NCBI GenBank assembly: GCA_003225175.1
Contig: QIBA01000044.1
Coordinates: 1 to 64,000, forward strand
Source: Acidobacteriota bacterium
GTDB lineage: Bacteria; Acidobacteriota; Terriglobia; Terriglobales; Acidobacteriaceae
Direction: 5' to 3'
DNA: 64,000 nucleotides
In this document: positions 1-64,000 of the stretch, piece after piece
How the letters are laid out: every line of letters starts with the position of its first letter
Numbering within the stretch: position 1 is the stretch's first letter
Made by a program: the position numbers and the translations under genes
The notes under the pieces: generated by a model
Told to the model about the DNA's origin: nothing
Databases searched by the model: none
The model's input: the letters and a program-made list of their open reading frames with translations, nothing else

Positions 1-1062
1 GTTCCACCAGATCAGCGGTCCGGTGATCGCTAGAACCGGCAGCATCAGGCTGAAGAATGCGGCCAGAATTCGCGTGGGCAGGTTGAAGATATCGCCGGTA
101 TGGAGTTCGCGGTTCCACATGCGGGCGTACTTCACTGGCATTGACATGTCTCGCGAGCTTTGCACCTGGAGGACTTTGCCGGTGTAAGCGTCGATGCGGA
201 GGCGGGTGCGGCCGGCTGGAGTGTGGTCTTCAGGGAACTTTAGTCCAATGGTTACGGCTTGCTTTGGACTCTGGGGCAGTTGCATTCCTGTGATTTTGGC
301 TTCGGGAAGTGCATTGTGGGCGATCTGGATGAGGCGGTCTGGCGACAGTGGGACGGTTCCCGGTGCCGGAATCTGTGGCAATTCTGGGCGGGCTGCGGCT
401 GTGCCGGACATTTTTTGGGCCAGCTTGTCCACTTGCCTCTCCCAGTGAATGCAGATGGCGGTCCAGGCGAAGATAAACAGGACTACTGACGAGAGGATTC
501 CAACGAAGTTATGCAGTTCGAAGTTGAAGCGTTTTGCTGATCCGCCATCTGCTGAGAAGTTCCAGCGCATGCGAAAGAGCTTTCTGGGCCACCAGAGGAT
601 GATGCCGGTTATGGAAATAACGAACAGGAAGACGGCGCTCCATCCGGTTACTTGGTCCGCGATTTCGCCGATGAGCAAGTGCGTATGGAACTGGTGAACC
701 TTGTTGGAGAATTGATTGGCTTGATCTGCCGATCCGAGTACCTCGCCAGTGTAGGGATTCACGAACAGCGCTGCTCTCTTGCCTGACCTTTGGGTAAATC
801 CGACGAACATTGAGTAGTCGGCGCGTTGCGGGAGTCCGAACTCTTCGATCCTGGCTTCCGGGTATGCGGTTAGAAGCTTCGTGCTGATCGCGTCAAGGGT
901 GAGCGGCTGTCCTTGCGGTTTGACATACGCCAATTTGGCGTTCAATGCTCGGTCGATTTCGTCTTCGAAAGCGACTAAAGCGCCGCTGCTGCCTAATAAA
1001 AGAAGGAACAATGCGGCTATGAGTCCGGCCCAGAGATGGAGATTCAGGAGCAGTTTTCGCAT
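1..1062 (-). CDS. PepSY-associated TM protein (3' end off the left edge)
   Basis: The reverse strand is open from an ATG at 1062 to the window edge, giving 354 residues without a stop. The protein starts MRKLLLNLHLWAGLIAALFLLL, a membrane helix with the LHLWAGL signature of PepSY-TM (iron-regulated, sulfite reductase-like) proteins. A second helix (VFLFVISITGIILWWPRK) and a third (FVGILSSVVLFIFAW) follow, with two extracytoplasmic PepSY-like segments (TGEVLGS and TGKVLQVQ) and a fourth helix ending in GPLIWWN at the edge. Members usually sit in the inner membrane and are often linked to siderophore or iron reduction, which is family knowledge and not shown here. There is no convincing Shine-Dalgarno. 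The C-terminus is missing only because the window ends. Confidence 0.85.
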   Translation of the reverse strand, partial: MRKLLLNLHLWAGLIAALFLLLLGSSGALVAFEDEIDRALNAKLAYVKPQGQPLTLDAISTKLLTAYPEARIEEFGLPQRADYSMFVGFTQRSGKRAALFVNPYTGEVLGSADQANQFSNKVHQFHTHLLIGEIADQVTGWSAVFLFVISITGIILWWPRKLFRMRWNFSADGGSAKRFNFELHNFVGILSSVVLFIFAWTAICIHWERQVDKLAQKMSGTAAARPELPQIPAPGTVPLSPDRLIQIAHNALPEAKITGMQLPQSPKQAVTIGLKFPEDHTPAGRTRLRIDAYTGKVLQVQSSRDMSMPVKYARMWNRELHTGDIFNLPTRILAAFFSLMLPVLAITGPLIWWN

Positions 1063-1518
1063 CGGAAGGTGCTCAGATTGCCTCAAAAATGGAGCGGCAG
1101 CGCCTTGAAATGTGCGTCGAAGCCTCAAAAATGCGCGGTTTGGGGCTTTGAAATCGCGAATTTTTCGGTCGGAAAGGACGTTTCAACATGCACTATAGAC
1201 GCCCCAGACGGGCGAAAGTTCACTGATAACCAATGATTTAGCGCGAATTTACGCTGTTTTGGAGTGCAATAGCGATGGCCGAAATTGGCCATTTTGAGCT
1301 TTGCCGAGACCGAAGCACAGTAGCTTCACCGTTCCGCATGGCATTTTCCTAAATCTCAAATTAGCTTGGTTCAATCGGAGTGCCGTCGTTCTGAAGCACG
1401 TGCTCCGAGCATCACGAGCTCACGGGCTGCTACTGGCATGCTGCGTCGGGCGCGAGCACTTTGCCATGCTAAACTTTTTCGCGCCGATCAGGCACCTTCG
1501 CGCCAAAGGGAGGAAATC
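1063..1518. other. intergenic, no feature recognised
   Basis: This gap of about 450 bases separates two divergently oriented genes and so must hold both promoters. I see no RNA gene, terminator or convincing promoter box. The phrase cctcaaaaatg occurs twice near 1080 and 1125, and there is a small palindrome ggccgaaattggcc near 1277. Confidence 0.4.
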
Positions 1519-2049
1519 ATGGTTCGCTGGACCTTCGCAGCAATCATTGTTCTTACAGCCGCTTTCTCTGCGGCACAGAACAAGCAGCTCGCGGATTATC
1601 AGTTACGCATCCATATTTTCCGTCGAAGCGAAACAACTTTCTACCATATGCGAGTCGCCGAAGAAGCAAAGGGCGAGGGCCGCGCAAACCTGTTTGAAAA
1701 TGGTCAGCCGCGCGGCATGGATTTTCAGTTTAACTGCGCCCACCAGCTGCAAACATCATCCGGCTTCGAGACTTTCCCGGCGAAATGGAAAAAGCCGAAC
1801 CAGGAACTCGAAGTGCTGCTCCCGGAGTTTGGCAAATCGGACAAGTACGAGAAATGCAAGTTGGAAGTACAGATGAAGGACTTTGCTTACGTACAACGCA
1901 ATGGCGCGCTGGGAACAGAACCGACGGAAAGTTTCAAGCAATGGATGGTCAAGCACGACTACGATCCCGAACACGGCAAGAACACTCCCATGCCCAATCC
2001 TCCAAACCCGCAATCGGCCAATGGAGCACAACCAACACCTGCACACTAA
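1519..2049 (+). CDS. exported protein of unknown function
   Basis: The ATG at 1519 is chosen over an in-frame start at 1366 because an excellent Shine-Dalgarno (AGGGAGGAAATC) precedes it directly and a signal peptide begins there (MVRWTFAAIIVLTAAFSAAQ, cleavage near residue 19). The mature part is about 157 residues, mixed alpha/beta in look, with two cysteines (in FNCAHQ and KCKLE) that could form a disulfide, and a Pro/Asn-rich C-terminal tail. I do not recognise the family. It stands alone, convergent with the DUF4197 gene on the other strand. Confidence 0.7.
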   Translation: MVRWTFAAIIVLTAAFSAAQNKQLADYQLRIHIFRRSETTFYHMRVAEEAKGEGRANLFENGQPRGMDFQFNCAHQLQTSSGFETFPAKWKKPNQELEVLLPEFGKSDKYEKCKLEVQMKDFAYVQRNGALGTEPTESFKQWMVKHDYDPEHGKNTPMPNPPNPQSANGAQPTPAH

Positions 2050-2137
2050 CCGACGAGTGCCCTACCCTTGGGAGTTCCAGATCTGCGCTTCACGTGGGAG
2101 CCCCAGCATTCCCGGAGTCCTCGCGAACGCAACCTCC

Positions 2138-2875
2138 TTAATGCGGCTTTCCAAATACTTCGCGTAACAACGCAGTTGTCTGCGCCATTGGATCCTTGCG
2201 GATCTTTTTTTCCTCCTCCGCCATCACGTAGAAGAGTCCGTCCATCGTCTTGCCTACGACGTACTCGTCGAGGTTGAAGCGCTGCCTGGCGGCGACGCGG
2301 GCGGCCACGGGATTGCGCATGAGCTGGTTGTATTGCCTTACGACGCCAACGTTCTCCATGGCCTGGTGAACTATGGGAGCGAAGGCTTCGGTCAGCTGGT
2401 CGGAACTTTGGCGTTTGAAGTATTCGGTTGCGGCGGTGTCTCCGCCGGAGAGGATCTGCCGGGCATCGGCAAACGACATCTGCGTGACCGCAGCAATAAA
2501 GATCTGCTTGGCTGCCGGCGCCGCCTGCTCGGCAGCGCGATTCATTCCTAGTTCGAGCGAATCGACTTGTGATCCCATGCCGATCAGGCGCAGTCCGCTG
2601 CCAACATTGCGAAGTTTTTCCGGAAGCAGAATCCTGATGGCTTCATTCTTGAGAAAACCATCGGTGCGACCGGTCGCGGCTACAGCGTTTCGCGTGCTTA
2701 CTGTCAGCGCTTCTTTAAGGCCGGCAACGATCTTGTCGTTCGATAATCCGCGATTCGCACTCGCGGCCTTGGCGGCAGTCGCTGCCTTTTGCCGAAGCTG
2801 GTCCCACGGTGATTGGGCGACGCAGAGGACGGTTAAGGTCGCGACGAGTACACCGCTACCGATCCACTTTTTCAT
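2138..2875 (-). CDS. DUF4197 family exported protein
   Basis: About 245 residues beginning with a signal peptide (MKKWIGSGVLVATLTVLCVAQ). The body matches what is known of DUF4197: LSNDKIVAGLKEAL near the start of the mature protein, then IRILLPEKLRN, LELGMNRAAEQAAPAAKQIF, and the C-terminal LDEYVVGKTMDGLFYVMAEEEKKIRKDP. The family is all-helical and periplasmic in diderms; its role is unknown. A GTG nine bases upstream (2884) is an alternative start. The gene stands alone. Confidence 0.85.
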   Translation of the reverse strand: MKKWIGSGVLVATLTVLCVAQSPWDQLRQKAATAAKAASANRGLSNDKIVAGLKEALTVSTRNAVAATGRTDGFLKNEAIRILLPEKLRNVGSGLRLIGMGSQVDSLELGMNRAAEQAAPAAKQIFIAAVTQMSFADARQILSGGDTAATEYFKRQSSDQLTEAFAPIVHQAMENVGVVRQYNQLMRNPVAARVAARQRFNLDEYVVGKTMDGLFYVMAEEEKKIRKDPMAQTTALLREVFGKPH

Positions 2876-3041
2876 GGCTTTCACGCGATTGACCGCCTCA
2901 GTCTAGCGGAGACGCGGGGGGCGGACTACGCACGAAAGGCTCACGCTTGTAACGATAAAAAGTAACAGCAGCTGGAAATCTGGCAGCAGTGTCAGATCGT
3001 GCTCATGTTGCCCAAAGACGTAAGAAGTTGATTGCGGAGCC

Positions 3042-3236
3042 CTAAGCTTCTCCAAACTGGATTCCGATCGCATCGAAGGCGAGAGGGTCCATGCATTGGA
3101 CATTCACCTCCGCGCGACTGTCGCTCCCGTCGCGCAGCAGCTGCCAATAGAGCAGCTCCGTGATGGCACGGCGATAAAATTCTGCGTAGGGTCCTTGCAG
3201 CGTTTCAGGAACCATAAAATCGTCAACCGTGCTCAC
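3042..3236 (-). CDS. small protein of unknown function (64 aa)
   Basis: A 64-codon ORF with a GTG start preceded at ideal spacing by GGGAGGACTAGC, one of the better ribosome sites in the window, which is the main reason to believe it. The product is acidic and soluble (includes EFYRRAITELLYWQLLRDGSDS and ends DAIGIQFGEA), has no signal peptide, and contains one Cys. I recognise no family. It lies between two genes on the same strand but with gaps of about 160 bases on each side, so it may have its own promoter. Confidence 0.55.
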   Translation of the reverse strand: MSTVDDFMVPETLQGPYAEFYRRAITELLYWQLLRDGSDSRAEVNVQCMDPLAFDAIGIQFGEA

Positions 3237-3393
3237 GCTAGTCCTCCCAGAATGACGAATTAATTAAGGAACTTCTATTCGTCTCTAACCCGCTTCTGAT
3301 GCGACTTCCTCGTGAAACGGAACATCTGGTTGTAAAAATTTCTTAAGTGAAATGGACTCCATGAGCTGGAGCTATCACGAGAGCAGCTATCGG

Positions 3394-3939
3394 TTAGTCT
3401 TTGGGCGACTCAGCGTCTTTGAGGTTCTGTGGAAATGATTTGAAGTTCACTTCTCGCGACTTGGAGGAGACGTTCTTGTTGTCATCAAGGTCGAACTGTT
3501 TCAGTGTTCCCTGGATTGACCAGTACCCTTCCTTGTCCGGTGTCTTTGCCTCGCCTCGGCTAATCACGCCGGAGAATTCGTACCAGGTGCCATGAATCGG
3601 CTTGGTCGTGAAGCTGAGTCTCTTGCCGTCGAGTGAAGCCTTGCTGAAAAACTGATCGAGAAAGACGCCGCGATCGCTATCGCGCTCCCCGAAACGCGAG
3701 ACAAAGCCCGAGACTTTCTCATCTTCGACAGTGACTTGCACAAATTCGCCGTCACGCAGGAAGGTGTACATTCCAGAGATTTGGGTAGCAAAACTATTTG
3801 CCTGGCTCGGGGACTCAGTCTGTTTTTTTTGATGGCGCTGACCTAGCAGCCCGAGCGGCGAAAACAGGCACACAATCGGCAACACAACAATTAGGCATTT
3901 CAATGGGATAGGACGGATGGCTGTCACCATTTGAGGCAT
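3394..3939 (-). CDS. exported protein of unknown function
   Basis: The frame is open from a TTG at 3969; ATGs at 3939 and 3930 give a better signal peptide (RPIPLKCLIVVLPIVCLFSPLGLLGQ), so 3939 is my choice, with moderate certainty. The mature part of about 150 residues holds a compact beta-rich region: SGMYTFLRDGEFVQVTVEDEKVSGFVSRFG, then GTWYEFSGVISRG and GYWSIQGTL. This looks like a small lipocalin-like or beta-barrel fold that tolerates polar ligands, which is inference only. It is divergent from the TonB-like gene, with a common promoter region of about 70 bases. Confidence 0.65.
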   Translation of the reverse strand: MPQMVTAIRPIPLKCLIVVLPIVCLFSPLGLLGQRHQKKQTESPSQANSFATQISGMYTFLRDGEFVQVTVEDEKVSGFVSRFGERDSDRGVFLDQFFSKASLDGKRLSFTTKPIHGTWYEFSGVISRGEAKTPDKEGYWSIQGTLKQFDLDDNKNVSSKSREVNFKSFPQNLKDAESPKD

Positions 3940-4008
3940 TCTTCTGACCGGAAAGTTACCAGTTATCAAGGTATAATCCAGCTACTCAGTAAGTAAACGG
4001 GATTCGTC

Positions 4009-5862
4009 ATGGCAGTTCCTGGCAGTAGGTCGCAGAAGTGGTTGCTCGAACCTGCGGCTACGCAGGAACTGGAAATCCGCCTGAACTGGGAGCTGCCTGC
4101 CTGGTTCCCCTCCGTTCGCGAAAACCTCACCTCCTTAGTTAAGCGCGAAAAACCACCCAAGCCCCTGGGTTTTCGCCCAGGTATCTTCTGGAAGGACGTA
4201 TTTGTCGATCAGCAACTGAACTGGAAGAGCATCTTGCGGTCTTACGCTGGGCACGCAATCTTCGCCGGAGTCGTGTACGTGCTCTCGATGCCGTTCTACT
4301 GGAATCGAATCGTGAAGATCGAAACTTTCCACCACGACCGAATCACTTACATAAACCCCGAGGACGACATACTTGTTTCTGAGGCGACTCAGCCGCAAGC
4401 GATTGCACAGCGGCTTGCCCCACTGATCAGTCGCAGCTCCCGAGCTGCAGCTCCGTCGCTCAGCCAGGCTCGCCAACGCGTGGTGGCAGCGATGGCGATC
4501 CCAAAATGGTCCGACAATTCGACGCACAGCATCGTCGCGCCGGATGCTCCAAAGATTGTCTCTACCGCTCCAGTGCCGGACATTGTACTGTCGATTCCTG
4601 TGCCGCAAGCGCCTCCGGTTGCAGCGCTGGCAATGAACACACCGAAGCTGGTTGTCCCGGTACTTGATGTGACACCCGTTGCTCCTCCACCGGATGTCTC
4701 AAGTGCGACCGCGAGACTTCGCGCTCCGGTGTTGCCACAACCAGCTGCAATCGCGCCACCCGTTGCAATTAAAAGTGCCCGAGACTTAGCGAAAGTTGAC
4801 CTTCTTGCAGTTCCCGCGCCGGTAAAGGCGGAACCTAAACTTCCCGTTCAGCAAAGCCATGCTATCCCGTTCCTAGGTATGCCGGAGCCAATTGCGCCTG
4901 CTCCCGATTTGAAGAACGCGGGCAGCACGCAGCTTAATAAAGCCGCGCTCGAACCAGCGCAGCCGATTGCGCCACCTCCCGGTCTCAATACCGTAGCCAA
5001 TAGTGCTATTAGCACAACAAAAATGCCGGGCACAGCTGAGCCAGTTGCTCCTCCACCCGATCTAAGTACTGCCGGAACTGCAAGCTCAGCCTCCGGCATC
5101 CTGATCTCGATTAATCTGAATCCAGTTGCCGGCGCACCGCGCCTGCCAGATGGCAATCGCCGCGGAACCTTTGCCGGGCAGCCCAATGCAGAAAAAGACT
5201 CTGCCGGAACTCCCGCAAAACAAGCCGGTGGCACTGGCCCTGGTGGCGATTCACCCCTAGCCACCAGGGACGAATTGGGAATTGTCGCCGCCGCTGTACC
5301 ACACGGAATTCTGAACGGCGCGCCGATCACTACAACGCAGGGCCTCACAGGGGCATTGAATTCGGCATCGGGGAGCGCTCTTCTCGCCATGGCGCGGCCG
5401 TCGAGAATCAGCTTACCCCCTCCAAGGGTTGCGACTTTGGTGGATGAACCCGACGCTCTCGATCAGAGAGTGTTTCGTGGACGCAAGTACTACACGATGG
5501 CGCTCAACACGCCGAATCTCACCTCTGCAGGTGGAAGCTGGATCTTCCGCTTCGCCGAACGTGATGTTAGTTCCAAAGCGGGAGACGTGACTGCTCCAAT
5601 TGCGGTCCGTGAAGTCGATCCAGCGTATCCGGCAGACCTGATGAAGGATAATGTCCAAGGCATCGTCATCCTGTATGCGATCATCCGGGCTGACGGAACC
5701 GTGGCACAAGTCAAGGTACTCGAAGGATTCGACGACCGCCTCGATGAAAACGCGCGCAAGGCCCTGAGCGCGTGGCACTTCGTTCCCGGCACGCGCGACG
5801 GGAATCCGGTGGATCTTGAAGCTGTAGTGCGGATTCCCTTCCGCTCCAAGCGCCCTTTCTGA
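4009..5862 (+). CDS. TonB-like energy transducer with C-terminal TonB domain
   Basis: 617 residues. A cytoplasmic N-terminus of about 75 residues (with KREKPPKP) is followed by one membrane helix (GHAIFAGVVYVLSMPFYW, residues 81-98). A very long Pro/Ala/Val-rich periplasmic region (residues 130-500) follows, with repeated PVAPPPDL/PIAPPPGL phrases. The C-terminal 90 residues are a TonB domain: APIAVREVDPAYPADLMKDNVQGIVIL, then IRADGTVAQVKVLEGF and ARKALSAWHFVPGTRDG. TonB passes proton-motive force from ExbBD to outer-membrane receptors. No exbB or exbD lies near. The unusually long N-terminus and proline region set it apart from classical TonB. Confidence 0.8.
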   Translation: MAVPGSRSQKWLLEPAATQELEIRLNWELPAWFPSVRENLTSLVKREKPPKPLGFRPGIFWKDVFVDQQLNWKSILRSYAGHAIFAGVVYVLSMPFYWNRIVKIETFHHDRITYINPEDDILVSEATQPQAIAQRLAPLISRSSRAAAPSLSQARQRVVAAMAIPKWSDNSTHSIVAPDAPKIVSTAPVPDIVLSIPVPQAPPVAALAMNTPKLVVPVLDVTPVAPPPDVSSATARLRAPVLPQPAAIAPPVAIKSARDLAKVDLLAVPAPVKAEPKLPVQQSHAIPFLGMPEPIAPAPDLKNAGSTQLNKAALEPAQPIAPPPGLNTVANSAISTTKMPGTAEPVAPPPDLSTAGTASSASGILISINLNPVAGAPRLPDGNRRGTFAGQPNAEKDSAGTPAKQAGGTGPGGDSPLATRDELGIVAAAVPHGILNGAPITTTQGLTGALNSASGSALLAMARPSRISLPPPRVATLVDEPDALDQRVFRGRKYYTMALNTPNLTSAGGSWIFRFAERDVSSKAGDVTAPIAVREVDPAYPADLMKDNVQGIVILYAIIRADGTVAQVKVLEGFDDRLDENARKALSAWHFVPGTRDGNPVDLEAVVRIPFRSKRPF

Positions 5863-5867
5863 GTTCG

Positions 5868-8102
5868 CTAGACGCTCGCAGCGGCAACGGCAGGCTTCTC
5901 CAGCAGATGGTAGATTTCCTGGTTGACACACACCTCGTAATATTTTCGCGAGGTCCAGTCCTTAACCGTCATTGATTTCGCATCGACGTGTGGAATCGTG
6001 CCTTCACGTACGACGACCTTATGGAATGCGCCGGCAGCAATCGGAACCATGCCACTGAAGAAGCGAACCGGCTCGCCTGGCCAAAGTGAGAGCAGCTGCA
6101 CGCGATGCTCTTTCAATGAAATTTCCTGCGAGAGCTTTTCGAACGCCGCCTTGCTGATCAACACACCATTGATGTTGTAGCGCACCAGAAATTCGTCAGG
6201 ATTCTCAGTCACATCCCTATCCTGAACAGTCTGCAGATTAAAAACATTGAACGCCATCTGCTTGTCGACAATAAATTTGCGTGCGCCTTTGCTACACGAG
6301 GAGAGACGATCGCTCTCGTTCAGCGCCTTCGAAATCGTGATTCTCTGCGTTCCATACATCAGGTACATCGGCGCAGAGTTCTGATAAGAGATACCGATTC
6401 CAAGCTCAAGCGCCGGCAAGCCCTGCTTTTGCGATTGTTCGTTGTAAGCGCTCACAATGCCGACTATTTCCTTGGCCAGAATGCACGCGCGCGCCACACC
6501 AAGTCCGGTTTCGCCTTCGCGCTCAAACAACGCGAGAATCACCGCGTCCCCCTCGATGAATACCGTCGAAGCGTCGTACTTCGGCAGTAACTTGTTGATC
6601 GGTTCATAAAAATTGAGACTGAAGTATGACGCTGGATTCAGTCCTCGTTCGTACAGAGTGCGCGTGAGCGTCGTTGAATCCCGAATGTCAGCTTTCAAAA
6701 TCACATGCCGGACAACTTTCTCTTCCCCACTCTTCTGCTCATCCGCAAGGAGAAATTCGTAGAGCGTGTTATTGATCGCCGAAAGTTCCTTGAGACGCTC
6801 AGATGCGATCACGTTCACCGCGTCCATAGCAGAGTTCAGCGATTCAAAACGCCGCAGGTCACGGTGATAGCGAACGAAGTCACCAAAGAATCGCGCCGAT
6901 AGCTTGGCGCGATCAGGCCCCTTGCAGGCGTCAACTTTCTTCACAGCGCCGTTCAGATTGTCAGGCGAAATCTTCCCGTGCTCGTCTAGCAATGTCTCCA
7001 CGCGCGTGCGCTCTGTTTTCGAGATTAGAGCATTCTTCAGTTGTTGCGGATTAATCGGTGGAGAGTACTGCGAAAGCAGCGGCACGGCCTCGTACGATGC
7101 AATCACGTGCTGGATTACATTTTCCTTTTCCAGCATCTCCACCCACGCGTCCAGCAGCGCGCGTTGCGCCTTTCCCTTAGGAAGACTCTCGACCGGCGCT
7201 CCTCCCGCAAAGAGTTCATGCGCGTTCTCGGGAACGTTGAGCAACTGATCCAGCGCCTCGTCGTTCTCAATGCCAGGAAGCTGCAGGGAGCGCAGAAAGT
7301 CACAGGCAATCGACTGCATGGTGTCAAAACGGTCCGGGTCACGGTCATAGTTACCGAGCATCACATACTGCTCAGCATTCAGATAGTCGTCGCGACCATC
7401 CTCTGTATAGAGCAGTCGATTCAGGAACAGATCGTAGATTTCGCTCTCCGCGTCGCCGAAGAACGAGCGGCGCATTCGCGAGATAGTCTCTTTCTCAATT
7501 TCGCGAATTGTCGAAAACAGCTCTTGCCCAACTTTCCTCAACACTGCTTTCTTGTTGATCTGGAAACGAGCAAAACGCTCGCGCAATTCCACGGCTTTGC
7601 TCAGAAACGCCTGGCGCGGACCGTCATAGGTCTTGAGCTTGGCACGACTTCGCTCCAGAGCTTGGGCGAACTGGGCTGACATTTCATTCCGCTGAAATTT
7701 GATGACGGCCAGTCTACCTAACAAATCGATCGATATGTTGCCTTCAGTCTTAGCCCGGTTGAGGGTGGCAATGTGGAGCTCCAGGAGTGCGCGCTTGAAA
7801 CCGATTGCGTCGGCAACTTTCGCTTCCACAGAGTTGCCAGGCAGTCTGACTCTCGTGAGTGGACGCGAGCCCGTCGGCGCATCGTCCACCAAAGGCTCGA
7901 TCTGTCCATGCCGGGTAATCAATCGGAAGATCTGATTCCGCGTGCTCTCCATGAACCGAGCACTGAGCACAACGTCGTGCCGGATGTTGTCCACTCCACG
8001 CACGAGGTTTTCCAGTTGGATGAACGGCTGATAGGACGAGAGCTGCGTCTGCTGCGCGTGTTCAGGGAGAGATCCGCCGCGTTGTAGGAAGCCGAATGCC
8101 AT
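5868..8102 (-). CDS. large protein with divergent class III nucleotidyl cyclase-like domain
   Basis: 744 residues, no membrane helix or signal peptide. Residues 1-450 are predicted mostly helical and match no family I know. Residues 463-605 read as a class III cyclase homology domain: VILKADIRDSTTL (first metal Asp, about D472), VFIEGDAVILALFE (second metal Asp, about D519), LGIGISYQNSAPMYLMYG in place of the usual GIGIxxG loop, and RITISKALNESDRLS in place of GDTVNLASRL. Both metal aspartates remain, but the nucleotide-binding Asn/Arg segment is unlike standard cyclases, so activity is uncertain. The last 140 residues (KLSQEISLKEHRVQLLS...) are unassigned. It converges on the TonB-like gene with a five-base gap. 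Confidence 0.7.
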   Translation of the reverse strand: MAFGFLQRGGSLPEHAQQTQLSSYQPFIQLENLVRGVDNIRHDVVLSARFMESTRNQIFRLITRHGQIEPLVDDAPTGSRPLTRVRLPGNSVEAKVADAIGFKRALLELHIATLNRAKTEGNISIDLLGRLAVIKFQRNEMSAQFAQALERSRAKLKTYDGPRQAFLSKAVELRERFARFQINKKAVLRKVGQELFSTIREIEKETISRMRRSFFGDAESEIYDLFLNRLLYTEDGRDDYLNAEQYVMLGNYDRDPDRFDTMQSIACDFLRSLQLPGIENDEALDQLLNVPENAHELFAGGAPVESLPKGKAQRALLDAWVEMLEKENVIQHVIASYEAVPLLSQYSPPINPQQLKNALISKTERTRVETLLDEHGKISPDNLNGAVKKVDACKGPDRAKLSARFFGDFVRYHRDLRRFESLNSAMDAVNVIASERLKELSAINNTLYEFLLADEQKSGEEKVVRHVILKADIRDSTTLTRTLYERGLNPASYFSLNFYEPINKLLPKYDASTVFIEGDAVILALFEREGETGLGVARACILAKEIVGIVSAYNEQSQKQGLPALELGIGISYQNSAPMYLMYGTQRITISKALNESDRLSSCSKGARKFIVDKQMAFNVFNLQTVQDRDVTENPDEFLVRYNINGVLISKAAFEKLSQEISLKEHRVQLLSLWPGEPVRFFSGMVPIAAGAFHKVVVREGTIPHVDAKSMTVKDWTSRKYYEVCVNQEIYHLLEKPAVAAASV

Positions 8103-8340
8103 TGCAGGAATTAGCGATTAGCAATTAGCGATTTAGCCAAACTCCGTGGTAATAAACCTCTTCGTTGTCCTTAATCGCTGCTTGCAGCTGAGTCTAATCT
8201 GTCAAATGGCGGTCAGCACTGAGTGTTCAACCTCAATAACTGGTTACTTTGGTACAGCAGCGATTAGCAATTAGCAATCAGCCAAACATTGTTGAATCCA
8301 AGTGTTTGCTAATTGCTAATCCCTGATTGCCAATCGCTGG
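8103..8340. repeat. short dispersed repeats of ATTAGCGATTAGCAATTAGC type
   Basis: The gap upstream of the cyclase-like gene holds three clusters of the same octamer-like words on both strands: around 8108-8138 (aattagcgattagcaattag), around 8262-8284 (gcgattagcaattagcaatc) and around 8310-8340 (tgctaattgctaatccctg). Related phrases occur near 18113-18140 and 40373-40392. Clusters two and three are in opposite orientation and could pair. I take these as a low-complexity interspersed repeat; no function is evident. Confidence 0.6.
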
Positions 8341-8374
8341 CCTTCCCCGCGACCGCGGGTTAATTCTTCGCGCT

Positions 8375-8872
8375 TCAACCAGCTTTGTATTCGGCAACAT
8401 CCTCCCCCGGCTTAAAAATAGGATGTTGCTGTTGAGCCGGATCCATCATCGAGAGCTTCAGGTTGATGTCCTCGATATCCTTCCGCGCCCAGCCAACGCT
8501 GCTCACCTGGATCTTGCCGTCGCGATCCACGAGGTAGGCCGTGGGGACGTTCGTGAGTTTGTAAGCGTTTGAGACGATGTATCGCTGCGAGTCGTCAATC
8601 GCGACGGTAAAGCTAATGCCATACTTCTTCATGAAAGCTTGCGTGTCGGCGAGACTGTCCTGCGATATTCCAATGAAAGAAACCGCCTCAGGCTTGTGAA
8701 GCTGCGACATCCTCTCAAAGTAGGGAAAAGCATATTGGCAGGTGGGACAGCTCACTTTGAAGAAGGCCAAGACAGCAGGACCACGCTTCATCAACTCCGA
8801 AAGTACAACCGGTTTACCGGTCGTACTAGTGAGAGCAAACTCCTGAGCTTTCACACCAGTAGGAAGAGCCAT
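8375..8872 (-). CDS. peroxiredoxin/TlpA-like thiol redoxin
   Basis: 165 residues, cytosolic (no signal peptide). Thioredoxin-fold redoxin: GVKAQEFALTSTTGKPVVLSEL at the start, then the active site AFFKVSCPTCQYAFPYF with CPTC at residues 42-45, IGISQDSLADTQAFMKKYG, the cis-Pro segment NVPTAYLVDRDG, and a C-terminal extension of about 40 residues. Such proteins reduce disulfides or peroxides using thioredoxin-like chemistry; the CxxC resembles TlpA more than AhpC. It is followed by mutY on the same strand after a 45-base gap reading from mutY, so the two may be co-transcribed. Confidence 0.8.
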   Translation of the reverse strand: MALPTGVKAQEFALTSTTGKPVVLSELMKRGPAVLAFFKVSCPTCQYAFPYFERMSQLHKPEAVSFIGISQDSLADTQAFMKKYGISFTVAIDDSQRYIVSNAYKLTNVPTAYLVDRDGKIQVSSVGWARKDIEDINLKLSMMDPAQQQHPIFKPGEDVAEYKAG

Positions 8873-8917
8873 TTCCTGAAAACTCCTTAAACAGATCGGA
8901 CCTCAGCCAATTCGATT

Positions 8918-9907
8918 CTATGAGAGCAAGTTAAGCTTCCGCAAAATCTTGCGGGAAAGACCGGTAAGTGGCAGTTGACAAACATGAGTCAGGGAGATCC
9001 ACCTGGTGTTTGAGCGACGTCGTAAGCTGTGGCCAGAAAAGACGTTCACGCTCCAATCGGTCGTGGTGATGGAATGCTTTACCGTGAGCAAAGGATCGCC
9101 AGCCTTCTCGTCATCTGCTTCCGGCAACTCCCACATTCCTGGCATGAGTCGCTCGTCCTGTGCGCGCTGCTGTAAGAGGATTGCGCCGCCGCGCCGGATC
9201 AACAGGAGAGCAGAAGACTTTCGCAGCCGTTTCTCAGTAATAGACGTCTCTTCAAGCTGCACGTCGCGCGATCTGCAGTGCTTCTTCACCGGACAACGCT
9301 GACAAAGTGGAACTCCGGGGAGACAAACCGTCGCTCCCAATTCCATCATTGCCTGGTTGAAGTCGCCCGGAGACTCTGGATCAAGCACTGCCTGAGCAGC
9401 CTCCCATAGTTCTTCTCCGCTTAATTGCTGCCGTAGCAAGCGTTCGAGCACGCGCTCTACATTGCCATCGACCACTGCCACAGGCTCTCCGAATGCAATA
9501 CTCGCGATCGCATTCGCGGTGTAGCGCCCGATTCCCGGCAATGTAAGTAATTGCGCGGCCGTACCGGGAATTCGAGAATACGGCTCCGAGACCACGAGCT
9601 TCGCAGCCCGATGCAGCATCCGCGCACGACGGTAATATCCGAGCCCGCTCCAGACAGTCAAAACTTCTGCTTCATCCGCGGCCGCAAGCTGTCGCAGACT
9701 GGGAAACTTCTTCAGAAATCGCTTGTAGTGCTCGAGAACAGCCGCGACGCGAGTCTGCTGCAGCATGATCTCCGAAATCCAGATGCGATAGGGATCGCGT
9801 GTTCTTCGCCATGGCAAAGGACGCTGGTGTTCGCGATACCAGCTCAGCAGATTCCCCCGAAATTTTCGGGGTTGTGCCGCATTGGCGAGACTGATCGTCT
9901 GCGACAT
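8918..9907 (-). CDS. mutY: A/G-specific adenine glycosylase MutY
   Basis: Removes adenine paired with 8-oxoguanine in base-excision repair. The ATG at 9907 (MSQTISLANAAQ) is preferred to one at 10009, whose extra 34 residues overlap the inverted repeat and look unlike protein. Residues: catalytic Glu at 46 in SEIMLQQT, helix-hairpin-helix LTLPGIGRYTANAI, catalytic Asp 147 in VVDGNVERVL, and the iron-sulfur ligands C195-x6-C202-x2-C205-x5-C211. The C-terminal NUDIX-like part (RRGGAILLQQRAQDERLMPGMWELP) recognises 8-oxoG in this family. About 329 residues, normal for MutY. Confidence 0.95.
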   Translation of the reverse strand: MSQTISLANAAQPRKFRGNLLSWYREHQRPLPWRRTRDPYRIWISEIMLQQTRVAAVLEHYKRFLKKFPSLRQLAAADEAEVLTVWSGLGYYRRARMLHRAAKLVVSEPYSRIPGTAAQLLTLPGIGRYTANAIASIAFGEPVAVVDGNVERVLERLLRQQLSGEELWEAAQAVLDPESPGDFNQAMMELGATVCLPGVPLCQRCPVKKHCRSRDVQLEETSITEKRLRKSSALLLIRRGGAILLQQRAQDERLMPGMWELPEADDEKAGDPLLTVKHSITTTDWSVNVFSGHSLRRRSNTRWISLTHVCQLPLTGLSRKILRKLNLLS

Positions 9908-9956
9908 CGGTGGACGATCCTGATTGTATACGCCAGCTGTTGCCACGGACGGCATT

Positions 9957-10122
9957 GAGCAACGTGGTTCCGGCCGCCCTTGGCGGTACAAGATGAAGGA
10001 CTCCAGCACGCCTTCGTGCTGCTAAGTCTGTTGCCCGGAAAATGTTGCTGGGTTTGGTCGTTCTAATGGAGCGCGCATCCCTTACCTTGTACCGGCCGTC
10101 GGCGGCCCGAACCACGTTGCTT
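9957..10122. repeat. long imperfect inverted repeat between mutY and the HTTM gene
   Basis: The left arm at about 9957-10003 begins gagcaacgtggttccggccg and the right arm at about 10072-10122 is its reverse complement with a few substitutions (reading aagcaacgtggttcgggccg on the other strand, then ggcggtacaag / ccggtacaagg). The spacer of about 70 bases contains a smaller hairpin, agcacgccttcgtgct, at 10004-10019. The structure could be a bidirectional terminator for two same-strand genes, but its length and arm complexity look more like a miniature repeat element. Confidence 0.65.
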
Positions 10123-10137
10123 CAAGGCGCGACCTTT

Positions 10138-12009
10138 TCAGAAACACTCGTGATGCCAAAGCAAATCGCGATTGAATCCAGTAGGAGGATGCTGGATCGA
10201 GTTCTGGTGGGCCATGAAATAAATGTCAAACCTGACCAGCACCGCCGGGTCATAGCTTGCGCGCCCAGTATTCCAGGAACGGCAGAGATACCGCCCGTAA
10301 TAAAGCCGATACTCGGTACTCTCTTTCAGCGACAAATTCATCAGGTACTTCCGCCAGCGCTCATTCTTGTATTGGTCCGCGATGCTCTCAGGCTTTGCGT
10401 ACGTCACTGGACGATCAGGATGAATCACGTTGATCTCCTGCCCATCACGCCGCTGGCCCACGACTACGTAGTACCCGTCATATGTCAGAGGATTCGGCGA
10501 AAACATGTCCCACTTCTGGTCCAGATCGAGAGTAATTGCCAGCGCATCTTCCCAGGGCTGGAAGGGCACGTGCACAATCGAGGACAGATTCCACAAGAGC
10601 GTAAAGACAATGAGCAATAACGCAAACACGGTGACGCCTGGTGAAGTCTTCAGATTCAGCGGACGCGACCGGATCCAATCGGTGTAGCGGCTAAGCTTAT
10701 CGCGGTTGCGCTCGATGGCCTCGTACCACTTTCTTCCGTTTCTCTCCAGCCACTCGGATCGCATCACCGGCGTTAGGCACGAGAACATGGGAGATTGCGA
10801 GACCAGATGAACCAGCGCTCTCCACTTGTAGTAGCGCCTTCCTTCTGGATCGACAACGATCCAGCTCTTCTGATCGCGCATCTCCAGCTCCGTAACAGGA
10901 AACTCCTGCGCAGGAATGAGTTCTGTTTTGGGAAGCACGAGAAAAGCACGCACAATGCGAACCAGCTTTGAACAGAATGAGCAGTTCCTGTCGTAGTAAA
11001 CCCGCGTACCGAAGCCTGCCATGCTCTCACCTGAAAGCCAGGGGAAGCGCCGGCGGATCCACTTCAATTCCCAAAACCAGGTTGGGATCAGCGGCAGCGC
11101 AGCCGTGCAAGCAATGTACGGGAAGTGTCCTAAGCGAATGGAAAGCCCTAATGCGACATGCAGCAGAATAATGAGGACGGCTCCCAACATTCGGGCCGGT
11201 CCAGCAAGAAAGGGCGTCAACAGCAGGAGGGGAATCGCACCTTCCTGTACAAGCGTTCCTCGCGTAAGCCAGGGAAGCAGCTTGGGAAAGTGGAGAAGCA
11301 GCTGCCCCAGAGGGTACGTGATCTGCTGAATTTGCAGAGCGTAATAAACCGCGCTGAAGTCCCGCCGCCATTCCGGGGCAGTCTTCAACAACACGGCAAA
11401 GGTGTACACCATCGCCACTTGCGCGATCAGGGCAACTCCCGGAGTGGAGAAATGTGCGAACCGCGGCTTTTCCTTTTCTGGTTCACGCAACCCCGAATCG
11501 ACGGAATACAGTGCTCCCAACGGCAGGAACATGGCAATAAACGCAAACACACGAAGATAAACGTCGCCACCCTGAAGAATGACGGGAGTTCGATTCTGAA
11601 TTGAAACGAGCATGAACCAGCTGGCGAAAGCGGCAAGCCGCGTGCGTATGCCCGCCATCAGCATCACCGCAAGAGCCGCGGCCACGAAGAACAGCATCGC
11701 CTGGAAGATGAGCTGGCCGCTCATCATGTGGATCGAGAAGCGTGCCGGGGGCGAAAACTTGTCGAGCAGCGCGGCCCGCGGCAGAACACCAAAGTCCGTG
11801 TAGAAGACCAGCATGTCCTGCGCACGCCAGATGAGATCGCCCAGCAGCACTGCCCCGAGCGCAATGCGAAATAGAGCTAAAGAACGAAGATCAAGGCTGT
11901 AAGTCCGTTCGAGGTAGTGGAGAATCTTCTTTACCCGGCTGGTGCGATCCGGGAGGATAATCGTCGGGACTGTAGCGGCAACCGACACAGGTCGGTCTAG
12001 AACGGTCAT
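10138..12009 (-). CDS. HTTM-domain membrane protein fused to a DCC thiol-disulfide oxidoreductase domain
   Basis: 623 residues. Residues 40-310 hold about seven membrane helices of the HTTM type (horizontally transferred transmembrane domain, related to vitamin K-dependent carboxylase), with the typical early FRIALGAVLLGDLIWR and VYLRVFAFIAMFLPLGALYSVD. Residues 335-450 are a DCC/DUF393 domain: VYYDRNCSFCSKLVRIVR with CSFC at 343-346, then VVDPEGRRYYKWRALVHLV. One more helix (VFALLLIVFTLLWNLS, about 475-490) and a soluble tail follow. HTTM-DCC fusions are known; the substrate is not. It lies downstream of nothing obvious and starts with ATG at 12009. Confidence 0.85.
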   Translation of the reverse strand: MTVLDRPVSVAATVPTIILPDRTSRVKKILHYLERTYSLDLRSLALFRIALGAVLLGDLIWRAQDMLVFYTDFGVLPRAALLDKFSPPARFSIHMMSGQLIFQAMLFFVAAALAVMLMAGIRTRLAAFASWFMLVSIQNRTPVILQGGDVYLRVFAFIAMFLPLGALYSVDSGLREPEKEKPRFAHFSTPGVALIAQVAMVYTFAVLLKTAPEWRRDFSAVYYALQIQQITYPLGQLLLHFPKLLPWLTRGTLVQEGAIPLLLLTPFLAGPARMLGAVLIILLHVALGLSIRLGHFPYIACTAALPLIPTWFWELKWIRRRFPWLSGESMAGFGTRVYYDRNCSFCSKLVRIVRAFLVLPKTELIPAQEFPVTELEMRDQKSWIVVDPEGRRYYKWRALVHLVSQSPMFSCLTPVMRSEWLERNGRKWYEAIERNRDKLSRYTDWIRSRPLNLKTSPGVTVFALLLIVFTLLWNLSSIVHVPFQPWEDALAITLDLDQKWDMFSPNPLTYDGYYVVVGQRRDGQEINVIHPDRPVTYAKPESIADQYKNERWRKYLMNLSLKESTEYRLYYGRYLCRSWNTGRASYDPAVLVRFDIYFMAHQNSIQHPPTGFNRDLLWHHECF

Positions 12010-12281
12010 GGCGGGGAGCTCTTCCGTCGCGACTGTAAGACACTTTCAATTCCAATCGCCACTCCCGTTTCCCAGCTTGACACACCAAAGTAACGAGCCA
12101 GTTCAAGCCATTCAAAACAAATCTTCAAACCTTTCGGAAACATGTCTCCAAAATGGGCGAAGCTAAGTCTTCGGTAACTTGTAGAGGCAATTGAACTCAG
12201 ATACTTTTCGGGAGAGTGCCGAAGCTGCTTTTGGCGGCTTGGAGCACTTGCGTTCCATTTGATCAGGACTGGCCGAGCGAG

Positions 12282-12956
12282 ATGAATATCGACCGACAAC
12301 GTGGTTTCAGTTTGCTGGAGTTGATGATCGTCGTCGTCATCCTTCTTGTCATTGCCGGCATGATGACCCCGAAGATGTTGGGGATTATCGACGACCAGAA
12401 GATGCGCGCCTCGGCGCAAGCCTATGCCGGTTTAATGCAGATAGCGCGGTCACGCGCCACGCAGGACAACTCCGTATACCAAGTGCTGAACACCACCACA
12501 AACGGCGTACCAGTAGCCTATCTCGATCTCAATTCGGATCGAACCTTCAATGGCTCTGGATCCAATCCGGAACCGGCTGTGGAGCTGGCGGATCCGATCA
12601 CGGTGAGCGATAGCGGCGTTCCCTCTGGCTTCGGCAACACCAACCTATTGGGAATACAGCCGTATTCCGATTCAACCTCACCGATGGTGAGCGACGGGAC
12701 CGGGGGCATTGCTGCAGGCACGGCTATTCCTGGTATGGCTTTCAATGAACGCGGCTTACCCTGCCAAAGGGTAGCCGCTGCGGAGACTTGCAAAAATGCG
12801 CCATCAGTAGGCACGCCAGCAAGCACAAGACCCATCGCATACGTAACTTACCTGCGGTACAAACGCAGAACAGGTGGAACAGCCTACGCCGCGATCACGG
12901 TAACGCCTGCGGGAAGAATTAAGACTTGGGTCTACCAAGGTGGGAACTGGCAATGA
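12282..12956 (+). CDS. type IV pilus minor pseudopilin, FimT/GspH type
   Basis: First gene of a four-gene pseudopilin operon. Start ATG 12282 is chosen because it places a short basic leader before the prepilin peptidase site: RQRGFSLLELMIVVVILLVIAGMM, with cleavage after G and the conserved Glu at mature position 5. The C-terminal part fits a GspH/FimT minor pilin (MRASAQAYAGLMQIARSRATQDNSVYQV, then VTVTPAGRIKTWV near the end). Such proteins prime pilus assembly at the inner membrane. The stop overlaps the next start as ATGA. About 270 bases without a gene lie upstream and should contain the operon promoter, which I could not pin down. Confidence 0.85.
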   Translation: MNIDRQRGFSLLELMIVVVILLVIAGMMTPKMLGIIDDQKMRASAQAYAGLMQIARSRATQDNSVYQVLNTTTNGVPVAYLDLNSDRTFNGSGSNPEPAVELADPITVSDSGVPSGFGNTNLLGIQPYSDSTSPMVSDGTGGIAAGTAIPGMAFNERGLPCQRVAAAETCKNAPSVGTPASTRPIAYVTYLRYKRRTGGTAYAAITVTPAGRIKTWVYQGGNWQ

Positions 12957-13543
12957 AACGTAATCGGCAACTCCAGCAACGGCGCGGTTCCAATTCAGGA
13001 TTCAGCTTGATAGAGCTTCTGATCGCCATGATCGTTCTCGTGGTAGGACTGCTTGGCGGGATGATCGTGATTCTCACTGCGATCGCCAGTAACGCGCGCA
13101 ATCGATTTGACACGGCGGCCGTGGCCCTCGCGCAGAGCACCATGGATCGCATCGTCGTACTCACCATATCTGCGGGTATCCAGACTACATCGATTACGGA
13201 CTGCGACGGTACCGCCCATTCCATGACTACCGCCCCTGGCGGCGCACCGTTGGTCGATCTCTCAGGCATATCCAACGGAGTACAGGCCATCGATTTCACA
13301 CAAAACCCGGTCGCCGGTTACCAGATGCTTTACAAGCTCTGCGCAACCGGAGCCGCGGATGGATTGCCCACGGGCAATCCGCAGCTCTACGACGTGCGCT
13401 GGAATGTGAGCAATCCGATCAATGGCGGTTCAACAGAATTGGTTTTGGTAGCAGCCAAGAACGTCACCGAAGATGGAAACGGAGCGCGTCAAACCCGTTT
13501 CTTCAATGTACCGGCGACTCTGCGAGCGCTGAGAGGAAACTGA
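12953..13543 (+). CDS. pilV: type IV pilus minor pseudopilin, PilV-like
   Basis: Second gene of the operon; its ATG overlaps the previous stop (ATGA), indicating translational coupling. 196 residues with a class III signal peptide: RGSNSGFSLIELLIAMIVLVVGLLGGMIVIL, Glu at position 5 of the mature protein. The GLLGGMIVILTAIASNARNRFDTAAVALAQSTMDRI stretch is typical of PilV. Together with PilW and PilX it would form the tip-priming complex of a type IV pilus. Confidence 0.8.
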   Translation: MKRNRQLQQRRGSNSGFSLIELLIAMIVLVVGLLGGMIVILTAIASNARNRFDTAAVALAQSTMDRIVVLTISAGIQTTSITDCDGTAHSMTTAPGGAPLVDLSGISNGVQAIDFTQNPVAGYQMLYKLCATGAADGLPTGNPQLYDVRWNVSNPINGGSTELVLVAAKNVTEDGNGARQTRFFNVPATLRALRGN

Positions 13544-13544
13544 C

Positions 13545-14294
13545 ATGAAAGCACCAGCAAATCGTCGGAATCATGCCGGATTCTCATTGCTCGAAGTCAT
13601 GATCACCATCATCGTGCTCATGATCGTCATGGGAGCGGTGTTTTCGCAGATCAACCAGGTTCAAGCAAAGACCAAGACGGAATCCATGAAGCTGGACCTT
13701 ACGCAGGAAAGCCGAGCGTTCGTCGATCAATTTGCCCGCGACCTGCACATGTCTGGCTACCCGATCTCAACGCTTTACCAGACCAATCCTGGATCGCGAA
13801 ATTTAAATACAGCCGTCGGTCTTGTGTTCGCCTCTCCCGTCTCACTTCGCTTTGAAGGCGATGTTTATGGAGACGGCAATGTGTATAGCGTGCTGTATAC
13901 GTACGTTGCTTCGGACATAAATGATCTCGCCTGCCCTTGCCTGCGGCGCAGTGTGGTGAAGAAAGTAACCGGCGACAACTGGTATTCCGGGCCCGGAGGT
14001 CAATCTAACCCGCAATACTTCACTGAGGTTCAAAACGTGATTACGCCTCAGGGACTCTCGCAGGATTTGTTTACCTACTTCCAGGCAAACGGTAGTGCCG
14101 TGAGCGTTGGGAGCTGCACCTGGTCGAGCGGAACCCCGACCTGTCCCGGAATTGATATCAACAGTAATTCGGCAACGATTCAACTTATCGACGCGATCAA
14201 GGTGAACTTGAGCACGCGCTCTAAACAGTTTGACCCCATAACTGGGCAGCCAGCCGTGAATTCTGTATCTACGATCGCGGAATTGGAGAACTAG
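13545..14294 (+). CDS. pilW: type IV pilus minor pseudopilin, PilW-like
   Basis: Third gene of the operon, starting one base after the previous stop, with GAGAGGAAAC as ribosome site. 249 residues: prepilin cleavage and helix in HAGFSLLEVMITIIVLMIVMGAVFSQI, then a long C-terminal domain. ESRAFVDQFARDLHMSGYPIS is characteristic of PilW/GspJ-like pseudopilins. The cysteines around ACPCLRR and SCTWSSGTPTC may form disulfides. Confidence 0.8.
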   Translation: MKAPANRRNHAGFSLLEVMITIIVLMIVMGAVFSQINQVQAKTKTESMKLDLTQESRAFVDQFARDLHMSGYPISTLYQTNPGSRNLNTAVGLVFASPVSLRFEGDVYGDGNVYSVLYTYVASDINDLACPCLRRSVVKKVTGDNWYSGPGGQSNPQYFTEVQNVITPQGLSQDLFTYFQANGSAVSVGSCTWSSGTPTCPGIDINSNSATIQLIDAIKVNLSTRSKQFDPITGQPAVNSVSTIAELEN

Positions 14295-14297
14295 CTC

Positions 14298-16403
14298 ATG
14301 AAGCCTCAAACCAAACATCCCGAACACGGCATTGCGATGCTTGTGGTGCTGTTTGCCTTGATTCTCGTGTCGGCGATCGGACTGGCGTTGATGTTCTCCA
14401 CAAATAGCGAAACTGGAGTCAACTCCGGGTTCCGCCAATCGAACCTTTCCTACTTCGCTGCCCGATCAGGTGTAGAAGAGTTGCGCGACCGCATGCGAAT
14501 TACCGTGGCAAACGGAGGCATTTCCGACATTCTTCCCACGGTTCCGATCGGCGGAGCTGGCGGCGTGGTCTACATCACCAATCCGCTTGGTAGCGAAAAC
14601 GTCCGGCCATGGGATTCAACGAATGCCTATTTCGACGACGAACTCTGTCATGAAACGGCAAATAGTGGACTTACTGGCATTGCGAACAGCCCGGGAAATC
14701 CCGCTAAGCCGTGCGCCGTTGCCGCCGCCTCTCTACCGATCACACCCGGATGGTATCTGAACAACTCGTCCGAGAGTCTACCTGGAAGCGCATATGTTCC
14801 CTACAAATGGGCGCGCATCAATTTAAAGCTTGGAGAGTCGACCAATCCCTGGTGCATCCAGGGATATGGCAACTGTGCTGCCCAGCCAGCCGCGCCACTA
14901 GGCGGACCATCAGCGGATCAGGTTTGCTACAACGGCAAGAATGAATTCGTGTTAGCGGATTCAAGGCCCACCGATGTGCCGGACCGAGTAGAAGGGCTGA
15001 GCTTGCCATCGCAGCTTGCGCTGGCGATGGCGATGTTTGAAGGTGGGACTTCTGGCCACGGTAATACCGGACACGCGTCTGCCAGCAGTTCGAGTTCTTC
15101 CGGTTCATCTTCTTCAAGTTCTTCAGGCAGCAGTTCGTCAAGCGGTTCTTCCGGTACCAGCTCGTCAAGCAGTTCATCCAGCAGTTCTTCCAGTAGCAGT
15201 TCTTCCAGTAGCTCGAGTTCCAGTGGTCTTTTTGGAACTGGCAGTAGCTCGAGTTCAAGTGGTCTTTTTGGAACTGGCAGCACCTCCGGTCTCACCGGCA
15301 TCACTTCCAGCAGCAGTTCGAGTTCTTCGAGCAGCTCTTCAAGTAGTTCTTCATCGAGCTCTTCGTCCGGCTCTTCAACCGGCATAGTTGCTCCCTCGTG
15401 CGGAACAGGTGCTCCTCCGCTTCCAGGTTCGCTGCTCGGAATTGGGGGTGGGCCGGTCCATGCTAATTCGTGCGTAGCGGCAGACGCGCAACCCGTCTAT
15501 ATGCTCACTGCCCTTGCGGTTGCGGAAAGCGCAACCTCCACGGTCCACGCCCGGCGCATGGTGCAATATGAAGTAGCAAGAATCGCTTTGCCACCAATGC
15601 CGGCAGCGTTGACGATCGCTGGTCCGGTAAGCTCCTCGACACAGTTCGGAGACTCGAACAATTTCTATGTCGACGGTCACGATGCATGCGGTGGGCAGAA
15701 CAGGCCGGCGGTGGGGACCGTTCAGGACGTAGGCAACGGCACTGAGACCGCGAGCCAAATTGCATCAGACTCTCGCAATCAGATCATTAATGATCTGAAG
15801 AGACCGCCTAACTACACCGGTGCGGACGGCTGTTCGCCAGACGTGCAGAACGTAAACAACCTTGCCAATCAGAATTACCAGACGCCCGATGGCTTGAACG
15901 GCCTCGTGCATGACATACAGGGTGCGGCAACGCAGACGCTGGATCCGAGTCACCTGCCCACAAGCTATGACCTCGGCACGGCCGCGAATCCTAAAATCAC
16001 CGTTGTCAATGGTGACTTCACTACTCCCATGGATGGCTACGGCATTCTGCTCGTAACCGGAGCCCTCACGATGAGCGGAAATACCTCGTGGCATGGGTTG
16101 ATCTTTGTGATCGGCACGGGGCAATTTACGGAGAACGGAACACCTGCGATTGACGGTGCCATCCTCGTCGCAGCGATTGGGAAAACTGGCGGCTGTCCTG
16201 GCACAACTGACTGCTATGCCACCAACCCGTCTGACGCCAATATGTACCGAGATCCTTTGAGTGGCCAGAAAGTGCTTGGCAGCCCAACCTTTCACTGGGA
16301 CGGTGGCGGCATCGGCGGAATTACGTATAACAGTTGCACGATCCAATCAGTCAAGCAGGCGGCTAACTTTGCTGTATTAGCGCGCAGGGAAATCACTTAT
16401 TGA
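14298..16403 (+). CDS. PilX-like pilus assembly protein with long poly-serine tract
   Basis: Fourth gene of the operon, three bases after the previous stop. 701 residues. The N-terminus (HPEHGIAMLVVLFALILVSAIGLALMFS) is PilX-like and lacks the Glu5 of typical pilins; NLSYFAARSGVEELRDRMR follows, as in PilX. Residues about 262-365 are almost entirely serine with scattered glycine, interrupted twice by GLFGTG, encoded by mixed serine codons (agc, agt, tcg, tct, tcc, tca). The remainder (FYVDGHDACGG..., NGDFTTPMDGYGILLVTGALTMSGNTSWHGLIFVIG) resembles the C-terminal part of acidobacterial pilus assembly proteins. The serine tract may be a flexible, possibly glycosylated spacer (inference). Confidence 0.8.
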   Translation: MKPQTKHPEHGIAMLVVLFALILVSAIGLALMFSTNSETGVNSGFRQSNLSYFAARSGVEELRDRMRITVANGGISDILPTVPIGGAGGVVYITNPLGSENVRPWDSTNAYFDDELCHETANSGLTGIANSPGNPAKPCAVAAASLPITPGWYLNNSSESLPGSAYVPYKWARINLKLGESTNPWCIQGYGNCAAQPAAPLGGPSADQVCYNGKNEFVLADSRPTDVPDRVEGLSLPSQLALAMAMFEGGTSGHGNTGHASASSSSSSGSSSSSSSGSSSSSGSSGTSSSSSSSSSSSSSSSSSSSSSSGLFGTGSSSSSSGLFGTGSTSGLTGITSSSSSSSSSSSSSSSSSSSSSGSSTGIVAPSCGTGAPPLPGSLLGIGGGPVHANSCVAADAQPVYMLTALAVAESATSTVHARRMVQYEVARIALPPMPAALTIAGPVSSSTQFGDSNNFYVDGHDACGGQNRPAVGTVQDVGNGTETASQIASDSRNQIINDLKRPPNYTGADGCSPDVQNVNNLANQNYQTPDGLNGLVHDIQGAATQTLDPSHLPTSYDLGTAANPKITVVNGDFTTPMDGYGILLVTGALTMSGNTSWHGLIFVIGTGQFTENGTPAIDGAILVAAIGKTGGCPGTTDCYATNPSDANMYRDPLSGQKVLGSPTFHWDGGGIGGITYNSCTIQSVKQAANFAVLARREITY

Positions 16404-16425
16404 CGATGATTGCAAGCAAAAGAAA

Positions 16426-16461
16426 AAGCGCAGCGGTTCCTCGCTGCGCTTCTTTTTTCTT
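16426..16461 (+). terminator. intrinsic terminator of the pseudopilin operon
   Basis: A perfect ten-pair stem AAGCGCAGCG / CGCTGCGCTT with loop gttcct, followed by CTTTTTTCTT, 23 bases after the stop of the PilX-like gene. It closes the pseudopilin operon and separates it from the FAD enzyme gene. Confidence 0.9.
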
Positions 16462-16481
16462 GCAGCAAAGTAAACAACGAC

Positions 16482-18113
16482 ATGACTCAAAAAGCCATCA
16501 TCATCGGCGCCGGACCTGCCGGACTTACGGCTGCTTACGAGCTGCTCACTCGCACCGACCTCAAGCCCATCGTGCTGGAGAAGAGCACTTACATGGGTGG
16601 CCTCTCGCGCACCATAAACTACAAGGGAAACCGCATGGACATCGGCGGGCATCGCTTTTTTTCCAAGAGCGATCGCGTGATGAACTGGTGGTTCCGGCAT
16701 CTGCCGGTAGCGGAAGGGCACGAGGAAGCGCCGGTCCTAGCGTATCAAGGCAAGACTCGCAGCGTGGCTGCTGTTGGCACATCGCGGTGGCCGGGTGACC
16801 CCGCCAGCAGCGGCGCTGTAGCGACGCTTGCAGCCACGGAAGCCGATCCGGATCGCGTGATGCTTCTTCGTCCGCGAAAATCGCGGATCTACTTCCTGCG
16901 CAAGTTCTTCGATTATCCTATCCAGCTCTCCAAAGATACGCTGGTAAAACTCGGATTGGTCAGGGCGTTCAGGATAGGCATCAGCTACATGCTCCGTGCC
17001 GCGTTCCCGATCCAAAACGTTAAGAACCTGGAACAGTTCTTCATCAACCGCTTTGGCAGCGAGCTGTACAAGACCTTCTTCAAGTCATACACGGAAAAGG
17101 TGTGGGGAGTGCCCTGCGAAAAGATCGGCGCGGAATGGGGTGAGCAGCGCATTAAGGGCCTGTCAATCCTCAAGACGATCGCACACCACATCAAGAAGAT
17201 GTTCCGCGGAAGCGACGGCCGTGACATCGCGCAGAAAAACACCGAAACTTCCCTGATCGAACAGTTCCTTTATCCCAAATTTGGGCCCGGACAGATGTGG
17301 GAAGTGGTCGCGCAAAAGGTCATCGAGCTGGGCGGGGCGATCGTTACCGATTTCGACGTGACTGGAGTGCAGATCGACGGATTTCGCATCGCAGGCGTAA
17401 CCGGAAGCGACAAATACGGCAACCAGAAGAAGTTTACCGGCGATTATTTCTTTTCGACGATGCCGATTCAGGAACTTGTCCGGTCGCTGCACGTCAACGT
17501 TCCCATGTCGGTATGCGAGGTGAGTGAAGGGCTGATCTATCGTGACTTCATCACTGTCGGGCTGCTGTGCACCAAGCTGAAGGTCCGGGACGAGGGAGAC
17601 AAGTATGGCAGGCTGATCAGCGACAACTGGATCTATATCCAGGAGCCGGACGTGCTGGTTGGCCGCCTGCAGGTTTTCAACAACTGGAGCCCGCACCTAG
17701 TAAGCGATTCCAGCAAAGTATGGCTGGGCGCCGAATATTTTTGTTATGAAACCGACGAGCTCTGGTCGAAATCCGACGCGGAAATGGGACGCTTCGCCAT
17801 CGAAGAACTGAACAGGATCGAAATCATCGAGCGTGACGATGTGATCGACTTCAATGTCGTGCGTGTACCCAAGACTTATCCAGCCTATTTTGGGACGTAT
17901 GACAGATTCGAAGAACTGCGGAAATATGTCGATCAATACGACAATCTATATCTCGTGGGCCGCAATGGAATGCACAAATACAATAATCAGGACCACTCCA
18001 TGCTGACCGCCATGACTGCGGTGGACAACATTATTGCCGGCCGCACCGACAAGTCCAACATCTGGTCGGTGAATACCGAAATGGATTATCACGAGGCGAA
18101 GGGCAAGCAGTAG
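16482..18113 (+). CDS. FAD-dependent oxidoreductase, UDP-galactopyranose mutase-like
   Basis: 543 residues from ATG 16482 (an in-frame ATG at 16410 lies inside the terminator and is rejected). The FAD-binding Rossmann signature [19 protein letters not shown] starts at residue 4, followed by [33 protein letters not shown], typical of the UDP-galactopyranose mutase/amine-oxidase superfamily. [25 protein letters not shown] and the C-terminal [23 protein letters not shown] agree. The probable role is in surface polysaccharide sugar metabolism. The neighbouring GT-C-like gene supports a glycan role. Substrate not determinable from sequence. Confidence 0.8.
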
Positions 18114-18198
18114 CAATAGGCGATACGCAATAGGCGGGTAGCAGAGGAGTTTCATAGCCGTAGAAGACCACGCCTTCCGTGCCATACTCACCACATCC

Positions 18199-19497
18199 AT
18201 GCCGAAATTCCGCTACCCCCTCTCCACTCTGCTCGCGGTGGCGCTGGTTGTAGTCGGTTCTGGACTGCGCGTGTGGTGGACGGCAACCCACCCTCCCATT
18301 GACTTCGTTTATAGCGACGCGGAGCGGCACTGGTTCAACGCGACCCATCCGCTGGAGACAAATCCCTTTGCCGGAATCGATCCGCCCGCGTATGAGCTTT
18401 GGCTGAGCCTGATTGCGCGCGTCACGCTCGGCAATCGGACCGCACTCGGAATTTACGCTGCGCTGCTGTCCCTGGCAGCTCCGTTCGTCTGGTTCCTGTT
18501 CGCGCGCACCGTCCTGCAGCGCAGCGTCCTCGCGCTGTGGTTCTGGGCTGTGCTCACGTGGCTTCCGTCGTGGATCGGCATCTTCAGCTACTTCATGAAC
18601 GAGACGATCCTGATTCCCCTAATTGGATTGTCACTGTGGCTGACGACGCGCGAAAGGCCAGACACGCCTGGGCGCTGGGTAGGCCTGAATCTAAGCTGGA
18701 TTCTGACCTGTTTGACCCGGATTATCGCGCTGCCGGTCGCCGCCGTCACCATGGCATTCGCACTGAGCGGCACTCGGTACCCTGGGCGTCGAACGCTTCT
18801 TACATTGGCAGTCTGGGCGTGCGCTTTGGCGCCGTTTGCCTTGCGTTCATACGAGATTCTTCATGTCGCAACACCCTTCGGGTTGCCCTATCCCCATCAT
18901 ATCTACTGGGAATCGGGTGCGCGGGACATTTACTTGCATTTGACCGTTCCCAGCCGCGGAATCGGCTTTAACTACAACTTTACAGCGGCATCCGCGTTTG
19001 ATGAGCCCTTCCACCCGTTCAGCAAGTACCAGCCGCGGCCTTCCGGGCGAGTGGACGTGTTCGTAAACATGGATAGAGGTGCAGCAGATTGGCAGCGGGC
19101 TGCGGCAGAGTACTCCCCAACATTTTCCAAACGACTCCACCTCTATTGTGAAAATGCTCTCCTGTTCCTGCTGGCGGATTCGTGGCCGGACGGTCATCTG
19201 GAGTTTGTCTGGGAAAATGCCGCCTACCACTTGCACTGGATGTGGTTGGCGATTGTGCTGGGAGCAGCGACTGGATCAGCCATATACATGTATCGAAACC
19301 GGAGCCTCCAATTAGTGCCGTGCCTAGCGGTTGTGTCGTTCCTGGTTCCGCTCTTCTCGAACGCCGGAGTAATGGAAGCGCGCTTTCGAAAGCCGCTGGA
19401 AGGCATTTTCATTTTGGCACTGTTCTGGCTTGCAGAACACCGGCGAAACGACAGCAAGACCCTGCAACGCGGAGAGGCGGAGCCGCGGAGGGAATAA
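18199..19497 (+). CDS. polytopic membrane protein, GT-C glycosyltransferase-like
   Basis: 432 residues with eight to ten membrane helices. The first loop holds VYSDAERHWFNATHP and GIDPPAYELWLSLIARVTLGNRTALGIYAALLSL, in which the Asp-containing first loop is reminiscent of GT-C (family 39/83) glycosyltransferases using lipid-phosphate sugars. FSYFMNETILIPLIGLSLWL and LTRIIALPVAAVTMAF follow; the last helices end in RKPLEGIFILALFWLAEHRR. Assignment to a GT-C fold is inference from topology. It lies 85 bases downstream of the UGM-like gene and may be co-transcribed. Confidence 0.6.
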   Translation: MPKFRYPLSTLLAVALVVVGSGLRVWWTATHPPIDFVYSDAERHWFNATHPLETNPFAGIDPPAYELWLSLIARVTLGNRTALGIYAALLSLAAPFVWFLFARTVLQRSVLALWFWAVLTWLPSWIGIFSYFMNETILIPLIGLSLWLTTRERPDTPGRWVGLNLSWILTCLTRIIALPVAAVTMAFALSGTRYPGRRTLLTLAVWACALAPFALRSYEILHVATPFGLPYPHHIYWESGARDIYLHLTVPSRGIGFNYNFTAASAFDEPFHPFSKYQPRPSGRVDVFVNMDRGAADWQRAAAEYSPTFSKRLHLYCENALLFLLADSWPDGHLEFVWENAAYHLHWMWLAIVLGAATGSAIYMYRNRSLQLVPCLAVVSFLVPLFSNAGVMEARFRKPLEGIFILALFWLAEHRRNDSKTLQRGEAEPRRE

Positions 19498-19620
19498 GAA
19501 GTTTACGCGGATCGTCCGCTCCGATCCCGTACCGCTTATTGTCTACTACCGATCGCGCCTGCTTATTGTCTCCACCTGTGTTCCCGCCCCCGAAGTACGG
19601 ACACGACGGGGAGCCCGTTC

Positions 19621-20283
19621 TCACTTCGCCGTGATCTTTAGATTGGAAAAGTAGCCCTCAGTACCGGGGCCAACCCACAATGCGACGCCGCCCTCGCGCG
19701 GCTCGAGCTTCAGATCGTTCACGATCAGACAGGGTTGCTCGGCCCCGTTCACGAAGAGCCGTGCCTTGCGGCCTTCGACTTCAATCTTGTATTTGGTCCA
19801 GACACCAGGCTCCAGGTCGACATACGACTCATATTTTTCCGGAGCTTCCTGCCGCGATCGCGCGAAGTCAAAATCGGGATACGAGCTGTATTGGGTGGAG
19901 TGATTTCGCCTCACCTGATCGTCGGCTCGTCCATTGGTTGGTCTCAGATAAATGTACTCATACTTTTCATCGCCCTGCAGCCGAAAGGCGATGCCAATGA
20001 ACCCGCGAGCACCTTCCCCGGCGTTACTGGCCGGCTTGCCCGCCAAGTCTACTTCGATCGTGCCATCTCGAAACGATGCGTCTTTAACTACGGCATATGA
20101 TCTCGCATTCGCGGCTCCGGGCGTGGCTATCACCTGCACCGCACTCCGGCCTTTGTAGCTCGCCTGGGCAATCGATACATTCTTTGCTACGAGTCGATCA
20201 ACACTTTGAGGCATTAATGGAAGGCAAAGGAACGCCAACAAAGAAGCGGAAAGGCGCCTGATTGAATAGAACCACGCATTCAT
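19621..20283 (-). CDS. exported concanavalin A-like lectin/LamG-type protein
   Basis: 220 residues from ATG 20283, which has a Shine-Dalgarno (CTGGAGTATTCCT). Signal peptide through ASLLAFLCLPLMPQS. The mature protein reads as one beta-sandwich of the laminin-G/DUF1080 type: FRDGTIEVDLAGKPA, GFIGIAFRLQGDEKYEYIYLRPTNGRADD, WTKYKIEVEGRKARLFVNGAEQPCLIVNDLK, GGVALWVGPGTEGYFSNLKI. Such domains bind or cleave polysaccharides; no catalytic acid pair can be assigned. It converges with the GT-C-like gene. Confidence 0.7.
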   Translation of the reverse strand: MNAWFYSIRRLSASLLAFLCLPLMPQSVDRLVAKNVSIAQASYKGRSAVQVIATPGAANARSYAVVKDASFRDGTIEVDLAGKPASNAGEGARGFIGIAFRLQGDEKYEYIYLRPTNGRADDQVRRNHSTQYSSYPDFDFARSRQEAPEKYESYVDLEPGVWTKYKIEVEGRKARLFVNGAEQPCLIVNDLKLEPREGGVALWVGPGTEGYFSNLKITAK

Positions 20284-20385
20284 AGGAATACTCCAGTTCC
20301 GAGTTGCCACGAACATGATACGCAAGCAGACAAAATTCTTAGCTCTGCGCTTCCCTTGACCATTGACAGGAGTCTAAGCTATCGT

Positions 20386-20404
20386 CCTGTCGTTTATTGA
20401 CAGG
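20386..20404 (+). promoter_or_regulatory. candidate PadR operator upstream of padR
   Basis: An inverted repeat CCTGTC-gtttatt-GACAGG ends seven bases before the padR start codon and overlaps its ribosome site. A third half-site, TTGACAGGAG, lies at 20364-20373. Position and symmetry suit autorepression by the PadR protein it precedes; binding is inference. Confidence 0.5.
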
Positions 20405-20410
20405 AGCCTT

Positions 20411-20740
20411 ATGGGAAAGCCCACCGATCTGGTTCAGGGAACGCTCGATGTGCTGATTCTGAAGACTGTTGCTCTGCAGCCGATGCATGGATGGGGAATC
20501 GCGCAGCGCATCCGCCAACTTTCGAACGAGGTGCTCCAGGTGGGACAGGGTGCACTCTATCCGGCATTGCATCGGCTCGAGCAACAGGGATGGATCCAAG
20601 CGAAGTGGGGAGAATCGGAGAACAATCGCCGCGCCAAATACTATTCGCTCACACGCGACGGCGCCAAATATTTGAGGCAGCAACAGGCGCAGTGGAACCG
20701 TCTTTCGGGAGCGATTGATCTGGTGCTGGATGCGACGTAG
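20411..20740 (+). CDS. PadR family transcriptional regulator
   Basis: 109 residues, ATG at 20411 after GACAGGAGCCTT. Winged helix-turn-helix of PadR type: [33 protein letters not shown], then [48 protein letters not shown]. PadR-s1 subgroup (no C-terminal extension beyond the dimer helix). It heads an operon with two giant permeases and presumably represses them. Very similar in plan to the PadR at 47046. Confidence 0.9.
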
Positions 20741-20780
20741 CTGGGCTCGCCGCGCACAAATCCCGCTCAGAAAGGTGTGT

Positions 20781-23468
20781 ATGCGCTGGTTGACCAAATT
20801 GCAATTGCGATTCCGAAGCATTTTTCAACGCGATGCCGTGGAGGGCGATCTCGATGACGAACTAACCTTCCACGTGGAGGCTCAGATCGCACAAAACGTC
20901 GCATCCGGCATGACGGGCGAGGAGGCCAGGTACTCCACTTTGCGCGGGATGGGCAGCGTGACGCAAGTCGCGGAGCAGTGTCGCGAGGCCCGCAACGTGG
21001 ACCTGCTAGAAACGACATGGTATGACTTGCGTTTTGGAGCCCGCACTCTTGCCAAGAACCGGGCATTTACTGCTGTCGCTGTTCTGACCCTTGCCGTTGG
21101 TATCGGCTTCAACACCTTTTCGTTCAGCGCGGTGAACGCGCTGTTATTCGGCGGATTACCGGTCAAGGATCCCGATCGCCTGGTACTCGGCGAGGCCTTG
21201 CGTGAAGGTTTTGACCCAGGAGGCACTTCGCTGTTGGAGTACGCCGCCCTCCGCAACGAGCAAAAAGCTTTTGCAAGCAGCGCCCTGTCGATTGATCGCT
21301 CGTTTCTGCTGCGTGGGAACACGGAAGCCGAGGAGGTTCATGCGGCAGCCATTTCGCCTGCATTCTTTGAGACGCTCGGCACGGCGCCAATTCTCGGTCG
21401 CTCCCTATCGCTTGAGGAAAGCAGGGCGGGCGCGCCGGCGGTCGTGCTGCTTTCCTACGGCTTCTGGCAACGACGGTTTGGCGGCGATGCGAATGCCATA
21501 GGACAGTCGCTCGATCTCGATGGCCGTAGCTACACGATTATCGGTGTTATGCCGCGCGGCTTCGACTATCCAACGCTCACGCAGGCATGGGTTCCACTGG
21601 ATCTCGATCCGGAAGCGGCACCGATGCCCCAGCGGATCACCCATGCATACATCTTCGTGGGGCGATTGCAAAACGGAGTCTCGCGCCATCAGGCTGAGCA
21701 GGATGTCAGGGACGTAGCCGGCCGACTGGCGCGGCAGTTTCCCCAAACGGAACGCGGATGGAGCTACGGTTTGCTGACCATGCGCCAATGGTCAATCGGC
21801 GACGATGATGGGCGGGTGACCAGAGCCATTGTCGCGCTTGTGCTAGCGATCGGCTTGTTGCTCCTCATCTGTTGCGTGAACATCGCGAGCCTGCTCCTGG
21901 TTCGCGGCGTGATACGTGAGGGCGAGCTGGCAGTTCGCGCGGCGCTCGGCGCTTCGAGCCGGCGGATCGCGCAACAGTTGTTGACGGAAGGCGCGATGCT
22001 TTCCGTTTGCGGCGGCATTGTCGGGCTTCTGGTCGCCTGGGGCATGCGACCTCTCTTCCGCATGCTGAACCCGATTCAGCCGCATTCTTTCGGTCAGATT
22101 GTGAACGATTTCCGGATCGACGGCCGCGTATTGGCTTTCTGCCTCGGGGTTTCGATCCTGAGCGGGCTTATCTTCAGCCTACTGCCGACGTTGAAGCTTG
22201 TGAAGCTCCGCAATCTGTCTGCAATGCTGAGGCAACGCGAACAACGCGCCGCCGGCGTCGCAGCGCGTCGCGGTTGGCTGAGCGCTCTGGTTGTAGCGGA
22301 GATCGCCATTGCTGTGTCGCTGTCCTTTGGCGGCGCGCTTCTCACCAAGAGCTTCTACCGCCTCTCGGGGCTTTATCTGGGTTTTCGGCCGGAACACCTG
22401 CTGACGCTGCAGTTGCCCCTTTCGGTCACCGAATACCCGCAGCAGAGCCAGAAGATGGCTTTTCTCGATCGAGTTCTGGATCGCGTGCGTACACTGCCGG
22501 GGGTCGAATCGGCCGGGGTAACTACTTTCCTGCCGATGCAGGACTTCTCGTCCGACACTGTGTTCACCGTGGAAGGCCATCCTCCGCGCAATCGCTCCGA
22601 TGTGCCAATTGCCGCCTTGCGCCACGTCAGCGCAGGATACGCCGAAACTCTCGGTCTCACTCTTCTGAACGGGCGCATGATCACCAACCAGGATCGCGCC
22701 GCTACGTTGCCTGTCGCCGTCATCAGTGAGGAGATGGCGCGCCAGTCCTTCGGTAATGAAGACCCGATTGGGAAACGCCTTCGCCGCGGCCGCCAGCAAG
22801 ATACAAGTTATCCGTGGCTCGTCGTGGTTGGGGTGGTAAAGGACGCAAAGGAAGATCGCCTTAATTTTCGGATTGCTCGCCCGGTGTTGTACATCCCAAA
22901 CACGCAACGAACGAACCCACCTTCCGGAACCTTAATGGGACTGGTCGTACGCACAACGTCCGAGCCATCGCTGACAATCAACGCAGTACGAGCATCCATT
23001 CACGACATCAATCCATTCCAGCCAGTGATCAAGGTCAGCAGCATGGAAGCAATGTTGAATTCCGTCCTCTCCGCCGACCGCTTCAGCGCGCGAGTGATGG
23101 CTATGCTGGCTGCCGTTGGCCTGTTCCTGGCTGCCATAGGGCTCTATGGTGTAATCGCTTACTCCGTGACACAACGCACAGGAGAAATCGGCCTGCGCAT
23201 GGCCCTCGGAGCACAGCCTTGGAGCGTGATTGCGCTGATCGCACGCGAGAGCGGAATGCTGGGAGCGCTCGGTCTCGCGCTCTCGTTGCCACTCATATTC
23301 GCCGTGGCCAGGCTCCTCAAGAGCGTGCTCTTCTCTGTTAGCGCGGGCGATCCTGCGATCCTGCTTGGTATCATTTTGGGACTTATTCTCGTTACCCTCA
23401 TCGCCAGCTTCGCACCGATAATGCGAGCCCTTAGGCTTGACCCCTTGAGGTCTCTGCGCTGCGAGTAA
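20781..23468 (+). CDS. ABC transporter permease, acidobacterial duplicated orphan permease type
   Basis: About 895 residues. The ATG at 20781 ([18 protein letters not shown]) matches starts of related proteins here; the in-frame 20715 start overlaps padR. An N-terminal soluble domain ([27 protein letters not shown], a PadR-linked domain) precedes TM1 ([20 protein letters not shown]), a MacB-type periplasmic domain, three helices with FtsX signature ([28 protein letters not shown]), then a second copy with the C-terminal FtsX domain ([21 protein letters not shown]). No ATPase gene is adjacent, as is usual for this family. Probably exports peptides or lipids; unknown. Confidence 0.9.
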
Positions 23469-23484
23469 CAGCCGGGTAACCCTT

Positions 23485-26148
23485 ATGCGCTGGTGCTACA
23501 AATTGCCGCTGCGGCTGCACTCGCTGTTCCGCCGTCAAGAAGTAGAGCGCGAACTGGACGAGGAGATCGAATTTCATCTTCAATCCCTGATCGATCAATA
23601 TCTCGCGCAGGGAATCAAGCCCGAAGCTGCTCGGCGAGCCGCTCTCCGCGAATTGGGTCACCTCGAGCCCGTGAAGGAGGAATGCCGCGAAATGCGCAAC
23701 GTAAACTTCATCGAAAACGTTCTGCAAGACATCCACTTCGGCCTGCGCATGCTCCGGCGCAATCCTGGATTTTCAGCGCTGGCAATCCTTTGTCTCATAT
23801 TGGGAATCGGCTCCAACGCAGCAGTCTTTAGCTGGGTCGAAGGCATCCTGCTCCATCCTTATCCTGCCGTCGCACATCAAGACCGCCTGCTCATGCTCGC
23901 TGCGACCCGGCGCGGCGACGCCGGTTACAACGGACTCTCCTGGCCCGACTTCCAGGATCTCCAGCGGAGCTGCACGTTATGCGATGCGGTGATTGCGGAA
24001 AAGATCGTTGGCGTCACGCTCAGCATCGGTGATAGGGCCGAGAGCGGCGCAGGCAGTGTCGTCTCGTCGAACTATTTTGATGCCTTGGATGTTCGTCCCA
24101 TTCTCGGACGCAGCTTTCAGGCTGACGAAGATTTCGGGCGCAACGCCCATCCCGTTACCGTGATCAGTTATCAGCTATGGCAAAACCGGTTCCATGGCGA
24201 TCCCAGCATTGTCGGCAAGACGCAGGTACTCAACGGGCTGCCGCACACCATCGTCGGCGTTGCTCCGAAAGGATTTTACGGGACCTTCATCGGGTACTCC
24301 TGGAAACTCTGGGTGCCGATCTCGATGCAGGAGAGATTCGAGCCCGGCGGCTACAAAATGGAGAATCGTGGCGCGCGCTGGATCGAGGGGTTCGTGCGCA
24401 TGAAGCCTCGCGTGACAGCAGAGCAGGTCCAGGCCGAAGTGTCCGCCTTCGCCGAGCGGCTGGAAAAGAACTATCCCGCGACCAACCGCGGACAGGGGAT
24501 CAAAGTACTGCCGTTATGGAAAGCTCCTTTTAACGGCGCATCTTTTATGCTTCCCACATTGGGCATGGCGCTGGGTATCGGAATGCTTGTGCTCCTGATC
24601 GTCTGCGCGAATGTCAGCAATCTGCTGCTGGTCAGGTTTTTCGCGCGACGCCACGAGATTACCGCCCGCCTTGCCCTTGGCGCCGGCCGCGGCCGCGTGC
24701 TGCAGCAGCTTTTAACTGAAGGATTGTTACTGTCCATTATCGGCGCAGGCGGCGGGGTTCTCCTCGCATACTGGTGTCGTAACCTTCTCAGCGTCTTGAT
24801 ACCGCCACGCAGCGGTCCTATCTTTCTGCCCGGGCAGATGGACTGGCGAGTGCTCGTACTGAGTGCGGGCGTGTGCCTCATCTCCACGGTGTTGTTCGCG
24901 CTGGTGCCGGTGCTCGAGAGCAGCAAGGTCGATCTCGCTTCGGCGCTTAAGTCCGAATCGGGAAGCGTGATTGGAGCGCGGGGAAGAGCGCGCATACGAG
25001 CCGGGCTGGTTGTCATTCAGGTGTCACTCAGCTTTGTGCTGCTGGTCGGAGCCGGTCTGGTAGTCCTAAGTCTCGAGAGGATTCGCACTGCAAGCCCGGG
25101 CTTTTCCATCGATGGCGTGTTGAATACAGCCGTCAATCTAATGGCCACCGGATACGACACGCAGCGCGCGAAGAACTTTCACGACGCCTTCATGGAGCGC
25201 GTGCAGGCGATTCCCGGAATCGAATCGGCTGCCTATGGACGCGTCATACCGTTGGGCTATCGCGACTATTCAGAAGCTCCAGTCGTGATCGAGGGATATC
25301 AGACCGCTCCCAACGAGCAGCCAACGCTAAACTACAACGAAGTTGGCCCGGCGTACTTTACCACTATGGGAATTCCGCTCATCTCCGGCCGCGAATTCAC
25401 GCGCGCCGATAACGAAGCTTCCCCGCTGGTCGCGATCGTGAACGAAGCGATGGTCGCCCAGTACTGGCATGGTCAGGACCCCGTCGGCAAGCGCTTTCGC
25501 GCGAATGGACGATGGATGGAGGTGGTTGGCGTAGCCAAATTGTCGAAGTATCGCAGCATCCTGGAGACGCCCAAGGCATTCTTCTACATCCCCTTACGCC
25601 AGAATTTTGCACCCACGGTGGGCCTCAATCTGCGAACCAACCAACCCGCCGACACGATCGCCAGAGCCCTAGCCCGCGAAATGCACTCCCTCGATCCCGA
25701 CCTCGCGCCGTACGAAGTAAGCACCATGCGCGAACGCGTCGAACGATCGACCTCGGCGCAGCACGCAGCAGTAATGCTGCTCAGCATCTTCGGTAGTCTG
25801 ACTGTGCTCCTTGCCACGATTGGACTTTACGGAGTGCTCTCCTACGCAGTCTCGCAAAGCACGCGCGAACTGGGACTGAGGATGGCCCTGGGCGCACGCG
25901 CGTCCGATCTGCTGCGTATCGTGATATCTCAAGGGCTGTCGCTGACCGTCACCGGCGTCATCGTCGGCGCCACGATTGCATTGGCCGGAACACGCCTGCT
26001 CGGCTATCTCTTATATAACGTAAGCCCACGCGACCCGTTGGCCTTCGGATCGGCATTTGCAGTCATGATCATTGCTGCCTTAGCAGCCTGCTTCATGCCA
26101 GCCATGCGAGCGACGAGGACAGACCCGGTGCGGGCGTTGCGGCAATAG
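23485..26148 (+). CDS. ABC transporter permease, acidobacterial duplicated orphan permease type
   Basis: 887 residues, 16 bases after the preceding permease, so co-transcribed under the same PadR. Same architecture: N-terminal DEEIEFHLQSLIDQYLAQGIKPEAARRAAL, TM1 LAILCLILGIGSNAAVFS, MacB periplasmic domain, FtsX core LLVRFFARRHEITARLALGAGRGRVLQQLLTEG, second periplasmic domain, and C-terminal core [21 protein letters not shown]. It is clearly a paralogue and not a recent duplicate: identity by eye is limited to the motifs. Confidence 0.9.
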   Translation: MRWCYKLPLRLHSLFRRQEVERELDEEIEFHLQSLIDQYLAQGIKPEAARRAALRELGHLEPVKEECREMRNVNFIENVLQDIHFGLRMLRRNPGFSALAILCLILGIGSNAAVFSWVEGILLHPYPAVAHQDRLLMLAATRRGDAGYNGLSWPDFQDLQRSCTLCDAVIAEKIVGVTLSIGDRAESGAGSVVSSNYFDALDVRPILGRSFQADEDFGRNAHPVTVISYQLWQNRFHGDPSIVGKTQVLNGLPHTIVGVAPKGFYGTFIGYSWKLWVPISMQERFEPGGYKMENRGARWIEGFVRMKPRVTAEQVQAEVSAFAERLEKNYPATNRGQGIKVLPLWKAPFNGASFMLPTLGMALGIGMLVLLIVCANVSNLLLVRFFARRHEITARLALGAGRGRVLQQLLTEGLLLSIIGAGGGVLLAYWCRNLLSVLIPPRSGPIFLPGQMDWRVLVLSAGVCLISTVLFALVPVLESSKVDLASALKSESGSVIGARGRARIRAGLVVIQVSLSFVLLVGAGLVVLSLERIRTASPGFSIDGVLNTAVNLMATGYDTQRAKNFHDAFMERVQAIPGIESAAYGRVIPLGYRDYSEAPVVIEGYQTAPNEQPTLNYNEVGPAYFTTMGIPLISGREFTRADNEASPLVAIVNEAMVAQYWHGQDPVGKRFRANGRWMEVVGVAKLSKYRSILETPKAFFYIPLRQNFAPTVGLNLRTNQPADTIARALAREMHSLDPDLAPYEVSTMRERVERSTSAQHAAVMLLSIFGSLTVLLATIGLYGVLSYAVSQSTRELGLRMALGARASDLLRIVISQGLSLTVTGVIVGATIALAGTRLLGYLLYNVSPRDPLAFGSAFAVMIIAALAACFMPAMRATRTDPVRALRQ

Positions 26149-26618
26149 CGATACGCCTTCGAGTATCATTATGGTTTCACGGCGGTGAGGAGATGCAAAA
26201 TCCCGTCCTCTTCTGCTCTGTGATCTGCGCGGCTGTTCTTTGCCCCAGTGGCCGTGATGCAGCTACCTCGTCCAAGTCCGATGCGCAAATGCATGGATTG
26301 CGCGGTCCGCAGCGCTCGGTGCATATACCCCGGAGGACTGAATCTCAGAGCATCGTGTGTTGCGGGCCTCTTGGACGGCAGGGCTACAGATGAAAATGTC
26401 CAGCGACGGGAAAGCTCCGTGAAGTGCTAATGGCTGGCCTTCCATTACTGATAGGCAGACCGACTGCACCATTCGCCGAGCATACTGTCCAAATCCCGGA
26501 CACGTTCTAAAAATCGCACACTCAGCGATTTGACGGCATCCTACCTATTTGCCTTCAATATCAACCATTTACGGGCTCTTCCATGGCTGGTTTGCGGATT
26601 GCATACCACCAAAGTTGC
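26149..26618. other. intergenic with possible gene remnant
   Basis: About 470 bases. A 66-codon ORF at 26193-26393 starts with a signal-peptide-like segment (VLFCSVICAAVLC) next to GAGGAG, but its later part does not look like protein, so it may be the 5' remnant of a lost secreted-protein gene. Nothing else is recognised. Confidence 0.3.
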
Positions 26619-26966
26619 ATGCGGCGCGGAAACGGTAATCCTAGAACTGGAATCAGGCTGACGACGCTGGCGGCGTCGGTTGTCATCCTCGGCTTTTCCG
26701 GCTTCACTAAGGAGTTGCATGCGGAATCGAATCAAGCTGGCGCAAGGAACGCAGCTTTGCACATCAGCGTAGTGGTTATGCCGGTAGTTCAGGCTCTCAA
26801 CATTCCTCAGCCGCAGCGGCAGCGGCAAAGCGGCCCGGTTACATACAACGTGCGTACAGAACCGATAGAGAAGAGATATGAGGTGCGCAGCCTGCCCGGA
26901 GGTATTACCGCACGCGATAAACAAGCTCCAGCGATTTTGGAGACTCTGGTACTTGTTCCCCAATAA
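26619..26966 (+). CDS. exported protein of unknown function
   Basis: About 115 residues if started at 26619; an ATG at 26583 adds 12. Signal peptide in RLTTLAASVVILGFSGFTKELHA. The mature part contains AALHISVVVMPVVQALNIPQPQRQRQ, a phrase style seen in small acidobacterial proteins near pilus genes, then TYNVRTEPIEKRYEVR. No family recognised. Ends 32 bases before the receiver-PilZ gene and could be its operon partner. No clear ribosome site for either start. Confidence 0.5.
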   Translation: MRRGNGNPRTGIRLTTLAASVVILGFSGFTKELHAESNQAGARNAALHISVVVMPVVQALNIPQPQRQRQSGPVTYNVRTEPIEKRYEVRSLPGGITARDKQAPAILETLVLVPQ

Positions 26967-26998
26967 ATACAGTCCCCAAACCCTTCGTGGAGGAAGAG

Positions 26999-27736
26999 AT
27001 GAATAGCTGTGAACTAGAGGCTGTGCTGGTGACTGCTGATCCTGTGGTGGTTGACTCGGTATCGGAGTCATTGGGAAAGCTGGGCATTACCCCGAACGTG
27101 TATGGGGACGCCCTGGCAGCGATGCAAACGCTGAATACTCAGAAGACAGATGCCTTCCTGGTGGATCGGGAACTGGATCCCGAATTCTCAATCTTAAAGG
27201 CGATGCGGCGCTCCACTTCTAGTCGCTCTGCCGTGGCATTTGCGATCTGCTCGCAGGAGTCCTCGACCAAAGAAGCCTTCAGCGTTGCCGATTTCGTTAT
27301 GGACAAGCCGCTTGCTTCTCATCGAGTGCACCGAACCATGAAGGCGGCATACGGAATCATGTTGAAAGAACGCATGCGTTACTTTCGGCATTCTTTGCGC
27401 ACGGAAGCGACGGTGATCGACTCGACTTATCGCAGATTCATCGCGCAAACCAGTAACATCAGCCAGACCGGGATCGGACTGGAATGTGTCGCACCCCTGC
27501 TTGCGCGCCAGGTAGTGCAGCTTGAATTCGCTTTGCCGGACGATCAGGACAAGCTGAGCTGCAAAGCCCAGGTGATCTGGACAGCCGAAAACGGGAAAAC
27601 CGGGCTCACCTTCACAGATATGAGCAGCAGTCAAACAGAGAGGCTGACGGAGTGGATCGAAAGCCAGTTTCTCCGCAGGGTGCATCCAGCGATAGCGCTT
27701 AGCAGCTCGCTGAGCTCAAACCATGCAATTGCCTGA
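26999..27736 (+). CDS. degenerate receiver domain plus PilZ domain
   Basis: About 245 residues; ATG 26999 follows GTGGAGGAAGAG directly, so it is preferred to the GTG at 26987. Residues 1-115 look like a receiver fold (LEAVLVTADPVVVDSVSESLGKLGITPNVYGDALAAMQTL, then DAFLVDRELD), with the acidic pocket reduced: T-A-D at the first strand, an Asp at VDRE. Residues 130-230 are a PilZ-type domain: RYFRHSLRTEATV, SNISQTGIGLECVAPL, CKAQVIWTAENGKTGLTFTDM. The RxxxR and (D/N)xSxxG motifs that bind c-di-GMP are partial (RHSLR, NISQTG). Overlaps the next PilZ gene by 14 bases. Confidence 0.7.
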   Translation: MNSCELEAVLVTADPVVVDSVSESLGKLGITPNVYGDALAAMQTLNTQKTDAFLVDRELDPEFSILKAMRRSTSSRSAVAFAICSQESSTKEAFSVADFVMDKPLASHRVHRTMKAAYGIMLKERMRYFRHSLRTEATVIDSTYRRFIAQTSNISQTGIGLECVAPLLARQVVQLEFALPDDQDKLSCKAQVIWTAENGKTGLTFTDMSSSQTERLTEWIESQFLRRVHPAIALSSSLSSNHAIA

Positions 27737-28058
27737 ATACGGTGAATGGAACGACCCGATTAGTACGCGCCGCAGTAAGCGAATTGAAACTGATGTGCTC
27801 ATCGAAGTTCGAGGAGAAGATTTCGCTTATGCTGGAGAAACCGTCCGAGTCAGTCTGCACGGAGCGTTGATCCGAACATCCGCTCCACTGCAACTCGGCA
27901 CTCCGGTCACTGTGTACGTGCATCGTACGGGCAAATCTGCACAGGCGCACATCGTGTCGGTGGTCCACGATACTGGTTCCCGCTATGGGATTGAACTCGA
28001 CCATCCAAGCAACATTTGGGGCGTCACGGCGACGCCGGTAGATTGGAAGGTGTGCTGA
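27723..28058 (+). CDS. PilZ domain protein
   Basis: 111 residues. Starts inside the end of the previous gene. A stand-alone PilZ: TRRSKRIETDVLIEV (the RRxxR-type motif), VRVSLHGALIRTSAPLQLGTPVTVYV (in place of D/NxSxxG), and AHIVSVVHDTGSRYGIELDHPSNIWGV. It would act as a c-di-GMP effector if the binding motifs are functional; SLHG lacks the usual Asn/Asp. Pairing of two PilZ proteins suggests a joint role. Confidence 0.75.
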   Translation: MQLPEYGEWNDPISTRRSKRIETDVLIEVRGEDFAYAGETVRVSLHGALIRTSAPLQLGTPVTVYVHRTGKSAQAHIVSVVHDTGSRYGIELDHPSNIWGVTATPVDWKVC

Positions 28059-28124
28059 TCCACGGCATTTTCGGCAGCCTGTAAACCGAAAAGGCAGAGG
28101 CACCCCCGCTGCAGGCCATTGTAA

Positions 28125-28373
28125 CTACTTCGCTGTTGCGGCTCTGGTAAAGTCTGGTTTCGGCGGTGTGCATACTAACTCGAACCAGCGACTGATGTAG
28201 ACCTGGGCGTGGGCTTCTCCGCAGTAATGCCGGGCTCCTTCGGCATTCGCGGAGGCTGCGTTCCATCTTTGAATGGTGAGCTCTTGATCTCCGCATCGAA
28301 TCACAAACCAGTGGAGAGGATTGGTGGTTGCTGTTCCGCAAACTTCACATCTGTATTCCCGTTGTGTGGTCAT
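28125..28373 (-). CDS. small zinc-ribbon-like protein
   Basis: 82 residues: begins MTTQREYRCEVCGTATTNPLHWFVIRC and continues with ARHYCGEAHAQVYISRWFE. The CxxC pair near the N-terminus plus later Cys and His residues suggest a small metal-binding domain. No signal peptide. No Shine-Dalgarno is visible before the ATG. Unknown function; kept because the Cys/His pattern and composition look like a real protein. Confidence 0.5.
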   Translation of the reverse strand: MTTQREYRCEVCGTATTNPLHWFVIRCGDQELTIQRWNAASANAEGARHYCGEAHAQVYISRWFELVCTPPKPDFTRAATAK

Positions 28374-28511
28374 TGGTTTACTGTGGCTCTGGAGTCGGGG
28401 TACCGTCTCCTGCTTTCGCCTGAAGTTTCAGCCTAGGCAATCTTAAAGCAAAGCAGCCATTGTGCCAGTGGTGAAAGAACCGAGTTTTTCATCGGATTCG
28501 CATGGAGAAGA

Positions 28512-28961
28512 TTAGGTCGCCGTATCGAGGTGGAAGGACTCGGTATATTGCTCAACGGGATAGCCTTTCGCTTTCCACGCGGCCAGGCCGCCACTTAGAA
28601 ATTTGATCCGGGAAAAATTCAAGGACAGTGCACGGTGCAGAACTTCCTTGCTGGTTTTGTCGCTGGGGCATGTGCAGTAGACGACTGAGTCTTTGTCCTT
28701 AGGAATCAGCAACGGCTTTTCAAGCACTTCTTTTGGCGGAATCCGCCTCGCGCCCGGAATGATCTGGGCATTGGCCAGCAAATCAAGCGGTTGGCGAACA
28801 TCAAAAACGAGGATCTCCCGATTTGAATTCATCCGTTGGTGAAGCTCCTCGGCTGTGATTCTGTGCTGATCGAACTCGTCGCGGTCCCTCCTGCGTCTGA
28901 TCCATATAACGAGCACAAAAAGAAGTACCGCAGCGCCAAGAATTGTCAGAATGAGTCCCAT
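28512..28961 (-). CDS. membrane-anchored rhodanese-like protein
   Basis: About 149 residues from ATG 28961 (another in-frame start at 28979). One N-terminal membrane helix (LILTILGAAVLLFVLVIWIRRRR) anchors a rhodanese domain: ITAEELHQRMNSNREILVFDVRQPLDLLANAQIIPGARRIP, active-site loop VVYCTCPSDKTSKEVLHRAL with the catalytic Cys in YCTCPSD, and RIKFLSGGLAAWKAKGYPVE. Rhodanese domains transfer sulfane sulfur or sense thiol state. It follows the VKOR gene after 27 bases on the same strand, so a joint thiol-redox role is likely. Confidence 0.85.
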   Translation of the reverse strand: MGLILTILGAAVLLFVLVIWIRRRRDRDEFDQHRITAEELHQRMNSNREILVFDVRQPLDLLANAQIIPGARRIPPKEVLEKPLLIPKDKDSVVYCTCPSDKTSKEVLHRALSLNFSRIKFLSGGLAAWKAKGYPVEQYTESFHLDTAT

Positions 28962-28988
28962 GGTTGTGTCTCGCTCCAAAGAATCCCA

Positions 28989-29417
28989 TTAATCGGATCG
29001 CGCCCTCCGCCTTGCTAAGACTGCCGACAAAATGGCGACGACGAACAGGGTAGCGATGATCCCTTGCGAAGTCACGCAGTAGATGCACCAAACCCCGAGC
29101 TTTTTCCACTCGATCCAGGTCAGGCGCAAGGAAAACAACAGGCCAATGAGTGCCATGAGGGCCGTTGTCCGAGGCAAGCGCCCGGCGAAAGCGGCGAGGA
29201 GCGCGTATCCCACGCTGCCGACGAGCGCCACCGGAACGCCGCCCAGAGTAGCGTAGGGGCTGTGATTTACGATACCGCAGTCCCACTTGTCATTGATGCT
29301 GCAGGGTGAAGGTCTAGTGTTGTAGTGCTCGCCAAGGGCAAGTCCCGACACAATGACGCCAGCGAGGCAGAGAACAACGATTACTGCCGTGAGCGTTGCC
29401 TTGATTGCAGAAGTCAT
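28989..29417 (-). CDS. vitamin K epoxide reductase (VKOR) family protein
   Basis: 142 residues with four to five membrane helices. The VKOR cysteine pairs are present: C39 and C47 in PCSINDKWDCGIVNHSPYATLGGVPVALVG, including the conserved Ser after them, and the quinone-side CIYC in WCIYCVTSQGII. VKOR oxidises a periplasmic partner thiol (DsbA-like) and passes electrons to quinone, replacing DsbB. No DsbA-like fusion here. First gene of the pair with the rhodanese gene. Confidence 0.92.
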   Translation of the reverse strand: MTSAIKATLTAVIVVLCLAGVIVSGLALGEHYNTRPSPCSINDKWDCGIVNHSPYATLGGVPVALVGSVGYALLAAFAGRLPRTTALMALIGLLFSLRLTWIEWKKLGVWCIYCVTSQGIIATLFVVAILSAVLARRRARSD

Positions 29418-29469
29418 TTGTCGGTTGTATCAGCACAGATGTTGGAGGCGTTTTGGGATCGACGCTGGA

Positions 29470-30462
29470 TCACTGCAGGTTCTTATGAGCCTGAATTCCG
29501 CCCTCAATGGTTAGCGGAATTGGAACCATGCGTTCCACACGATGGTAGCCCATCCGATGGATAGCATACATAACCATCGTTTGCGCCGAGTTCACGATGA
29601 CTGCGAGCCCTATCTGTCCTCCCCAACCCTGGTTGACAAATGGGCGAGCAATGGGATTTCCCTCTGCATCGGAGCAGACCCAGGACAGCTCAGCGGGGTG
29701 AGTGCGCCAACAATTCTTGAGCCTCCTCTGCGTGGTGACGGCGTCGGCGGTCTGGGCGAGGAGGCCGGCTGTCATCAAAGCAATGTTGAACCGATCGAAA
29801 AATTTGTGAGTCGGATTTCCGCTGGGACGTTCAAAAAAGGCCTCTTTGCCGAAGCGATAGGAGGCGCCCAGACTGCTCTGAAGGTCGTGCGTGATCGGGC
29901 GCACATACCCGGATGTGCTTGTAGGCCGTACCAGGGTATCGCCCAATTCTGCGCTAAGTGTGACCCGGGGACTCAACGTGTATCCAATTCCGCCGGTAAG
30001 GCCGAAAGCGAAGAAGTTTCGCCTGCCATAAGTAAATTTGAGATCTGTAAATGAGGTCGGCGGGAAGTTGATGAAGTGCAAATCGGTTTGAGCATGGCTC
30101 CAGCTCACGAATCCGGGGCGCGCCTTTGTAAAGAATGTAAACCGCCGACCCCGTATGCTCGCTCTCGGCCCAATCTGAGCCTCGTTCAGCCGGCCTCCGT
30201 AGGTCCCGCTGGGGAACGGCGTCGAGGAAGGAGACCAGGCTAGCGCGGCGTCAATCGCGAAGTGCTGATTCAAATTGAAAGTAAACTCCGGCCCGATCAT
30301 CCATTTCGTTGCTGGACACCCGCTGCAACCTGCGGTATGTCCTTCGATTCGGAGAGTCGTGGTCTGCGAAGTGAGTTCAAAACGCCGATAGCTTTGCGCA
30401 TAGGACGACACTGAAGCGATTACAAGGACGACGAAAAGGGCGAGGGAAGGAATTGTCGGCAT
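29470..30462 (-). CDS. outer-membrane beta-barrel-like protein with extra C-terminal region
   Basis: 330 residues with signal peptide (LALFVVLVIASVSSYAQ). Residues 25-215 read as an eight-strand OmpA-like barrel: alternating hydrophobic strands such as WMIGPEFTFNLNQHFAIDAALAW, FFAFGLTGGIGYTLSPRVTLSAELGDTLV and LQSSLGASYRFG. Residues 225-330 differ: FDRFNIALMTAGLLAQTADAVTTQRRLKN and GQIGLAVIVNSAQTMVMYAIHRMGYHRVER look like membrane helices, an odd companion for a barrel. Two Cys pairs (HTAGCSGCP and NCWR..WVCSD) may be disulfides. Function unknown. Confidence 0.6.
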   Translation of the reverse strand: MPTIPSLALFVVLVIASVSSYAQSYRRFELTSQTTTLRIEGHTAGCSGCPATKWMIGPEFTFNLNQHFAIDAALAWSPSSTPFPSGTYGGRLNEAQIGPRASIRGRRFTFFTKARPGFVSWSHAQTDLHFINFPPTSFTDLKFTYGRRNFFAFGLTGGIGYTLSPRVTLSAELGDTLVRPTSTSGYVRPITHDLQSSLGASYRFGKEAFFERPSGNPTHKFFDRFNIALMTAGLLAQTADAVTTQRRLKNCWRTHPAELSWVCSDAEGNPIARPFVNQGWGGQIGLAVIVNSAQTMVMYAIHRMGYHRVERMVPIPLTIEGGIQAHKNLQ

Positions 30463-30537
30463 TCCGAAAATGAGAATCCGTTTCCGCTCTCGGAGTAACT
30501 CGGATTTTGGAAAAAAGTTTCGGAAAATGAAAACCGA

Positions 30538-31209
30538 CTAGATCGAATTAACCAGCGCCAGGGTGAACCCGTCGTACCCTTTGCTTCCGACTGTCTGAAT
30601 AGTTGTGGCGGTCACACGTTTCTCGCTAGCCAGCATTTCGTTCAGGCGGCGAACGCCTTGGACGTCTTCGTCGCGACTGTCTGCCTCGATCACCGCACCC
30701 TTGCGAACCACGTTGTCCACGATAATCAGGCTGCTGGGGCGCGAGAGCTTGAGCGACCAATGGAAGTACTCTGGGATGCTGGCTTTGTCGGCATCGATGA
30801 AGGTCAGATCGAACGGGCCCCTCGCCTCGGCAACCAGCTTAGGCAGCGTGTCGATGGCGCGCCCAAGTCGGATTTCCACTTTCTTTATGAGTCCCGCACG
30901 TTCGATGCTGCTGCGCGCAACTTCAGCATGCTTCGGATTCAGCTCCAGGCTGACGAGGCGGCCGTCTTCTGGGAGCGCTCGCGCCAGCCAGATAGTGCTG
31001 TAGCCGCCAAGCGTTCCAATCTCCAGGATTCGGCGGGCCTGCACCAAGCGTGCGAATATCTGCAGCAGCTTGCCCTGATTCGGGGTTACCGCGATCGCGG
31101 GGAGTTCCGCCTTGACGCTCGCTTCGATTGCTGCATCGAGAGCCGCGTCCGAAAGTACGACGGTTTGACTTATGTAATCGTCGACTGCAGTCCATTGCTC
31201 CTGATTCAT
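30538..31209 (-). CDS. class I SAM-dependent O-methyltransferase
   Basis: 223 residues, the full length of O-methyltransferase family 3 (caffeoyl-CoA/catechol type). Motif I is ARRILEIGTLGGYSTIWLARAL, followed by VSLELNPKHAEVARSSIERAGL, the acidic metal-site region FDLTFIDADKASIPEYFHWSLKL, and LIIVDNVVRKGAV, giving the Asp, Asp, Asn metal triad of the family. It methylates catechol-like hydroxyls; substrate unknown. Stands alone. Confidence 0.9.
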   Translation of the reverse strand: MNQEQWTAVDDYISQTVVLSDAALDAAIEASVKAELPAIAVTPNQGKLLQIFARLVQARRILEIGTLGGYSTIWLARALPEDGRLVSLELNPKHAEVARSSIERAGLIKKVEIRLGRAIDTLPKLVAEARGPFDLTFIDADKASIPEYFHWSLKLSRPSSLIIVDNVVRKGAVIEADSRDEDVQGVRRLNEMLASEKRVTATTIQTVGSKGYDGFTLALVNSI

Positions 31210-31547
31210 GCATTCATTTCAACACAAAAAATCTTCGACTCCGAATTCGCTGGGCTTTTCCTATTAACTTTCTGAGTTGCGCAGAAATTGGCAGTAACTG
31301 CTTTGCCGATTGGGAGATAGGAAAAATTCCACAGAATTCCCTCTCAGTTCCCTGCTGGAACGAAAACTGCAAATTTGGGCAAAATTCGATGATTTCGCAG
31401 CCGAATTCGCAAACAACACTGTTCTTGCTTCTGTTTTGTCGATATTTGGAGTTATCTCAAGGCTACCGTGTTTGTTGGTGTCCATGCGGGACAGGTCTTG
31501 GCAACTTCATCTTCAAGTTAACGGCAAGCTCGGGAGGTCTCCTAGGG
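31210..31547. other. intergenic, no feature recognised
   Basis: About 340 bases between two genes read leftward. It is visibly A/T-richer than its flanks and contains many aattc/gaatt words, but I see no RNA, terminator or small gene. Confidence 0.4.
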
Positions 31548-32390
31548 TTATTCGGTAACGGAAATCTTGCCCCTCAACAAATCCTGCATGTCATCAATCT
31601 TGTCAGACATCATATTCAGCTTGCGTGCCAAGCCCTGAATCTGGAATTCGGACCGTCGATTCACTTCAAAGTCCAGTTCGCTGCGCACCCTGTCCTTCAC
31701 GTCTTGCCGGTTCTGACTCATCATGATGATCGGCGCCTGGATCGCCGCCAGCATGGAGAGGAAGAGATTAAGAAGAATGAAGGGATAGGGATCCCAGGCT
31801 TCGCGCCCAAGAACAACGTTGAACATCGTATAGATAATGAGCAGCACACCGCAGGTGATGATGAACTTCCACGATCCACCGAACCGGGCAACGTTATCGG
31901 CGACTACTTCGCCAAACGTAGTCTTTTCCTCGATCAACTCGTTGGGATTGCGCGCGGCACGCAGGCGGACGAGTTCCTGCGAGCTATGAAACTGGCGGCC
32001 TAGCACCGTAAGCATATCCATTCCGGAGTGAGGCTTCCGTTCCAGCAAGACGGCTATGTCCTTGCGGTCTACTTCTATGCATACCGAGAGCTCAACGGCA
32101 ATTGCGTAGCTTTTGTGGTGCGAGCCGTCGAGCATGGAGGCAAAGCCAAAGAACTCGCCTTGGGCGGGCTCATCGATCACGACCTCCTGGTCGTCCTGAT
32201 CGAGGGTGGCCACTCGAACCTTTCCCGAAACGAGAATGTAACCGCGGCCACCTTCATCGCCAATCTTGTAGATTCGCTGCCGCGATACAAACTGTTTCAT
32301 CTCGACCTGGCTTGCCAGAACTGCTGCCTCATCATCGTCCAAAAGGGCGAACAGTGGAACGTTTCTCAACAGCTCTCGATCACAGGACAT
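31548..32390 (-). CDS. cyclic nucleotide-binding domain fused to DUF1003 membrane domain
   Basis: About 280 residues from ATG 32390 after GAGGTGATC. Residues 5-125 are a CRP-type cNMP-binding domain (LFALLDDDEAAVLASQVEMKQFVSRQRIYKIGDEGGRGYILVSGKVRV; the phosphate cassette reads GEFFGFASMLDGSHHKSYAIAV, with the Glu and a Ser/Tyr in place of the usual Arg). Residues 165-280 are DUF1003: two helices (FIITCGVLLIIYTMFNVVL, PFILLNLFLSMLAAIQAPIIMMSQNRQD) and a coiled-coil tail. The missing cassette Arg makes cAMP binding doubtful. Confidence 0.85.
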   Translation of the reverse strand: MSCDRELLRNVPLFALLDDDEAAVLASQVEMKQFVSRQRIYKIGDEGGRGYILVSGKVRVATLDQDDQEVVIDEPAQGEFFGFASMLDGSHHKSYAIAVELSVCIEVDRKDIAVLLERKPHSGMDMLTVLGRQFHSSQELVRLRAARNPNELIEEKTTFGEVVADNVARFGGSWKFIITCGVLLIIYTMFNVVLGREAWDPYPFILLNLFLSMLAAIQAPIIMMSQNRQDVKDRVRSELDFEVNRRSEFQIQGLARKLNMMSDKIDDMQDLLRGKISVTE

Positions 32391-32439
32391 GATCACCTCA
32401 CCACTTCAAGATAAGCAGTAACTATGAATTGTCTCTAAA

Positions 32440-32471
32440 CAAAAGAGAAGCCCCGGTTACGACCGGGGCTT
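32440..32471 (-). terminator. intrinsic terminator of the PP2C-FHA pair
   Basis: A nine-pair stem AAGCCCCGG / CCGGGGCTT with a six-base loop; on the reverse strand it is followed by CTCTTTTG. It lies 44 bases after the stop of the FHA gene and matches the direction of that transcript. Confidence 0.75.
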
Positions 32472-32514
32472 GAACTCGGAAACCTTGTATTCTGTCCCAA
32501 ACACAAGACGCGCT

Positions 32515-33288
32515 TTAGGCCTGAAATCCGAATGTCATCTTGATCCCAGCGACTTCGACGATGTCTCCATCGGCCAGAGCTCGTTGGCCGGAGATTTCTT
32601 CATCATTGATCTTTAGTTTTATGCGTTTTTCTGAGGCTGCGATGAAGTAACCGTTCTCTCGCTTCGAGATCAGAGCAGCCATTTTTGGAGCAAACCATCC
32701 TTTGAGCTTGATGGTCGCCATATCGGATCTCCCAATCACCGTCATCTTGCTGGTGAGTACATATTGCGTCTCGTCGGTCTTTCCACTCAGGATGATAAGC
32801 GTTCCAACTTTCTCAGCTGCAGACAAGCTCGAATACTGGCGCGTAGGACTTGGTCCCGGTTCACCGATTGTGGCTTGTGCTTGAACGTTTGAGAGACGCT
32901 CTTTCATTCCTTTTGTATCGAGCATTACCGTGGGATCGAGTTTCGGCATCGGGGCGGCGGAAGGCGCAATAGCGACAGACTTCCCAGAACGATCCTCCCG
33001 AAAGTCCTCCTTGAAAGACAGAATGTGTTTTCCGATCAGCACGTTGTCCCCGTCTTTCAGAGCGCGACGGTTGACCCGAGCATTATTGACGTATGTCCCA
33101 TTCAGGGAATTATTGTCTTCGATAACGAACTTATCGTTATCCCAATAGATTTTTGCGTGATGACCGGAGACGGCGAGATTATCGACTTGGATCACATTGT
33201 CCGGAAGACGGCCGATGGTCGTAACTCCCTGGGAGAGTGGAATCTCTTTCAGCACCGCTTGCTCGAACTTTAGGAAGAGTTTTGCCAT
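32515..33288 (-). CDS. double FHA-domain protein
   Basis: 257 residues from ATG 33288, which has GGAGGGCAATC before it. Residues 1-95 are a forkhead-associated domain: VTTIGRLPDNVIQVDNLAVSGHHAKIYWDNDKFVIEDNNSLNGTYVNNARVNRRALKDGDNVLIGKHILSF, with the GR, SGHHA and NGTYVN phosphothreonine-binding signatures. Residues 160-255 form a second, more divergent FHA (MTVIGRSDMATIKLKGWFAPKMAALI...GQRALADGDIVEVAGIKMTFGF), lacking the SxxH motif. It overlaps the end of the PP2C gene by 19 bases, so the two are coupled; a Ser/Thr kinase partner is not in the window. Confidence 0.9.
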   Translation of the reverse strand: MAKLFLKFEQAVLKEIPLSQGVTTIGRLPDNVIQVDNLAVSGHHAKIYWDNDKFVIEDNNSLNGTYVNNARVNRRALKDGDNVLIGKHILSFKEDFREDRSGKSVAIAPSAAPMPKLDPTVMLDTKGMKERLSNVQAQATIGEPGPSPTRQYSSLSAAEKVGTLIILSGKTDETQYVLTSKMTVIGRSDMATIKLKGWFAPKMAALISKRENGYFIAASEKRIKLKINDEEISGQRALADGDIVEVAGIKMTFGFQA

Positions 33289-34103
33289 GATTGCCCTCCG
33301 CCGAGCAGGAAGTTGAGGAATCTCTGGTACCACGGCACTTCAACCACTCGCAGCAGCAGACAAGTAATGTTATCGTCCCCACCTTTTTCTTTGGCTGCTT
33401 TGATCAAATCTTCGCATGCCGTATCAAGAGAAGGCGAGTTCTCAAGGATCGTTTTGATCACATTCTCCTTTACCAGTTTGGTAAGGCCATCAGTAGCGAG
33501 AAGGTAGACATCGCCACGCAGAGCAATTAGCTCCTGAATGTCGGGCTCTACCGCCTCCTCCGAACCAAGCGCCCGGATGATGATGTTCTGCATTTCGGAC
33601 TTCTCGGCTTCTTCCATGCTGATCAAGCCACGCCGCACCTGCTCCATCACAAGCGAATGATCTTGGGTGAGCTGCTCAAGCACGCCGTTACGAAGCCGGT
33701 AGATGCGGCTATCACCTGCGTGAGCGATGGTGAGAAAGTTTTCCTGAAGGAGGGCTGCAACGACGGTTGATCCCATTCCCTGCTGCGATTCCTTAGCTTG
33801 TCCAGCTTCGTAGATCGCAGCATTTGCCCGCCGGATCGCATTCAAAAGCTGCCGGCCCGCAGCTGACATATCGGCGGGCGCCTCGCCGAATTCCGGATAA
33901 TTACCGGTGTCTTTGCCTTCTCGAAAATAACCGAGCATGAGGTCGACACCCATCTTGCTGGCGACTTCGCCAGCAAGGGCGCCGCCCATGCCATCGCAAA
34001 CAACGTAGAGGCACACTCGCTGATCCCAGCCGAGGTTATCCTCATTGTTCCTGCGGATACACCCAATGTCGGTCTTGCCGGATATTTCAGCCGCCAGGCT
34101 CAT
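33270..34103 (-). CDS. PP2C-type serine/threonine protein phosphatase
   Basis: 277 residues. PPM/PP2C motifs in order: GKTDIGCIRRNNEDNLGWD, LYVVCDGMGGALAGEVAS, MGSTVVAALLQENFLTIAHAGDSRIYRLRNGVLEQLTQDHS, IIRALGSEEAVEPDI, GDVYLLATDGLTKLV, and KGGDDNITCLLLRV; the metal-binding Asp residues of DGMGG, TDGL and GGDDN are all present. Reverses Ser/Thr kinase signalling. The C-terminal 25 residues (YQRFLNFLLGGGQSWQNSS) are an unusual amphipathic tail. Co-transcribed with the FHA protein, a common pairing in kinase modules. Confidence 0.93.
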   Translation of the reverse strand: MSLAAEISGKTDIGCIRRNNEDNLGWDQRVCLYVVCDGMGGALAGEVASKMGVDLMLGYFREGKDTGNYPEFGEAPADMSAAGRQLLNAIRRANAAIYEAGQAKESQQGMGSTVVAALLQENFLTIAHAGDSRIYRLRNGVLEQLTQDHSLVMEQVRRGLISMEEAEKSEMQNIIIRALGSEEAVEPDIQELIALRGDVYLLATDGLTKLVKENVIKTILENSPSLDTACEDLIKAAKEKGGDDNITCLLLRVVEVPWYQRFLNFLLGGGQSWQNSS

Positions 34104-34543
34104 GCGAGCGTCGAGGGATCTCCTTTTCTACCGTGAACTTCGAATTTGGGTTTTGAGATCGTTACAGCCGCTGTTGCGCCCCATCATTTAAGCATTGCTG
34201 CGACTGCCGGGGATAGCCAAAGAATTTCCGCCGCAAACTCCACCGGTGGCGCCCGCTATGCCGCCTTCGCGCTGTAACTTGCACGATAACTCTGCCACAC
34301 CAGCGAGTGGAAATTTTTCACCGGAAGACTGGAATTTCAGCAGTTTATGAGTCTTGTAGCTCGCGGATTTTACTGAGGAATTTGAACAAGACGCAAGGGA
34401 AATCGCTGCTGAGAGCATTACCGATCAATCATCGCTTCGAAGGAGACCTAGGGAATCCTGATTCGTCAGGCGACATACGCTTTTGCTTCCTCAACTGTTT
34501 TGCTTAGGGTTTATCCTGTTTCGCTCCTGAAAGGGTAAGCCTG
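34104..34543. other. intergenic, no feature recognised
   Basis: About 440 bases between the divergent PP2C and amidohydrolase genes; it must hold both promoters. No RNA gene or repeat was recognised, and short ORFs there look non-coding. Confidence 0.4.
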
Positions 34544-35959
34544 ATGCGATTTGCTTCTCTGCTTCTGTTCTGTTCTCCGGTTCTGGCTCAAACACCGGCT
34601 CCGGATGTGAAGGCCTATATCAAGTACGACCAACCCGTAATTGTGTTAAACCACGTCCGTGTGATCGATGGAACTGGGTCGCCTGTGAAAAATGACCAGA
34701 TGTTGGTGATCTCAGGCGGAAAAATCCAAAGTATTTCCGCTGCGAACGAAAAGACTCCAGCAGGGGCGCAGGTGCTCGATCTCACTGGCGATAGCCTGCT
34801 ACCAGGGCTTGTTGGAATGCATGATCATATGTACTTTCCCGCGCCCGGCAGGAACCTGCCAATGTATCCCGAGCACGCTTGGAGCTTTCCGCGCCTATAT
34901 CTTGCCGGAGGAGTGACGACGATCCGAACCACCGGTTCGGTGGAACCGTATACGGACCTTCAACTCAAAAAGGACATCGACTCAGGCAAGAGTCCTGGGC
35001 CCAAGATGCATGTCACCGGTCCGTATTTGGAAGGCAAGGGCGCATACACTCCGCAGATGCACGAACTTCAGGACGCGGACGACTCACGCCGCACAGTGAA
35101 TTACTGGATCGATGAAGGCGTGACTAGTTTCAAGGCCTATATGAACATCACGCACGACCAACTTCAGGCCGCCGTTGAAGAAGCACATAAACGCAAGCTG
35201 AAGGTAACAGGGCATCTCTGTTCCATTGGCTTCCGTGAAGCCGCAACTATCGGCATTGACGATCTGGAACATGGGATCGTCGTCGACTCGGAATTTGCGC
35301 CCGGCAAGCAGCCCGATAAGTGCCCCCCGCAAAAAGATATTCGTGACACGCTACTGAAGCTCGACATCGGTAGCGAGCAGGTCCAATCGATGATCAAAGA
35401 CTTGGTGTCGAGCCACGTAGCGATGACTTCAACTCTTCCGGTGTTTGAAGGCTTCGTCCCTAATCGGCCGCCATTACGTCAGGGAAATTTAGATGCCATG
35501 CTGCCTGAAGCCCGCGAGCAATATCTTGCCACGCGAAACAACATGGCAAAGAACGCCGCTCAATCTCCCTGGCCTGTGTTGTTCAAAAAGGAGATGGAAT
35601 TTGAATACGCCTTTGCGAAAGCGGGAGGACTGCTGCTGTCTGGGCTGGATCCGACGGGTAATGGTGCCGTTGTGGCAGGCTATGGAGACCAACGCGAAGT
35701 AGAACTGCTCGTCGAAGCTGGATTCGCTCCTCTCGAAGCGATTCGAATCGCAACGTACAATGGCGCCCAGTATTTGGGCGAATTGGACCATATTGGAACA
35801 CTCGCGGCAGGCAAGCAAGCCGACATCGTGGTTGTGAAAGGCGACCCTTCAAGCAAGATTTCAGATATCGAGAACGTCGAAGTCGTGTTCAAAGATGGAG
35901 TAGGTTACGATCCAGCAAAGCTGGTCAAGGATGCGAACGGTTTCGTCGGTTTAAAGTAG
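34544..35959 (+). CDS. exported metal-dependent amidohydrolase
   Basis: 471 residues with signal peptide (FASLLLFCSPVLAQ). Imidazolonepropionase-like amidohydrolase of the ATZ/TRZ kind: VLNHVRVIDGTGSPVKNDQMLVISGGKI, metal-site HDH in LLPGLVGMHDHMYF, GVTSFKAYMNITHD with the probable carboxylated Lys, KVTGHLCSIGF, IDDLEHG, and GLDPTGNG with the catalytic Asp. C-terminal LDHIGTLAAGKQADIVVVKGDP is typical. Such periplasmic members often act as prolidase-like or cyclic-amide hydrolases; the substrate is unknown. Confidence 0.88.
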   Translation: MRFASLLLFCSPVLAQTPAPDVKAYIKYDQPVIVLNHVRVIDGTGSPVKNDQMLVISGGKIQSISAANEKTPAGAQVLDLTGDSLLPGLVGMHDHMYFPAPGRNLPMYPEHAWSFPRLYLAGGVTTIRTTGSVEPYTDLQLKKDIDSGKSPGPKMHVTGPYLEGKGAYTPQMHELQDADDSRRTVNYWIDEGVTSFKAYMNITHDQLQAAVEEAHKRKLKVTGHLCSIGFREAATIGIDDLEHGIVVDSEFAPGKQPDKCPPQKDIRDTLLKLDIGSEQVQSMIKDLVSSHVAMTSTLPVFEGFVPNRPPLRQGNLDAMLPEAREQYLATRNNMAKNAAQSPWPVLFKKEMEFEYAFAKAGGLLLSGLDPTGNGAVVAGYGDQREVELLVEAGFAPLEAIRIATYNGAQYLGELDHIGTLAAGKQADIVVVKGDPSSKISDIENVEVVFKDGVGYDPAKLVKDANGFVGLK

Positions 35960-36087
35960 ATTCATACGACGCGCGGCGAACAACCAAAGCTAACCACGAA
36001 GGAGCCGGAATTAACCAACACAAGTTGCTGTAGCTTCGTCCTTCCTGGTTTCATCCCACTTTCGGCTGCCTCGGCACTGAAGAGCTC

Positions 36088-36813
36088 CTACCCAGAACGT
36101 CCGTGACCTTGATCTTCCATCTTGGTCTTGGCATTGACTCGGGCAGTAATCTCATTCCGCACTTCCCACAACTCTTTATAGAGCACGTGCTCTTGCCGTT
36201 GTCTGAGAATCTCTACCGGCCGACCGGTTGTGCCGAGAACGTCGCCGCCGATGATTCGATGTGCAAGCTTCAGGTGATGAAAACGAAAAAGCTGAACGCG
36301 CTCGTCGAAATCGAGTAACTTCTCGGCTACCTCGTGAAGCCCCAGAAATTCGTCACTGCGCCTGTAGAGTTGCTCAACGGTCATTCCCGCCCTATCAAGC
36401 TGATCGAAAAATGATTGTCCCAATCTGGGCGCCAAATGTAGTAGGGAAAGAAAACCCGGAGAATCCAAGCCGCTGCCGTGACCGAGTCCGGCGCGGATGA
36501 GGTGGTATTCATACGGCGTGAGCGTCTCGAGAATGTTCAGCAGGTCGATGACGCGATCAAGCATGCGAAAGGATCTGTCCATCAGCTTGACTGCTCGAAC
36601 GTAATCCCCTGCCCCGATCGCCTCACGCGACCGTTCCAACTCATTCGCGGCACCTTTCAGCAGCAACTCCGATGCCTGGTGCACGACCTGAAACATCAGC
36701 TCATCGGGATGCGAGCGCTGCTCCGGCGACTTCTGCAGTGCGAGTAACTCGTCGGTCCGAAGATAACGTTCGTAATCCGTAGCCCCCGCGCCAGGCAGGA
36801 TCGGTTGTGTCAT
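36088..36813 (-). CDS. tryptophan 2,3-dioxygenase-like protein
   Basis: About 241 residues from ATG 36813; a TTG at 36882 overlaps the stop of the upstream ABC gene and would add 23 basic residues. The body aligns by eye with tryptophan 2,3-dioxygenase: TDYERYLRTDELLALQKSPE, HPDELMFQVVHQASELLLKG, RVIDLLNILETLTPYEYHLIR, and the probable haem-ligand region QLFRFHHLKLAHRIIG. The usual substrate loop GTGGTSG is changed to GTTGRPVEIL, so this may be a divergent member. TDO opens the indole ring to N-formylkynurenine; no other kynurenine-pathway gene is in the window. Confidence 0.8.
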   Translation of the reverse strand: MTQPILPGAGATDYERYLRTDELLALQKSPEQRSHPDELMFQVVHQASELLLKGAANELERSREAIGAGDYVRAVKLMDRSFRMLDRVIDLLNILETLTPYEYHLIRAGLGHGSGLDSPGFLSLLHLAPRLGQSFFDQLDRAGMTVEQLYRRSDEFLGLHEVAEKLLDFDERVQLFRFHHLKLAHRIIGGDVLGTTGRPVEILRQRQEHVLYKELWEVRNEITARVNAKTKMEDQGHGRSG

Positions 36814-36878
36814 CTCGCGATTTTGAGGAACTAGTGGTTGCTGTGTACGAAGCTTTTGCTTCGTCTGCCGCTTCCGAC

Positions 36879-37553
36879 TCAATCGACGATCTCTCCATCG
36901 CGCATGTGGATCGTGCGGTCGCCGATTGCCGCTGCCTCAGGATTATGGGTGATCATTAGCACCGTCTGCCCAAGCTCTTTGTTGGACTGCCGCAGCATGT
37001 TCAGCACGACATTAGAGTTCTTGGTATCAAGATTTCCAGTAGGCTCGTCCGCAAGAATGAGCGCTGGATGATTGATGAGAGCTCGCGCAAGAGCGACACG
37101 CTGCTGCTCGCCGCCGGAAAGTTCGCTCGGACGATGATGGAGCCTTCCTTTTAGCCCGAGCAGTTCTACGATCTTATCGAAATATTCGCGGTCCATTTGA
37201 CCATTCTTGCCACCGATCTCGTGTGCAATCGCAATGTTTGTCATCGCGTCGAGCGTTGGCAGAAGATTGAATTTCTGGAAGACAAATCCGATTCGGCTTT
37301 TGCGCAAAGCGGTGCGCTTCGCATCGGATAGCTGCGCGAAATCGACGCTATCGATCAGCACGCGGCCGCTGGTTGCGCGAGTAAGCCCACCGAGAATATA
37401 GAACAGCGTAGATTTGCCGCTTCCTGAAGGACCTACAATGCTGACAAATTGGCCGCGCTCGACATTGAAGCTTACTCCGCGCAACGCTGGAACTTCGACC
37501 TTCCCTACGTGGTAGACCTTACTGACGTTGTCTGCCTGAATAATATGCGGCAT
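36879..37553 (-). CDS. ABC transporter ATP-binding protein, LolD/MacB-like
   Basis: 224 residues. Walker A GPSGSGKST, Q-loop FVFQKFNLLPTLDAM, signature LSGGEQQRVALARAL, Walker B ALILADEPTGNLD, H-loop THNP. The EVPALRGVSF start and NLLPTL region are typical of the LolD/FtsE/MacB group, the natural partners of FtsX-type permeases. No permease is adjacent; the orphan permeases at 20.8-26.1 kb and 44.3-47.0 kb are possible partners (inference). The stop overlaps a possible TTG start of the next gene. Confidence 0.93.
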   Translation of the reverse strand: MPHIIQADNVSKVYHVGKVEVPALRGVSFNVERGQFVSIVGPSGSGKSTLFYILGGLTRATSGRVLIDSVDFAQLSDAKRTALRKSRIGFVFQKFNLLPTLDAMTNIAIAHEIGGKNGQMDREYFDKIVELLGLKGRLHHRPSELSGGEQQRVALARALINHPALILADEPTGNLDTKNSNVVLNMLRQSNKELGQTVLMITHNPEAAAIGDRTIHMRDGEIVD

Positions 37554-37583
37554 GCAAACTTTCAGTCTACACGACGGGAAAGA

Positions 37584-37610
37584 TAGAGACTCGGCGATGC
37601 TGCGTCTCTA
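37584..37610. repeat. palindromic interspersed repeat, copy 1
   Basis: TAGAGAC...GCTGCGTCTCTA: outer seven-base arms of an imperfect palindrome. It belongs with similar elements at 40492, 55115 and 58011. This copy lies between the ABC ATPase gene and the receiver gene. Confidence 0.55.
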
Positions 37611-37640
37611 CTGATACCTGGGTCGTGCATATTTTTTCAG

Positions 37641-38081
37641 TCAGCCGGCGGCGATTTGATTGCCCGAGTTCGTGTGCGTCGCGGCAAATTCCGCAGTGAG
37701 CGTCTTCTTCGGTCCACGCTTCTTCACAAGCATAATGCGAATGCGCTCGAGCAGGTCCATCGGCGGGTAAGAACCCTTAGGCAGAAAGATATCCGCGCAA
37801 GTTCCTTTTTCATACATCTTCACTTTCCCGCTGAAGAGGATCATCGGTGTTTCAGGCGCAAGTTCTTTAAGAACCCGGACGACCTCCGCGCCATCCATCT
37901 CGGGCATGACTAAATCAGTAAGAACCAGGTCGATGGCGCCAGAGTGTTGAAACATCTCGATCGCTTCGCGGCCGCTGCTCGCAGTGAGCACACGGTACCC
38001 GCGCGTCTCCAGCATGAATTTTCGAATGGAGAGAGATTGTTCGTTGTCGTCGATGCAGAGAATAACTTTTTTCGGTCGCAT
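37641..38081 (-). CDS. stand-alone response regulator receiver protein
   Basis: About 146 residues from ATG 38081 (MRPKKVILCIDDNEQ); an in-frame start at 38138 lacks coding character. One CheY-like receiver domain with all key residues: DD in CIDDNEQSLSIRKFMLETRGYRV, phospho-acceptor Asp in LVLTDLVMPEMDGAEVV, Ser in MILFSGKV and Lys in DIFLPKGSYPP. A 25-residue basic tail follows. No histidine kinase is near. Confidence 0.9.
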   Translation of the reverse strand: MRPKKVILCIDDNEQSLSIRKFMLETRGYRVLTASSGREAIEMFQHSGAIDLVLTDLVMPEMDGAEVVRVLKELAPETPMILFSGKVKMYEKGTCADIFLPKGSYPPMDLLERIRIMLVKKRGPKKTLTAEFAATHTNSGNQIAAG

Positions 38082-38436
38082 GATTACCGTACGTTTCCAT
38101 CCGCAACATTGCGGAGGGTAGCGGAAGGTCAGTCGCAAAACTCGGAGTAGGCGCAGGAATGGACCCGAAGAAGAGGCGCAGCATCGTTCTTAAGATGCGC
38201 GACGCTCAGCTCAACATTCACAGCGCCCGAACCCGCGTTCAGGACGGCCTGCCTGTTCTAGATTTTCTTTTCGAAAGGGCGATCATTTCGTGAGAAGCGT
38301 TTTTGCATCCTACGGCTGAGTGGTCGCTCGTGTAAAGTGCCTTGGCCGCTAATCGAGATTTTTTTTTGGCAAGAAACTGACAGGAAAAAATCGCTCAAAA
38401 AATGCCGGAAAATTGAGAGGAACAGAATTAGGCAGG
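38082..38436. other. intergenic, no feature recognised
   Basis: About 355 bases between two leftward genes. The part from 38350 to 38430 is A/T-rich with a run of nine T (near 38360), possibly the tail of a weak terminator. No gene or RNA recognised. Confidence 0.35.
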
Positions 38437-39330
38437 CTAGATCCAAATCTCTCCGCGCGCGACTTCCACACAATATCCACCGACGTGTACGTTGACCACT
38501 CTGTCACCGGACTTTTCTGCCCGCACATAAATGCGACTCGGACGGTGCACTTCGATTCCCTGCTCAATGATCGCCGTCTCTCCGCGCTCGATGACTCCGT
38601 GCATTGCCATCCACGCTGCACAACATCCTGCTGCTGATCCAGTCGCCGGATCATCTCCGTTATAAAAAGGCATGCGCGCATGCAGCTTTGCCTGCGGATC
38701 TACGGTCTCTGCAGTGACAAAGTAGAACAAGCCTCCATCGCCACGTTCACGGTACTGGGCCAACTTGCTCCAAGGCCCCACTTTGCGAATGGCGTCTAGT
38801 GAAATGACAGGAACGATGATGAAGGGCAGTCCCGTTGTGAATGTCTGCACTGGAAGATCCGGTGCGATTTCATTGAGTGACAGGCCCGCTGCGCGTGCAA
38901 TCTGTTCCTTGTCGTGTACCACTCCGGCCTCAGGATCGCGTTGACGCATCTCGCCGAATGATTTCTCGGAGTTCTCCTGGCGGAAGCGCACTGGAATTTT
39001 TCCAACTTTCAGATCGAGCCATATCTCGTTGGTGCCACCGAAGCGATGTAAATAGTAGGCCGTACCTAATGTCGGATGCCCGGCAAATGGAAGCTCCTCC
39101 TGAACTGTAAAAATGCGCACGCGTGTGCCGTCGCGGCGCTCCTCTTCAACTTCGCGAGGCAGAATGAACGTCGTCTCGGAAAGATTCGTCTCGCGCGCGA
39201 GCGCCTGCATCTCGCCCGTCGACAATCCACGAGCATCGGTGAAGATCGCAAGCTGATTGCCTTCCAAGGGCCGGTCAGTAAACACATCCATGAATACATA
39301 TGGCAAACGACGGCGAGTGACACTAATCAT
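38437..39330 (-). CDS. PhzF family isomerase/epimerase
   Basis: 297 residues, standard for the family. The diaminopimelate-epimerase-like fold is recognisable from YVFMDVFTDRPLEGNQLAIF, the catalytic Glu in ARETNLSETTFIL, LPFAGHPTLGTAYYL, and GDDPATGSAAGCCAAWM in the C-terminal half. PhzF proteins isomerise aromatic or dihydroaromatic acids; outside phenazine clusters their substrate is unknown, and no phenazine genes occur here. Confidence 0.9.
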   Translation of the reverse strand: MISVTRRRLPYVFMDVFTDRPLEGNQLAIFTDARGLSTGEMQALARETNLSETTFILPREVEEERRDGTRVRIFTVQEELPFAGHPTLGTAYYLHRFGGTNEIWLDLKVGKIPVRFRQENSEKSFGEMRQRDPEAGVVHDKEQIARAAGLSLNEIAPDLPVQTFTTGLPFIIVPVISLDAIRKVGPWSKLAQYRERGDGGLFYFVTAETVDPQAKLHARMPFYNGDDPATGSAAGCCAAWMAMHGVIERGETAIIEQGIEVHRPSRIYVRAEKSGDRVVNVHVGGYCVEVARGEIWI

Positions 39331-39454
39331 ATGGTTATCTTAATTGCAGCGTTGGATGAGATAGGATTGCAGAACGCAGCACGCTGAGTCTAGACGGTGA
39401 TGAAGTCCAGCACGGACCGCAATTACGCATGTTCCGGGACAAGCATTGAGAAAA

Positions 39455-39485
39455 TTGCCTAGTTTTTGATGAATCGCGATACAAT
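39455..39485 (+). promoter_or_regulatory. candidate promoter for the peroxiredoxin leader
   Basis: TTGCCT at 39455-39460 and a good -10 TACAAT at 39480-39485, separated by 19 bases. Transcription would start near 39492, only about ten bases before the leader ATG, so the leader peptide would be translated from an almost leaderless transcript. Confidence 0.45.
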
Positions 39486-39500
39486 CCTGAGAATCGAATT

Positions 39501-39566
39501 ATGAGGATGAACTTCCCGGTCACGTGTTGCGTTTGCTGTTGTCAACCCATGCGGCCTAATTGCTGA
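39501..39566 (+). CDS. Cys-rich leader peptide (21 aa)
   Basis: A 21-codon ORF too short for usual gene finding: ATG 39501, stop TGA 39564-39566. It encodes six cysteines, five of them within six codons (TCCVCCC, codons 8-14) and a last one just before the stop. An internal ATG at codon 3 is an alternative start. Such Cys clustering is very improbable in a random ORF and matches a peptide whose translation reports charged tRNA-Cys. The ribosome site is weak (TGAGAATCG). It lies 85 bases before the peroxiredoxin gene with a terminator in between. Confidence 0.65.
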   Translation: MRMNFPVTCCVCCCQPMRPNC

Positions 39567-39624
39567 CCGGGAACTCGCGCAAGTTCTCTCAAACCCACCC
39601 GGCAGCGCCGGGTGGGTTTTTAAT
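39513..39624 (+). promoter_or_regulatory. candidate cysteine-responsive transcription attenuator
   Basis: Stem 1 pairs 39513-39522 (TTCCCGGTCA) with 39564-39573 (TGACCGGGAA), ten perfect pairs enclosing the Cys codons. The terminator is a 12-pair stem AAACCCACCCGG (39591-39602) / CCGGGTGGGTTT (39608-39619) with a U-rich tail. CCGGG at 39567-39571 can instead pair with CCCGG at 39598-39602, giving an antiterminator. A ribosome stalled at the Cys codons would cover the left half of stem 1 and favour that alternative. The structures are seen; the mechanism is inference. Confidence 0.65.
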
Positions 39625-39650
39625 TTTCAGGTAAAACTAGAGGAGATTCT

Positions 39651-40331
39651 ATGAGCACAGACACAACTGCTTCTCGCATTCCAAGAATCAACGAGCCGGC
39701 TCCGGAGATCGTTGCTAAGTCAACGCACGGCGTGATTCGTCTTACTGACTACACCGCAAAGGGTAAGTGGGTGATGCTGTTCTCCCATCCTGCAGATTTC
39801 ACTCCGGTGTGCACAACTGAGTTCGTTGAGTTCGGACGCCGTCACGCAGAGTTCGAACGCCTCAACGTGCAACCTGTGGGAGTCGCCGTAGACAGTATCT
39901 ACGCGCACATCGCGTGGATTCGTAACATCGAAGACAAATTCAAAGTGAAAGTCCAGTTCCCCCTGATCGCTGACCTGGATCAGAAAGTCGCACAAGCTTT
40001 CGGCATGGTGCACGAAGCAGTCAGCGATACGGCGGCGGTTCGTGCCGTCTTCTTCATCGACCCGAAGAACACGATTCGCGCTTTGCTGTACTATCCCCTG
40101 AACCTCGGCCGTAACGTAGACGAACTCCTTCGTGTCTTCGAAGCGTTGCAGACGGCAGACCAGAACGCTTGCGCCTTACCGGCAAATTGGAAACCGGGAG
40201 ATGCCGTGATCGTTCCTGCCCCGATTACTCAAGCCGACGCCGAAAGACGTGTCCAATCGAACGGCACCGGTGTCGACGTCACAGACTGGTATTTCACGAA
40301 GAAGAAGTTAGCGGCAGCAGCAGCGGACTGA
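39651..40331 (+). CDS. 1-Cys peroxiredoxin (Prx6-like)
   Basis: 226 residues, ATG 39651 after AGAGGAGATTCT. AhpC/TSA fold of the Prx6 class: INEPAPEIVAKSTHGVIRLTDYTAKGKWVMLFSHPADFTPVCTTEFVEF with peroxidatic Cys 54 in the PxxxTxxC motif and the Prx6-like SHPADFTPVC. AHIAWIRNIEDKF, DPKNTIRALLYYPLNLGRNVDELLRV and a C-terminal extension (KPGDAVIVPAPIT, WYFTKKKL) fit the class. A second Cys (NACALP) may or may not resolve. Reduces peroxides in the cytosol. Regulation probably by the upstream Cys leader; the tRNA-Cys gene follows after 74 bases. Confidence 0.93.
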   Translation: MSTDTTASRIPRINEPAPEIVAKSTHGVIRLTDYTAKGKWVMLFSHPADFTPVCTTEFVEFGRRHAEFERLNVQPVGVAVDSIYAHIAWIRNIEDKFKVKVQFPLIADLDQKVAQAFGMVHEAVSDTAAVRAVFFIDPKNTIRALLYYPLNLGRNVDELLRVFEALQTADQNACALPANWKPGDAVIVPAPITQADAERRVQSNGTGVDVTDWYFTKKKLAAAAAD

Positions 40332-40405
40332 CATCAAGTTCGTGGCCGCAGATCAGCGTTCAGGAGCTTATTGCTGATCGCTAATTGCTTGTAGCTGCTT
40401 TTCAA

Positions 40406-40480
40406 GCACCGGTCGCCAAGTGGCTAAGGCACGAGCCTGCAAAGCTCGCATCGCCGGTTCAACTCCGGCCCGGTGCTCCA
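40406..40480 (+). tRNA. tRNA-Cys (GCA)
   Basis: 75 bases with encoded CCA. Acceptor GCACCGG pairs perfectly with CCGGTGC, discriminator U, anticodon arm CGAGC-CTGCAAA-GCTCG gives anticodon GCA, T-arm GCCGG-TTCAACT-CCGGC. It is in the same direction as the peroxiredoxin with its Cys-codon leader and could be read from the same transcript. Confidence 0.95.
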
Positions 40481-40491
40481 GATTCGAGCCG

Positions 40492-40521
40492 AAAGAGACG
40501 CAGCATGCTGCGTCTCTTTTC
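40492..40521 (+). terminator. palindromic terminator after tRNA-Cys (also repeat copy 2)
   Basis: A perfect palindrome of 28 bases (40492-40519; starts AAAGAGACGCAGC, ends mirrored) with TTTT at its end, 12 bases after the tRNA. It can act as a terminator for the tRNA-Cys transcript, and its core GAGACGCAGC/GCTGCGTCTC is the same as in the repeats at 37584, 55115 and 58011. Confidence 0.7.
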
Positions 40522-40549
40522 CTGTTAGCGAAAACTTGGCGCAGGGATC

Positions 40550-40573
40550 TGGCGGAAGCGTGTGCGAGTCGAA
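40550..40573. repeat. attL-like copy of the tRNA-Sec 3' end
   Basis: 24 bases from tggcggaagcg to gagtcgaa, identical to 44146-44169. Upstream and downstream bases differ between the two copies, so the homology stops sharply, as at a recombination core. Confidence 0.8.
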
Positions 40574-40592
40574 TCCGCGCATAAACGTTAAC

Positions 40593-40603
40593 TCAACAAC
40601 TTA
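40593..40603. repeat. inverted recombinase-site candidate, left island end
   Basis: TCAACAACTTA here is the exact inverted copy of TAAGTTGTTGA at 44132-44142 next to the other core. When the two island ends are joined in a circle these words flank the core as inverted sites, as expected of core-type integrase binding sites. Confidence 0.45.
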
Positions 40604-40653
40604 CAGCGCAGCAGATGGCATGAAATACACCGTTTTAGATGTAAGGCAGCGTG

Positions 40654-40673
40654 AACGGCACGGAAACAGCACG
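40654..40673. repeat. direct repeat near left island end (arm-type candidate)
   Basis: AACGGCACGGAAACAGCACG; matches 18 of 20 bases of the segment at 44102-44121, same orientation. Each copy itself is two GGCACG/AGCACG-like half words. Position near both ends suits integrase arm sites. Confidence 0.45.
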
Positions 40674-40819
40674 GGAAAAGTGGAACGCAGTTTCAAATGC
40701 AAGTCAGCGGATGACATCAGAAACCTTAGGAATCATGCCTAAACGGATAAACGGAGCGCGGATAGAGCGCACCGTTCTCCGGAAGAACGGTAGGGGTAAA
40801 ATCCTCCTACTCGACCGCC

Positions 40820-41077
40820 ATGACCAATCCCAAAGAAGACCTCCTCCGAGAACGAAAGACTGTGGTCGTTTTCGACATTTGCTCCTCAACAACGATTCTC
40901 GAAGACCTCAAAGAAAGTGATAACCAACAACAATGGCGAAACCTGCTGATAGGGCTGAAGAATTTCCTAGTTGAGGAACGCGAAGGCTATGTGCCCTTCG
41001 ACCTTTACAAATTTGCCTGCGGCTTGTGTGAGTCCTCGTCAATGCGCGTTGTGACGAATCGGAGATACATGACGTAA
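40820..41077 (+). pseudogene. 5' fragment of a nucleotidyl cyclase-like gene
   Basis: An ORF beginning MTNPKEDLLRERKTVVVFDICSSTTILEDLKESD. VVVFDICSSTTILEDL matches the first metal-binding strand of class III cyclase domains (FxDIxxST), and EEREGYVPFDLYKF is where KFxGDG should follow. Instead the frame runs into CGLCESSSMRVVTNRRYMT and stops, so the second metal Asp and all later motifs are missing. It is read as a truncated remnant, cut at about 41015, within the island. Confidence 0.5.
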
Positions 41078-41116
41078 TTTGGTAGGCTTCAGGCCACGGA
41101 GTCAGATACCGGCTTG

Positions 41117-41414
41117 TCACACTTGAAGTGCCTCATCTGCTGCTTTGATGAGCGCAATTCCAGTCGCTTCAGCGACCTTTCGGTATATCTCCTGTTGACC
41201 GTCAGGAATGTCATACTCCTGCCCGATTGTTTCCTTGCAATGGCTCATGTCTTTGAATTTCGCGTCTACGATTCCGCTTCGGTGACCTATGAGGTTGCGA
41301 AGCAAGCTTCTCATCGATCATTTGATTCGGCACGGGCAGATTCTCCGGAATCAGGCGATTGCTAAGACTGCGAAATTTGGCGGCTATGTTGGCTTTGCGA
41401 GAACTGCTGCGCAT
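41117..41414 (-). pseudogene. unassigned coding remnants downstream of the immunity gene
   Basis: Two overlapping reverse-strand frames (41211-41414 and 41117-41314) look protein-like in complementary halves: SRKANIAAKFRSLSNRLIPENLPVPNQMI in the first, then GIVDAKFKDMSHCKETIGQEYDIPDGQQEIYRKVAEATGIALIKAADEAL in the second. A single frameshift near 41320 would join them. This may be an orphan C-terminal toxin fragment or another broken island gene; no family recognised. Confidence 0.3.
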
Positions 41415-41462
41415 TTGATTCCATAAAACTTACGCCTATCATATGACCTGACAGGCGTGAGT

Positions 41463-41915
41463 CTAATCTTCAAGACCTTCTTTGATGCTTTTGGAATCGA
41501 CCAGGGACTGGATCAACTCGTCCCGAAGATCCGAGCCAACTCTGTCAGGTGAGATTTCCTGGGAACACTTCAGTAATCCAAGCACAATTTCTGAGTTTGT
41601 TTCGACCTGGAGTTTGAGCGCCTGCCGAAACGCGTCTTGGGCCAAACTTGCAGAATCCTGAACATTTAGCAGGAACCAGCCTAGCTCCACATGCGCCTCC
41701 ACAAAGCCAGGTTCAAGCTTGATCGCACGTCTAAGAATTTCTTCGACTTCCTCAGGGGTTCCCTCGTCTCCTAGCTGCAAGAGTCTTGCTTCCCAGACAA
41801 GCAGTTCCGATGTTGGCTCTCCTGACAGCTCAGCTTTGCGGATCACATCCAAGGCCGATGCATACTCATTCTGCTGCATAAGGACATTGATCGAGTCTCT
41901 CAACTTCTGATTCAC
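41463..41915 (-). CDS. small helical repeat protein, probable immunity protein for the RHS toxin
   Basis: 150 residues, start overlapping the RHS stop (41912-41915), so translationally coupled. Predicted all-helical with TPR-like units: LMQQNEYASALDVIRKAELSGEPTSELLVWEARLLQLGD, EEVEEILRRAIKLEPGFVEAHVELGWFLLNVQDSASLAQDAFRQALKL. An acidic protein directly after an RHS tip is the usual place of the immunity gene in polymorphic toxin systems; function is inferred from that position. Confidence 0.65.
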   Translation of the reverse strand: MNQKLRDSINVLMQQNEYASALDVIRKAELSGEPTSELLVWEARLLQLGDEGTPEEVEEILRRAIKLEPGFVEAHVELGWFLLNVQDSASLAQDAFRQALKLQVETNSEIVLGLLKCSQEISPDRVGSDLRDELIQSLVDSKSIKEGLED

Positions 41916-44077
41916 TTTGGCCTTTTTTGGGACAATCGCTCTGCATTTTCTATCAGCTTCTTCATTTGTGCTGCCTTTCTGTCCCCACCTTTCGCGAGTT
42001 CTTTTAGTTCTCCTAAAGTCTTGTCGCCGTATTCTGAATGATACGACTTTGATCGTTTTGCGGAACCAGAGATCTGCTCGTCGGCTTTTTTGCTGTCTCT
42101 TGCTTTTTCGGCGTCCTGTTTTGCCTTGCTTTCCTTGTCTCCTTTTTTGTCTTGGTTGTTTCCAGAATTGGCCGGAGGCGAGGCAGACTTCGTGTCCTCG
42201 GCGGGGACAGCTGGAGGGGTCGATGCCTTACGATCCTTACTGAAAAATAGCTGGTATTCGACTGCAATCACCAACTGCGTAAAAAGCATTGCTTTCTGGA
42301 GGTAATCAGTGTGCTCCCACTTGCATTTGTAATAGCATTCGTTTGGAGTCCTCAGCATTAGGTGTCCATCTAGATCATTTAGACCTATAGGGTTGTTGCG
42401 AACATACGTGTAAAGATTTAGGGTTTGCGGATCTTCCAAGTCTGCGTAAGGAATTGGGTCTGGATCTTCACTCCAGTCCGGGCTCATCCAACGTCCCATT
42501 GAAGCAGCGTAATATCTAGCTCCGAAGTAATCCAGATTGGACTCGGTGTCTCGTTCCTTCCCCGTAAACTTGTAGTGATTCGACGCATTGCTAGGTGAGC
42601 ACGAAACTTCCTGCCCGAAGGGAGCATAGATGCAATTAGAGACGGTACTGCCTACCGAGTCAGTCATTAGGCGCGTGCTCTCAAGATGATCCGCGTGATA
42701 GTACTGATTACTCGCAATTGCCGAAGACGTGCTCTTGGCGATTAGCTTGCCATCCGCAAAAATGTAGTCGGTCCATCCAACCGCGTTTTTTTCAGCTATC
42801 ACTTGCCCATTTAAGTAAAGGTATTCTGTAAACGAACCACCGACGTCTTTTCTGACTCGTTCTCCATCTGGTCCGTACGTGTAGGTCGCTCCGCCGCCGT
42901 CTATAGTCTTCACCCGGCTCTCGGCGTCATAAGCGTAGCTGTGCGCACCGTCCCACTGGAGGTTTCCCGCCGCGTCATAATTCCAACCTGAAAGACGATT
43001 GTTTTGGTCAAAAGCATTCTGGAAGCCCCATGTTCCAGAGGAATTCATATTCCCATATTGGTCGTAAGACAAGGATACGTTGAATCCGCCGTCACTCTGA
43101 GAGCCATTAAGAATCCGATTGAGCTGATCGTAGCTGAAAGACTGGGTCTTTGCGCTCGTGAGGTTATCGATAATGCTCATCACATTACCGTTGTTGCCGT
43201 TTCCGTGGCTCGCATCGGGATACGTGTAGCTCTTGTTGAATAACACTTGGCTGTTATTTGTGTTCGTTTGGAGGATCGCGCTCGCCTGCAAGCGATTGTT
43301 AAAGCTCACGGTCTCTTGGACACCGTTGCCATACGTTCCAAGACGGAAGGAACCAGCAGGCCAATAAGCCCAAGCGCTTGGAGAAAGTGTGGCTGTGAAA
43401 TACGGAGAATTCACTGTCGAACCGCCATAACTGTCGTAATTGACAAGGCTGCCATAACTGTCGTAATTGACAAGGCTGAGGCGATTTGCGCCGTTGTCAT
43501 GACGGAAGGTGACTTTCCGGCCACTCGGATACGTGAGCGACTTCATATTTCCGGCCAAATCGTATTCCGCAGTGATGTGCGTTGTGTAGTCACACGCGCT
43601 GGGGATACACCAAGTCTCACCTATGATCCTTCCCATCTTGTCGTAGGAGGGATCAAAGGCATCATTCACGTCGTTCGATGCATGTGTAAGGCGACCAACG
43701 GAATAACCGTGGTTTGCCGCGTCGTAGTAAAACTCGCGGCTCGCAGAACCATCTGAATACGTCTTGATCGTCAGACGATTGATCGCGTCATAACCATAGT
43801 TCACAGTCATTCCGCGTGCATCCGTCTTGTGCAACAAGTTGCCGTCAGCGTCATATCCATTAATGCAGGTGGCGCTTGACCAAATGCCGTAACAAATCGT
43901 GCCGGACTCTCCATTTGCGGCGGTAATTAATTCCGAAAGCGAATCGTAGGTAAACGTACGAGGAGTTCGCGCAGTTTGTGTACCATCCCCCACTTGATTG
44001 ACCGACTTCAGATTGACATCAGAACAACGATGAACGTGTATGGGGACGTGGTCACGGACGAAATGTCCACGGCTCAT
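41912..44077 (-). CDS. RHS-repeat protein, N-terminally truncated, with variable C-terminal tip
   Basis: 721 residues. Many YD repeats from about residue 40 (RTFTYDSLSELITAANGE, INGYDADGNLLHKTDARGMTVNYGYDAINRL) to the RHS core end (YKFTGKERDTESNLDYFGARYYAASMGRWMSPDWSEDP...LNLYTYVRNNPIGLNDLDG). After that comes a unique 150-residue tip: one hydrophobic segment, a Lys/Ala/Glu-rich linker and an end reading YGDKTLGELKELAKGGDRKAAQMKKLIENAERLSQ. Full RHS toxins exceed 1200 residues and have export signals; this one lacks both. The first 35 residues are not RHS-like, and the gene ends next to the island border. Confidence 0.85.
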   Translation of the reverse strand: MSRGHFVRDHVPIHVHRCSDVNLKSVNQVGDGTQTARTPRTFTYDSLSELITAANGESGTICYGIWSSATCINGYDADGNLLHKTDARGMTVNYGYDAINRLTIKTYSDGSASREFYYDAANHGYSVGRLTHASNDVNDAFDPSYDKMGRIIGETWCIPSACDYTTHITAEYDLAGNMKSLTYPSGRKVTFRHDNGANRLSLVNYDSYGSLVNYDSYGGSTVNSPYFTATLSPSAWAYWPAGSFRLGTYGNGVQETVSFNNRLQASAILQTNTNNSQVLFNKSYTYPDASHGNGNNGNVMSIIDNLTSAKTQSFSYDQLNRILNGSQSDGGFNVSLSYDQYGNMNSSGTWGFQNAFDQNNRLSGWNYDAAGNLQWDGAHSYAYDAESRVKTIDGGGATYTYGPDGERVRKDVGGSFTEYLYLNGQVIAEKNAVGWTDYIFADGKLIAKSTSSAIASNQYYHADHLESTRLMTDSVGSTVSNCIYAPFGQEVSCSPSNASNHYKFTGKERDTESNLDYFGARYYAASMGRWMSPDWSEDPDPIPYADLEDPQTLNLYTYVRNNPIGLNDLDGHLMLRTPNECYYKCKWEHTDYLQKAMLFTQLVIAVEYQLFFSKDRKASTPPAVPAEDTKSASPPANSGNNQDKKGDKESKAKQDAEKARDSKKADEQISGSAKRSKSYHSEYGDKTLGELKELAKGGDRKAAQMKKLIENAERLSQKRPK
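43424..43477. repeat. 27-bp tandem duplication inside the RHS gene
   Basis: The unit starting gccataactgtcgtaattga is present twice in exact tandem. In the protein it adds one copy of the nine-residue phrase SLVNYDSYG in frame, so it does not disrupt the gene. The perfect match shows a recent event. Confidence 0.9.
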
Positions 44078-44101
44078 AGCAAAGTAGTGGCTTTAGCTCT
44101 C

Positions 44102-44121
44102 AACGGCACGAAAACGGCACG
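44102..44121. repeat. direct repeat near right island end (arm-type candidate)
   Basis: AACGGCACGAAAACGGCACG, partner of 40654-40673 (18 of 20 identical). Adjacent at 44132-44142 is TAAGTTGTTGA, the inverted partner of 40593-40603. Confidence 0.45.
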
Positions 44122-44145
44122 CAAGCCTAGCTAAGTTGTTGAAAT

Positions 44146-44244
44146 TGGCGGAAGCGTGTGCGAGTCGAACACACCCCTGCCAGGTCGAGCCTGACAAGCG
44201 CCGGTTTTGAAGACCGGGAGGATCACCGGATCCCATTCGCTTCC
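44146..44244 (-). tRNA. selC: tRNA-Sec (UCA), selC
   Basis: 99 bases with encoded CCA on the reverse strand. The acceptor begins GGAAGCG and pairs with CGCTTCC, discriminator G. The D-arm is long (GGGATC-CGGT-GATCCT), the anticodon arm is CCGGT-CTTCAAA-ACCGG with anticodon TCA, the variable arm is long (TGTCAGG/CCTGGCA), and the T-arm holds TTCGACT. Long acceptor-T and variable arms and a UCA anticodon are diagnostic of selenocysteine tRNA. It implies that the organism decodes UGA as Sec; selA, selB and selD are not in the window. Confidence 0.95.
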
Positions 44245-44295
44245 GCACTTTCCTTCAACAATATCAGGTCATGAATACGTGAGCGCGTCTACAAG

Positions 44296-47034
44296 CTATT
44301 CGTATCGCAGCGCCACCATGGGATCGACGTTCACGGCCCGGCGAGCGGGCAGAAATGCTGCGAACATCGCAACCACGAGAAGAAGGAGCGCACTGAGGAT
44401 GAACACACGAACGTCGTGCGTCGTAAGCCCATAAATCATGGTCTTGATCAGACGCGAAGCGAACCACGTAATCGCCACACCTGCTGCGATTCCGATCAGT
44501 ACCATTTGACTTGTTTCGCCCAGGATCAATCCCAGAATGCTTCTCCGATCGGCGCCCAGCGCCATGCGGATGCCGATTTCGCCAGTGCGTTTCGTTACTC
44601 TGTACGCAAGCAAGCCGTAAAGACCAATCGCGGAAAGGGTGAGCGCCAGGAGGCCGAAGAAACTGGATAGTGTGGCCATGAGGCGGGGTGTCGAAAGATT
44701 GCTTTGCACTTGCATAGCCATGCTAGTGACATCGAACACAGGAAGGTTGGGATCGATTCGGCGAACAACAGCTCGAAGATCGTTCGCGACCTGCTCTGGC
44801 TTGCCATTGGTACGAATGACCACGGTTTCTTCCGAACCGAAGTCTTTCGTCTTGACTTGCAATAGCGGAGTAAAGATCGCCTCCTGTTTTTCGTCCTGTA
44901 CATCGAAGTAATGCGCATTGCGGGCGACGCCTACGATCTCCGCAGGTTCTTCATCGGGTCCGAATGTGATCTTTTGGCCAATGGGATCTTTGCCGCGTAG
45001 ATAATGAGAGGCCATCGCTTCATTGATAATTGCGACTGGCTGCGCACTTACATTGTCAGCTTCGCCGAAATCACGACCTTTGACTACCGGCATTCGCAAA
45101 GTTTCAAAGATATGTGGGCCTACTCCATAGGTAAGAATCCAGGAATTAGAACTGTCTTCTCCCGGCTGCGGCACATATCCAACTACCTTTGCTCCAGTGA
45201 GATGAGCTCGGCCGGCGAACAACCGGTTGTTCATTAGGCTCACAGAGGTGACCGACGGCAACGACTTAAGGTCCTCGAGCATTTGCTGGTACACAGCTTT
45301 GGTTCGTGCATTATCGAAACCAACGAGATGTGGATCAAGAGTAGCCATGACCAGATTCTCCTGATCGAATCCCAAGTCGACCGAATAAAGATTTCGCAGG
45401 CTTCCGAGGAACAAGCCCGCTCCAGCGACCAGTGCGAGCGAGACCGCCAGCTGAGCTGTCACAAGCAGACGACCAAACGGAAGTCGTGCCGACATGTGGG
45501 CAGCCTGGGTTCCCCTGAGAACCTCATTAGGATCAACGCTGGTTGCGCGCAGTGCAGGGATTACACCGAAGAGCAATGCATTGAGGATACAGACCGACGT
45601 GACGAAGAACAGCAAGCGGAAGTCCCAATGCATAGTGCTAGGCGAAACCTGGAAACTGGAACCCGCGCCAAGTTTAAGCGTTATGTCGCGCGCGAAAATT
45701 GCGAACCATATACCGACAGCGCATCCGAGCATGGAGAGAAGGAAGCTCTCAGTAAGAAGTTGCCGAATGATGCGTTTGCGGCAGGAGCCGAGGCTCAGAC
45801 GGATTGCGATCTCCCTTCGCCGCACGCTGGCTTTCGCCAGCAACAGACTTGCGATGTTTGCACAGGCGATCAGCATCACCAGGGTGACGACCGCCATCAG
45901 CGCGAGTAATGGGTCGGAGAACCGCCGGCGCAGCATACTGGATCCACGCGCGGCTGGTTGGAACTCAATCGAGCGCTTCTGAATCTCTTCTTTGACTGCG
46001 GATGTGAGCCCCTGCTGTGCAAGCTCGGCGTCTTTAAAGATCACGGTCAACTGAGCGGCAGCCTTGCTCTGCGGGACGCCTTTCCTGACGCGAGCAATAA
46101 TCGTGCTGCCCGAGGGATCGTCAGGCATCGGCAGACCTCCCGAAACGGAACCGCCGTCGACCTGCTTCCACGTGATCGCCGGCATCACAACGTCGATTGG
46201 CTGGTCCACCGTCAATCCATCAAAGCTGCGGGGCATCACGCCCACGATCACAAATGGAACCGTATTCACCGTAATGCGCTGCCCGATTACTCCGGGATCA
46301 TAAGCAAAGCGGCGTTCCCAGTAGCCATTACTGATCATTGCTGCCCAACCGCTACCGCCACTATTTCCTGTGGGAGCGTCGTCAGCCGCAACGAGTGTAC
46401 GGCCAAGTTGGGCTTGCATCTCCAAGACGCGAAAGTAGTCGCCGGAAACGAAGTCCCCCGGCGCCAGTTCGGCATGGCCCCCGATCGCGACACTCAGCCG
46501 CTCTTCAGCCATTTCGCTGGCAATGCCTTCAATCTGGGTAGCGCGCTCCTGTATCTGCTGGAAGTCGCGATTCAGAATTGTGCGGGAAACCTCGAAATTT
46601 CCGACTTTAACGCGATTCGTGCGGACAAACACCAATTGTTGCGGATCCTTCACCGGCAGCGAATTCAACAGAATGGAATCGATCAGACTGAAGATCGCGG
46701 TATTCGCACCAATGCCGAGCGCTAGCGAGAGCACAGCCACAGCCGTGAACGCCGGCGCCTTGCGCAGCAAACGGAGCGCATAGTGGGTGTCGCGCAGAGT
46801 GGTTTCAACCCAGTGCAGACCGCGTTCTTCGCGACAGCGCTCCTGAAGCTGCGTGATTCCACCGATGCGACGCAGAGCTGTGTAGCGTGCCTCGTCCGCA
46901 GTCATTCCGGCGGCCAGGTTCTCTGCAATTTGCTGTTCGAGATGGAACTTAAATTCCCGATTCAGTTCCGATTCAACTCGCTCGCGCATGAAGAGGGTGC
47001 GCAGTCTCAGTCTTAATTGATCGAACCAACGCAT
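44296..47034 (-). CDS. ABC transporter permease, acidobacterial duplicated orphan permease type
   Basis: 912 residues from ATG 47034 with GAGGAATAGCGAT upstream; the in-frame start at 47196 lies within padR. Same architecture as the two permeases at 20.8-26.1 kb: soluble N-domain ESELNREFKFHLEQQIAENLAAGMTADEARYTAL, TM1 AVAVLSLALGIGANTAIFS, periplasmic MacB domain, FtsX core LLAKASVRRREIAIRLSLGSCRKRIIRQLLTESF, second half ending TKRTGEIGIRMALGADRRSI and RRAVNVDPMVALRYE. Co-transcribed with padR 11 bases upstream. Confidence 0.92.
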   Translation of the reverse strand: MRWFDQLRLRLRTLFMRERVESELNREFKFHLEQQIAENLAAGMTADEARYTALRRIGGITQLQERCREERGLHWVETTLRDTHYALRLLRKAPAFTAVAVLSLALGIGANTAIFSLIDSILLNSLPVKDPQQLVFVRTNRVKVGNFEVSRTILNRDFQQIQERATQIEGIASEMAEERLSVAIGGHAELAPGDFVSGDYFRVLEMQAQLGRTLVAADDAPTGNSGGSGWAAMISNGYWERRFAYDPGVIGQRITVNTVPFVIVGVMPRSFDGLTVDQPIDVVMPAITWKQVDGGSVSGGLPMPDDPSGSTIIARVRKGVPQSKAAAQLTVIFKDAELAQQGLTSAVKEEIQKRSIEFQPAARGSSMLRRRFSDPLLALMAVVTLVMLIACANIASLLLAKASVRRREIAIRLSLGSCRKRIIRQLLTESFLLSMLGCAVGIWFAIFARDITLKLGAGSSFQVSPSTMHWDFRLLFFVTSVCILNALLFGVIPALRATSVDPNEVLRGTQAAHMSARLPFGRLLVTAQLAVSLALVAGAGLFLGSLRNLYSVDLGFDQENLVMATLDPHLVGFDNARTKAVYQQMLEDLKSLPSVTSVSLMNNRLFAGRAHLTGAKVVGYVPQPGEDSSNSWILTYGVGPHIFETLRMPVVKGRDFGEADNVSAQPVAIINEAMASHYLRGKDPIGQKITFGPDEEPAEIVGVARNAHYFDVQDEKQEAIFTPLLQVKTKDFGSEETVVIRTNGKPEQVANDLRAVVRRIDPNLPVFDVTSMAMQVQSNLSTPRLMATLSSFFGLLALTLSAIGLYGLLAYRVTKRTGEIGIRMALGADRRSILGLILGETSQMVLIGIAAGVAITWFASRLIKTMIYGLTTHDVRVFILSALLLLVVAMFAAFLPARRAVNVDPMVALRYE

Positions 47035-47045
47035 ATCGCTATTCC

Positions 47046-47375
47046 TCAAGCTTTGCGCAGTACTAGATTGATGGCTGCAGAAAGCCGTTCCCAACTCGCC
47101 TTTTCTTTCTCGAGTTGCTCGCGGCCGCCGCGAGTGAGCGAATAAAACTTTGCTGAACGTCCAGTTTCCGTTTCTGACCATTCCGCTTTGATCCAACCCT
47201 GTTGTTCGAGCCGGTGTAATGCGGGATAAAGAGATCCTTGTTGCACCTGCAGCACCTCTCCGGAGATCTGCTCAATGCGCTTGGCGATCGCCCAGCCGTG
47301 CTTTGGCTCGAGTGCAAGAGTTCGCAGAATCAGCAGATCGAGTGTGCCCTGTACAAGGTCGCTTGGCCTACCCAT
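47046..47375 (-). CDS. PadR family transcriptional regulator
   Basis: 109 residues from ATG 47375, the start that gives the conserved [34 protein letters not shown]; a longer frame to 47465 runs through the operator. Winged-helix core [48 protein letters not shown]. Same length and plan as the PadR at 20411. Presumably represses itself and the permease downstream. Confidence 0.92.
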   Translation of the reverse strand: MGRPSDLVQGTLDLLILRTLALEPKHGWAIAKRIEQISGEVLQVQQGSLYPALHRLEQQGWIKAEWSETETGRSAKFYSLTRGGREQLEKEKASWERLSAAINLVLRKA

Positions 47376-47376
47376 G

Positions 47377-47391
47377 TGTAGATAATCTACA
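47377..47391 (-). promoter_or_regulatory. PadR operator candidate upstream of padR
   Basis: TGTAGATAATCTACA, a perfect 15-bp palindrome one base before the padR start codon, covering the place of the ribosome site. Another half-site (on the reverse strand TATCTACA) lies at 47397-47404. The reverse strand also reads TTGACT about 17 bases before GATTAT, a possible promoter, so the operator would lie over the -10 and start region. Typical of PadR autoregulation. Confidence 0.65.
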
Positions 47392-47551
47392 ACTTCTTGT
47401 AGATAGTCAAGGCATGGCACAAGCGGGCATTCCCGCGTGCCCTTGCGTGGCGGGAACTCCAACAAGTGTGCAGTGGCAGTGTTTATAAACTGGTGTTAGT
47501 CTCTCGCTGCGGCAGAACGCAAGGGCAATCCGTTTCAATAACGTTCCCAGT

Positions 47552-48379
47552 ATGAAATTGCATTCCCTCATATTGGCCCTGATCACTGCATTCGTCACTC
47601 TCACAGGAGTTTACGCAGAAGAACAATCCTCATCTAAATGGGTTCTGACCTGGAGCGACGAATTCAGCGGACCTGACGGCACGCCGGTCGATTCCCAAAA
47701 ATGGAATGCAGAAACCGGTGGGAATGGCTGGGGCAACCAGGAACTGGAGTACTACACAACCAGCACTCGCAATGCTCGCCAGGAGCACGGAGCGCTGGTC
47801 ATTGAGTCGATCCGCCAGGTTTACAATGGTCACGACGGTGTCACGCGAAACTACACTTCGGCGCGACTCAAGACGCAACGCAAGTTCTCCCAGGCCTATG
47901 GGCGCTTCGAGGCGCGTATCCGCATGCCACAAGGAAAAGGTATCTGGCCGGCGTTCTGGCTGCTCGGCGACGACATTTCCACCATCAAGTGGCCGGCGTG
48001 CGGAGAGATTGACATCGTTGAAAACCTCGGCAGCGAACCTTCCATCGCACACGGAACCATTCACGGCCCTGGATACTCCGGTGAGCACGGCATTGGCTCT
48101 CTATTCACGCTGCCGAAGAATCGACGTTTCAGCGACGCCTTCCACATCTTTGCGGTTGAGTGGGAACCACAGGAGATCCGCTTCTACGTCGATGGCCAGC
48201 TCTATGCGACACGCCGACCGTCTGATCTTCCGCAAGGCGCGGAGTGGGTGTATGACCATCCGTTCTTCATCCTGCTAAACCTCGCGGTCGGTGGTTATTG
48301 GCCGGGCAATCCTGACGACACCACGCAATTTCCCCAGAGGATGTTGGTTGACTACGTGCGCGTTTATCGGCGGAAGTGA
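47552..48379 (+). CDS. secreted GH16 family beta-glucanase
   Basis: 275 residues with signal peptide (LILALITAFVTLTGVYA). Glycoside hydrolase family 16: WVLTWSDEFSGPDGTPVDSQKWNAETGGNGWGNQELEYYT, then YGRFEARIRMPQGKGIWPAFWLLG, and the catalytic ExDxxE in CGEIDIVENLG, followed by HIFAVEWEPQEIRFYVDGQLY and PFFILLNLAVGGYWPGNPD. Cleaves beta-1,3 or mixed-linkage glucans such as laminarin; the ExDxxE without an extra bulge loop and the GNQELEYYT motif fit laminarinases. Confidence 0.93.
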   Translation: MKLHSLILALITAFVTLTGVYAEEQSSSKWVLTWSDEFSGPDGTPVDSQKWNAETGGNGWGNQELEYYTTSTRNARQEHGALVIESIRQVYNGHDGVTRNYTSARLKTQRKFSQAYGRFEARIRMPQGKGIWPAFWLLGDDISTIKWPACGEIDIVENLGSEPSIAHGTIHGPGYSGEHGIGSLFTLPKNRRFSDAFHIFAVEWEPQEIRFYVDGQLYATRRPSDLPQGAEWVYDHPFFILLNLAVGGYWPGNPDDTTQFPQRMLVDYVRVYRRK

Positions 48380-48538
48380 GCACTATCTTCGTGTTTCTCC
48401 CTGTTGTTGTTGCCGACGTATAGGGAAACCGCCTGCTGATTTTGAGCTCTTGTCCCGAACTGATCTTCACATTTTCATCCCGCTGGTCATCATGATCTTG
48501 TATCGCTACTATGCTCTCCAGGAGATTTGAGATAGCAG

Positions 48539-49510
48539 ATGAAATTCCGCAAGCTGGGTCGCACCGGATTCAATGTAAGTGAAATCGGTCACGGGCTGTG
48601 GGGGATGAGTGGCTGGACGGGCTCGCAGGATCAACAGTCCCTCGAGTCGCTTCAACTCTCCGTCGAACTTGGCTGCAACTTCTTCGACACGGCATGGGCG
48701 TACGGTCAAGGTCATAGCGACAAGTTGATCGGCCAGATCGCACAGCAGAATCACGGTAAGCGCCTGTACGTTTCGTCGAAGATACCGCCCAAGAACCGCA
48801 AGTGGCCCGCTGCGCCCGAATACAAATACGCAGAGGTATTCCCGCGCGATCACGTGATGCGGTATGTAGAGAAGGTCCGCCGTGCGCTCGGAGTCGACGA
48901 CATCGACCTGCTTCAGTTCCATGTCTGGGACGACAGTTGGACCGATGAGCTCGAGTTCCGCTCCACTGTCGAAGAACTCAAGAGCAAGAAGCTGATCCAA
49001 ACATTTGGACTTAGCCTGAACCGCTGGCAGCCGGAAAACGGTCTAAAGGCGATGCGCACCGGGCTCGTGGATTCCGTGCAGGTGATCTACAACATCTTCG
49101 ACCAGGCCCCGGAGGATGAACTCTTTCCCGCGTGCCGCGAGATGAACATCGGCGTGATCGCCCGCGTTCCTCTCGACGAAGGCAGTCTTGGCGGCAATCT
49201 TACGTTAGATTCACGATTTCCTTCTGACGATTGGCGCTCAAACTACTTCGGTCCTGACAACTTGCCCCCAACGATCGAACGGGTTGGGAAACTCAAGAGT
49301 ATCCTCCCACCCGGAATGACTCTTCCCGAAATGGCATTTCGCTTCATTCTTTCGAATGCAGACGTAAGTACGACCATTCCAGGCATGCGTAACCCTGAGC
49401 ACGTTAAGCAAAATCTTGCCTACAGCGACAGGGGCCAGCTTCCAGCGGATCTAATGCAGAAGCTCCGAAAACATCGCTGGGACCGAAAGCCGAGAACCTG
49501 GGCGGCCTAA
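48539..49510 (+). CDS. aldo/keto reductase
   Basis: 323 residues, normal for the family. (beta/alpha)8 barrel with catalytic tetrad: Asp and Tyr in [20 protein letters not shown], Lys in LYVSSKIPP, His in [57 protein letters not shown] and the NADP-binding C-terminus [19 protein letters not shown] agree. Reduces aldehydes or sugars with NADPH. A ribosome site GGAGA lies rather far upstream of the ATG. Confidence 0.93.
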
Positions 49511-49728
49511 ATGCGAATTGATTAATCAACCGTGGATCGATCGAGGATAGTCCGAACGGAGCGTTACTCTGCTCGGTAATATTGGCTCTCGGTGAAGGCA
49601 AGGATTACGGTGAATTGAACCCTGAAGATTGGGTGTTGGCGGATCACGGAGTGGTTTCCACCCAGCGAAAAGCGGCTTTTGCGCACCTTTCCCGCTAACT
49701 TTCGCTACAATTTGAGCGTCGATTCGTC

Positions 49729-50601
49729 ATGAACTCAGGCACTCTGAGGACGATCCCGCGCACACTTGCGGGAGTATTACTGGTCTTTTGCGGCTTTTCG
49801 AGCGTGTTTCCGCAGGCTGTTAAGGCACAACACGCGCATCTTTCGCTCGTCTCCGAACAGCTATTCGTGGCTTCCGGTCGCTCACAATGGATCGGATTGC
49901 GCTTCCAACTTGACCCTGGTTGGCACATTTATTGGTCGAATCCAGGCGATTCTGGGGAACCGCCGAAGGTTACGTGGCACTTGCCGGGCGGTTTTCAAGC
50001 GGGCGAGCTGCAGTTTCCAGCGCCGCGTCGGATCGCGGATCACGGACTCACTGATTACGGTTATGAAAACGATGTTGTGCTGCTATCAAAGCTCACCGTA
50101 CCCGCAGGAGCCACGTCTAACAAAATCGATATCGGGGCTGATGTGAGATACCTGGTCTGCCGCGAAGTCTGCATGCCCGGAAAAGACCAAGTCTCTTTGA
50201 CTTTGGCTGCAGGACAAAATGGGACGTCATCTCCTCATGCTGAGCTCATTCGCACCGCTAAAGCTCACTTACCGCAGCCATTGCCGGCTCAAGCGCACGT
50301 GACAGCAGATCTTCGCCCTGACGCTTTGCTCATTACTGTTGGTGGGAAGAGTGCTGGGATGGGAGAGCTGCTGGACTTTATCCCGAGTGATGCTCAGGTA
50401 ATGGACAACTCAGCCAGGCCGATGATCTCCGGCTCAGGCCCTGCATGGCAAATCAAGCTCAAGAAATCAGAGCAGCTCGACACATCTATCTCGCGTTTGC
50501 GCGGGCTGCTAATTACCTCAATCGGGGCCTACAATGTGGACGTAGCGGTCGTTCCGAAAAAGAAAAATTCTCACAATGCCTCCGTTCCTAAGCACAGCTA
50601 G
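49729..50601 (+). CDS. DsbD N-terminal domain-like exported protein
   Basis: 290 residues with signal peptide (TLAGVLLVFCGFSSVFPQAVKA). Matches the DsbD alpha domain found alone: LFVASGRSQWIGLRFQLDPGWHIYWSNPGDSGEPPKVTW, ELQFPAPRRIADHGLTDYGYENDVVLLSKL, and the Cys pair in RYLVCREVCMPGKDQVSLTL. In DsbD this domain receives electrons from the membrane part and passes them to periplasmic partners; here the membrane and gamma domains are absent. The redoxin gene 12 bases downstream is a natural partner. Confidence 0.85.
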   Translation: MNSGTLRTIPRTLAGVLLVFCGFSSVFPQAVKAQHAHLSLVSEQLFVASGRSQWIGLRFQLDPGWHIYWSNPGDSGEPPKVTWHLPGGFQAGELQFPAPRRIADHGLTDYGYENDVVLLSKLTVPAGATSNKIDIGADVRYLVCREVCMPGKDQVSLTLAAGQNGTSSPHAELIRTAKAHLPQPLPAQAHVTADLRPDALLITVGGKSAGMGELLDFIPSDAQVMDNSARPMISGSGPAWQIKLKKSEQLDTSISRLRGLLITSIGAYNVDVAVVPKKKNSHNASVPKHS

Positions 50602-50613
50602 GGAGTGAATCCT

Positions 50614-51219
50614 ATGAAGCAAATTCGCACCTCAATCTTTCTTGCTCTGGCGCTGTTCGCCATGACGGTGTTCGCAGCGAAAGTTGGCGATCAAGCGCCG
50701 GACTTCACTGGCACTGACAGCCACGGACAAACACACAAGCTATCCGATTACAAAGGTAAGTTTGTGGTTCTCGAATGGCACAACAATGGATGTCCTTTCA
50801 CTAAGAAGCATTACGAGAGCGGCAACATGCAGCGGCTGCAAAAAGAATGGACCGACAAGGGTGTGATCTGGTTCACGGTGATCTCGTCTGCTCCGGGCGC
50901 CCAAGGCTATGTTACGCCGGAGCAGGAGAACGAGTACCTGCAAAAGATGCACGCAGTTCCTACCGCTGCGCTGCTCGATCCAAAAGGGGAAATTGGGCAT
51001 CTCTACAGTGCGAAAACTACGCCGCACATGTTCATCATCAATCCTCAGGGGCAGTTGATTTATAACGGCGCGATCGACGACAAATCGACGAGCGATCCCG
51101 GTGACATTAATGGAGCAAAGAATTACGTCTCCGAGGCATTGCAGGAGGCCAGGGCTGGACAGCCGGTGGCAGTAGCGAGCACTCGTCCGTATGGCTGCTC
51201 CGTCAAATACGCGGATTAG
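50614..51219 (+). CDS. exported thioredoxin-like redoxin (single active-site Cys)
   Basis: 201 residues from ATG 50614 after GGGAGTGAATCCT. Signal peptide SIFLALALFAMTVFA. Redoxin fold: KVGDQAPDFTGTDSHGQTHKLSDYKGKFVVLEWHNNGCPFTKKHYESGNM, with active-site GCPFTK, which has Lys in place of the second Cys, and YSAKTTPHMFIINPQGQLIYNGAIDD with the cis-Pro TP. The pattern NxxCPFxxKHY is a known subgroup of AhpC/TSA-like exported redoxins. Co-transcribed with the DsbD-N-like gene. Confidence 0.88.
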   Translation: MKQIRTSIFLALALFAMTVFAAKVGDQAPDFTGTDSHGQTHKLSDYKGKFVVLEWHNNGCPFTKKHYESGNMQRLQKEWTDKGVIWFTVISSAPGAQGYVTPEQENEYLQKMHAVPTAALLDPKGEIGHLYSAKTTPHMFIINPQGQLIYNGAIDDKSTSDPGDINGAKNYVSEALQEARAGQPVAVASTRPYGCSVKYAD

Positions 51220-51449
51220 CCTCGATCCGAGTTGGAGAACAAGCGGGATGCTGCACTGGCTCATCCCGCTATTTCTTTCGTTCTCAAACACTTCAGCGCG
51301 ATTACCAATGCTCAAACTCGCGATTACTCACGTACATTGACCCATTATCACTATGGCCCTACTCTTAGCGGCATAGAACATGGAAGGCTGCGTCCGCGAG
51401 ACGGCAAATTGATGCGACCACATCAAATTCGAACGGACGAGAGTGAGTT

Positions 51450-51782
51450 ATGAGAAAGGGAGTTCAAGTCCTCGCATTGATGATAGCGCTTGGTTGTGCG
51501 GCGATCGCCGAACTGGCGGAACGTCAGGCAGTGAAACAGACGCTGCCTGAATATCCTGCGATTTTGAAGAAGCTGAAGATTGGCGGGACTGTCAAGTTGA
51601 ACGCGCTCGTCGCCACAGATGGCACGGTGAGGAAAACCACCGTTGAGGGAGGGAATCCCGTCCTGGCCGAAGTCGCCAGCAGTGCCCTGAAAAAATGGAA
51701 GTACACTCCTTCTTCACAGGAGACGAACGTGCCAGTTGAGATGATTTTTGACTCGAAGTTGGCTTCGGTGTCGGTGAAGTGA
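51450..51782 (+). CDS. small exported TonB C-terminal domain protein
   Basis: 110 residues: signal peptide VQVLALMIALGCAAIAE, then a nearly bare TonB C-terminal domain: VKQTLPEYPAILKKLKIGGTVKLNALVATDGTVRKTTVEGGNPVLAEVASSALKKWKYTPSSQETNVPVEMIFD. There is no ExbB-contacting helix besides the signal peptide and no proline spacer, so it cannot be a classical TonB; such short forms are common in Acidobacteria. Lies upstream of the B12 riboswitch but outside its control. Confidence 0.82.
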   Translation: MRKGVQVLALMIALGCAAIAELAERQAVKQTLPEYPAILKKLKIGGTVKLNALVATDGTVRKTTVEGGNPVLAEVASSALKKWKYTPSSQETNVPVEMIFDSKLASVSVK

Positions 51783-52037
51783 GTGAGAGGTCATTTCCGG
51801 ATCAGGAATCATTCGCGATTCCTTCTGCTCGCATCTAAGCAACCGCTAATTACAACTGTCATCTCTCGCGCGCTTTTTGCGCTCGAATTCGTTTCACAAT
51901 AAGCAGCATCACAGATGACAGTTCGATTGGAAATCTCTCAACATTGATTTCAATCCGCGCTGGGACTCTCTCGCGTTCGCTGGGGAGGGCACACTTGACA
52001 TTCAGCCCGCCCAAAGCGTAATCAAGATGAGCAGTTT
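51783..52037. other. intergenic, promoter region of the B12 locus
   Basis: The gene-free stretch from 51783 to 52358 holds first about 250 bases with no recognised feature, then the cobalamin riboswitch and its expression platform. The btuB promoter must lie in this first part. Around 51855-51920 the words gacagttcgattg / caactgtcatctc (tgacagtt and aactgtca) form a spaced inverted repeat of unknown role. Confidence 0.35.
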
Positions 52038-52205
52038 GCTTCTGGTGCTTTTTGTTCCAAGCTCAATAGGGAAGCCGGTGAGAATCCGGCGCGGCCCCGC
52101 CACTGTGATCGCTGAGGGCTAGTCAACATGCCACTGATCCCCACGCACGGGGATTGGGAAGGCGGCTAGTCCGACGAAGCGAGAGTCAGGAGACCTGCCA
52201 GAAGC
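52038..52205 (+). ncRNA. cobalamin (B12) riboswitch
   Basis: Direct matches to the conserved parts: closing stem P1 GCTTCTGG (52038-52045) with CCAGAAGC (52198-52205), GGGAAGCCGGTGAGAATCCGG from 52069, GCCACTG at 52099-52105, and the B12 box GAGTCAGGAGACCTGCC at 52183-52199. Binds adenosylcobalamin and lowers expression of the genes after it. The following gene encodes a BtuB-like receptor, exactly as expected. Confidence 0.95.
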
Positions 52206-52309
52206 CGGACGAGTGAACCTTCGCGGGAAGGTGAACAATGAAAACCGGCTCCCGGGCGCGTCCTAATCTGACAGCTCGGTGAATTCGTCTTCAAGTTCTT
52301 TCTCCGAAA

Positions 52310-52357
52310 GCTCCTCTTCCAACATTTCATCACTCCCCGTCGCGGGACAGGAGGAGC
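52310..52357 (+). promoter_or_regulatory. candidate RBS-sequestering expression platform
   Basis: GCTCCTC at 52310-52316 is complementary to GAGGAGC at 52351-52357, which is the Shine-Dalgarno of the receptor gene (ACAGGAGGAGCA-ATG). Pairing would close the ribosome site. No U-tract terminator is seen between riboswitch and gene, so control is probably at translation. Confidence 0.55.
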
Positions 52358-52358
52358 A

Positions 52359-54584
52359 ATGCCAAAGTTTTCTCTCGCCCATTGGGCGATCTGTATCTGT
52401 GTCTTGAGCGCTTCGCTTGCGGCTCAAGTCTCGAACCAACTCTCGGGACAAGTTGTTGATCCCGATCACGCCACCATTCCGCGAGCCACGGTCCGATTGC
52501 TCTCAGCCGACGGCTCAGAGATCGCCCGCGTTCTCACCGACCAGCAGGGGCGTTTCTCTTTTTCGCAGGAATGCCCGGCAAGTTGCGTTGTCGAAGTTCA
52601 ACTCACTGGATTCCAAACACGACAAGTGCACACGCCTCTCGACATGCGCGAAATCCAACTCGCGGTTGCTCCAGTACGAGAACAAATTGTTGTGACAGCC
52701 AATCGCACCGGCACGCCTGAGATCCAGCTTGGCAGCACCAGCACGACCATCACGCATGAGGAGATCCTGCAACGGCAGCCGCCGGCGCTTAGCGATCTCC
52801 TGCAGTCGGTTCCCGGCGCGATCGTAAACCGCAGCGGCGCGTACGGAGCGACAACCTCACTTTTCCTGCGCGGAGGCGAGAGCAACTACACGAAGCTCCT
52901 GCTCGATGGAATACCGCTGAACGAACCGGGCGGGTTCTATAACTTCAACGATTTTTCCGCAAGTGGAGTTGATCACGTTGAAATCGTGCGTGGTCCGCAA
53001 TCTGCGTTGTTCGGCTCCGATGCCATGACTGGCGTTGTGCAAGTCTTCACTGAGCATGGTTCGCCGGAACAACGTCGTCCCGAAGTGGACCTGGACTTCC
53101 AGGCCGGTAAATACAACACGGTGCAAGGCGGTGTCGATGTGAGAGGAGCATTTGAAAGCCTCGACTACTCGGGCTTCTATTCGCGGCTTAACACCGACAA
53201 CCAGGGCGTTAATGATGATTTTCGCAATTCCAGCGGCGGCTTCAATCTTGGTTTCGTTTTGGGAAGCAGGTCGCGATTGCGGTGGATCTCGCGCGGAAAC
53301 TCTTCCCGAGCGGGCACGCCGGGCCAGACTGCATTCGGGCGGCCGGACTCCGACGCCTTCTTTCGTCGTGCGGATGGATATACAGGAGTCAGCTTCTCCG
53401 ACCAGACATCGCATATCCTGGATCAGCGGATCACCTACGCTTTTGAACGCTCGCGGCAAGTCTCGCGGGATATCGTCCTCGATCCGCCGTTTACGCCGTC
53501 GTTCGGCGGCAGCACTGCGCCATTCGAATTCTTCGATTTCCCGACTGACTTCCTGAATGACACGCGGCGGCATCATTTCGGTTACCAGAGCGACGTGACG
53601 CTCGGTGCAGGCGATCGGCATTGGGGAGAGCACATCTTCACATTCGCGTTTGATTGGGAACGCGAATCGGGGTTTCTCTTCGATCGATTGAATGGAGGAG
53701 TTCCAAATCGGGCTCGGCGCGATAACTTCGACGGCACCTTTCAGTATCAGGCTGCTCTGGGGCGGCTGTCTCTCTCGAATGGGCTTCGCGTTGAGGATAA
53801 CGGTAGCTTCGGTCGGACAGTTGTTCCGCGCAGCTCCGCCGCGTTGCTGCTGCGGCAAGGTGGAGGCACGCTGGGCGCAACCAAACTGAAATTCAATTTC
53901 GGATTAGGCATCAAAGAGCCGAGCTTTACCCAATCGTTCAGTCAGGATCCGGCGTTCCTCGGCAATCCTGATCTCCGACCCGAAAGGTCACGAGCCTTCG
54001 AAGCTGGCGTCGAACAGCGCCTTATGGCTGATCGCGCCAAGATCGAGGTGAACTGGTTCGATAACAACTTTCGCGACTTGATCGCCTTCCAGACGCTGAC
54101 CTTCGTTCCCTTCACCGGAACATTTCTGAACATCAATGCGACTCATGCGCGAGGCGTGGAGTTTCTCGCCCAGGCTGTACCTCTCATCCGAGTCCACATC
54201 ACGGCTGAATATACGTACTTGAGTACAAGGGTTGAGAAGAGCTCTACGCCAACAGATCCGATTCTGGGTGTGGGCAAGCCTCTGCTACGTCGCCCAAAGC
54301 ACTCAGCAACGTTCTCAGCCGCGTACGAATGGCGTAAAACGAGGTTAAGTTCCAATCTGGTATATGTTGGCCGGCGTGCCGACAGCGATTTTGAAGCGCT
54401 ATTTCCGCCGCTGACGAGCAACTCTCCTTATACCAACTGGAATGCCGCAGGGTCGTATCAAGTCTCAAAACAACTTTCTTTTGTGGGATCAATCGAAAAC
54501 CTGCTGGATCGAACCTATATGGAGTCTCTGGGCTTTCCGGCTCTGAGAATTGGATATCGCGCTGGGGTGCGGGTGCACTTCTGA
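52359..54584 (+). CDS. btuB: TonB-dependent outer-membrane receptor, BtuB-like
   Basis: 741 residues with signal peptide (AICICVLSASLAAQ). After it comes a carboxypeptidase-regulatory-like beta domain (LSGQVVDPDHATIPRATVRLLSADGSEIARVLTDQQGRFSF, about residues 30-105) frequent in Acidobacteria and Bacteroidetes receptors. The TonB box region EQIVVTANRTGTPEIQLG and plug (LLQSVPGAIVNRSGAYGATTSLFLRGGESNYTKLLLDGIPLNEPGG, VEIVRGPQSALFGSDAMTGVVQVFTEHG) follow, then a 22-strand barrel ending in Phe (YRAGVRVHF). Placement behind a B12 riboswitch makes corrinoid uptake the likely role. Excellent ribosome site. Confidence 0.9.
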   Translation: MPKFSLAHWAICICVLSASLAAQVSNQLSGQVVDPDHATIPRATVRLLSADGSEIARVLTDQQGRFSFSQECPASCVVEVQLTGFQTRQVHTPLDMREIQLAVAPVREQIVVTANRTGTPEIQLGSTSTTITHEEILQRQPPALSDLLQSVPGAIVNRSGAYGATTSLFLRGGESNYTKLLLDGIPLNEPGGFYNFNDFSASGVDHVEIVRGPQSALFGSDAMTGVVQVFTEHGSPEQRRPEVDLDFQAGKYNTVQGGVDVRGAFESLDYSGFYSRLNTDNQGVNDDFRNSSGGFNLGFVLGSRSRLRWISRGNSSRAGTPGQTAFGRPDSDAFFRRADGYTGVSFSDQTSHILDQRITYAFERSRQVSRDIVLDPPFTPSFGGSTAPFEFFDFPTDFLNDTRRHHFGYQSDVTLGAGDRHWGEHIFTFAFDWERESGFLFDRLNGGVPNRARRDNFDGTFQYQAALGRLSLSNGLRVEDNGSFGRTVVPRSSAALLLRQGGGTLGATKLKFNFGLGIKEPSFTQSFSQDPAFLGNPDLRPERSRAFEAGVEQRLMADRAKIEVNWFDNNFRDLIAFQTLTFVPFTGTFLNINATHARGVEFLAQAVPLIRVHITAEYTYLSTRVEKSSTPTDPILGVGKPLLRRPKHSATFSAAYEWRKTRLSSNLVYVGRRADSDFEALFPPLTSNSPYTNWNAAGSYQVSKQLSFVGSIENLLDRTYMESLGFPALRIGYRAGVRVHF

Positions 54585-54600
54585 GATCAAGGGGATTGCA

Positions 54601-54978
54601 ATGGCTTACTGGCTAATCGTAATCGCGGTTCTGTGCCGCTGTGGCGCATATCCACAACTTCTCGCCGGTATACGGAGCTCTTCTCTTGGAGACGCTCACT
54701 TGCGCAAGGGTGATCTGATCTGGTTTCCAGTGATACTCCTGGGAATAAGTGGCATGGTCCTCACAAACGTGATCTACCACCGGAACATCGGCTGGCTGGA
54801 AATCGCGCAGATGATCGCCTTCGCTTCGATTGCGCTCATTGGCCAAGTGCGTCGCGATAGAAGAAGTTGGGGGCTGCTGCTGGGAGCATGTATGGCATCG
54901 TCGCTTTCGTTTTTCCTGATCATTAACTTCGGGTATGGCTTGGGTGGAATGTCTATCCGCGCACCCGGCAAAGTCTAG
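54601..54978 (+). CDS. small four-helix membrane protein in the B12-controlled operon
   Basis: 126 residues from ATG 54601, preceded by AAGGGGATTGCA, 16 bases after btuB. Four membrane helices: AYWLIVIAVLCRCGAYP, IWFPVILLGISGMVLTNVIY, IAQMIAFASIALIGQV, and WGLLLGACMASSLSFFLIINFGYGLG. No family recognised. As the second gene under the cobalamin riboswitch it may have a role in corrinoid transport or receptor function, which is inference from position only. Confidence 0.7.
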   Translation: MAYWLIVIAVLCRCGAYPQLLAGIRSSSLGDAHLRKGDLIWFPVILLGISGMVLTNVIYHRNIGWLEIAQMIAFASIALIGQVRRDRRSWGLLLGACMASSLSFFLIINFGYGLGGMSIRAPGKV

Positions 54979-55163
54979 TGGAATGCTATGTAGCTGCCAT
55001 TCCTTAGTACCGCCAGACGCTGATCAGCACATTCGTTTATTCCTGTCTGTTTCTTTGGCTGCCAGGAAATATATGGGATGCGGATATTGCAGAGATCCAG
55101 CTGACACCATTTGCTAGAGATACAGCATAGGCTGCGTCTCGATCTTTTTACGGTAACGTGACC
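54979..55163. other. intergenic, with one palindromic repeat
   Basis: Nothing recognised apart from the repeat at 55115-55142 listed separately. Confidence 0.4.
55115..55142. repeat. palindromic interspersed repeat, copy 3
   Basis: TAGAGATACAGC..GGCTGCGTCTCGA; a degenerate copy of the element at 40492 and 58011 and followed by TCTTTTT, so it may serve as a terminator for the btuB operon. Confidence 0.5.
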
Positions 55164-55400
55164 TCAGGCAGCTGATTTCTTCTTATTAATCTTCTTTTTC
55201 GCGTTCAGTGCGTCGGCCAATTTCACCCACCGGTTGACGAGTGCCTCGTCGTTCTCTCTCTCTGAATTTTGCCTTGGAGGCCTGAGGACGCTCGGGAACG
55301 AGAGTAACGATGGAAGAACTCGATCTCGCTGTACAGGAGAGGGGAAGGGACGCCAAATGACAACCTTGTTCTTCACGCGGGTCACGGGTTCGAGACTCAT
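55164..55400 (-). CDS. possible small basic protein
   Basis: 78 residues if real. The C-terminal half looks like protein (SERENDEALVNRWVKLADALNAKKKINKKKSAA), with a strongly basic end; the first half is proline-rich and less convincing. No ribosome site before the ATG. Listed as doubtful. Confidence 0.3.
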   Translation of the reverse strand: MSLEPVTRVKNKVVIWRPFPSPVQRDRVLPSLLSFPSVLRPPRQNSERENDEALVNRWVKLADALNAKKKINKKKSAA

Positions 55401-55515
55401 GGATGCTGCGACACTTCGCGAAGTTGGTCGCTATAAGAAAATTGCTGAGTTTCGCGAACCGTTATTGCACAAGCGCTCGCATTACCAAGGCCAAAAAAGT
55501 TCACAGACGAGAACT

Positions 55516-55866
55516 TCAAGCTGAAGGACGCTGTGGTACCAAACGTTCAATAGTCGCGATCAGATCCTCGTTCGATTGCCCGGCAGGAATGTGAGCATCG
55601 GCGGCGGGTAGCTCTGGTCCTGCCGCATGCTGTTCGACGATCTTTGCACCGCCACAGTGATTGCTGAGCAATTCGCGGACGCGCAATTTTTCTTTCCCCG
55701 GCAGGGCTTGCCCAATGAGTATGACGTCAAACTGGATGCCCGAGCAGGCCGCAAGTACCTGCCGAACGTCTTTAGCAATGCTGACTGTGTGCCCTGCCTT
55801 CTCCAGGACGGATTGCTTGCCTTGCATCGATATCTCGTCAGTGCCGATGCACAAAATGTCTGCCAT
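55516..55866 (-). CDS. degenerate receiver-like protein
   Basis: About 116 residues from ATG 55866 (an upstream in-frame start at 55998 adds 44 unlikely residues). Fold reads as CheY-like: ADILCIGTDEISMQGKQSVLEKAGHTVSIAKDVRQVLAACSGIQFDVILIGQALPGKEKLRVRELL. The phospho-acceptor Asp is replaced (VILIGQALPG where VILDxxxPG is expected), and the switch Lys is not evident, so it should not be phosphorylated. GAGGAG lies 14 bases before the ATG. Confidence 0.65.
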   Translation of the reverse strand: MADILCIGTDEISMQGKQSVLEKAGHTVSIAKDVRQVLAACSGIQFDVILIGQALPGKEKLRVRELLSNHCGGAKIVEQHAAGPELPAADAHIPAGQSNEDLIATIERLVPQRPSA

Positions 55867-55998
55867 AACCTGACTTGTAACTCCTCTGTCTGATTTAAGC
55901 CTCGGTAATAGAGTTAGTTCCGCTTGCTTTAGCCCTTTCGTCCCAGGCGGGATCTGGGAGAGCACACGTGGGGGTTGTTGCTGAGATGCTGGATCCAT

Positions 55999-56607
55999 GA
56001 GCTCTGGTTGTCACGGACTATGTCGATCCCTGTGGAAAACTCGACCGACTTGTAACTTCTTGTGGGGAAGATCAGCCGGCGCGCTTTGACTCACCGATTA
56101 CGGGGAGCTGGTAGAGAGAAACGTGGAATTGAGTCCCAGTGCCGGCAGCGCTCAATCGCCGGCGCATTCGAAAGAAAACGGCAGACTCGCAGGCTTCGCA
56201 GCGGGGAAACTGCTGGCCCTGTATGAGCGTGACTTCACGAGGAAGACGGTGCTCAGAGTGCTGAACAGCGTAGATTCCGCTCTTTGGCACCATGGTGCCG
56301 GTCTTCCAAGTTCCTGTATGGATTGGAATTACGTTTCGTGCCATCACGCAACTCGGGCGCCGTTTCGAGGAGCCTTAATCTGCCGAAGCACACACCTCCG
56401 GCTTGTAAGACGAGTGCGCAGTTTGTGAGATGTCATCGACAGTGACAGAGTTGCCAGGGGTTCTAAGAGCGCGTTTTTTCCGGGAGAGAGGAATAATTTG
56501 CTGCATTCTGCAGCTCACAGGCACATATGCCGTGAAAACAAAAGAGTTGCCTTGGTATGGCGGTTGCACGCTGCATAAGCGTTCCGCAACGCGATATAGG
56601 AGGATTC
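55999..56607. other. poorly populated stretch around a small zinc-ribbon gene
   Basis: Apart from the reverse-strand gene at 56072-56344, nothing is recognised. TGTGGAAAA at 56030 resembles a DnaA box but is single. Confidence 0.3.
56072..56344 (-). CDS. small zinc-ribbon-like protein
   Basis: 90 residues. GTMVPKSGIYAVQHSEHRLPREVTLIQGQQFPRCEACESAVFFRM follows a pattern familiar from small proteins of Acidobacteria and relatives (PxSGIYxVxHxxHR..EVxLxxGxxFPxCxxC), with a CxxC and conserved histidines suitable for zinc. Function unknown. A GTG just upstream (56347) is an equal start. The C-terminal 35 residues are less conserved in look. Confidence 0.6.
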   Translation of the reverse strand: MARNVIPIHTGTWKTGTMVPKSGIYAVQHSEHRLPREVTLIQGQQFPRCEACESAVFFRMRRRLSAAGTGTQFHVSLYQLPVIGESKRAG

Positions 56608-56799
56608 ATGAGAAAAAGGCGCATAACCGTTTTGTACCGGGAAAATTGTGGCGGCATCCTGCGCAATCTTGCATGCGGAGTGCGACGAGGCATCTGCACG
56701 CTGGCTGAGTTGGACTTATACGACGATTTGCGAGAACGCATCTTTAGAGACGACCGACCTGTCGTAGAGCAGGCGCACACGGAGATTTCCGCAGCATGA
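56608..56799 (+). CDS. small protein of unknown function (63 aa)
   Basis: ATG 56608 has a perfect AGGAGG five bases upstream (TATAGGAGGATTC), and a terminator follows the stop. The product begins MRKRRITVLYRENCGGILRN and continues LACGVRRGICTLAELDLYDDLRERIFRDDRPVVEQAHTEIS, with three cysteines and an acidic end. No family recognised. The ribosome site and terminator together make expression likely. Confidence 0.6.
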   Translation: MRKRRITVLYRENCGGILRNLACGVRRGICTLAELDLYDDLRERIFRDDRPVVEQAHTEISAA

Positions 56800-56838
56800 A
56801 CTCATTGCACAGTAGATCGCCAACCCGTTTGCGTCGCG

Positions 56839-56880
56839 AACCCGTCCGGACCGAATGTCTGGCGGGTTTCGTTCTTTTTG
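56839..56880 (+). terminator. intrinsic terminator after the 63-aa gene
   Basis: AACCCGTC (56839-56846) pairs with GGCGGGTT (56861-56868), extended by a few inner pairs, followed by TCGTTCTTTTTG. It lies about 40 bases after the stop codon. Confidence 0.7.
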
Positions 56881-56974
56881 TTGATTTCCATACCAACTTC
56901 GTCGTACTAACTGAGACAGGGGCTCAGCAAATTGTTCCGAAATGGGAAATTCCGGAACAGAGAATATGAGATAC

Positions 56975-57090
56975 GATGAGATCCCTCATCGAGATCAGAT
57001 GACCGCATGGGATATCTCGCGCAAAACGATGTGATGTCTCAATGAAATCGGATGAGATCTCAGGGCGCAAGTCCTTTACATCATGAGATC
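56975..57090. repeat. cluster of GATGAGATC / CTCATC words
   Basis: GATGAGatccCTCATC at 56975-56990 is a perfect inverted repeat; GATGAGATCTCA recurs at 57051-57062 and CATGAGATC at 57082-57090, with partial copies (gatgtgatgtctca, gagatcagatga) between. About 115 bases contain five or more related words. It could be a multi-site operator or a decayed repeat. Confidence 0.5.
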
Positions 57091-57133
57091 GGCAAAATTC
57101 GAGGCTGGAAGCGACGGACGAGCTTGGCGAAAA

Positions 57134-57391
57134 CTAACCCTGCCGACAGAGACCGCAATCCGGATCAGATTTCAAGCCGGAATATACCTCGCAAATGTGG
57201 TTTTTAAAGGCAGATTTCGCCTGAAGCTGGTAGCAGAAAGGCACGGCCCAGGAAACGTGGCAGTCCGGAAACAGCATGGCCCACGAACATGCCGTGCAAC
57301 GATAGCCGTGTACGAATCCAAGCGGACACAACACTCGACCCAACGCAGGAACTGGAGGCGCGAAGACCGGATGCGTACCGTGCACAGCCAT
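57134..57391 (-). CDS. possible small Cys-rich zinc-finger-like protein
   Basis: About 85 residues from an ATG at 57391 (frame open to 57457). GFVHGYRCTACSWAMLFPDCHVSWAVPFCYQLQAKSAFKNHICEVYSG has the CxxC, spaced Cys and final HxC arrangement of small zinc-finger proteins. No ribosome site is visible and the N-terminal part is doubtful, so confidence is low. Confidence 0.4.
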   Translation of the reverse strand: MAVHGTHPVFAPPVPALGRVLCPLGFVHGYRCTACSWAMLFPDCHVSWAVPFCYQLQAKSAFKNHICEVYSGLKSDPDCGLCRQG

Positions 57392-57631
57392 TCTTGCTAA
57401 TTCTAAATCCAGAATCGGCAATAAACAGAGAGCGGTGTGATTCTCCTGCCGCGCCAAATTGAGATTATTGTGGAAGTGACACGGCTGCCGAACAGGAGTA
57501 CAGTTAGAGCGTCCAAGCTCTTACGCCGCTGCCGCCGACAGAAACACCTGCTTCGAGTGCCGCTCCCGCCTGGGTTTGGTTTGTAATAGGGCTCCATTGC
57601 TAGTCACATTCCCGAAAGGACGTACGCGCGC

Positions 57632-57982
57632 TTGAATATCTACGTGGGAAACCTTCCCTTTAGTACCAGTGAAGACGACTTAAGACAGGCTTTTGGCAAG
57701 TACGGAACGGTTGGCGAAGTGAACCTGATTCGCGATCAATTCAGTGGACGTTTGCGTGGGTTCGGCTTTGTCGAAATGGCCGATGCTACCCAAGCCAATG
57801 CCGCAATCGCAGCACTGAACGGCGCCGATCTTGGCGGACGCGCAATCACAGTGAACGAGGCTCGTCCGCGGACCGAGCGCGGCGATGCCGGAGGACGCGG
57901 AGGGCGGCCGGGCAGCGGTGGTGGTCGAGGAGGCAATCGCGGTGGAGATCGCGATCGCGGCGGCCGCGGTCCGCGCTGGTAA
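57632..57982 (+). CDS. RNA-binding protein with one RRM and Gly/Arg-rich tail
   Basis: 116 residues starting at TTG 57632 (no ATG is available before the RNP motif), with GAAAGGA about 11 bases upstream. One RNA-recognition motif: RNP2 NIYVGNLPF and RNP1 LRGFGFVEM, with SEDDLRQAFGKYGTVGEVNLIRD between. The tail is Gly/Arg-rich (GGRGGRPGSGGGRGGNRGGDRDRGG). Typical bacterial cold-inducible RRM protein; binds single-stranded RNA. Confidence 0.92.
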   Translation: MNIYVGNLPFSTSEDDLRQAFGKYGTVGEVNLIRDQFSGRLRGFGFVEMADATQANAAIAALNGADLGGRAITVNEARPRTERGDAGGRGGRPGSGGGRGGNRGGDRDRGGRGPRW

Positions 57983-58010
57983 GTTCACGGGCAGTGTTCG
58001 TTAGCATTGC

Positions 58011-58036
58011 TAGAGACGCAGCATCCTGCGTCTCTG
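58011..58036. repeat. palindromic interspersed repeat, copy 4
   Basis: TAGAGACGCAGCATCCTGCGTCTCT: palindromic arms AGAGACGCAG/CTGCGTCTCT. It lies between the convergent RRM and MFS genes, where it may terminate transcription from both sides. Same core as 40492. Confidence 0.6.
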
Positions 58037-58045
58037 GCAGCTTAC

Positions 58046-59635
58046 TCAATGCATCATCGCGGCTCCAGCCTTCTTGCGTGGCGGCCTCATCAGCAGAACG
58101 AAGGGAAGCATCGCCAAAAACATTACGGCGAGCAGCCAGAAGACGTCATTGAACGACATGAGCGCCGCTTGCTGGCGGATGATGTTCTCGACCATGCCAT
58201 TCGCCATCCGCTGAGCGGTTGCGGGATCAGCACCTGCCTGCGTTACCATCATGCTCTTCATTCCATTCACCAGACCCTGTGCTTGCAGGTTCGTCGGCGT
58301 TACATTCGCTGTGAGGGTGTTCACGTGTATCTGCGTATGGCGAATCTGTATTGTCTGAACCATTGAGATTCCAATGCTGGCGCCGATGTTCCGCATGAGA
58401 TTGAAGATGCTGGTCGCGTTCCCCATGCGCTCAATGGGGATTGGATCGTTGGTGATCGTAGTGAGCGGAATGAAGATGAGTCCCATTCCGACTCCCTGCC
58501 AGATCAGCGCCGCGAAGAAATTCCAATAACCAACATCCAGCGTGAGATGTGAGAGCCTCCACATCGCAAATGCCCCGAGCAGCATTCCGCAAACGAGAAG
58601 ATAATGCGCCTTTACTTTGGACAGAAGCGCGCCGACCGCGGGCATGGCGACGAATGATCCCAGCCCGCGCGGCAACATGGCAATGCCGGCTTGCAGCGCG
58701 GGATATCCGAGCAGCGTTTGCAACAGCAGGGGAATCAAAACCGTGCTACCGTAGAGCACAAATCCCAGAACGGTCATCAGGAACACGCCCGTGGCATAGG
58801 TGCGAATCTTGAACACCGACAAATCCACTATGGGATGGTCGGTCGTGAGTTCGCGGATGATGAACGCGCCAAGCCCAATAACCGCGAATACACACAAGGT
58901 GCGGATCAAGTTGGAGCTGAACCAGTCGTCCTCCTGGCCCTTGTCAAGCATGATCTGCAGGCATGCGATGCCAATCGCCAAATATCCCATACCCCAGAAG
59001 TCGATCTTCGCCGTTGAGCGCTTGATGTAGTGGGGATCAAAAACAAAGATGCTGGTCAGAAAAACCGCAAGGATACCGATCGGAACATTGATATAGAAAA
59101 CCCAGCGCCAACTGTAACTGTCGGTAAGCCATCCTCCCAAAACGGGACCGAGCATCGGCGCGACCACGATGCCAAGTCCCCAGAAGCCCATTGCCTTGCC
59201 TCGATCTTGTGGGGGAAAGACCTCCATGAGAATGGCCTGCGAGAGCGGCTGCAGTCCGCCACCACAAGCGCCTTGAATGCAGCGAAAGAGGATGAGCAGG
59301 GGAAGCGTTGGCGCGAGTCCGCATAAGAAGGAGGAAGCAGTGAATCCAATGACCGAGAACAACAGCAGCCGCTTCCGTCCGAAGAAGTTAGCCAGCCACC
59401 CCGTCATCGGAAGGATGATGGCGTTGGCAACCAGGTAAGAAGTCAGCGCCCACGTGGCCTCATCAGTAGTTGCGGAAAGGCTGCCGGCGATGTGCGGAAG
59501 TGAGACATTGACGACTGTGGTGTCCAGCACCTCCATAAAGGTGCTGGTCATTACGGCGATCGCGACTAACCATGGATTTACCTCATTCCAAGCTCGTGTC
59601 GCTCCGCCCTCTAAAGACTGACTTGCTGTGGCCAT
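58046..59635 (-). CDS. DHA2 family MFS multidrug transporter, EmrB-like
   Basis: About 529 residues from ATG 59635 (an in-frame ATG at 59758 adds an unlikely 41 residues). 14 membrane helices. Signatures: MTSTFMEVLDTTVVNVSLPHIAGSLSATTDEATWALTSYLVANAIILPMTGWLANFFGRKRLLLFSV (TM1-TM3, motif D1 LDxTVVNVALP), IQGACGGGLQPLSQAILMEVFPPQDRGKAMGFWGLG (motif C region), and WRWVFYINVPIG. Exports drugs or toxic compounds by proton antiport; usually works with an EmrA adaptor, which is not adjacent. Confidence 0.93.
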   Translation of the reverse strand: MATASQSLEGGATRAWNEVNPWLVAIAVMTSTFMEVLDTTVVNVSLPHIAGSLSATTDEATWALTSYLVANAIILPMTGWLANFFGRKRLLLFSVIGFTASSFLCGLAPTLPLLILFRCIQGACGGGLQPLSQAILMEVFPPQDRGKAMGFWGLGIVVAPMLGPVLGGWLTDSYSWRWVFYINVPIGILAVFLTSIFVFDPHYIKRSTAKIDFWGMGYLAIGIACLQIMLDKGQEDDWFSSNLIRTLCVFAVIGLGAFIIRELTTDHPIVDLSVFKIRTYATGVFLMTVLGFVLYGSTVLIPLLLQTLLGYPALQAGIAMLPRGLGSFVAMPAVGALLSKVKAHYLLVCGMLLGAFAMWRLSHLTLDVGYWNFFAALIWQGVGMGLIFIPLTTITNDPIPIERMGNATSIFNLMRNIGASIGISMVQTIQIRHTQIHVNTLTANVTPTNLQAQGLVNGMKSMMVTQAGADPATAQRMANGMVENIIRQQAALMSFNDVFWLLAVMFLAMLPFVLLMRPPRKKAGAAMMH

Positions 59636-59801
59636 CTCGGACGAACTAATGAGATGCCTGCGGCAAACAAATTGATTCCGGCAACCCTGCAGACCGTGCA
59701 AGTTATTCTGGGTTGGCGCCTTAGCGTCGATTCGTTGATCGTTGCTTTTCACAGTCACTTAATGGATAATCCATCCCGCTCTCCTCCGGCTCGGCTCCGC
59801 A

Positions 59802-62153
59802 ATGACTCCAGTTCAAACACCTATCCCTACGCCGGGAAGTGCCAACGAACGCCTGTTCCCTGTTCTGTTGGAAATCATGGCGGCAATTTCCGACCATAAC
59901 CTGGACAAGCTTCTGCAAACCATCACGAAGGGAGCTTCTTCCGTATTGGGAGCGGAGCGCTCGACTTTGTTTGTGGTCGATCGCAACAAGAAGCAGATCT
60001 GGTCAAAGGTGGCTCAGGGCGCAGGAATCACTGAGATCAGGATTCCGCTGGGCGCAGGCATCGCCGGACACGTAGCACTTACTGGCGAGATCATCAACAT
60101 TCCAAACGCATACGCCGATCCTCGCTTTAATCGCGAAATTGACAAACGTACCGGCTACACGACACGAAGCATTCTTTGCATGCCTATGAAGGACGCCACC
60201 GACCGGATCATCGGAGTCTTTCAGCTCCTCAATAAGCACACCGGTGCCTTTACCGCAGACGATGAGCAACTGCTCCAGGCATTCGCGGCGCAGGCCGCCA
60301 TTGCAGCCAAGAACGCGATGCTGAACGACGAGATCAGGAAGCGGATGGAAGTTTCCGAGACACTTCTCAAAGTGATGAAATCGGTCGCCTCGGAGCTGCA
60401 TATCGACGAGTTACTGAAGAAGATCGTAAACAGCACTTCTGAGGTGATGAACGCGGAGCGCGCCAGCCTCTTCCTGCTTGATCCCAAGACGGGAGATCTG
60501 TGGTCGAAGGTCGCACAAGGCATGGAGTCGATGGAGATCCGGGTACCTATCGGTATCGGCATCGCAGGGCATGTTGCCATGACCGGTGAAACCATCAACA
60601 TCGAAGACGCTTATGCCGATACGCGGTTCAATCCGGAGATCGACAAGCGTTCCGGATTCCGTACTCGCAGCATGCTTTGCATGCCTCTGCGCAACGACGC
60701 CGGTGAAGTGATGGGGGTCATGCAGGTGCTCAACAAGCTCAACGGCATCTTTACCGAAGAAGACGAGCGTCTGCTCAACGCATTGGGTTCGCAGATTTCG
60801 ATCTCACTCGAAAACTCTCGTCTGTATGAACAAGTTCTTTTCATGCAGAACTACAACTCAAGCATCCTGGGATCGATTGCCACTGGAGTTGTAACGCTCG
60901 GTCCAGACGGGCGAGTGATTTTCGTCAACAGAGCTGCCGAAAACATCTTCGGTTCCTCTGAAACCGGTAAGATGCATGACGAGTTCTTCAATGCCACCCA
61001 AAATCCTGAGCTGACCCATGGCATCGATCGCGTGCTGCAAGCCGCGGAATCCGAATATAAGGCATATCACGCACATTTTCTCCGCCAGGACAATGACGCC
61101 GTGAACGTGAATTTTCAGGTCCTGCCGCTGCACGATCCTTCTGGCAAGAGCTTCGGACTAGTCGTTGTTGCCGACGACATCACACAGGAACAGCGGCTGA
61201 TGAGCACTCTGCGCCGCCATGTTACACGCGAGGTAGCGGAGCGAGTGCTTGCTGATCGCCAGAGACTCAAACTCGGTGGCGATCGTCAAACCGTGGCGGT
61301 GCTCTTCTGCGACATCCGGGATTTCAGCAGCATCTCGGAGGAATCCACGGCGGAAGAAATCGTTGGCTTGCTTAACGACTACTTCACGCGAATGATGGAG
61401 GCTGTCTTCCGCTACGAAGGCATGCTCGACAAGTTCATGGGTGACTCGATGATGGCCGTCTTCGGCGCACCCGTCGCCCGCGAAAATGGTGCTGAGCGTG
61501 CCGTGATGGCCGCGCTCGAAATGCGCAGAATCCTGGCGCGCTATAACCGCCAGCGTGTCGCACGAGGACTGCAGCCGATCCAAACTGGGATTGGCATTAC
61601 GAAAGGCGAGGCCATTACAGGTAATATTGGTTCCGAGCAGCGCATGGACTACACCGTGATCGGCGACACTGTGAACCTCGCTTCTCGCCTTGAAGGTCTC
61701 ACCAAAAACTATGAACACAAGATCCTGATTAACGACCAAGTCTACGAAGACATCAAGGACAAGATCCCATGCGTAGACTTCGGCTTTGCGCAAATCAGAG
61801 GCAAAGGCGGAGCTGTCCATATTTATGGCGTGAAAGAGCCGCTGGAGAACCGCATCTTTCAGCGGATTCCCAAACGCTTTGAAGTTTGTTGCGGACTCGG
61901 AGATCAGCTTGTGACCGGCGCGGCCATTGAGGCTAGCGAAGGTGGGATGAGCTTCTGCACAAGAGCGGACCATGAAGTTGGCAGCGCAATCGACTTGCAC
62001 TGCAACTTTGGAGCAGAATGGGTACAATTTCGCGCCATAGTGCGTCGCGTCAATCCCGACAACATGGGCGTTGAGTTTATCGACCTTCTCCCTGGCATTC
62101 GCGCCAAGCTTACAGACTTCCTTCACACCAGATCGGCAGCCGCCAGCGCGTAA
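59802..62153 (+). CDS. GAF-GAF-PAS-adenylate cyclase-PilZ signalling protein
   Basis: 783 residues, soluble. Two GAF domains (about 18-175 and 190-345; both contain IPLGAGIAGHVA / VPIGIGIAGHVA and a similar following segment, so one duplicated from the other). PAS domain at 350-460 (ILGSIATGVVTLGPDGRVIFVNRAAENIFG). Class III cyclase domain at 495-675 with metal aspartates D504 (FCDIRDFS) and D548 (KFMGDSM), adenine-selecting K544 and T618, and N625/R629 of NLASR. C-terminal PilZ-like domain at 685-775 (KRFEVCCGL, IEASEGGMSFCTRA, VEFIDLLPG). All catalytic residues are present, so adenylate cyclase activity is likely, gated by ligand sensing. Confidence 0.93.
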   Translation: MTPVQTPIPTPGSANERLFPVLLEIMAAISDHNLDKLLQTITKGASSVLGAERSTLFVVDRNKKQIWSKVAQGAGITEIRIPLGAGIAGHVALTGEIINIPNAYADPRFNREIDKRTGYTTRSILCMPMKDATDRIIGVFQLLNKHTGAFTADDEQLLQAFAAQAAIAAKNAMLNDEIRKRMEVSETLLKVMKSVASELHIDELLKKIVNSTSEVMNAERASLFLLDPKTGDLWSKVAQGMESMEIRVPIGIGIAGHVAMTGETINIEDAYADTRFNPEIDKRSGFRTRSMLCMPLRNDAGEVMGVMQVLNKLNGIFTEEDERLLNALGSQISISLENSRLYEQVLFMQNYNSSILGSIATGVVTLGPDGRVIFVNRAAENIFGSSETGKMHDEFFNATQNPELTHGIDRVLQAAESEYKAYHAHFLRQDNDAVNVNFQVLPLHDPSGKSFGLVVVADDITQEQRLMSTLRRHVTREVAERVLADRQRLKLGGDRQTVAVLFCDIRDFSSISEESTAEEIVGLLNDYFTRMMEAVFRYEGMLDKFMGDSMMAVFGAPVARENGAERAVMAALEMRRILARYNRQRVARGLQPIQTGIGITKGEAITGNIGSEQRMDYTVIGDTVNLASRLEGLTKNYEHKILINDQVYEDIKDKIPCVDFGFAQIRGKGGAVHIYGVKEPLENRIFQRIPKRFEVCCGLGDQLVTGAAIEASEGGMSFCTRADHEVGSAIDLHCNFGAEWVQFRAIVRRVNPDNMGVEFIDLLPGIRAKLTDFLHTRSAAASA

Positions 62154-62154
62154 A

Positions 62155-62553
62155 TCATTCCTTCGACTTCAAATTCAGCGCAGCCGAATTCATGCAATAG
62201 CGAAGCCCAGTCGGACGCGGTCCATCGGGAAAAACATGACCAAGATGCGCGTCGCAGCGGCTGCAGATAACTTCGGTCCGGCGCATTCCATAGGCATTCT
62301 CTTCATGCGTGGTCACGCTTTTCTCCGAGAGCGGTGCGTAAAAGCTGGGCCAGCCAGTTCCCGAATCGTACTTGGTATCTGAGCTGAACAATTCTTGCCC
62401 GCAACACACGCATGTGTAGATCCCGGGATCCTTGCTCTTGTAGTACTTTCCTGTGAATGCCCGCTCTGTCCCGCGTTGCCTGGTCACGTGGTATTGCTCA
62501 TCCGCAAGCTGAGATTGCCACTCAGCATCTGACTTTTTTATCTTTTCGGCCAT
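62155..62553 (-). CDS. msrB: peptide-methionine (R)-S-oxide reductase MsrB
   Basis: 132 residues from ATG 62553 after GTCGAGGAGCTAACG. MsrB: DAEWQSQLADEQYHVTRQRGTERAFTGKYYKSKDPGIYTCVCCGQELFSSDTKYDSGTGWPSFYAP, zinc ligands CVCC and CSRC, and the catalytic Cys in LRYCMNSAAL. The family reads GxRYCxNS, matched here. Repairs R-methionine sulfoxide in proteins. Its gene follows gatA on the same strand after about 70 bases and is convergent with the cyclase gene, whose stop is two bases away. Confidence 0.96.
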   Translation of the reverse strand: MAEKIKKSDAEWQSQLADEQYHVTRQRGTERAFTGKYYKSKDPGIYTCVCCGQELFSSDTKYDSGTGWPSFYAPLSEKSVTTHEENAYGMRRTEVICSRCDAHLGHVFPDGPRPTGLRYCMNSAALNLKSKE

Positions 62554-62621
62554 CGTTAGCTCCTCGACATAAGATGTTCCAGAAGTCGAATTGATGCTAT
62601 TCGCTATATCGCAAAGCCAAC

Positions 62622-64000
62622 TCATCGGGTCGCCGAGGCACGCGCGTGCTCGAACGCATGAGCCAGCCGAAGGATTGTTCCCTCTTCAAAATGCCGCCCG
62701 AGGATCTGCATGCCAATCGGCAATCCGTCCTTGGAGTTTCCGCACGGAACCGAGATTCCGGGAATTCCAGCGAGGGAGGCAGTTACGGTGAAAATGTCCG
62801 CCAGATACATCGCCAAAGGATCGTCGGACTTTTCTCCGATCTTGAAAGCCGGAGTGGGAGTCGTAGGTGTTACGATTCCGTCGACTTCCTTGAATGCTGC
62901 GAAAAAGTCCTGTGCTATGAGCGTCCGAACCTTTTGTGCTTTGAGATAATAGGCGTCGTAGTAGCCGGCACTCAAAGTATAAGTTCCCAACATGATGCGG
63001 CGCTTTACTTCCGGCCCGAAGCCTTCGTCGCGACTGCGACGATACATCTCGGACAGCGTCTTTGCCTGCGGAGAGCGATATCCATATCGCACTCCATCGT
63101 AACGAGCCAAATTCGAAGAAGCCTCTGCCGTGGCTATGACGTAGTAAGTAGGAATCGCGTATTGGGTGTGCGGCAGTGAAATCGGCTTGATCTCGCAGCC
63201 TGCTTCGGTCAAGAGCTTGAGTCCAGATTCCACGGCGGAGCGAACTTCAGAGTCCATCTCATTCGGAAAGTATTCTTTTGGAACACCGACGCGAAGACCA
63301 CGGACTGGCTTGCGAATCTCCTGTTCATAATCGGGAACCGGGAGATCGACACAAGTGCTATCCATCGGGTCGCGACCAGCCATGTGACGGAGAATAATTC
63401 CGGCATCCTTCGCCGACTTGGTTAGCGGACCGATGTGGTCTAGTGATGACGCAAAAGCAATCAGCCCATAGCGCGAGACTCTTCCGTAAGTGGGCATGAG
63501 GCCAACCACTCCGCAGAAAGCTCCAGGCTGACGAATGGAACCGCCGGTATCGGATCCCAGGGCGGCCACCGCGGTACCGGCAGCAACGCTGGCAGCAGAG
63601 CCTCCACTGGAACCTCCGGGCACCCGGCTGAGGTCTCGTGGATTGCGTACTGGTCCCCAGGCTGAATTTTCGTTCGACGATCCCATAGCGAACTCATCAC
63701 AATTGAGTTTTCCCAAAATGATCGCACCAGCCTGTTCCAGCCGCGATACTGCCGTGCAATCATAAGGCGGAACGTAGTTGCCAAGAATTTTGGAACCAGC
63801 AGTAGTTCGAACGCCCTGCATGACCATCACATCCTTGATGGCAATCGGCACTCCCCCAAGCGGCGGCAGTGGATCGCCGCGATCTACGATGGCATCCATT
63901 CGTTTGGCTTGCTTTAAAGCGCGATCGCGGGTGAGATTCAAATATGCGTTGATCTGTCCAGGTTGGCGATCCTGCGCGTCGATCTTCTCGTAAAGGTTCT
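62622..64000 (-). CDS. gatA: Asp-tRNA(Asn)/Glu-tRNA(Gln) amidotransferase subunit A (5' end off the right edge)
   Basis: The frame stays open to the window end, adding about 19 residues ([22 protein letters not shown]) before the first internal ATG; the true start lies beyond 64000. Amidase signature with Ser-cis-Ser-Lys triad: Lys in [10 protein letters not shown], Ser in [17 protein letters not shown] and [71 protein letters not shown] is typical of GatA. Supplies ammonia to mischarged Glu-tRNA(Gln) or Asp-tRNA(Asn). Probably co-transcribed with msrB. Confidence 0.96.

Follow-up and report, generated by a model that had tools for sequence, protein, structure and literature searches.

From its sequence, the locus described here is very likely a transcription attenuator of the ribosome-mediated kind, responding to how much Cys-tRNA(Cys) is available, and soil Acidobacteriota probably turn on a peroxiredoxin and/or a spare tRNA-Cys by such a device when charged tRNA-Cys is scarce. 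The locus lies in the window, which is the whole 64,000-nucleotide stretch of DNA that was analysed (contig QIBA01000044.1, positions 1 to 64,000). The reading draws on the anatomy and gene order observed, on conservation and geometry, and on pairing statistics; in particular, members of two peroxiredoxin subfamilies are repeatedly preceded by a poly-Cys leader and a CCCACC..GGTGGG-U terminator. Several sequence elements expected of an attenuator are found, namely a short ORF rich in one amino acid, an intrinsic terminator before the gene, an antiterminator strand and an appropriately positioned region 2. The features, in window coordinates, are as follows.

38437-39330, minus strand: PhzF-family gene (TIGR00654), divergent, a syntenic landmark
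39501-39566, plus strand: leader ORF of 21 codons with six Cys codons, reading MRMNFPVTCCVCCCQPMRPNC (from the ORF and its translation; Cys-cluster ORFs also lie upstream of relatives)
39513-39522, plus strand: region 1, TTCCCGGTCA, predicted to pair with region 2 if the leader is untranslated (exact complementarity, folding)
39525-39542, plus strand: Cys-codon cluster, codons 9-14, TGT TGC GTT TGC TGT TGT, the proposed stall site (sequence; counts in relatives)
39563-39573, plus strand: region 2, the putative antiterminator strand at the leader stop codon, including TGACCGGGAA at 39564-39573 (sequence, folding, position relative to the Cys codons and stop)
39591-39619, plus strand: regions 3 and 4, predicted intrinsic terminator AAACCCACCCGGCAGCGCCGGGTGGGTTT followed by a T run (terminator scan, 13-pair stem; similar terminators at related loci)
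39651-40331, plus strand: peroxiredoxin of PRK13189 type, 226 aa (NF009668, scoring 274.1 bits, cut-off 211; Pfam AhpC-TSA and 1-cysPrx_C above cut-off)
40406-40480, plus strand: second-type tRNA-Cys (GCA), starting 75 nt past the peroxiredoxin stop (tRNA search; linkage in relatives)
about 40492-40521, plus strand: palindromic terminator-like sequence with a U tail that closes the unit (found by eye; absent from the terminator scan output)

Most of this anatomy had been proposed in the original prediction, and most of it was borne out. The leader ORF agreed in coordinates and translation, with five of its six Cys codons within codons 9-14, and the tRNA-Cys(GCA) was recovered downstream of the peroxiredoxin. 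The proposed ten-bp stem is formed by exact reverse complements (regions 1 and 2) that are paired in the folded leader, and folding also agreed with the suggestion that CCGGG at 39567-39571 competes for CCCGG at 39598-39602 by pairing with it in the nascent RNA. For the terminator upstream of the peroxiredoxin, the stem with its U tail stood, but the predicted length of 12 bp did not, as 13 pairs were found; the closing palindromic terminator was likewise recognised, by eye and outside the list returned by the terminator scan. The description of the enzyme as a 1-Cys peroxiredoxin held for its family domains but not for a single Cys, because the window copy carries C54 and, as its second Cys, C174; among PrxA orthologues (defined below), 26 of 48 have a single Cys. 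By its AhpC-TSA family membership, its 1-cysPrx_C domain and a peroxidatic Cys within FTPVCTTE, which is presumably the peroxidatic motif of Prx6 and 1-Cys peroxiredoxins, the window protein resembles the Prx6/1-Cys group. A comparison of one protein of the other subfamily (PrxB, L210) with solved structures gave 6p0w and 7kuu as top matches, with peroxiredoxin 6 and 1-Cys peroxiredoxin among the names of lower-ranking entries.

From these features, we infer promoter use, leader translation, stalling, read-through and a trigger in the following order. Transcription would start just upstream of the leader. With plentiful Cys-tRNA, the ribosome would pass the Cys cluster, reach the stop codon and cover region 2, so that the region 3:4 terminator would form; with scarce Cys-tRNA, the ribosome would stall on the Cys codons, and the free region 2 would pair with region 3 and block the terminator. 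RNA polymerase could then transcribe the peroxiredoxin together with the second tRNA-Cys gene; in some relatives, the genes reached would be a peroxiredoxin followed by tRNA-Sec, or tRNA-Cys alone. Expression of a peroxidase and a cysteine tRNA would thereby rise under cysteine or sulfur limitation.

Orthologues of the window peroxiredoxin were collected from named genomes (53 loci, the nearest being Acidobacteria MAGs) and from 200 genomes of the family (30 loci taken); 82 loci were usable for the upstream comparison, and 68 were left after removal of near-copies. The 48 of these with 57% identity or more to the window peroxiredoxin are termed PrxA and include one locus titled Planctomycetota (L037). 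Searching the 400 nt upstream, a Cys-cluster ORF was found in 19 of the 48 PrxA loci at a threshold of at least four Cys in six codons and in 27 at a threshold of at least three, compared to 0.11 and 2.6 expected by chance from dinucleotide shuffles of all 68 regions. The reverse strand of the PrxA upstreams gave one and two of 48 at the two thresholds, and the 20 more distant upstreams (55% identity or less) gave none and one; these 20 include the other peroxiredoxin of the window's own genome (paralogue L002), upstream of which no Cys leader was found. The PrxB subfamily was sampled through 40 upstreams taken in listing order from the 200 family genomes, excluding those linked to the second-type tRNA-Cys (type 2 hereafter), and a Cys-cluster ORF preceded 25 of them at the lower threshold and eight at the higher (reverse strand, three and none), with 15 of the 40 lacking a leader at three or more Cys in six codons.

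The original prediction had looked to orthologous loci lacking the Cys-rich ORF or the terminator as evidence against it, and this comparison was made: the ORF is present in 27 of the 48 PrxA upstreams and in 45 of the 46 loci that combine a peroxiredoxin with the type-2 tRNA-Cys, and 21 of the 48 PrxA upstreams fall below even three Cys in six codons within the 400 nt searched. In two of these 21 (L016 and L078), another peroxiredoxin lies directly upstream, suggesting that the leader may sit at the head of the operon there. Three other leaderless PrxA loci (L067, L026, L074) keep a CCCACC-type terminator and, by eye, just two adjacent Cys codons. Across the related loci, clustered Cys codons are the feature that the leader peptides have in common. 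Of 83 leader loci, 65 have a sigma70-like promoter in the 130 nt preceding the Cys cluster, versus 3.1 expected; at the window leader, the consensus promoter scan gave no promoter.

Searches for other RNA elements and for further members within the same genome were also performed. An Rfam search of positions 37000-43000 returned only the tRNA family above cut-off, with no T-box up to E = 1, and matches below threshold to Hrs10 (31.5 bits, cut-off 108), Plastid-ycf2 (30.8 bits, cut-off 65.7) and STnc40 (29.5 and 25.8 bits, cut-off 45) were taken as chance. A loose Cys-cluster pattern was unusable as a regulon finder in the window's own genome (181 matches versus 75 in the control), and no second leader-terminator pair was recognised in that genome among 80 overlapping locus records.

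Pairing statistics were obtained for the 83 leader loci in which a hairpin was predicted, from a set of 138 upstreams left of 147 once near-copies were removed, with each locus scored against its own shuffles; because the loci are related by descent, all resulting z-scores are descriptive statistics rather than independent tests. The terminators were clearly more stable than their shuffles, with a median z of -3.07, a mean of -3.47 and 65 of 81 loci below -2 (two loci without spread in their shuffles being set aside). Pairing of region 2 with region 3 gave a mean z of -1.80 over the 83 loci, 55 of which were below -1; the window pairing taken alone is unremarkable (z -0.89). Pairing of region 1 with region 2 was strong in the window (z -2.39) and weak over the whole set (mean z -0.65, with 32 of 83 below -1). 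A duplex at least as stable as -9 kcal/mol was predicted for 75 of the 83 loci. In these, the median distance from the first Cys codon to the beginning of region 2 is 27 nt (10-90% range, 18-32), and region 2 ends at a median of 2 nt beyond the first base of the stop codon; 72 of the 75 end between -20 and +25. This position, after the Cys codons and ending at the stop, fits a region 2 that a stalled ribosome would leave exposed and a ribosome terminating at the stop would cover. In two loci (L245 and L247), the terminator arm CCCACC/GGTGGG is replaced by CCCGCC/GGCGGG, and region 2 is still complementary to the altered arm. Together with codon choice (see below), the geometry and pairing statistics support the two-state attenuator that had been predicted.

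Folding of the window leader without a ribosome yielded the 1:2 stem together with the terminator. When a ribosome was placed on the cluster's last Cys codon, the nascent RNA gave the pairing of regions 2 and 3. With the ribosome on the first Cys codon, or with the terminator fully made, that pairing was not the minimum. The lowest-energy structure of the full-length leader still contained the terminator when a ribosome occupied the Cys codons, which means that switching would have to occur kinetically. Applying a cut-off of -10 kcal/mol, terminators were found in 23 of 48 PrxA, 32 of 37 peroxiredoxin-tRNA and 17 of 40 PrxB upstreams, as well as in six of 13 upstreams of type-2 tRNA genes without a peroxiredoxin (eight by pattern). 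A strict form of the terminator pattern occurred 16 times in 16 of the 200 family genomes, and by coordinates 15 of the 16 sit at a peroxiredoxin or second tRNA-Cys locus.

The tRNA gene behind the window peroxiredoxin is one of two different tRNA-Cys genes in its genome, the other (type 1, G000:C56:37557) adjoining a tRNA-Gly. The type-1 pattern was present in 52 of 60 family genomes and the type-2 pattern in 58 of 200; in a sample of the phylum, 31 of 396 genomes carried the type-2 pattern, every one of them in the window's own family. A total of 61 type-2 places were found and 59 examined, two in one genome (G052, one being L080) having been excluded. A same-strand peroxiredoxin lies just upstream of the tRNA in 46 of the 59, and a Cys-cluster ORF precedes 45 of these 46 at the threshold of three Cys in six codons and 43 at that of four. 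In 38 of the 46, the tRNA-linked peroxiredoxin is a PrxB, only 34-40% identical to that of the window, showing that the leader and tRNA are common to two enzyme subfamilies. The divergent PhzF gene is upstream in 28 of the 46, as it is in 29 of the 48 PrxA loci. A tRNA-Sec is found on the same strand within 400 nt behind six of 48 PrxA genes and eight of the 40 PrxB genes without a type-2 link (and, at L009, on the opposite strand), and tRNA-Cys in the same position behind 11 of 48 PrxA genes.

In principle, the Cys attenuator could serve the peroxiredoxin only, with the tRNA-Cys a neighbour expressed from elsewhere. This reading, considered improbable here, is favoured by the finding that a Cys or Sec tRNA lies on the same strand within 400 nt behind just 12 of 27 leader-bearing PrxA genes (four of 21 leaderless) and six of 25 leader-bearing PrxB genes without a type-2 link (two of 15 leaderless), counts in which one genome (G176) enters both sets (L078, L302) and one PrxB locus (L309) is covered for only 90 nt. 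Against it, the gap between peroxiredoxin and type-2 tRNA is short (median 53 nt, range 19-300), and in none of the 46 loci does it contain a promoter-like site (0.5 expected by shuffles) or a terminator. A terminator follows within 120 nt of the type-2 tRNA in ten of the 46 peroxiredoxin loci and in none of the eight leader loci described next.

Also against it, 13 of the 59 type-2 loci had no peroxiredoxin in the upstream stretch examined, and in eight of these 13 (L203-L207, L215, L250, L254; three genera) the tRNA itself is preceded, at 52-84 nt, by a Cys leader with a CCCACC..GGTGGG-U terminator. No promoter-like site was found between terminator and tRNA gene in any of the eight; upstream of the terminator, the promoter-like score was 9 or 10 of 12 in six and 8 in L203, with none in L254. 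The automatic count gave a Cys ORF in nine of the 13 at three or more Cys in six codons and in seven at four or more; at the ninth locus (L216), the 300 nt inspected contain no terminator of this type, L224, L251, L252 and L253 are below three Cys in six codons, and thus five of the 13 are without a leader-terminator pair. PhzF adjoins seven of the 13, diverging as in the window; five of the seven are among the eight leader loci and two (L224, L252) are leaderless. The shared neighbour suggests that the peroxiredoxin was lost from, or never inserted into, a locus of like make-up. With gene order kept in 46 of 59 loci, promoter-free gaps in 46 of 46 and a leader with terminator before the tRNA alone in eight, the earlier proposal that the tRNA-Cys is part of the regulated unit is supported. 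An accessory tRNA-Cys (elsewhere a tRNA-Sec behind the peroxiredoxin) placed under attenuation by the Cys codons that it decodes, set free for transcription when those codons cannot be read and forming an autogenous loop of tRNA supply together with a peroxidase for sulfur-poor cells, is a reading that is somewhat favoured on balance.

Sulfur-assimilation genes of relatives bear on the condition sensed. The sixteenth strict terminator (L266, in G153) precedes a cysD-like gene and is itself closely preceded by a Cys ORF ending CSLCCACVSSGAGG; a 120-residue piece of the gene product matches CysD models (PRK05253, 5e-40), below full-length cut-offs since only that piece was compared, and no peroxiredoxin or tRNA was found at this locus. 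In a survey of sulfate assimilation covering 34 records of PAPS-reductase-family loci, a Cys ORF of at least four Cys in six codons lies upstream on the gene strand at seven distinct loci (L169 and L172 counting as one) and on the reverse strand at one (L175). By eye, a terminator-like hairpin follows the Cys ORF at sulfate loci of G108 (of the window's genus), G039 and G015; the Cys ORFs of L173, L191 and L198 lack a clear terminator, and that of L183 is more distant. The PAPS-reductase family had no match in the window's own genome and was present in three of six genomes of the genus, suggesting that the window organism may rely on other sulfur sources.

Oxidised cysteine as the trigger, as first proposed, is best regarded as a guess, and a shortage of sulfur or cysteine is at least as likely. 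The Pseudomonas aeruginosa protein LsfA is probably akin to PrxB by sequence. This 1-Cys peroxiredoxin is strongly raised under sulfur starvation; in the available portions of the report, the rationale for such peroxidase induction is called largely unexplored, and free iron is proposed by its authors (PMC12581299). If a Cys-tRNA-sensing attenuator acts on a peroxiredoxin of this kind, sulfur status and peroxide defence would be joined directly, and a direct RNA-level route to peroxidase induction in sulfur shortage would be provided.

These sulfate loci also bear on a different sensor, in which the nascent Cys-rich peptide itself responds to a metal or an oxidant and halts its own ribosome. 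Cys clusters are able to bind metals, and a peroxidase is a redox target. A copper-related uORF has also been published, going by the available parts of the paper (PMC9426467). Even so, this explanation appears quite unlikely. The Cys arrangement varies among the leaders (CCVCCC, CTCCCC, CMCCCC, CCCCCC, CAGCC) with no fixed motif, Cys ORFs are found at cysD and other sulfate-assimilation loci as well, and the codons are constrained where region 2 falls. Cys codon usage in the leaders is near even (TGC 292, TGT 282); where the RV motif spells region 2, CGG encodes Arg in 26 of 30 leaders, compared to 49 of 280 for other leader Arg codons, pointing to RNA pairing rather than the peptide as the constraint.

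A further explanation, that the terminated leader RNA or its peptide works in trans and the terminator is simply its 3' end, is given very little weight: a short terminated RNA is indeed predicted, and a trans-acting leader peptide, peTrpL, has been described (PMC7298713, available in part), but in the examined loci the leader directly precedes a peroxiredoxin, tRNA or cysD gene, and region 2 is complementary to the terminator arm. Chance Cys codons beside an ordinary terminator can be dismissed as next to impossible, since, although the ORF is short and one of 31 control tRNA genes of the window's own genome (400 nt upstream; one shorter) has three Cys in six codons upstream, none of the 31 reaches four, and the conservation observed (19 of 48 PrxA loci against 0.11 expected in 68 regions) already refutes it.

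Attenuation by Cys-tRNA supply thus remains the preferred reading, and it can be set beside systems described previously. In the portions of the open-licence PMC literature that were available, Cys leaders are reported before cysteine genes and cysS and none on a peroxiredoxin or tRNA gene, nor was a leader peptide found there that controls a tRNA gene decoding its own codons; the view in the original prediction that such a Cys attenuator was not known as described agrees with this literature. Mycobacterial polycysteine leaderless short ORFs, as presented in partly available sources (Canestrari et al. 2020, via PMC9094748 and PMC13236596), share the Cys-cluster short ORF and cysteine as the signal, but act on cysteine biosynthetic genes by translation attenuation, whereas an intrinsic terminator is present here and the targets are a peroxiredoxin and tRNA-Cys. 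Some relatives do have Cys ORFs at cysD and sulfate loci. The uORFC-8-2 motif upstream of cysS in Rhodobacterales, according to the accessible text, likewise combines a Cys-codon uORF, a terminator and presumed ribosome-mediated attenuation, and differs in its cysteinyl-tRNA synthetase target, its two conserved tandem Cys codons and its phylum (PMC8632094). Candidate cysteine leader peptides have also been listed before cysteine operons in Actinobacteria; there, other attenuator elements are missing, and a tRNA or peroxiredoxin target is not named in the available part of the paper (PMC1262725). The PBC-28-3 motif is similar in being a cis element that precedes a peroxiredoxin, lying upstream of ahpC-like genes, but it is a long stem at the start codon for which protein binding is proposed, and a Cys uORF is not described in the accessible text (PMC8632094). 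For LsfA, the available portions of the report do not mention leader-peptide control and explain antioxidants by iron that is freed when Fe-S clusters cannot be made (PMC12581299).

If the present reading is correct, the locus would be the first leader-peptide attenuator on a tRNA gene in the literature searched, with feedback through the tRNA's own codons. Its closest counterparts in design are the classical leader-peptide attenuators of the trp, his, phe and leu operons, which combine clustered codons, alternative hairpins, an intrinsic terminator and a stop codon over region 2. The Acidobacteriota locus resembles them in its short clustered-codon ORF and in each of the other three respects, and differs in its target, which is a peroxidase and a tRNA gene rather than biosynthesis or a synthetase.

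Past the tRNA-Cys gene of the window, a tRNA-SeC gene and an intervening long reading frame were found:

41912-44077, minus strand: long ORF, with a smaller neighbour, between tRNA-Cys and tRNA-SeC
44146-44244, minus strand: tRNA-SeC, 3.7 kb past tRNA-Cys

The sequence of the long ORF is presumably RHS/YD-repeat-like, and this ORF and its smaller neighbour, located between two tRNA genes, perhaps represent an insertion. In a relative (L061), tRNA-Cys and tRNA-SeC follow the peroxiredoxin gene in succession. Additionally, the leader-bearing peroxiredoxin gene of another genome (L075 in G011) is followed, 112 nt downstream, by a third kind of tRNA-Cys whose anticodon loop reads CTGCAAC, and the housekeeping (type-1) tRNA-Cys lies, by coordinates, approximately 3-4 kb from a peroxiredoxin locus in four genomes of the family (G047, G014, G027 and G045).

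The second, distinct (type-2) tRNA-Cys, as carried by the window, is present in three copies in G190 (L251-L253); within the stretch examined, none of the three had a peroxiredoxin gene upstream, and a Cys-cluster ORF was likewise upstream of none.

With respect to sulfate assimilation, a PAPS_reduct (CysH/CysD) search of the window's own genome, rated 99% complete, returned no match, and a match was present in three of the six genomes of the genus. Cys-rich ORFs were also detected at sulfur-assimilation genes: a cysD-like gene (L266 in G153) is preceded by a Cys ORF and the same CCCACC..GGTGGG terminator that recurs at leader-bearing peroxiredoxin loci, and Cys-cluster ORFs followed by terminator-like hairpins occur in relatives at sulfate-assimilation loci L169 (G108, the window's genus), L185 (G039) and L193 (G015). 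This latter arrangement could possibly reflect a wider cysteine attenuator regulon.
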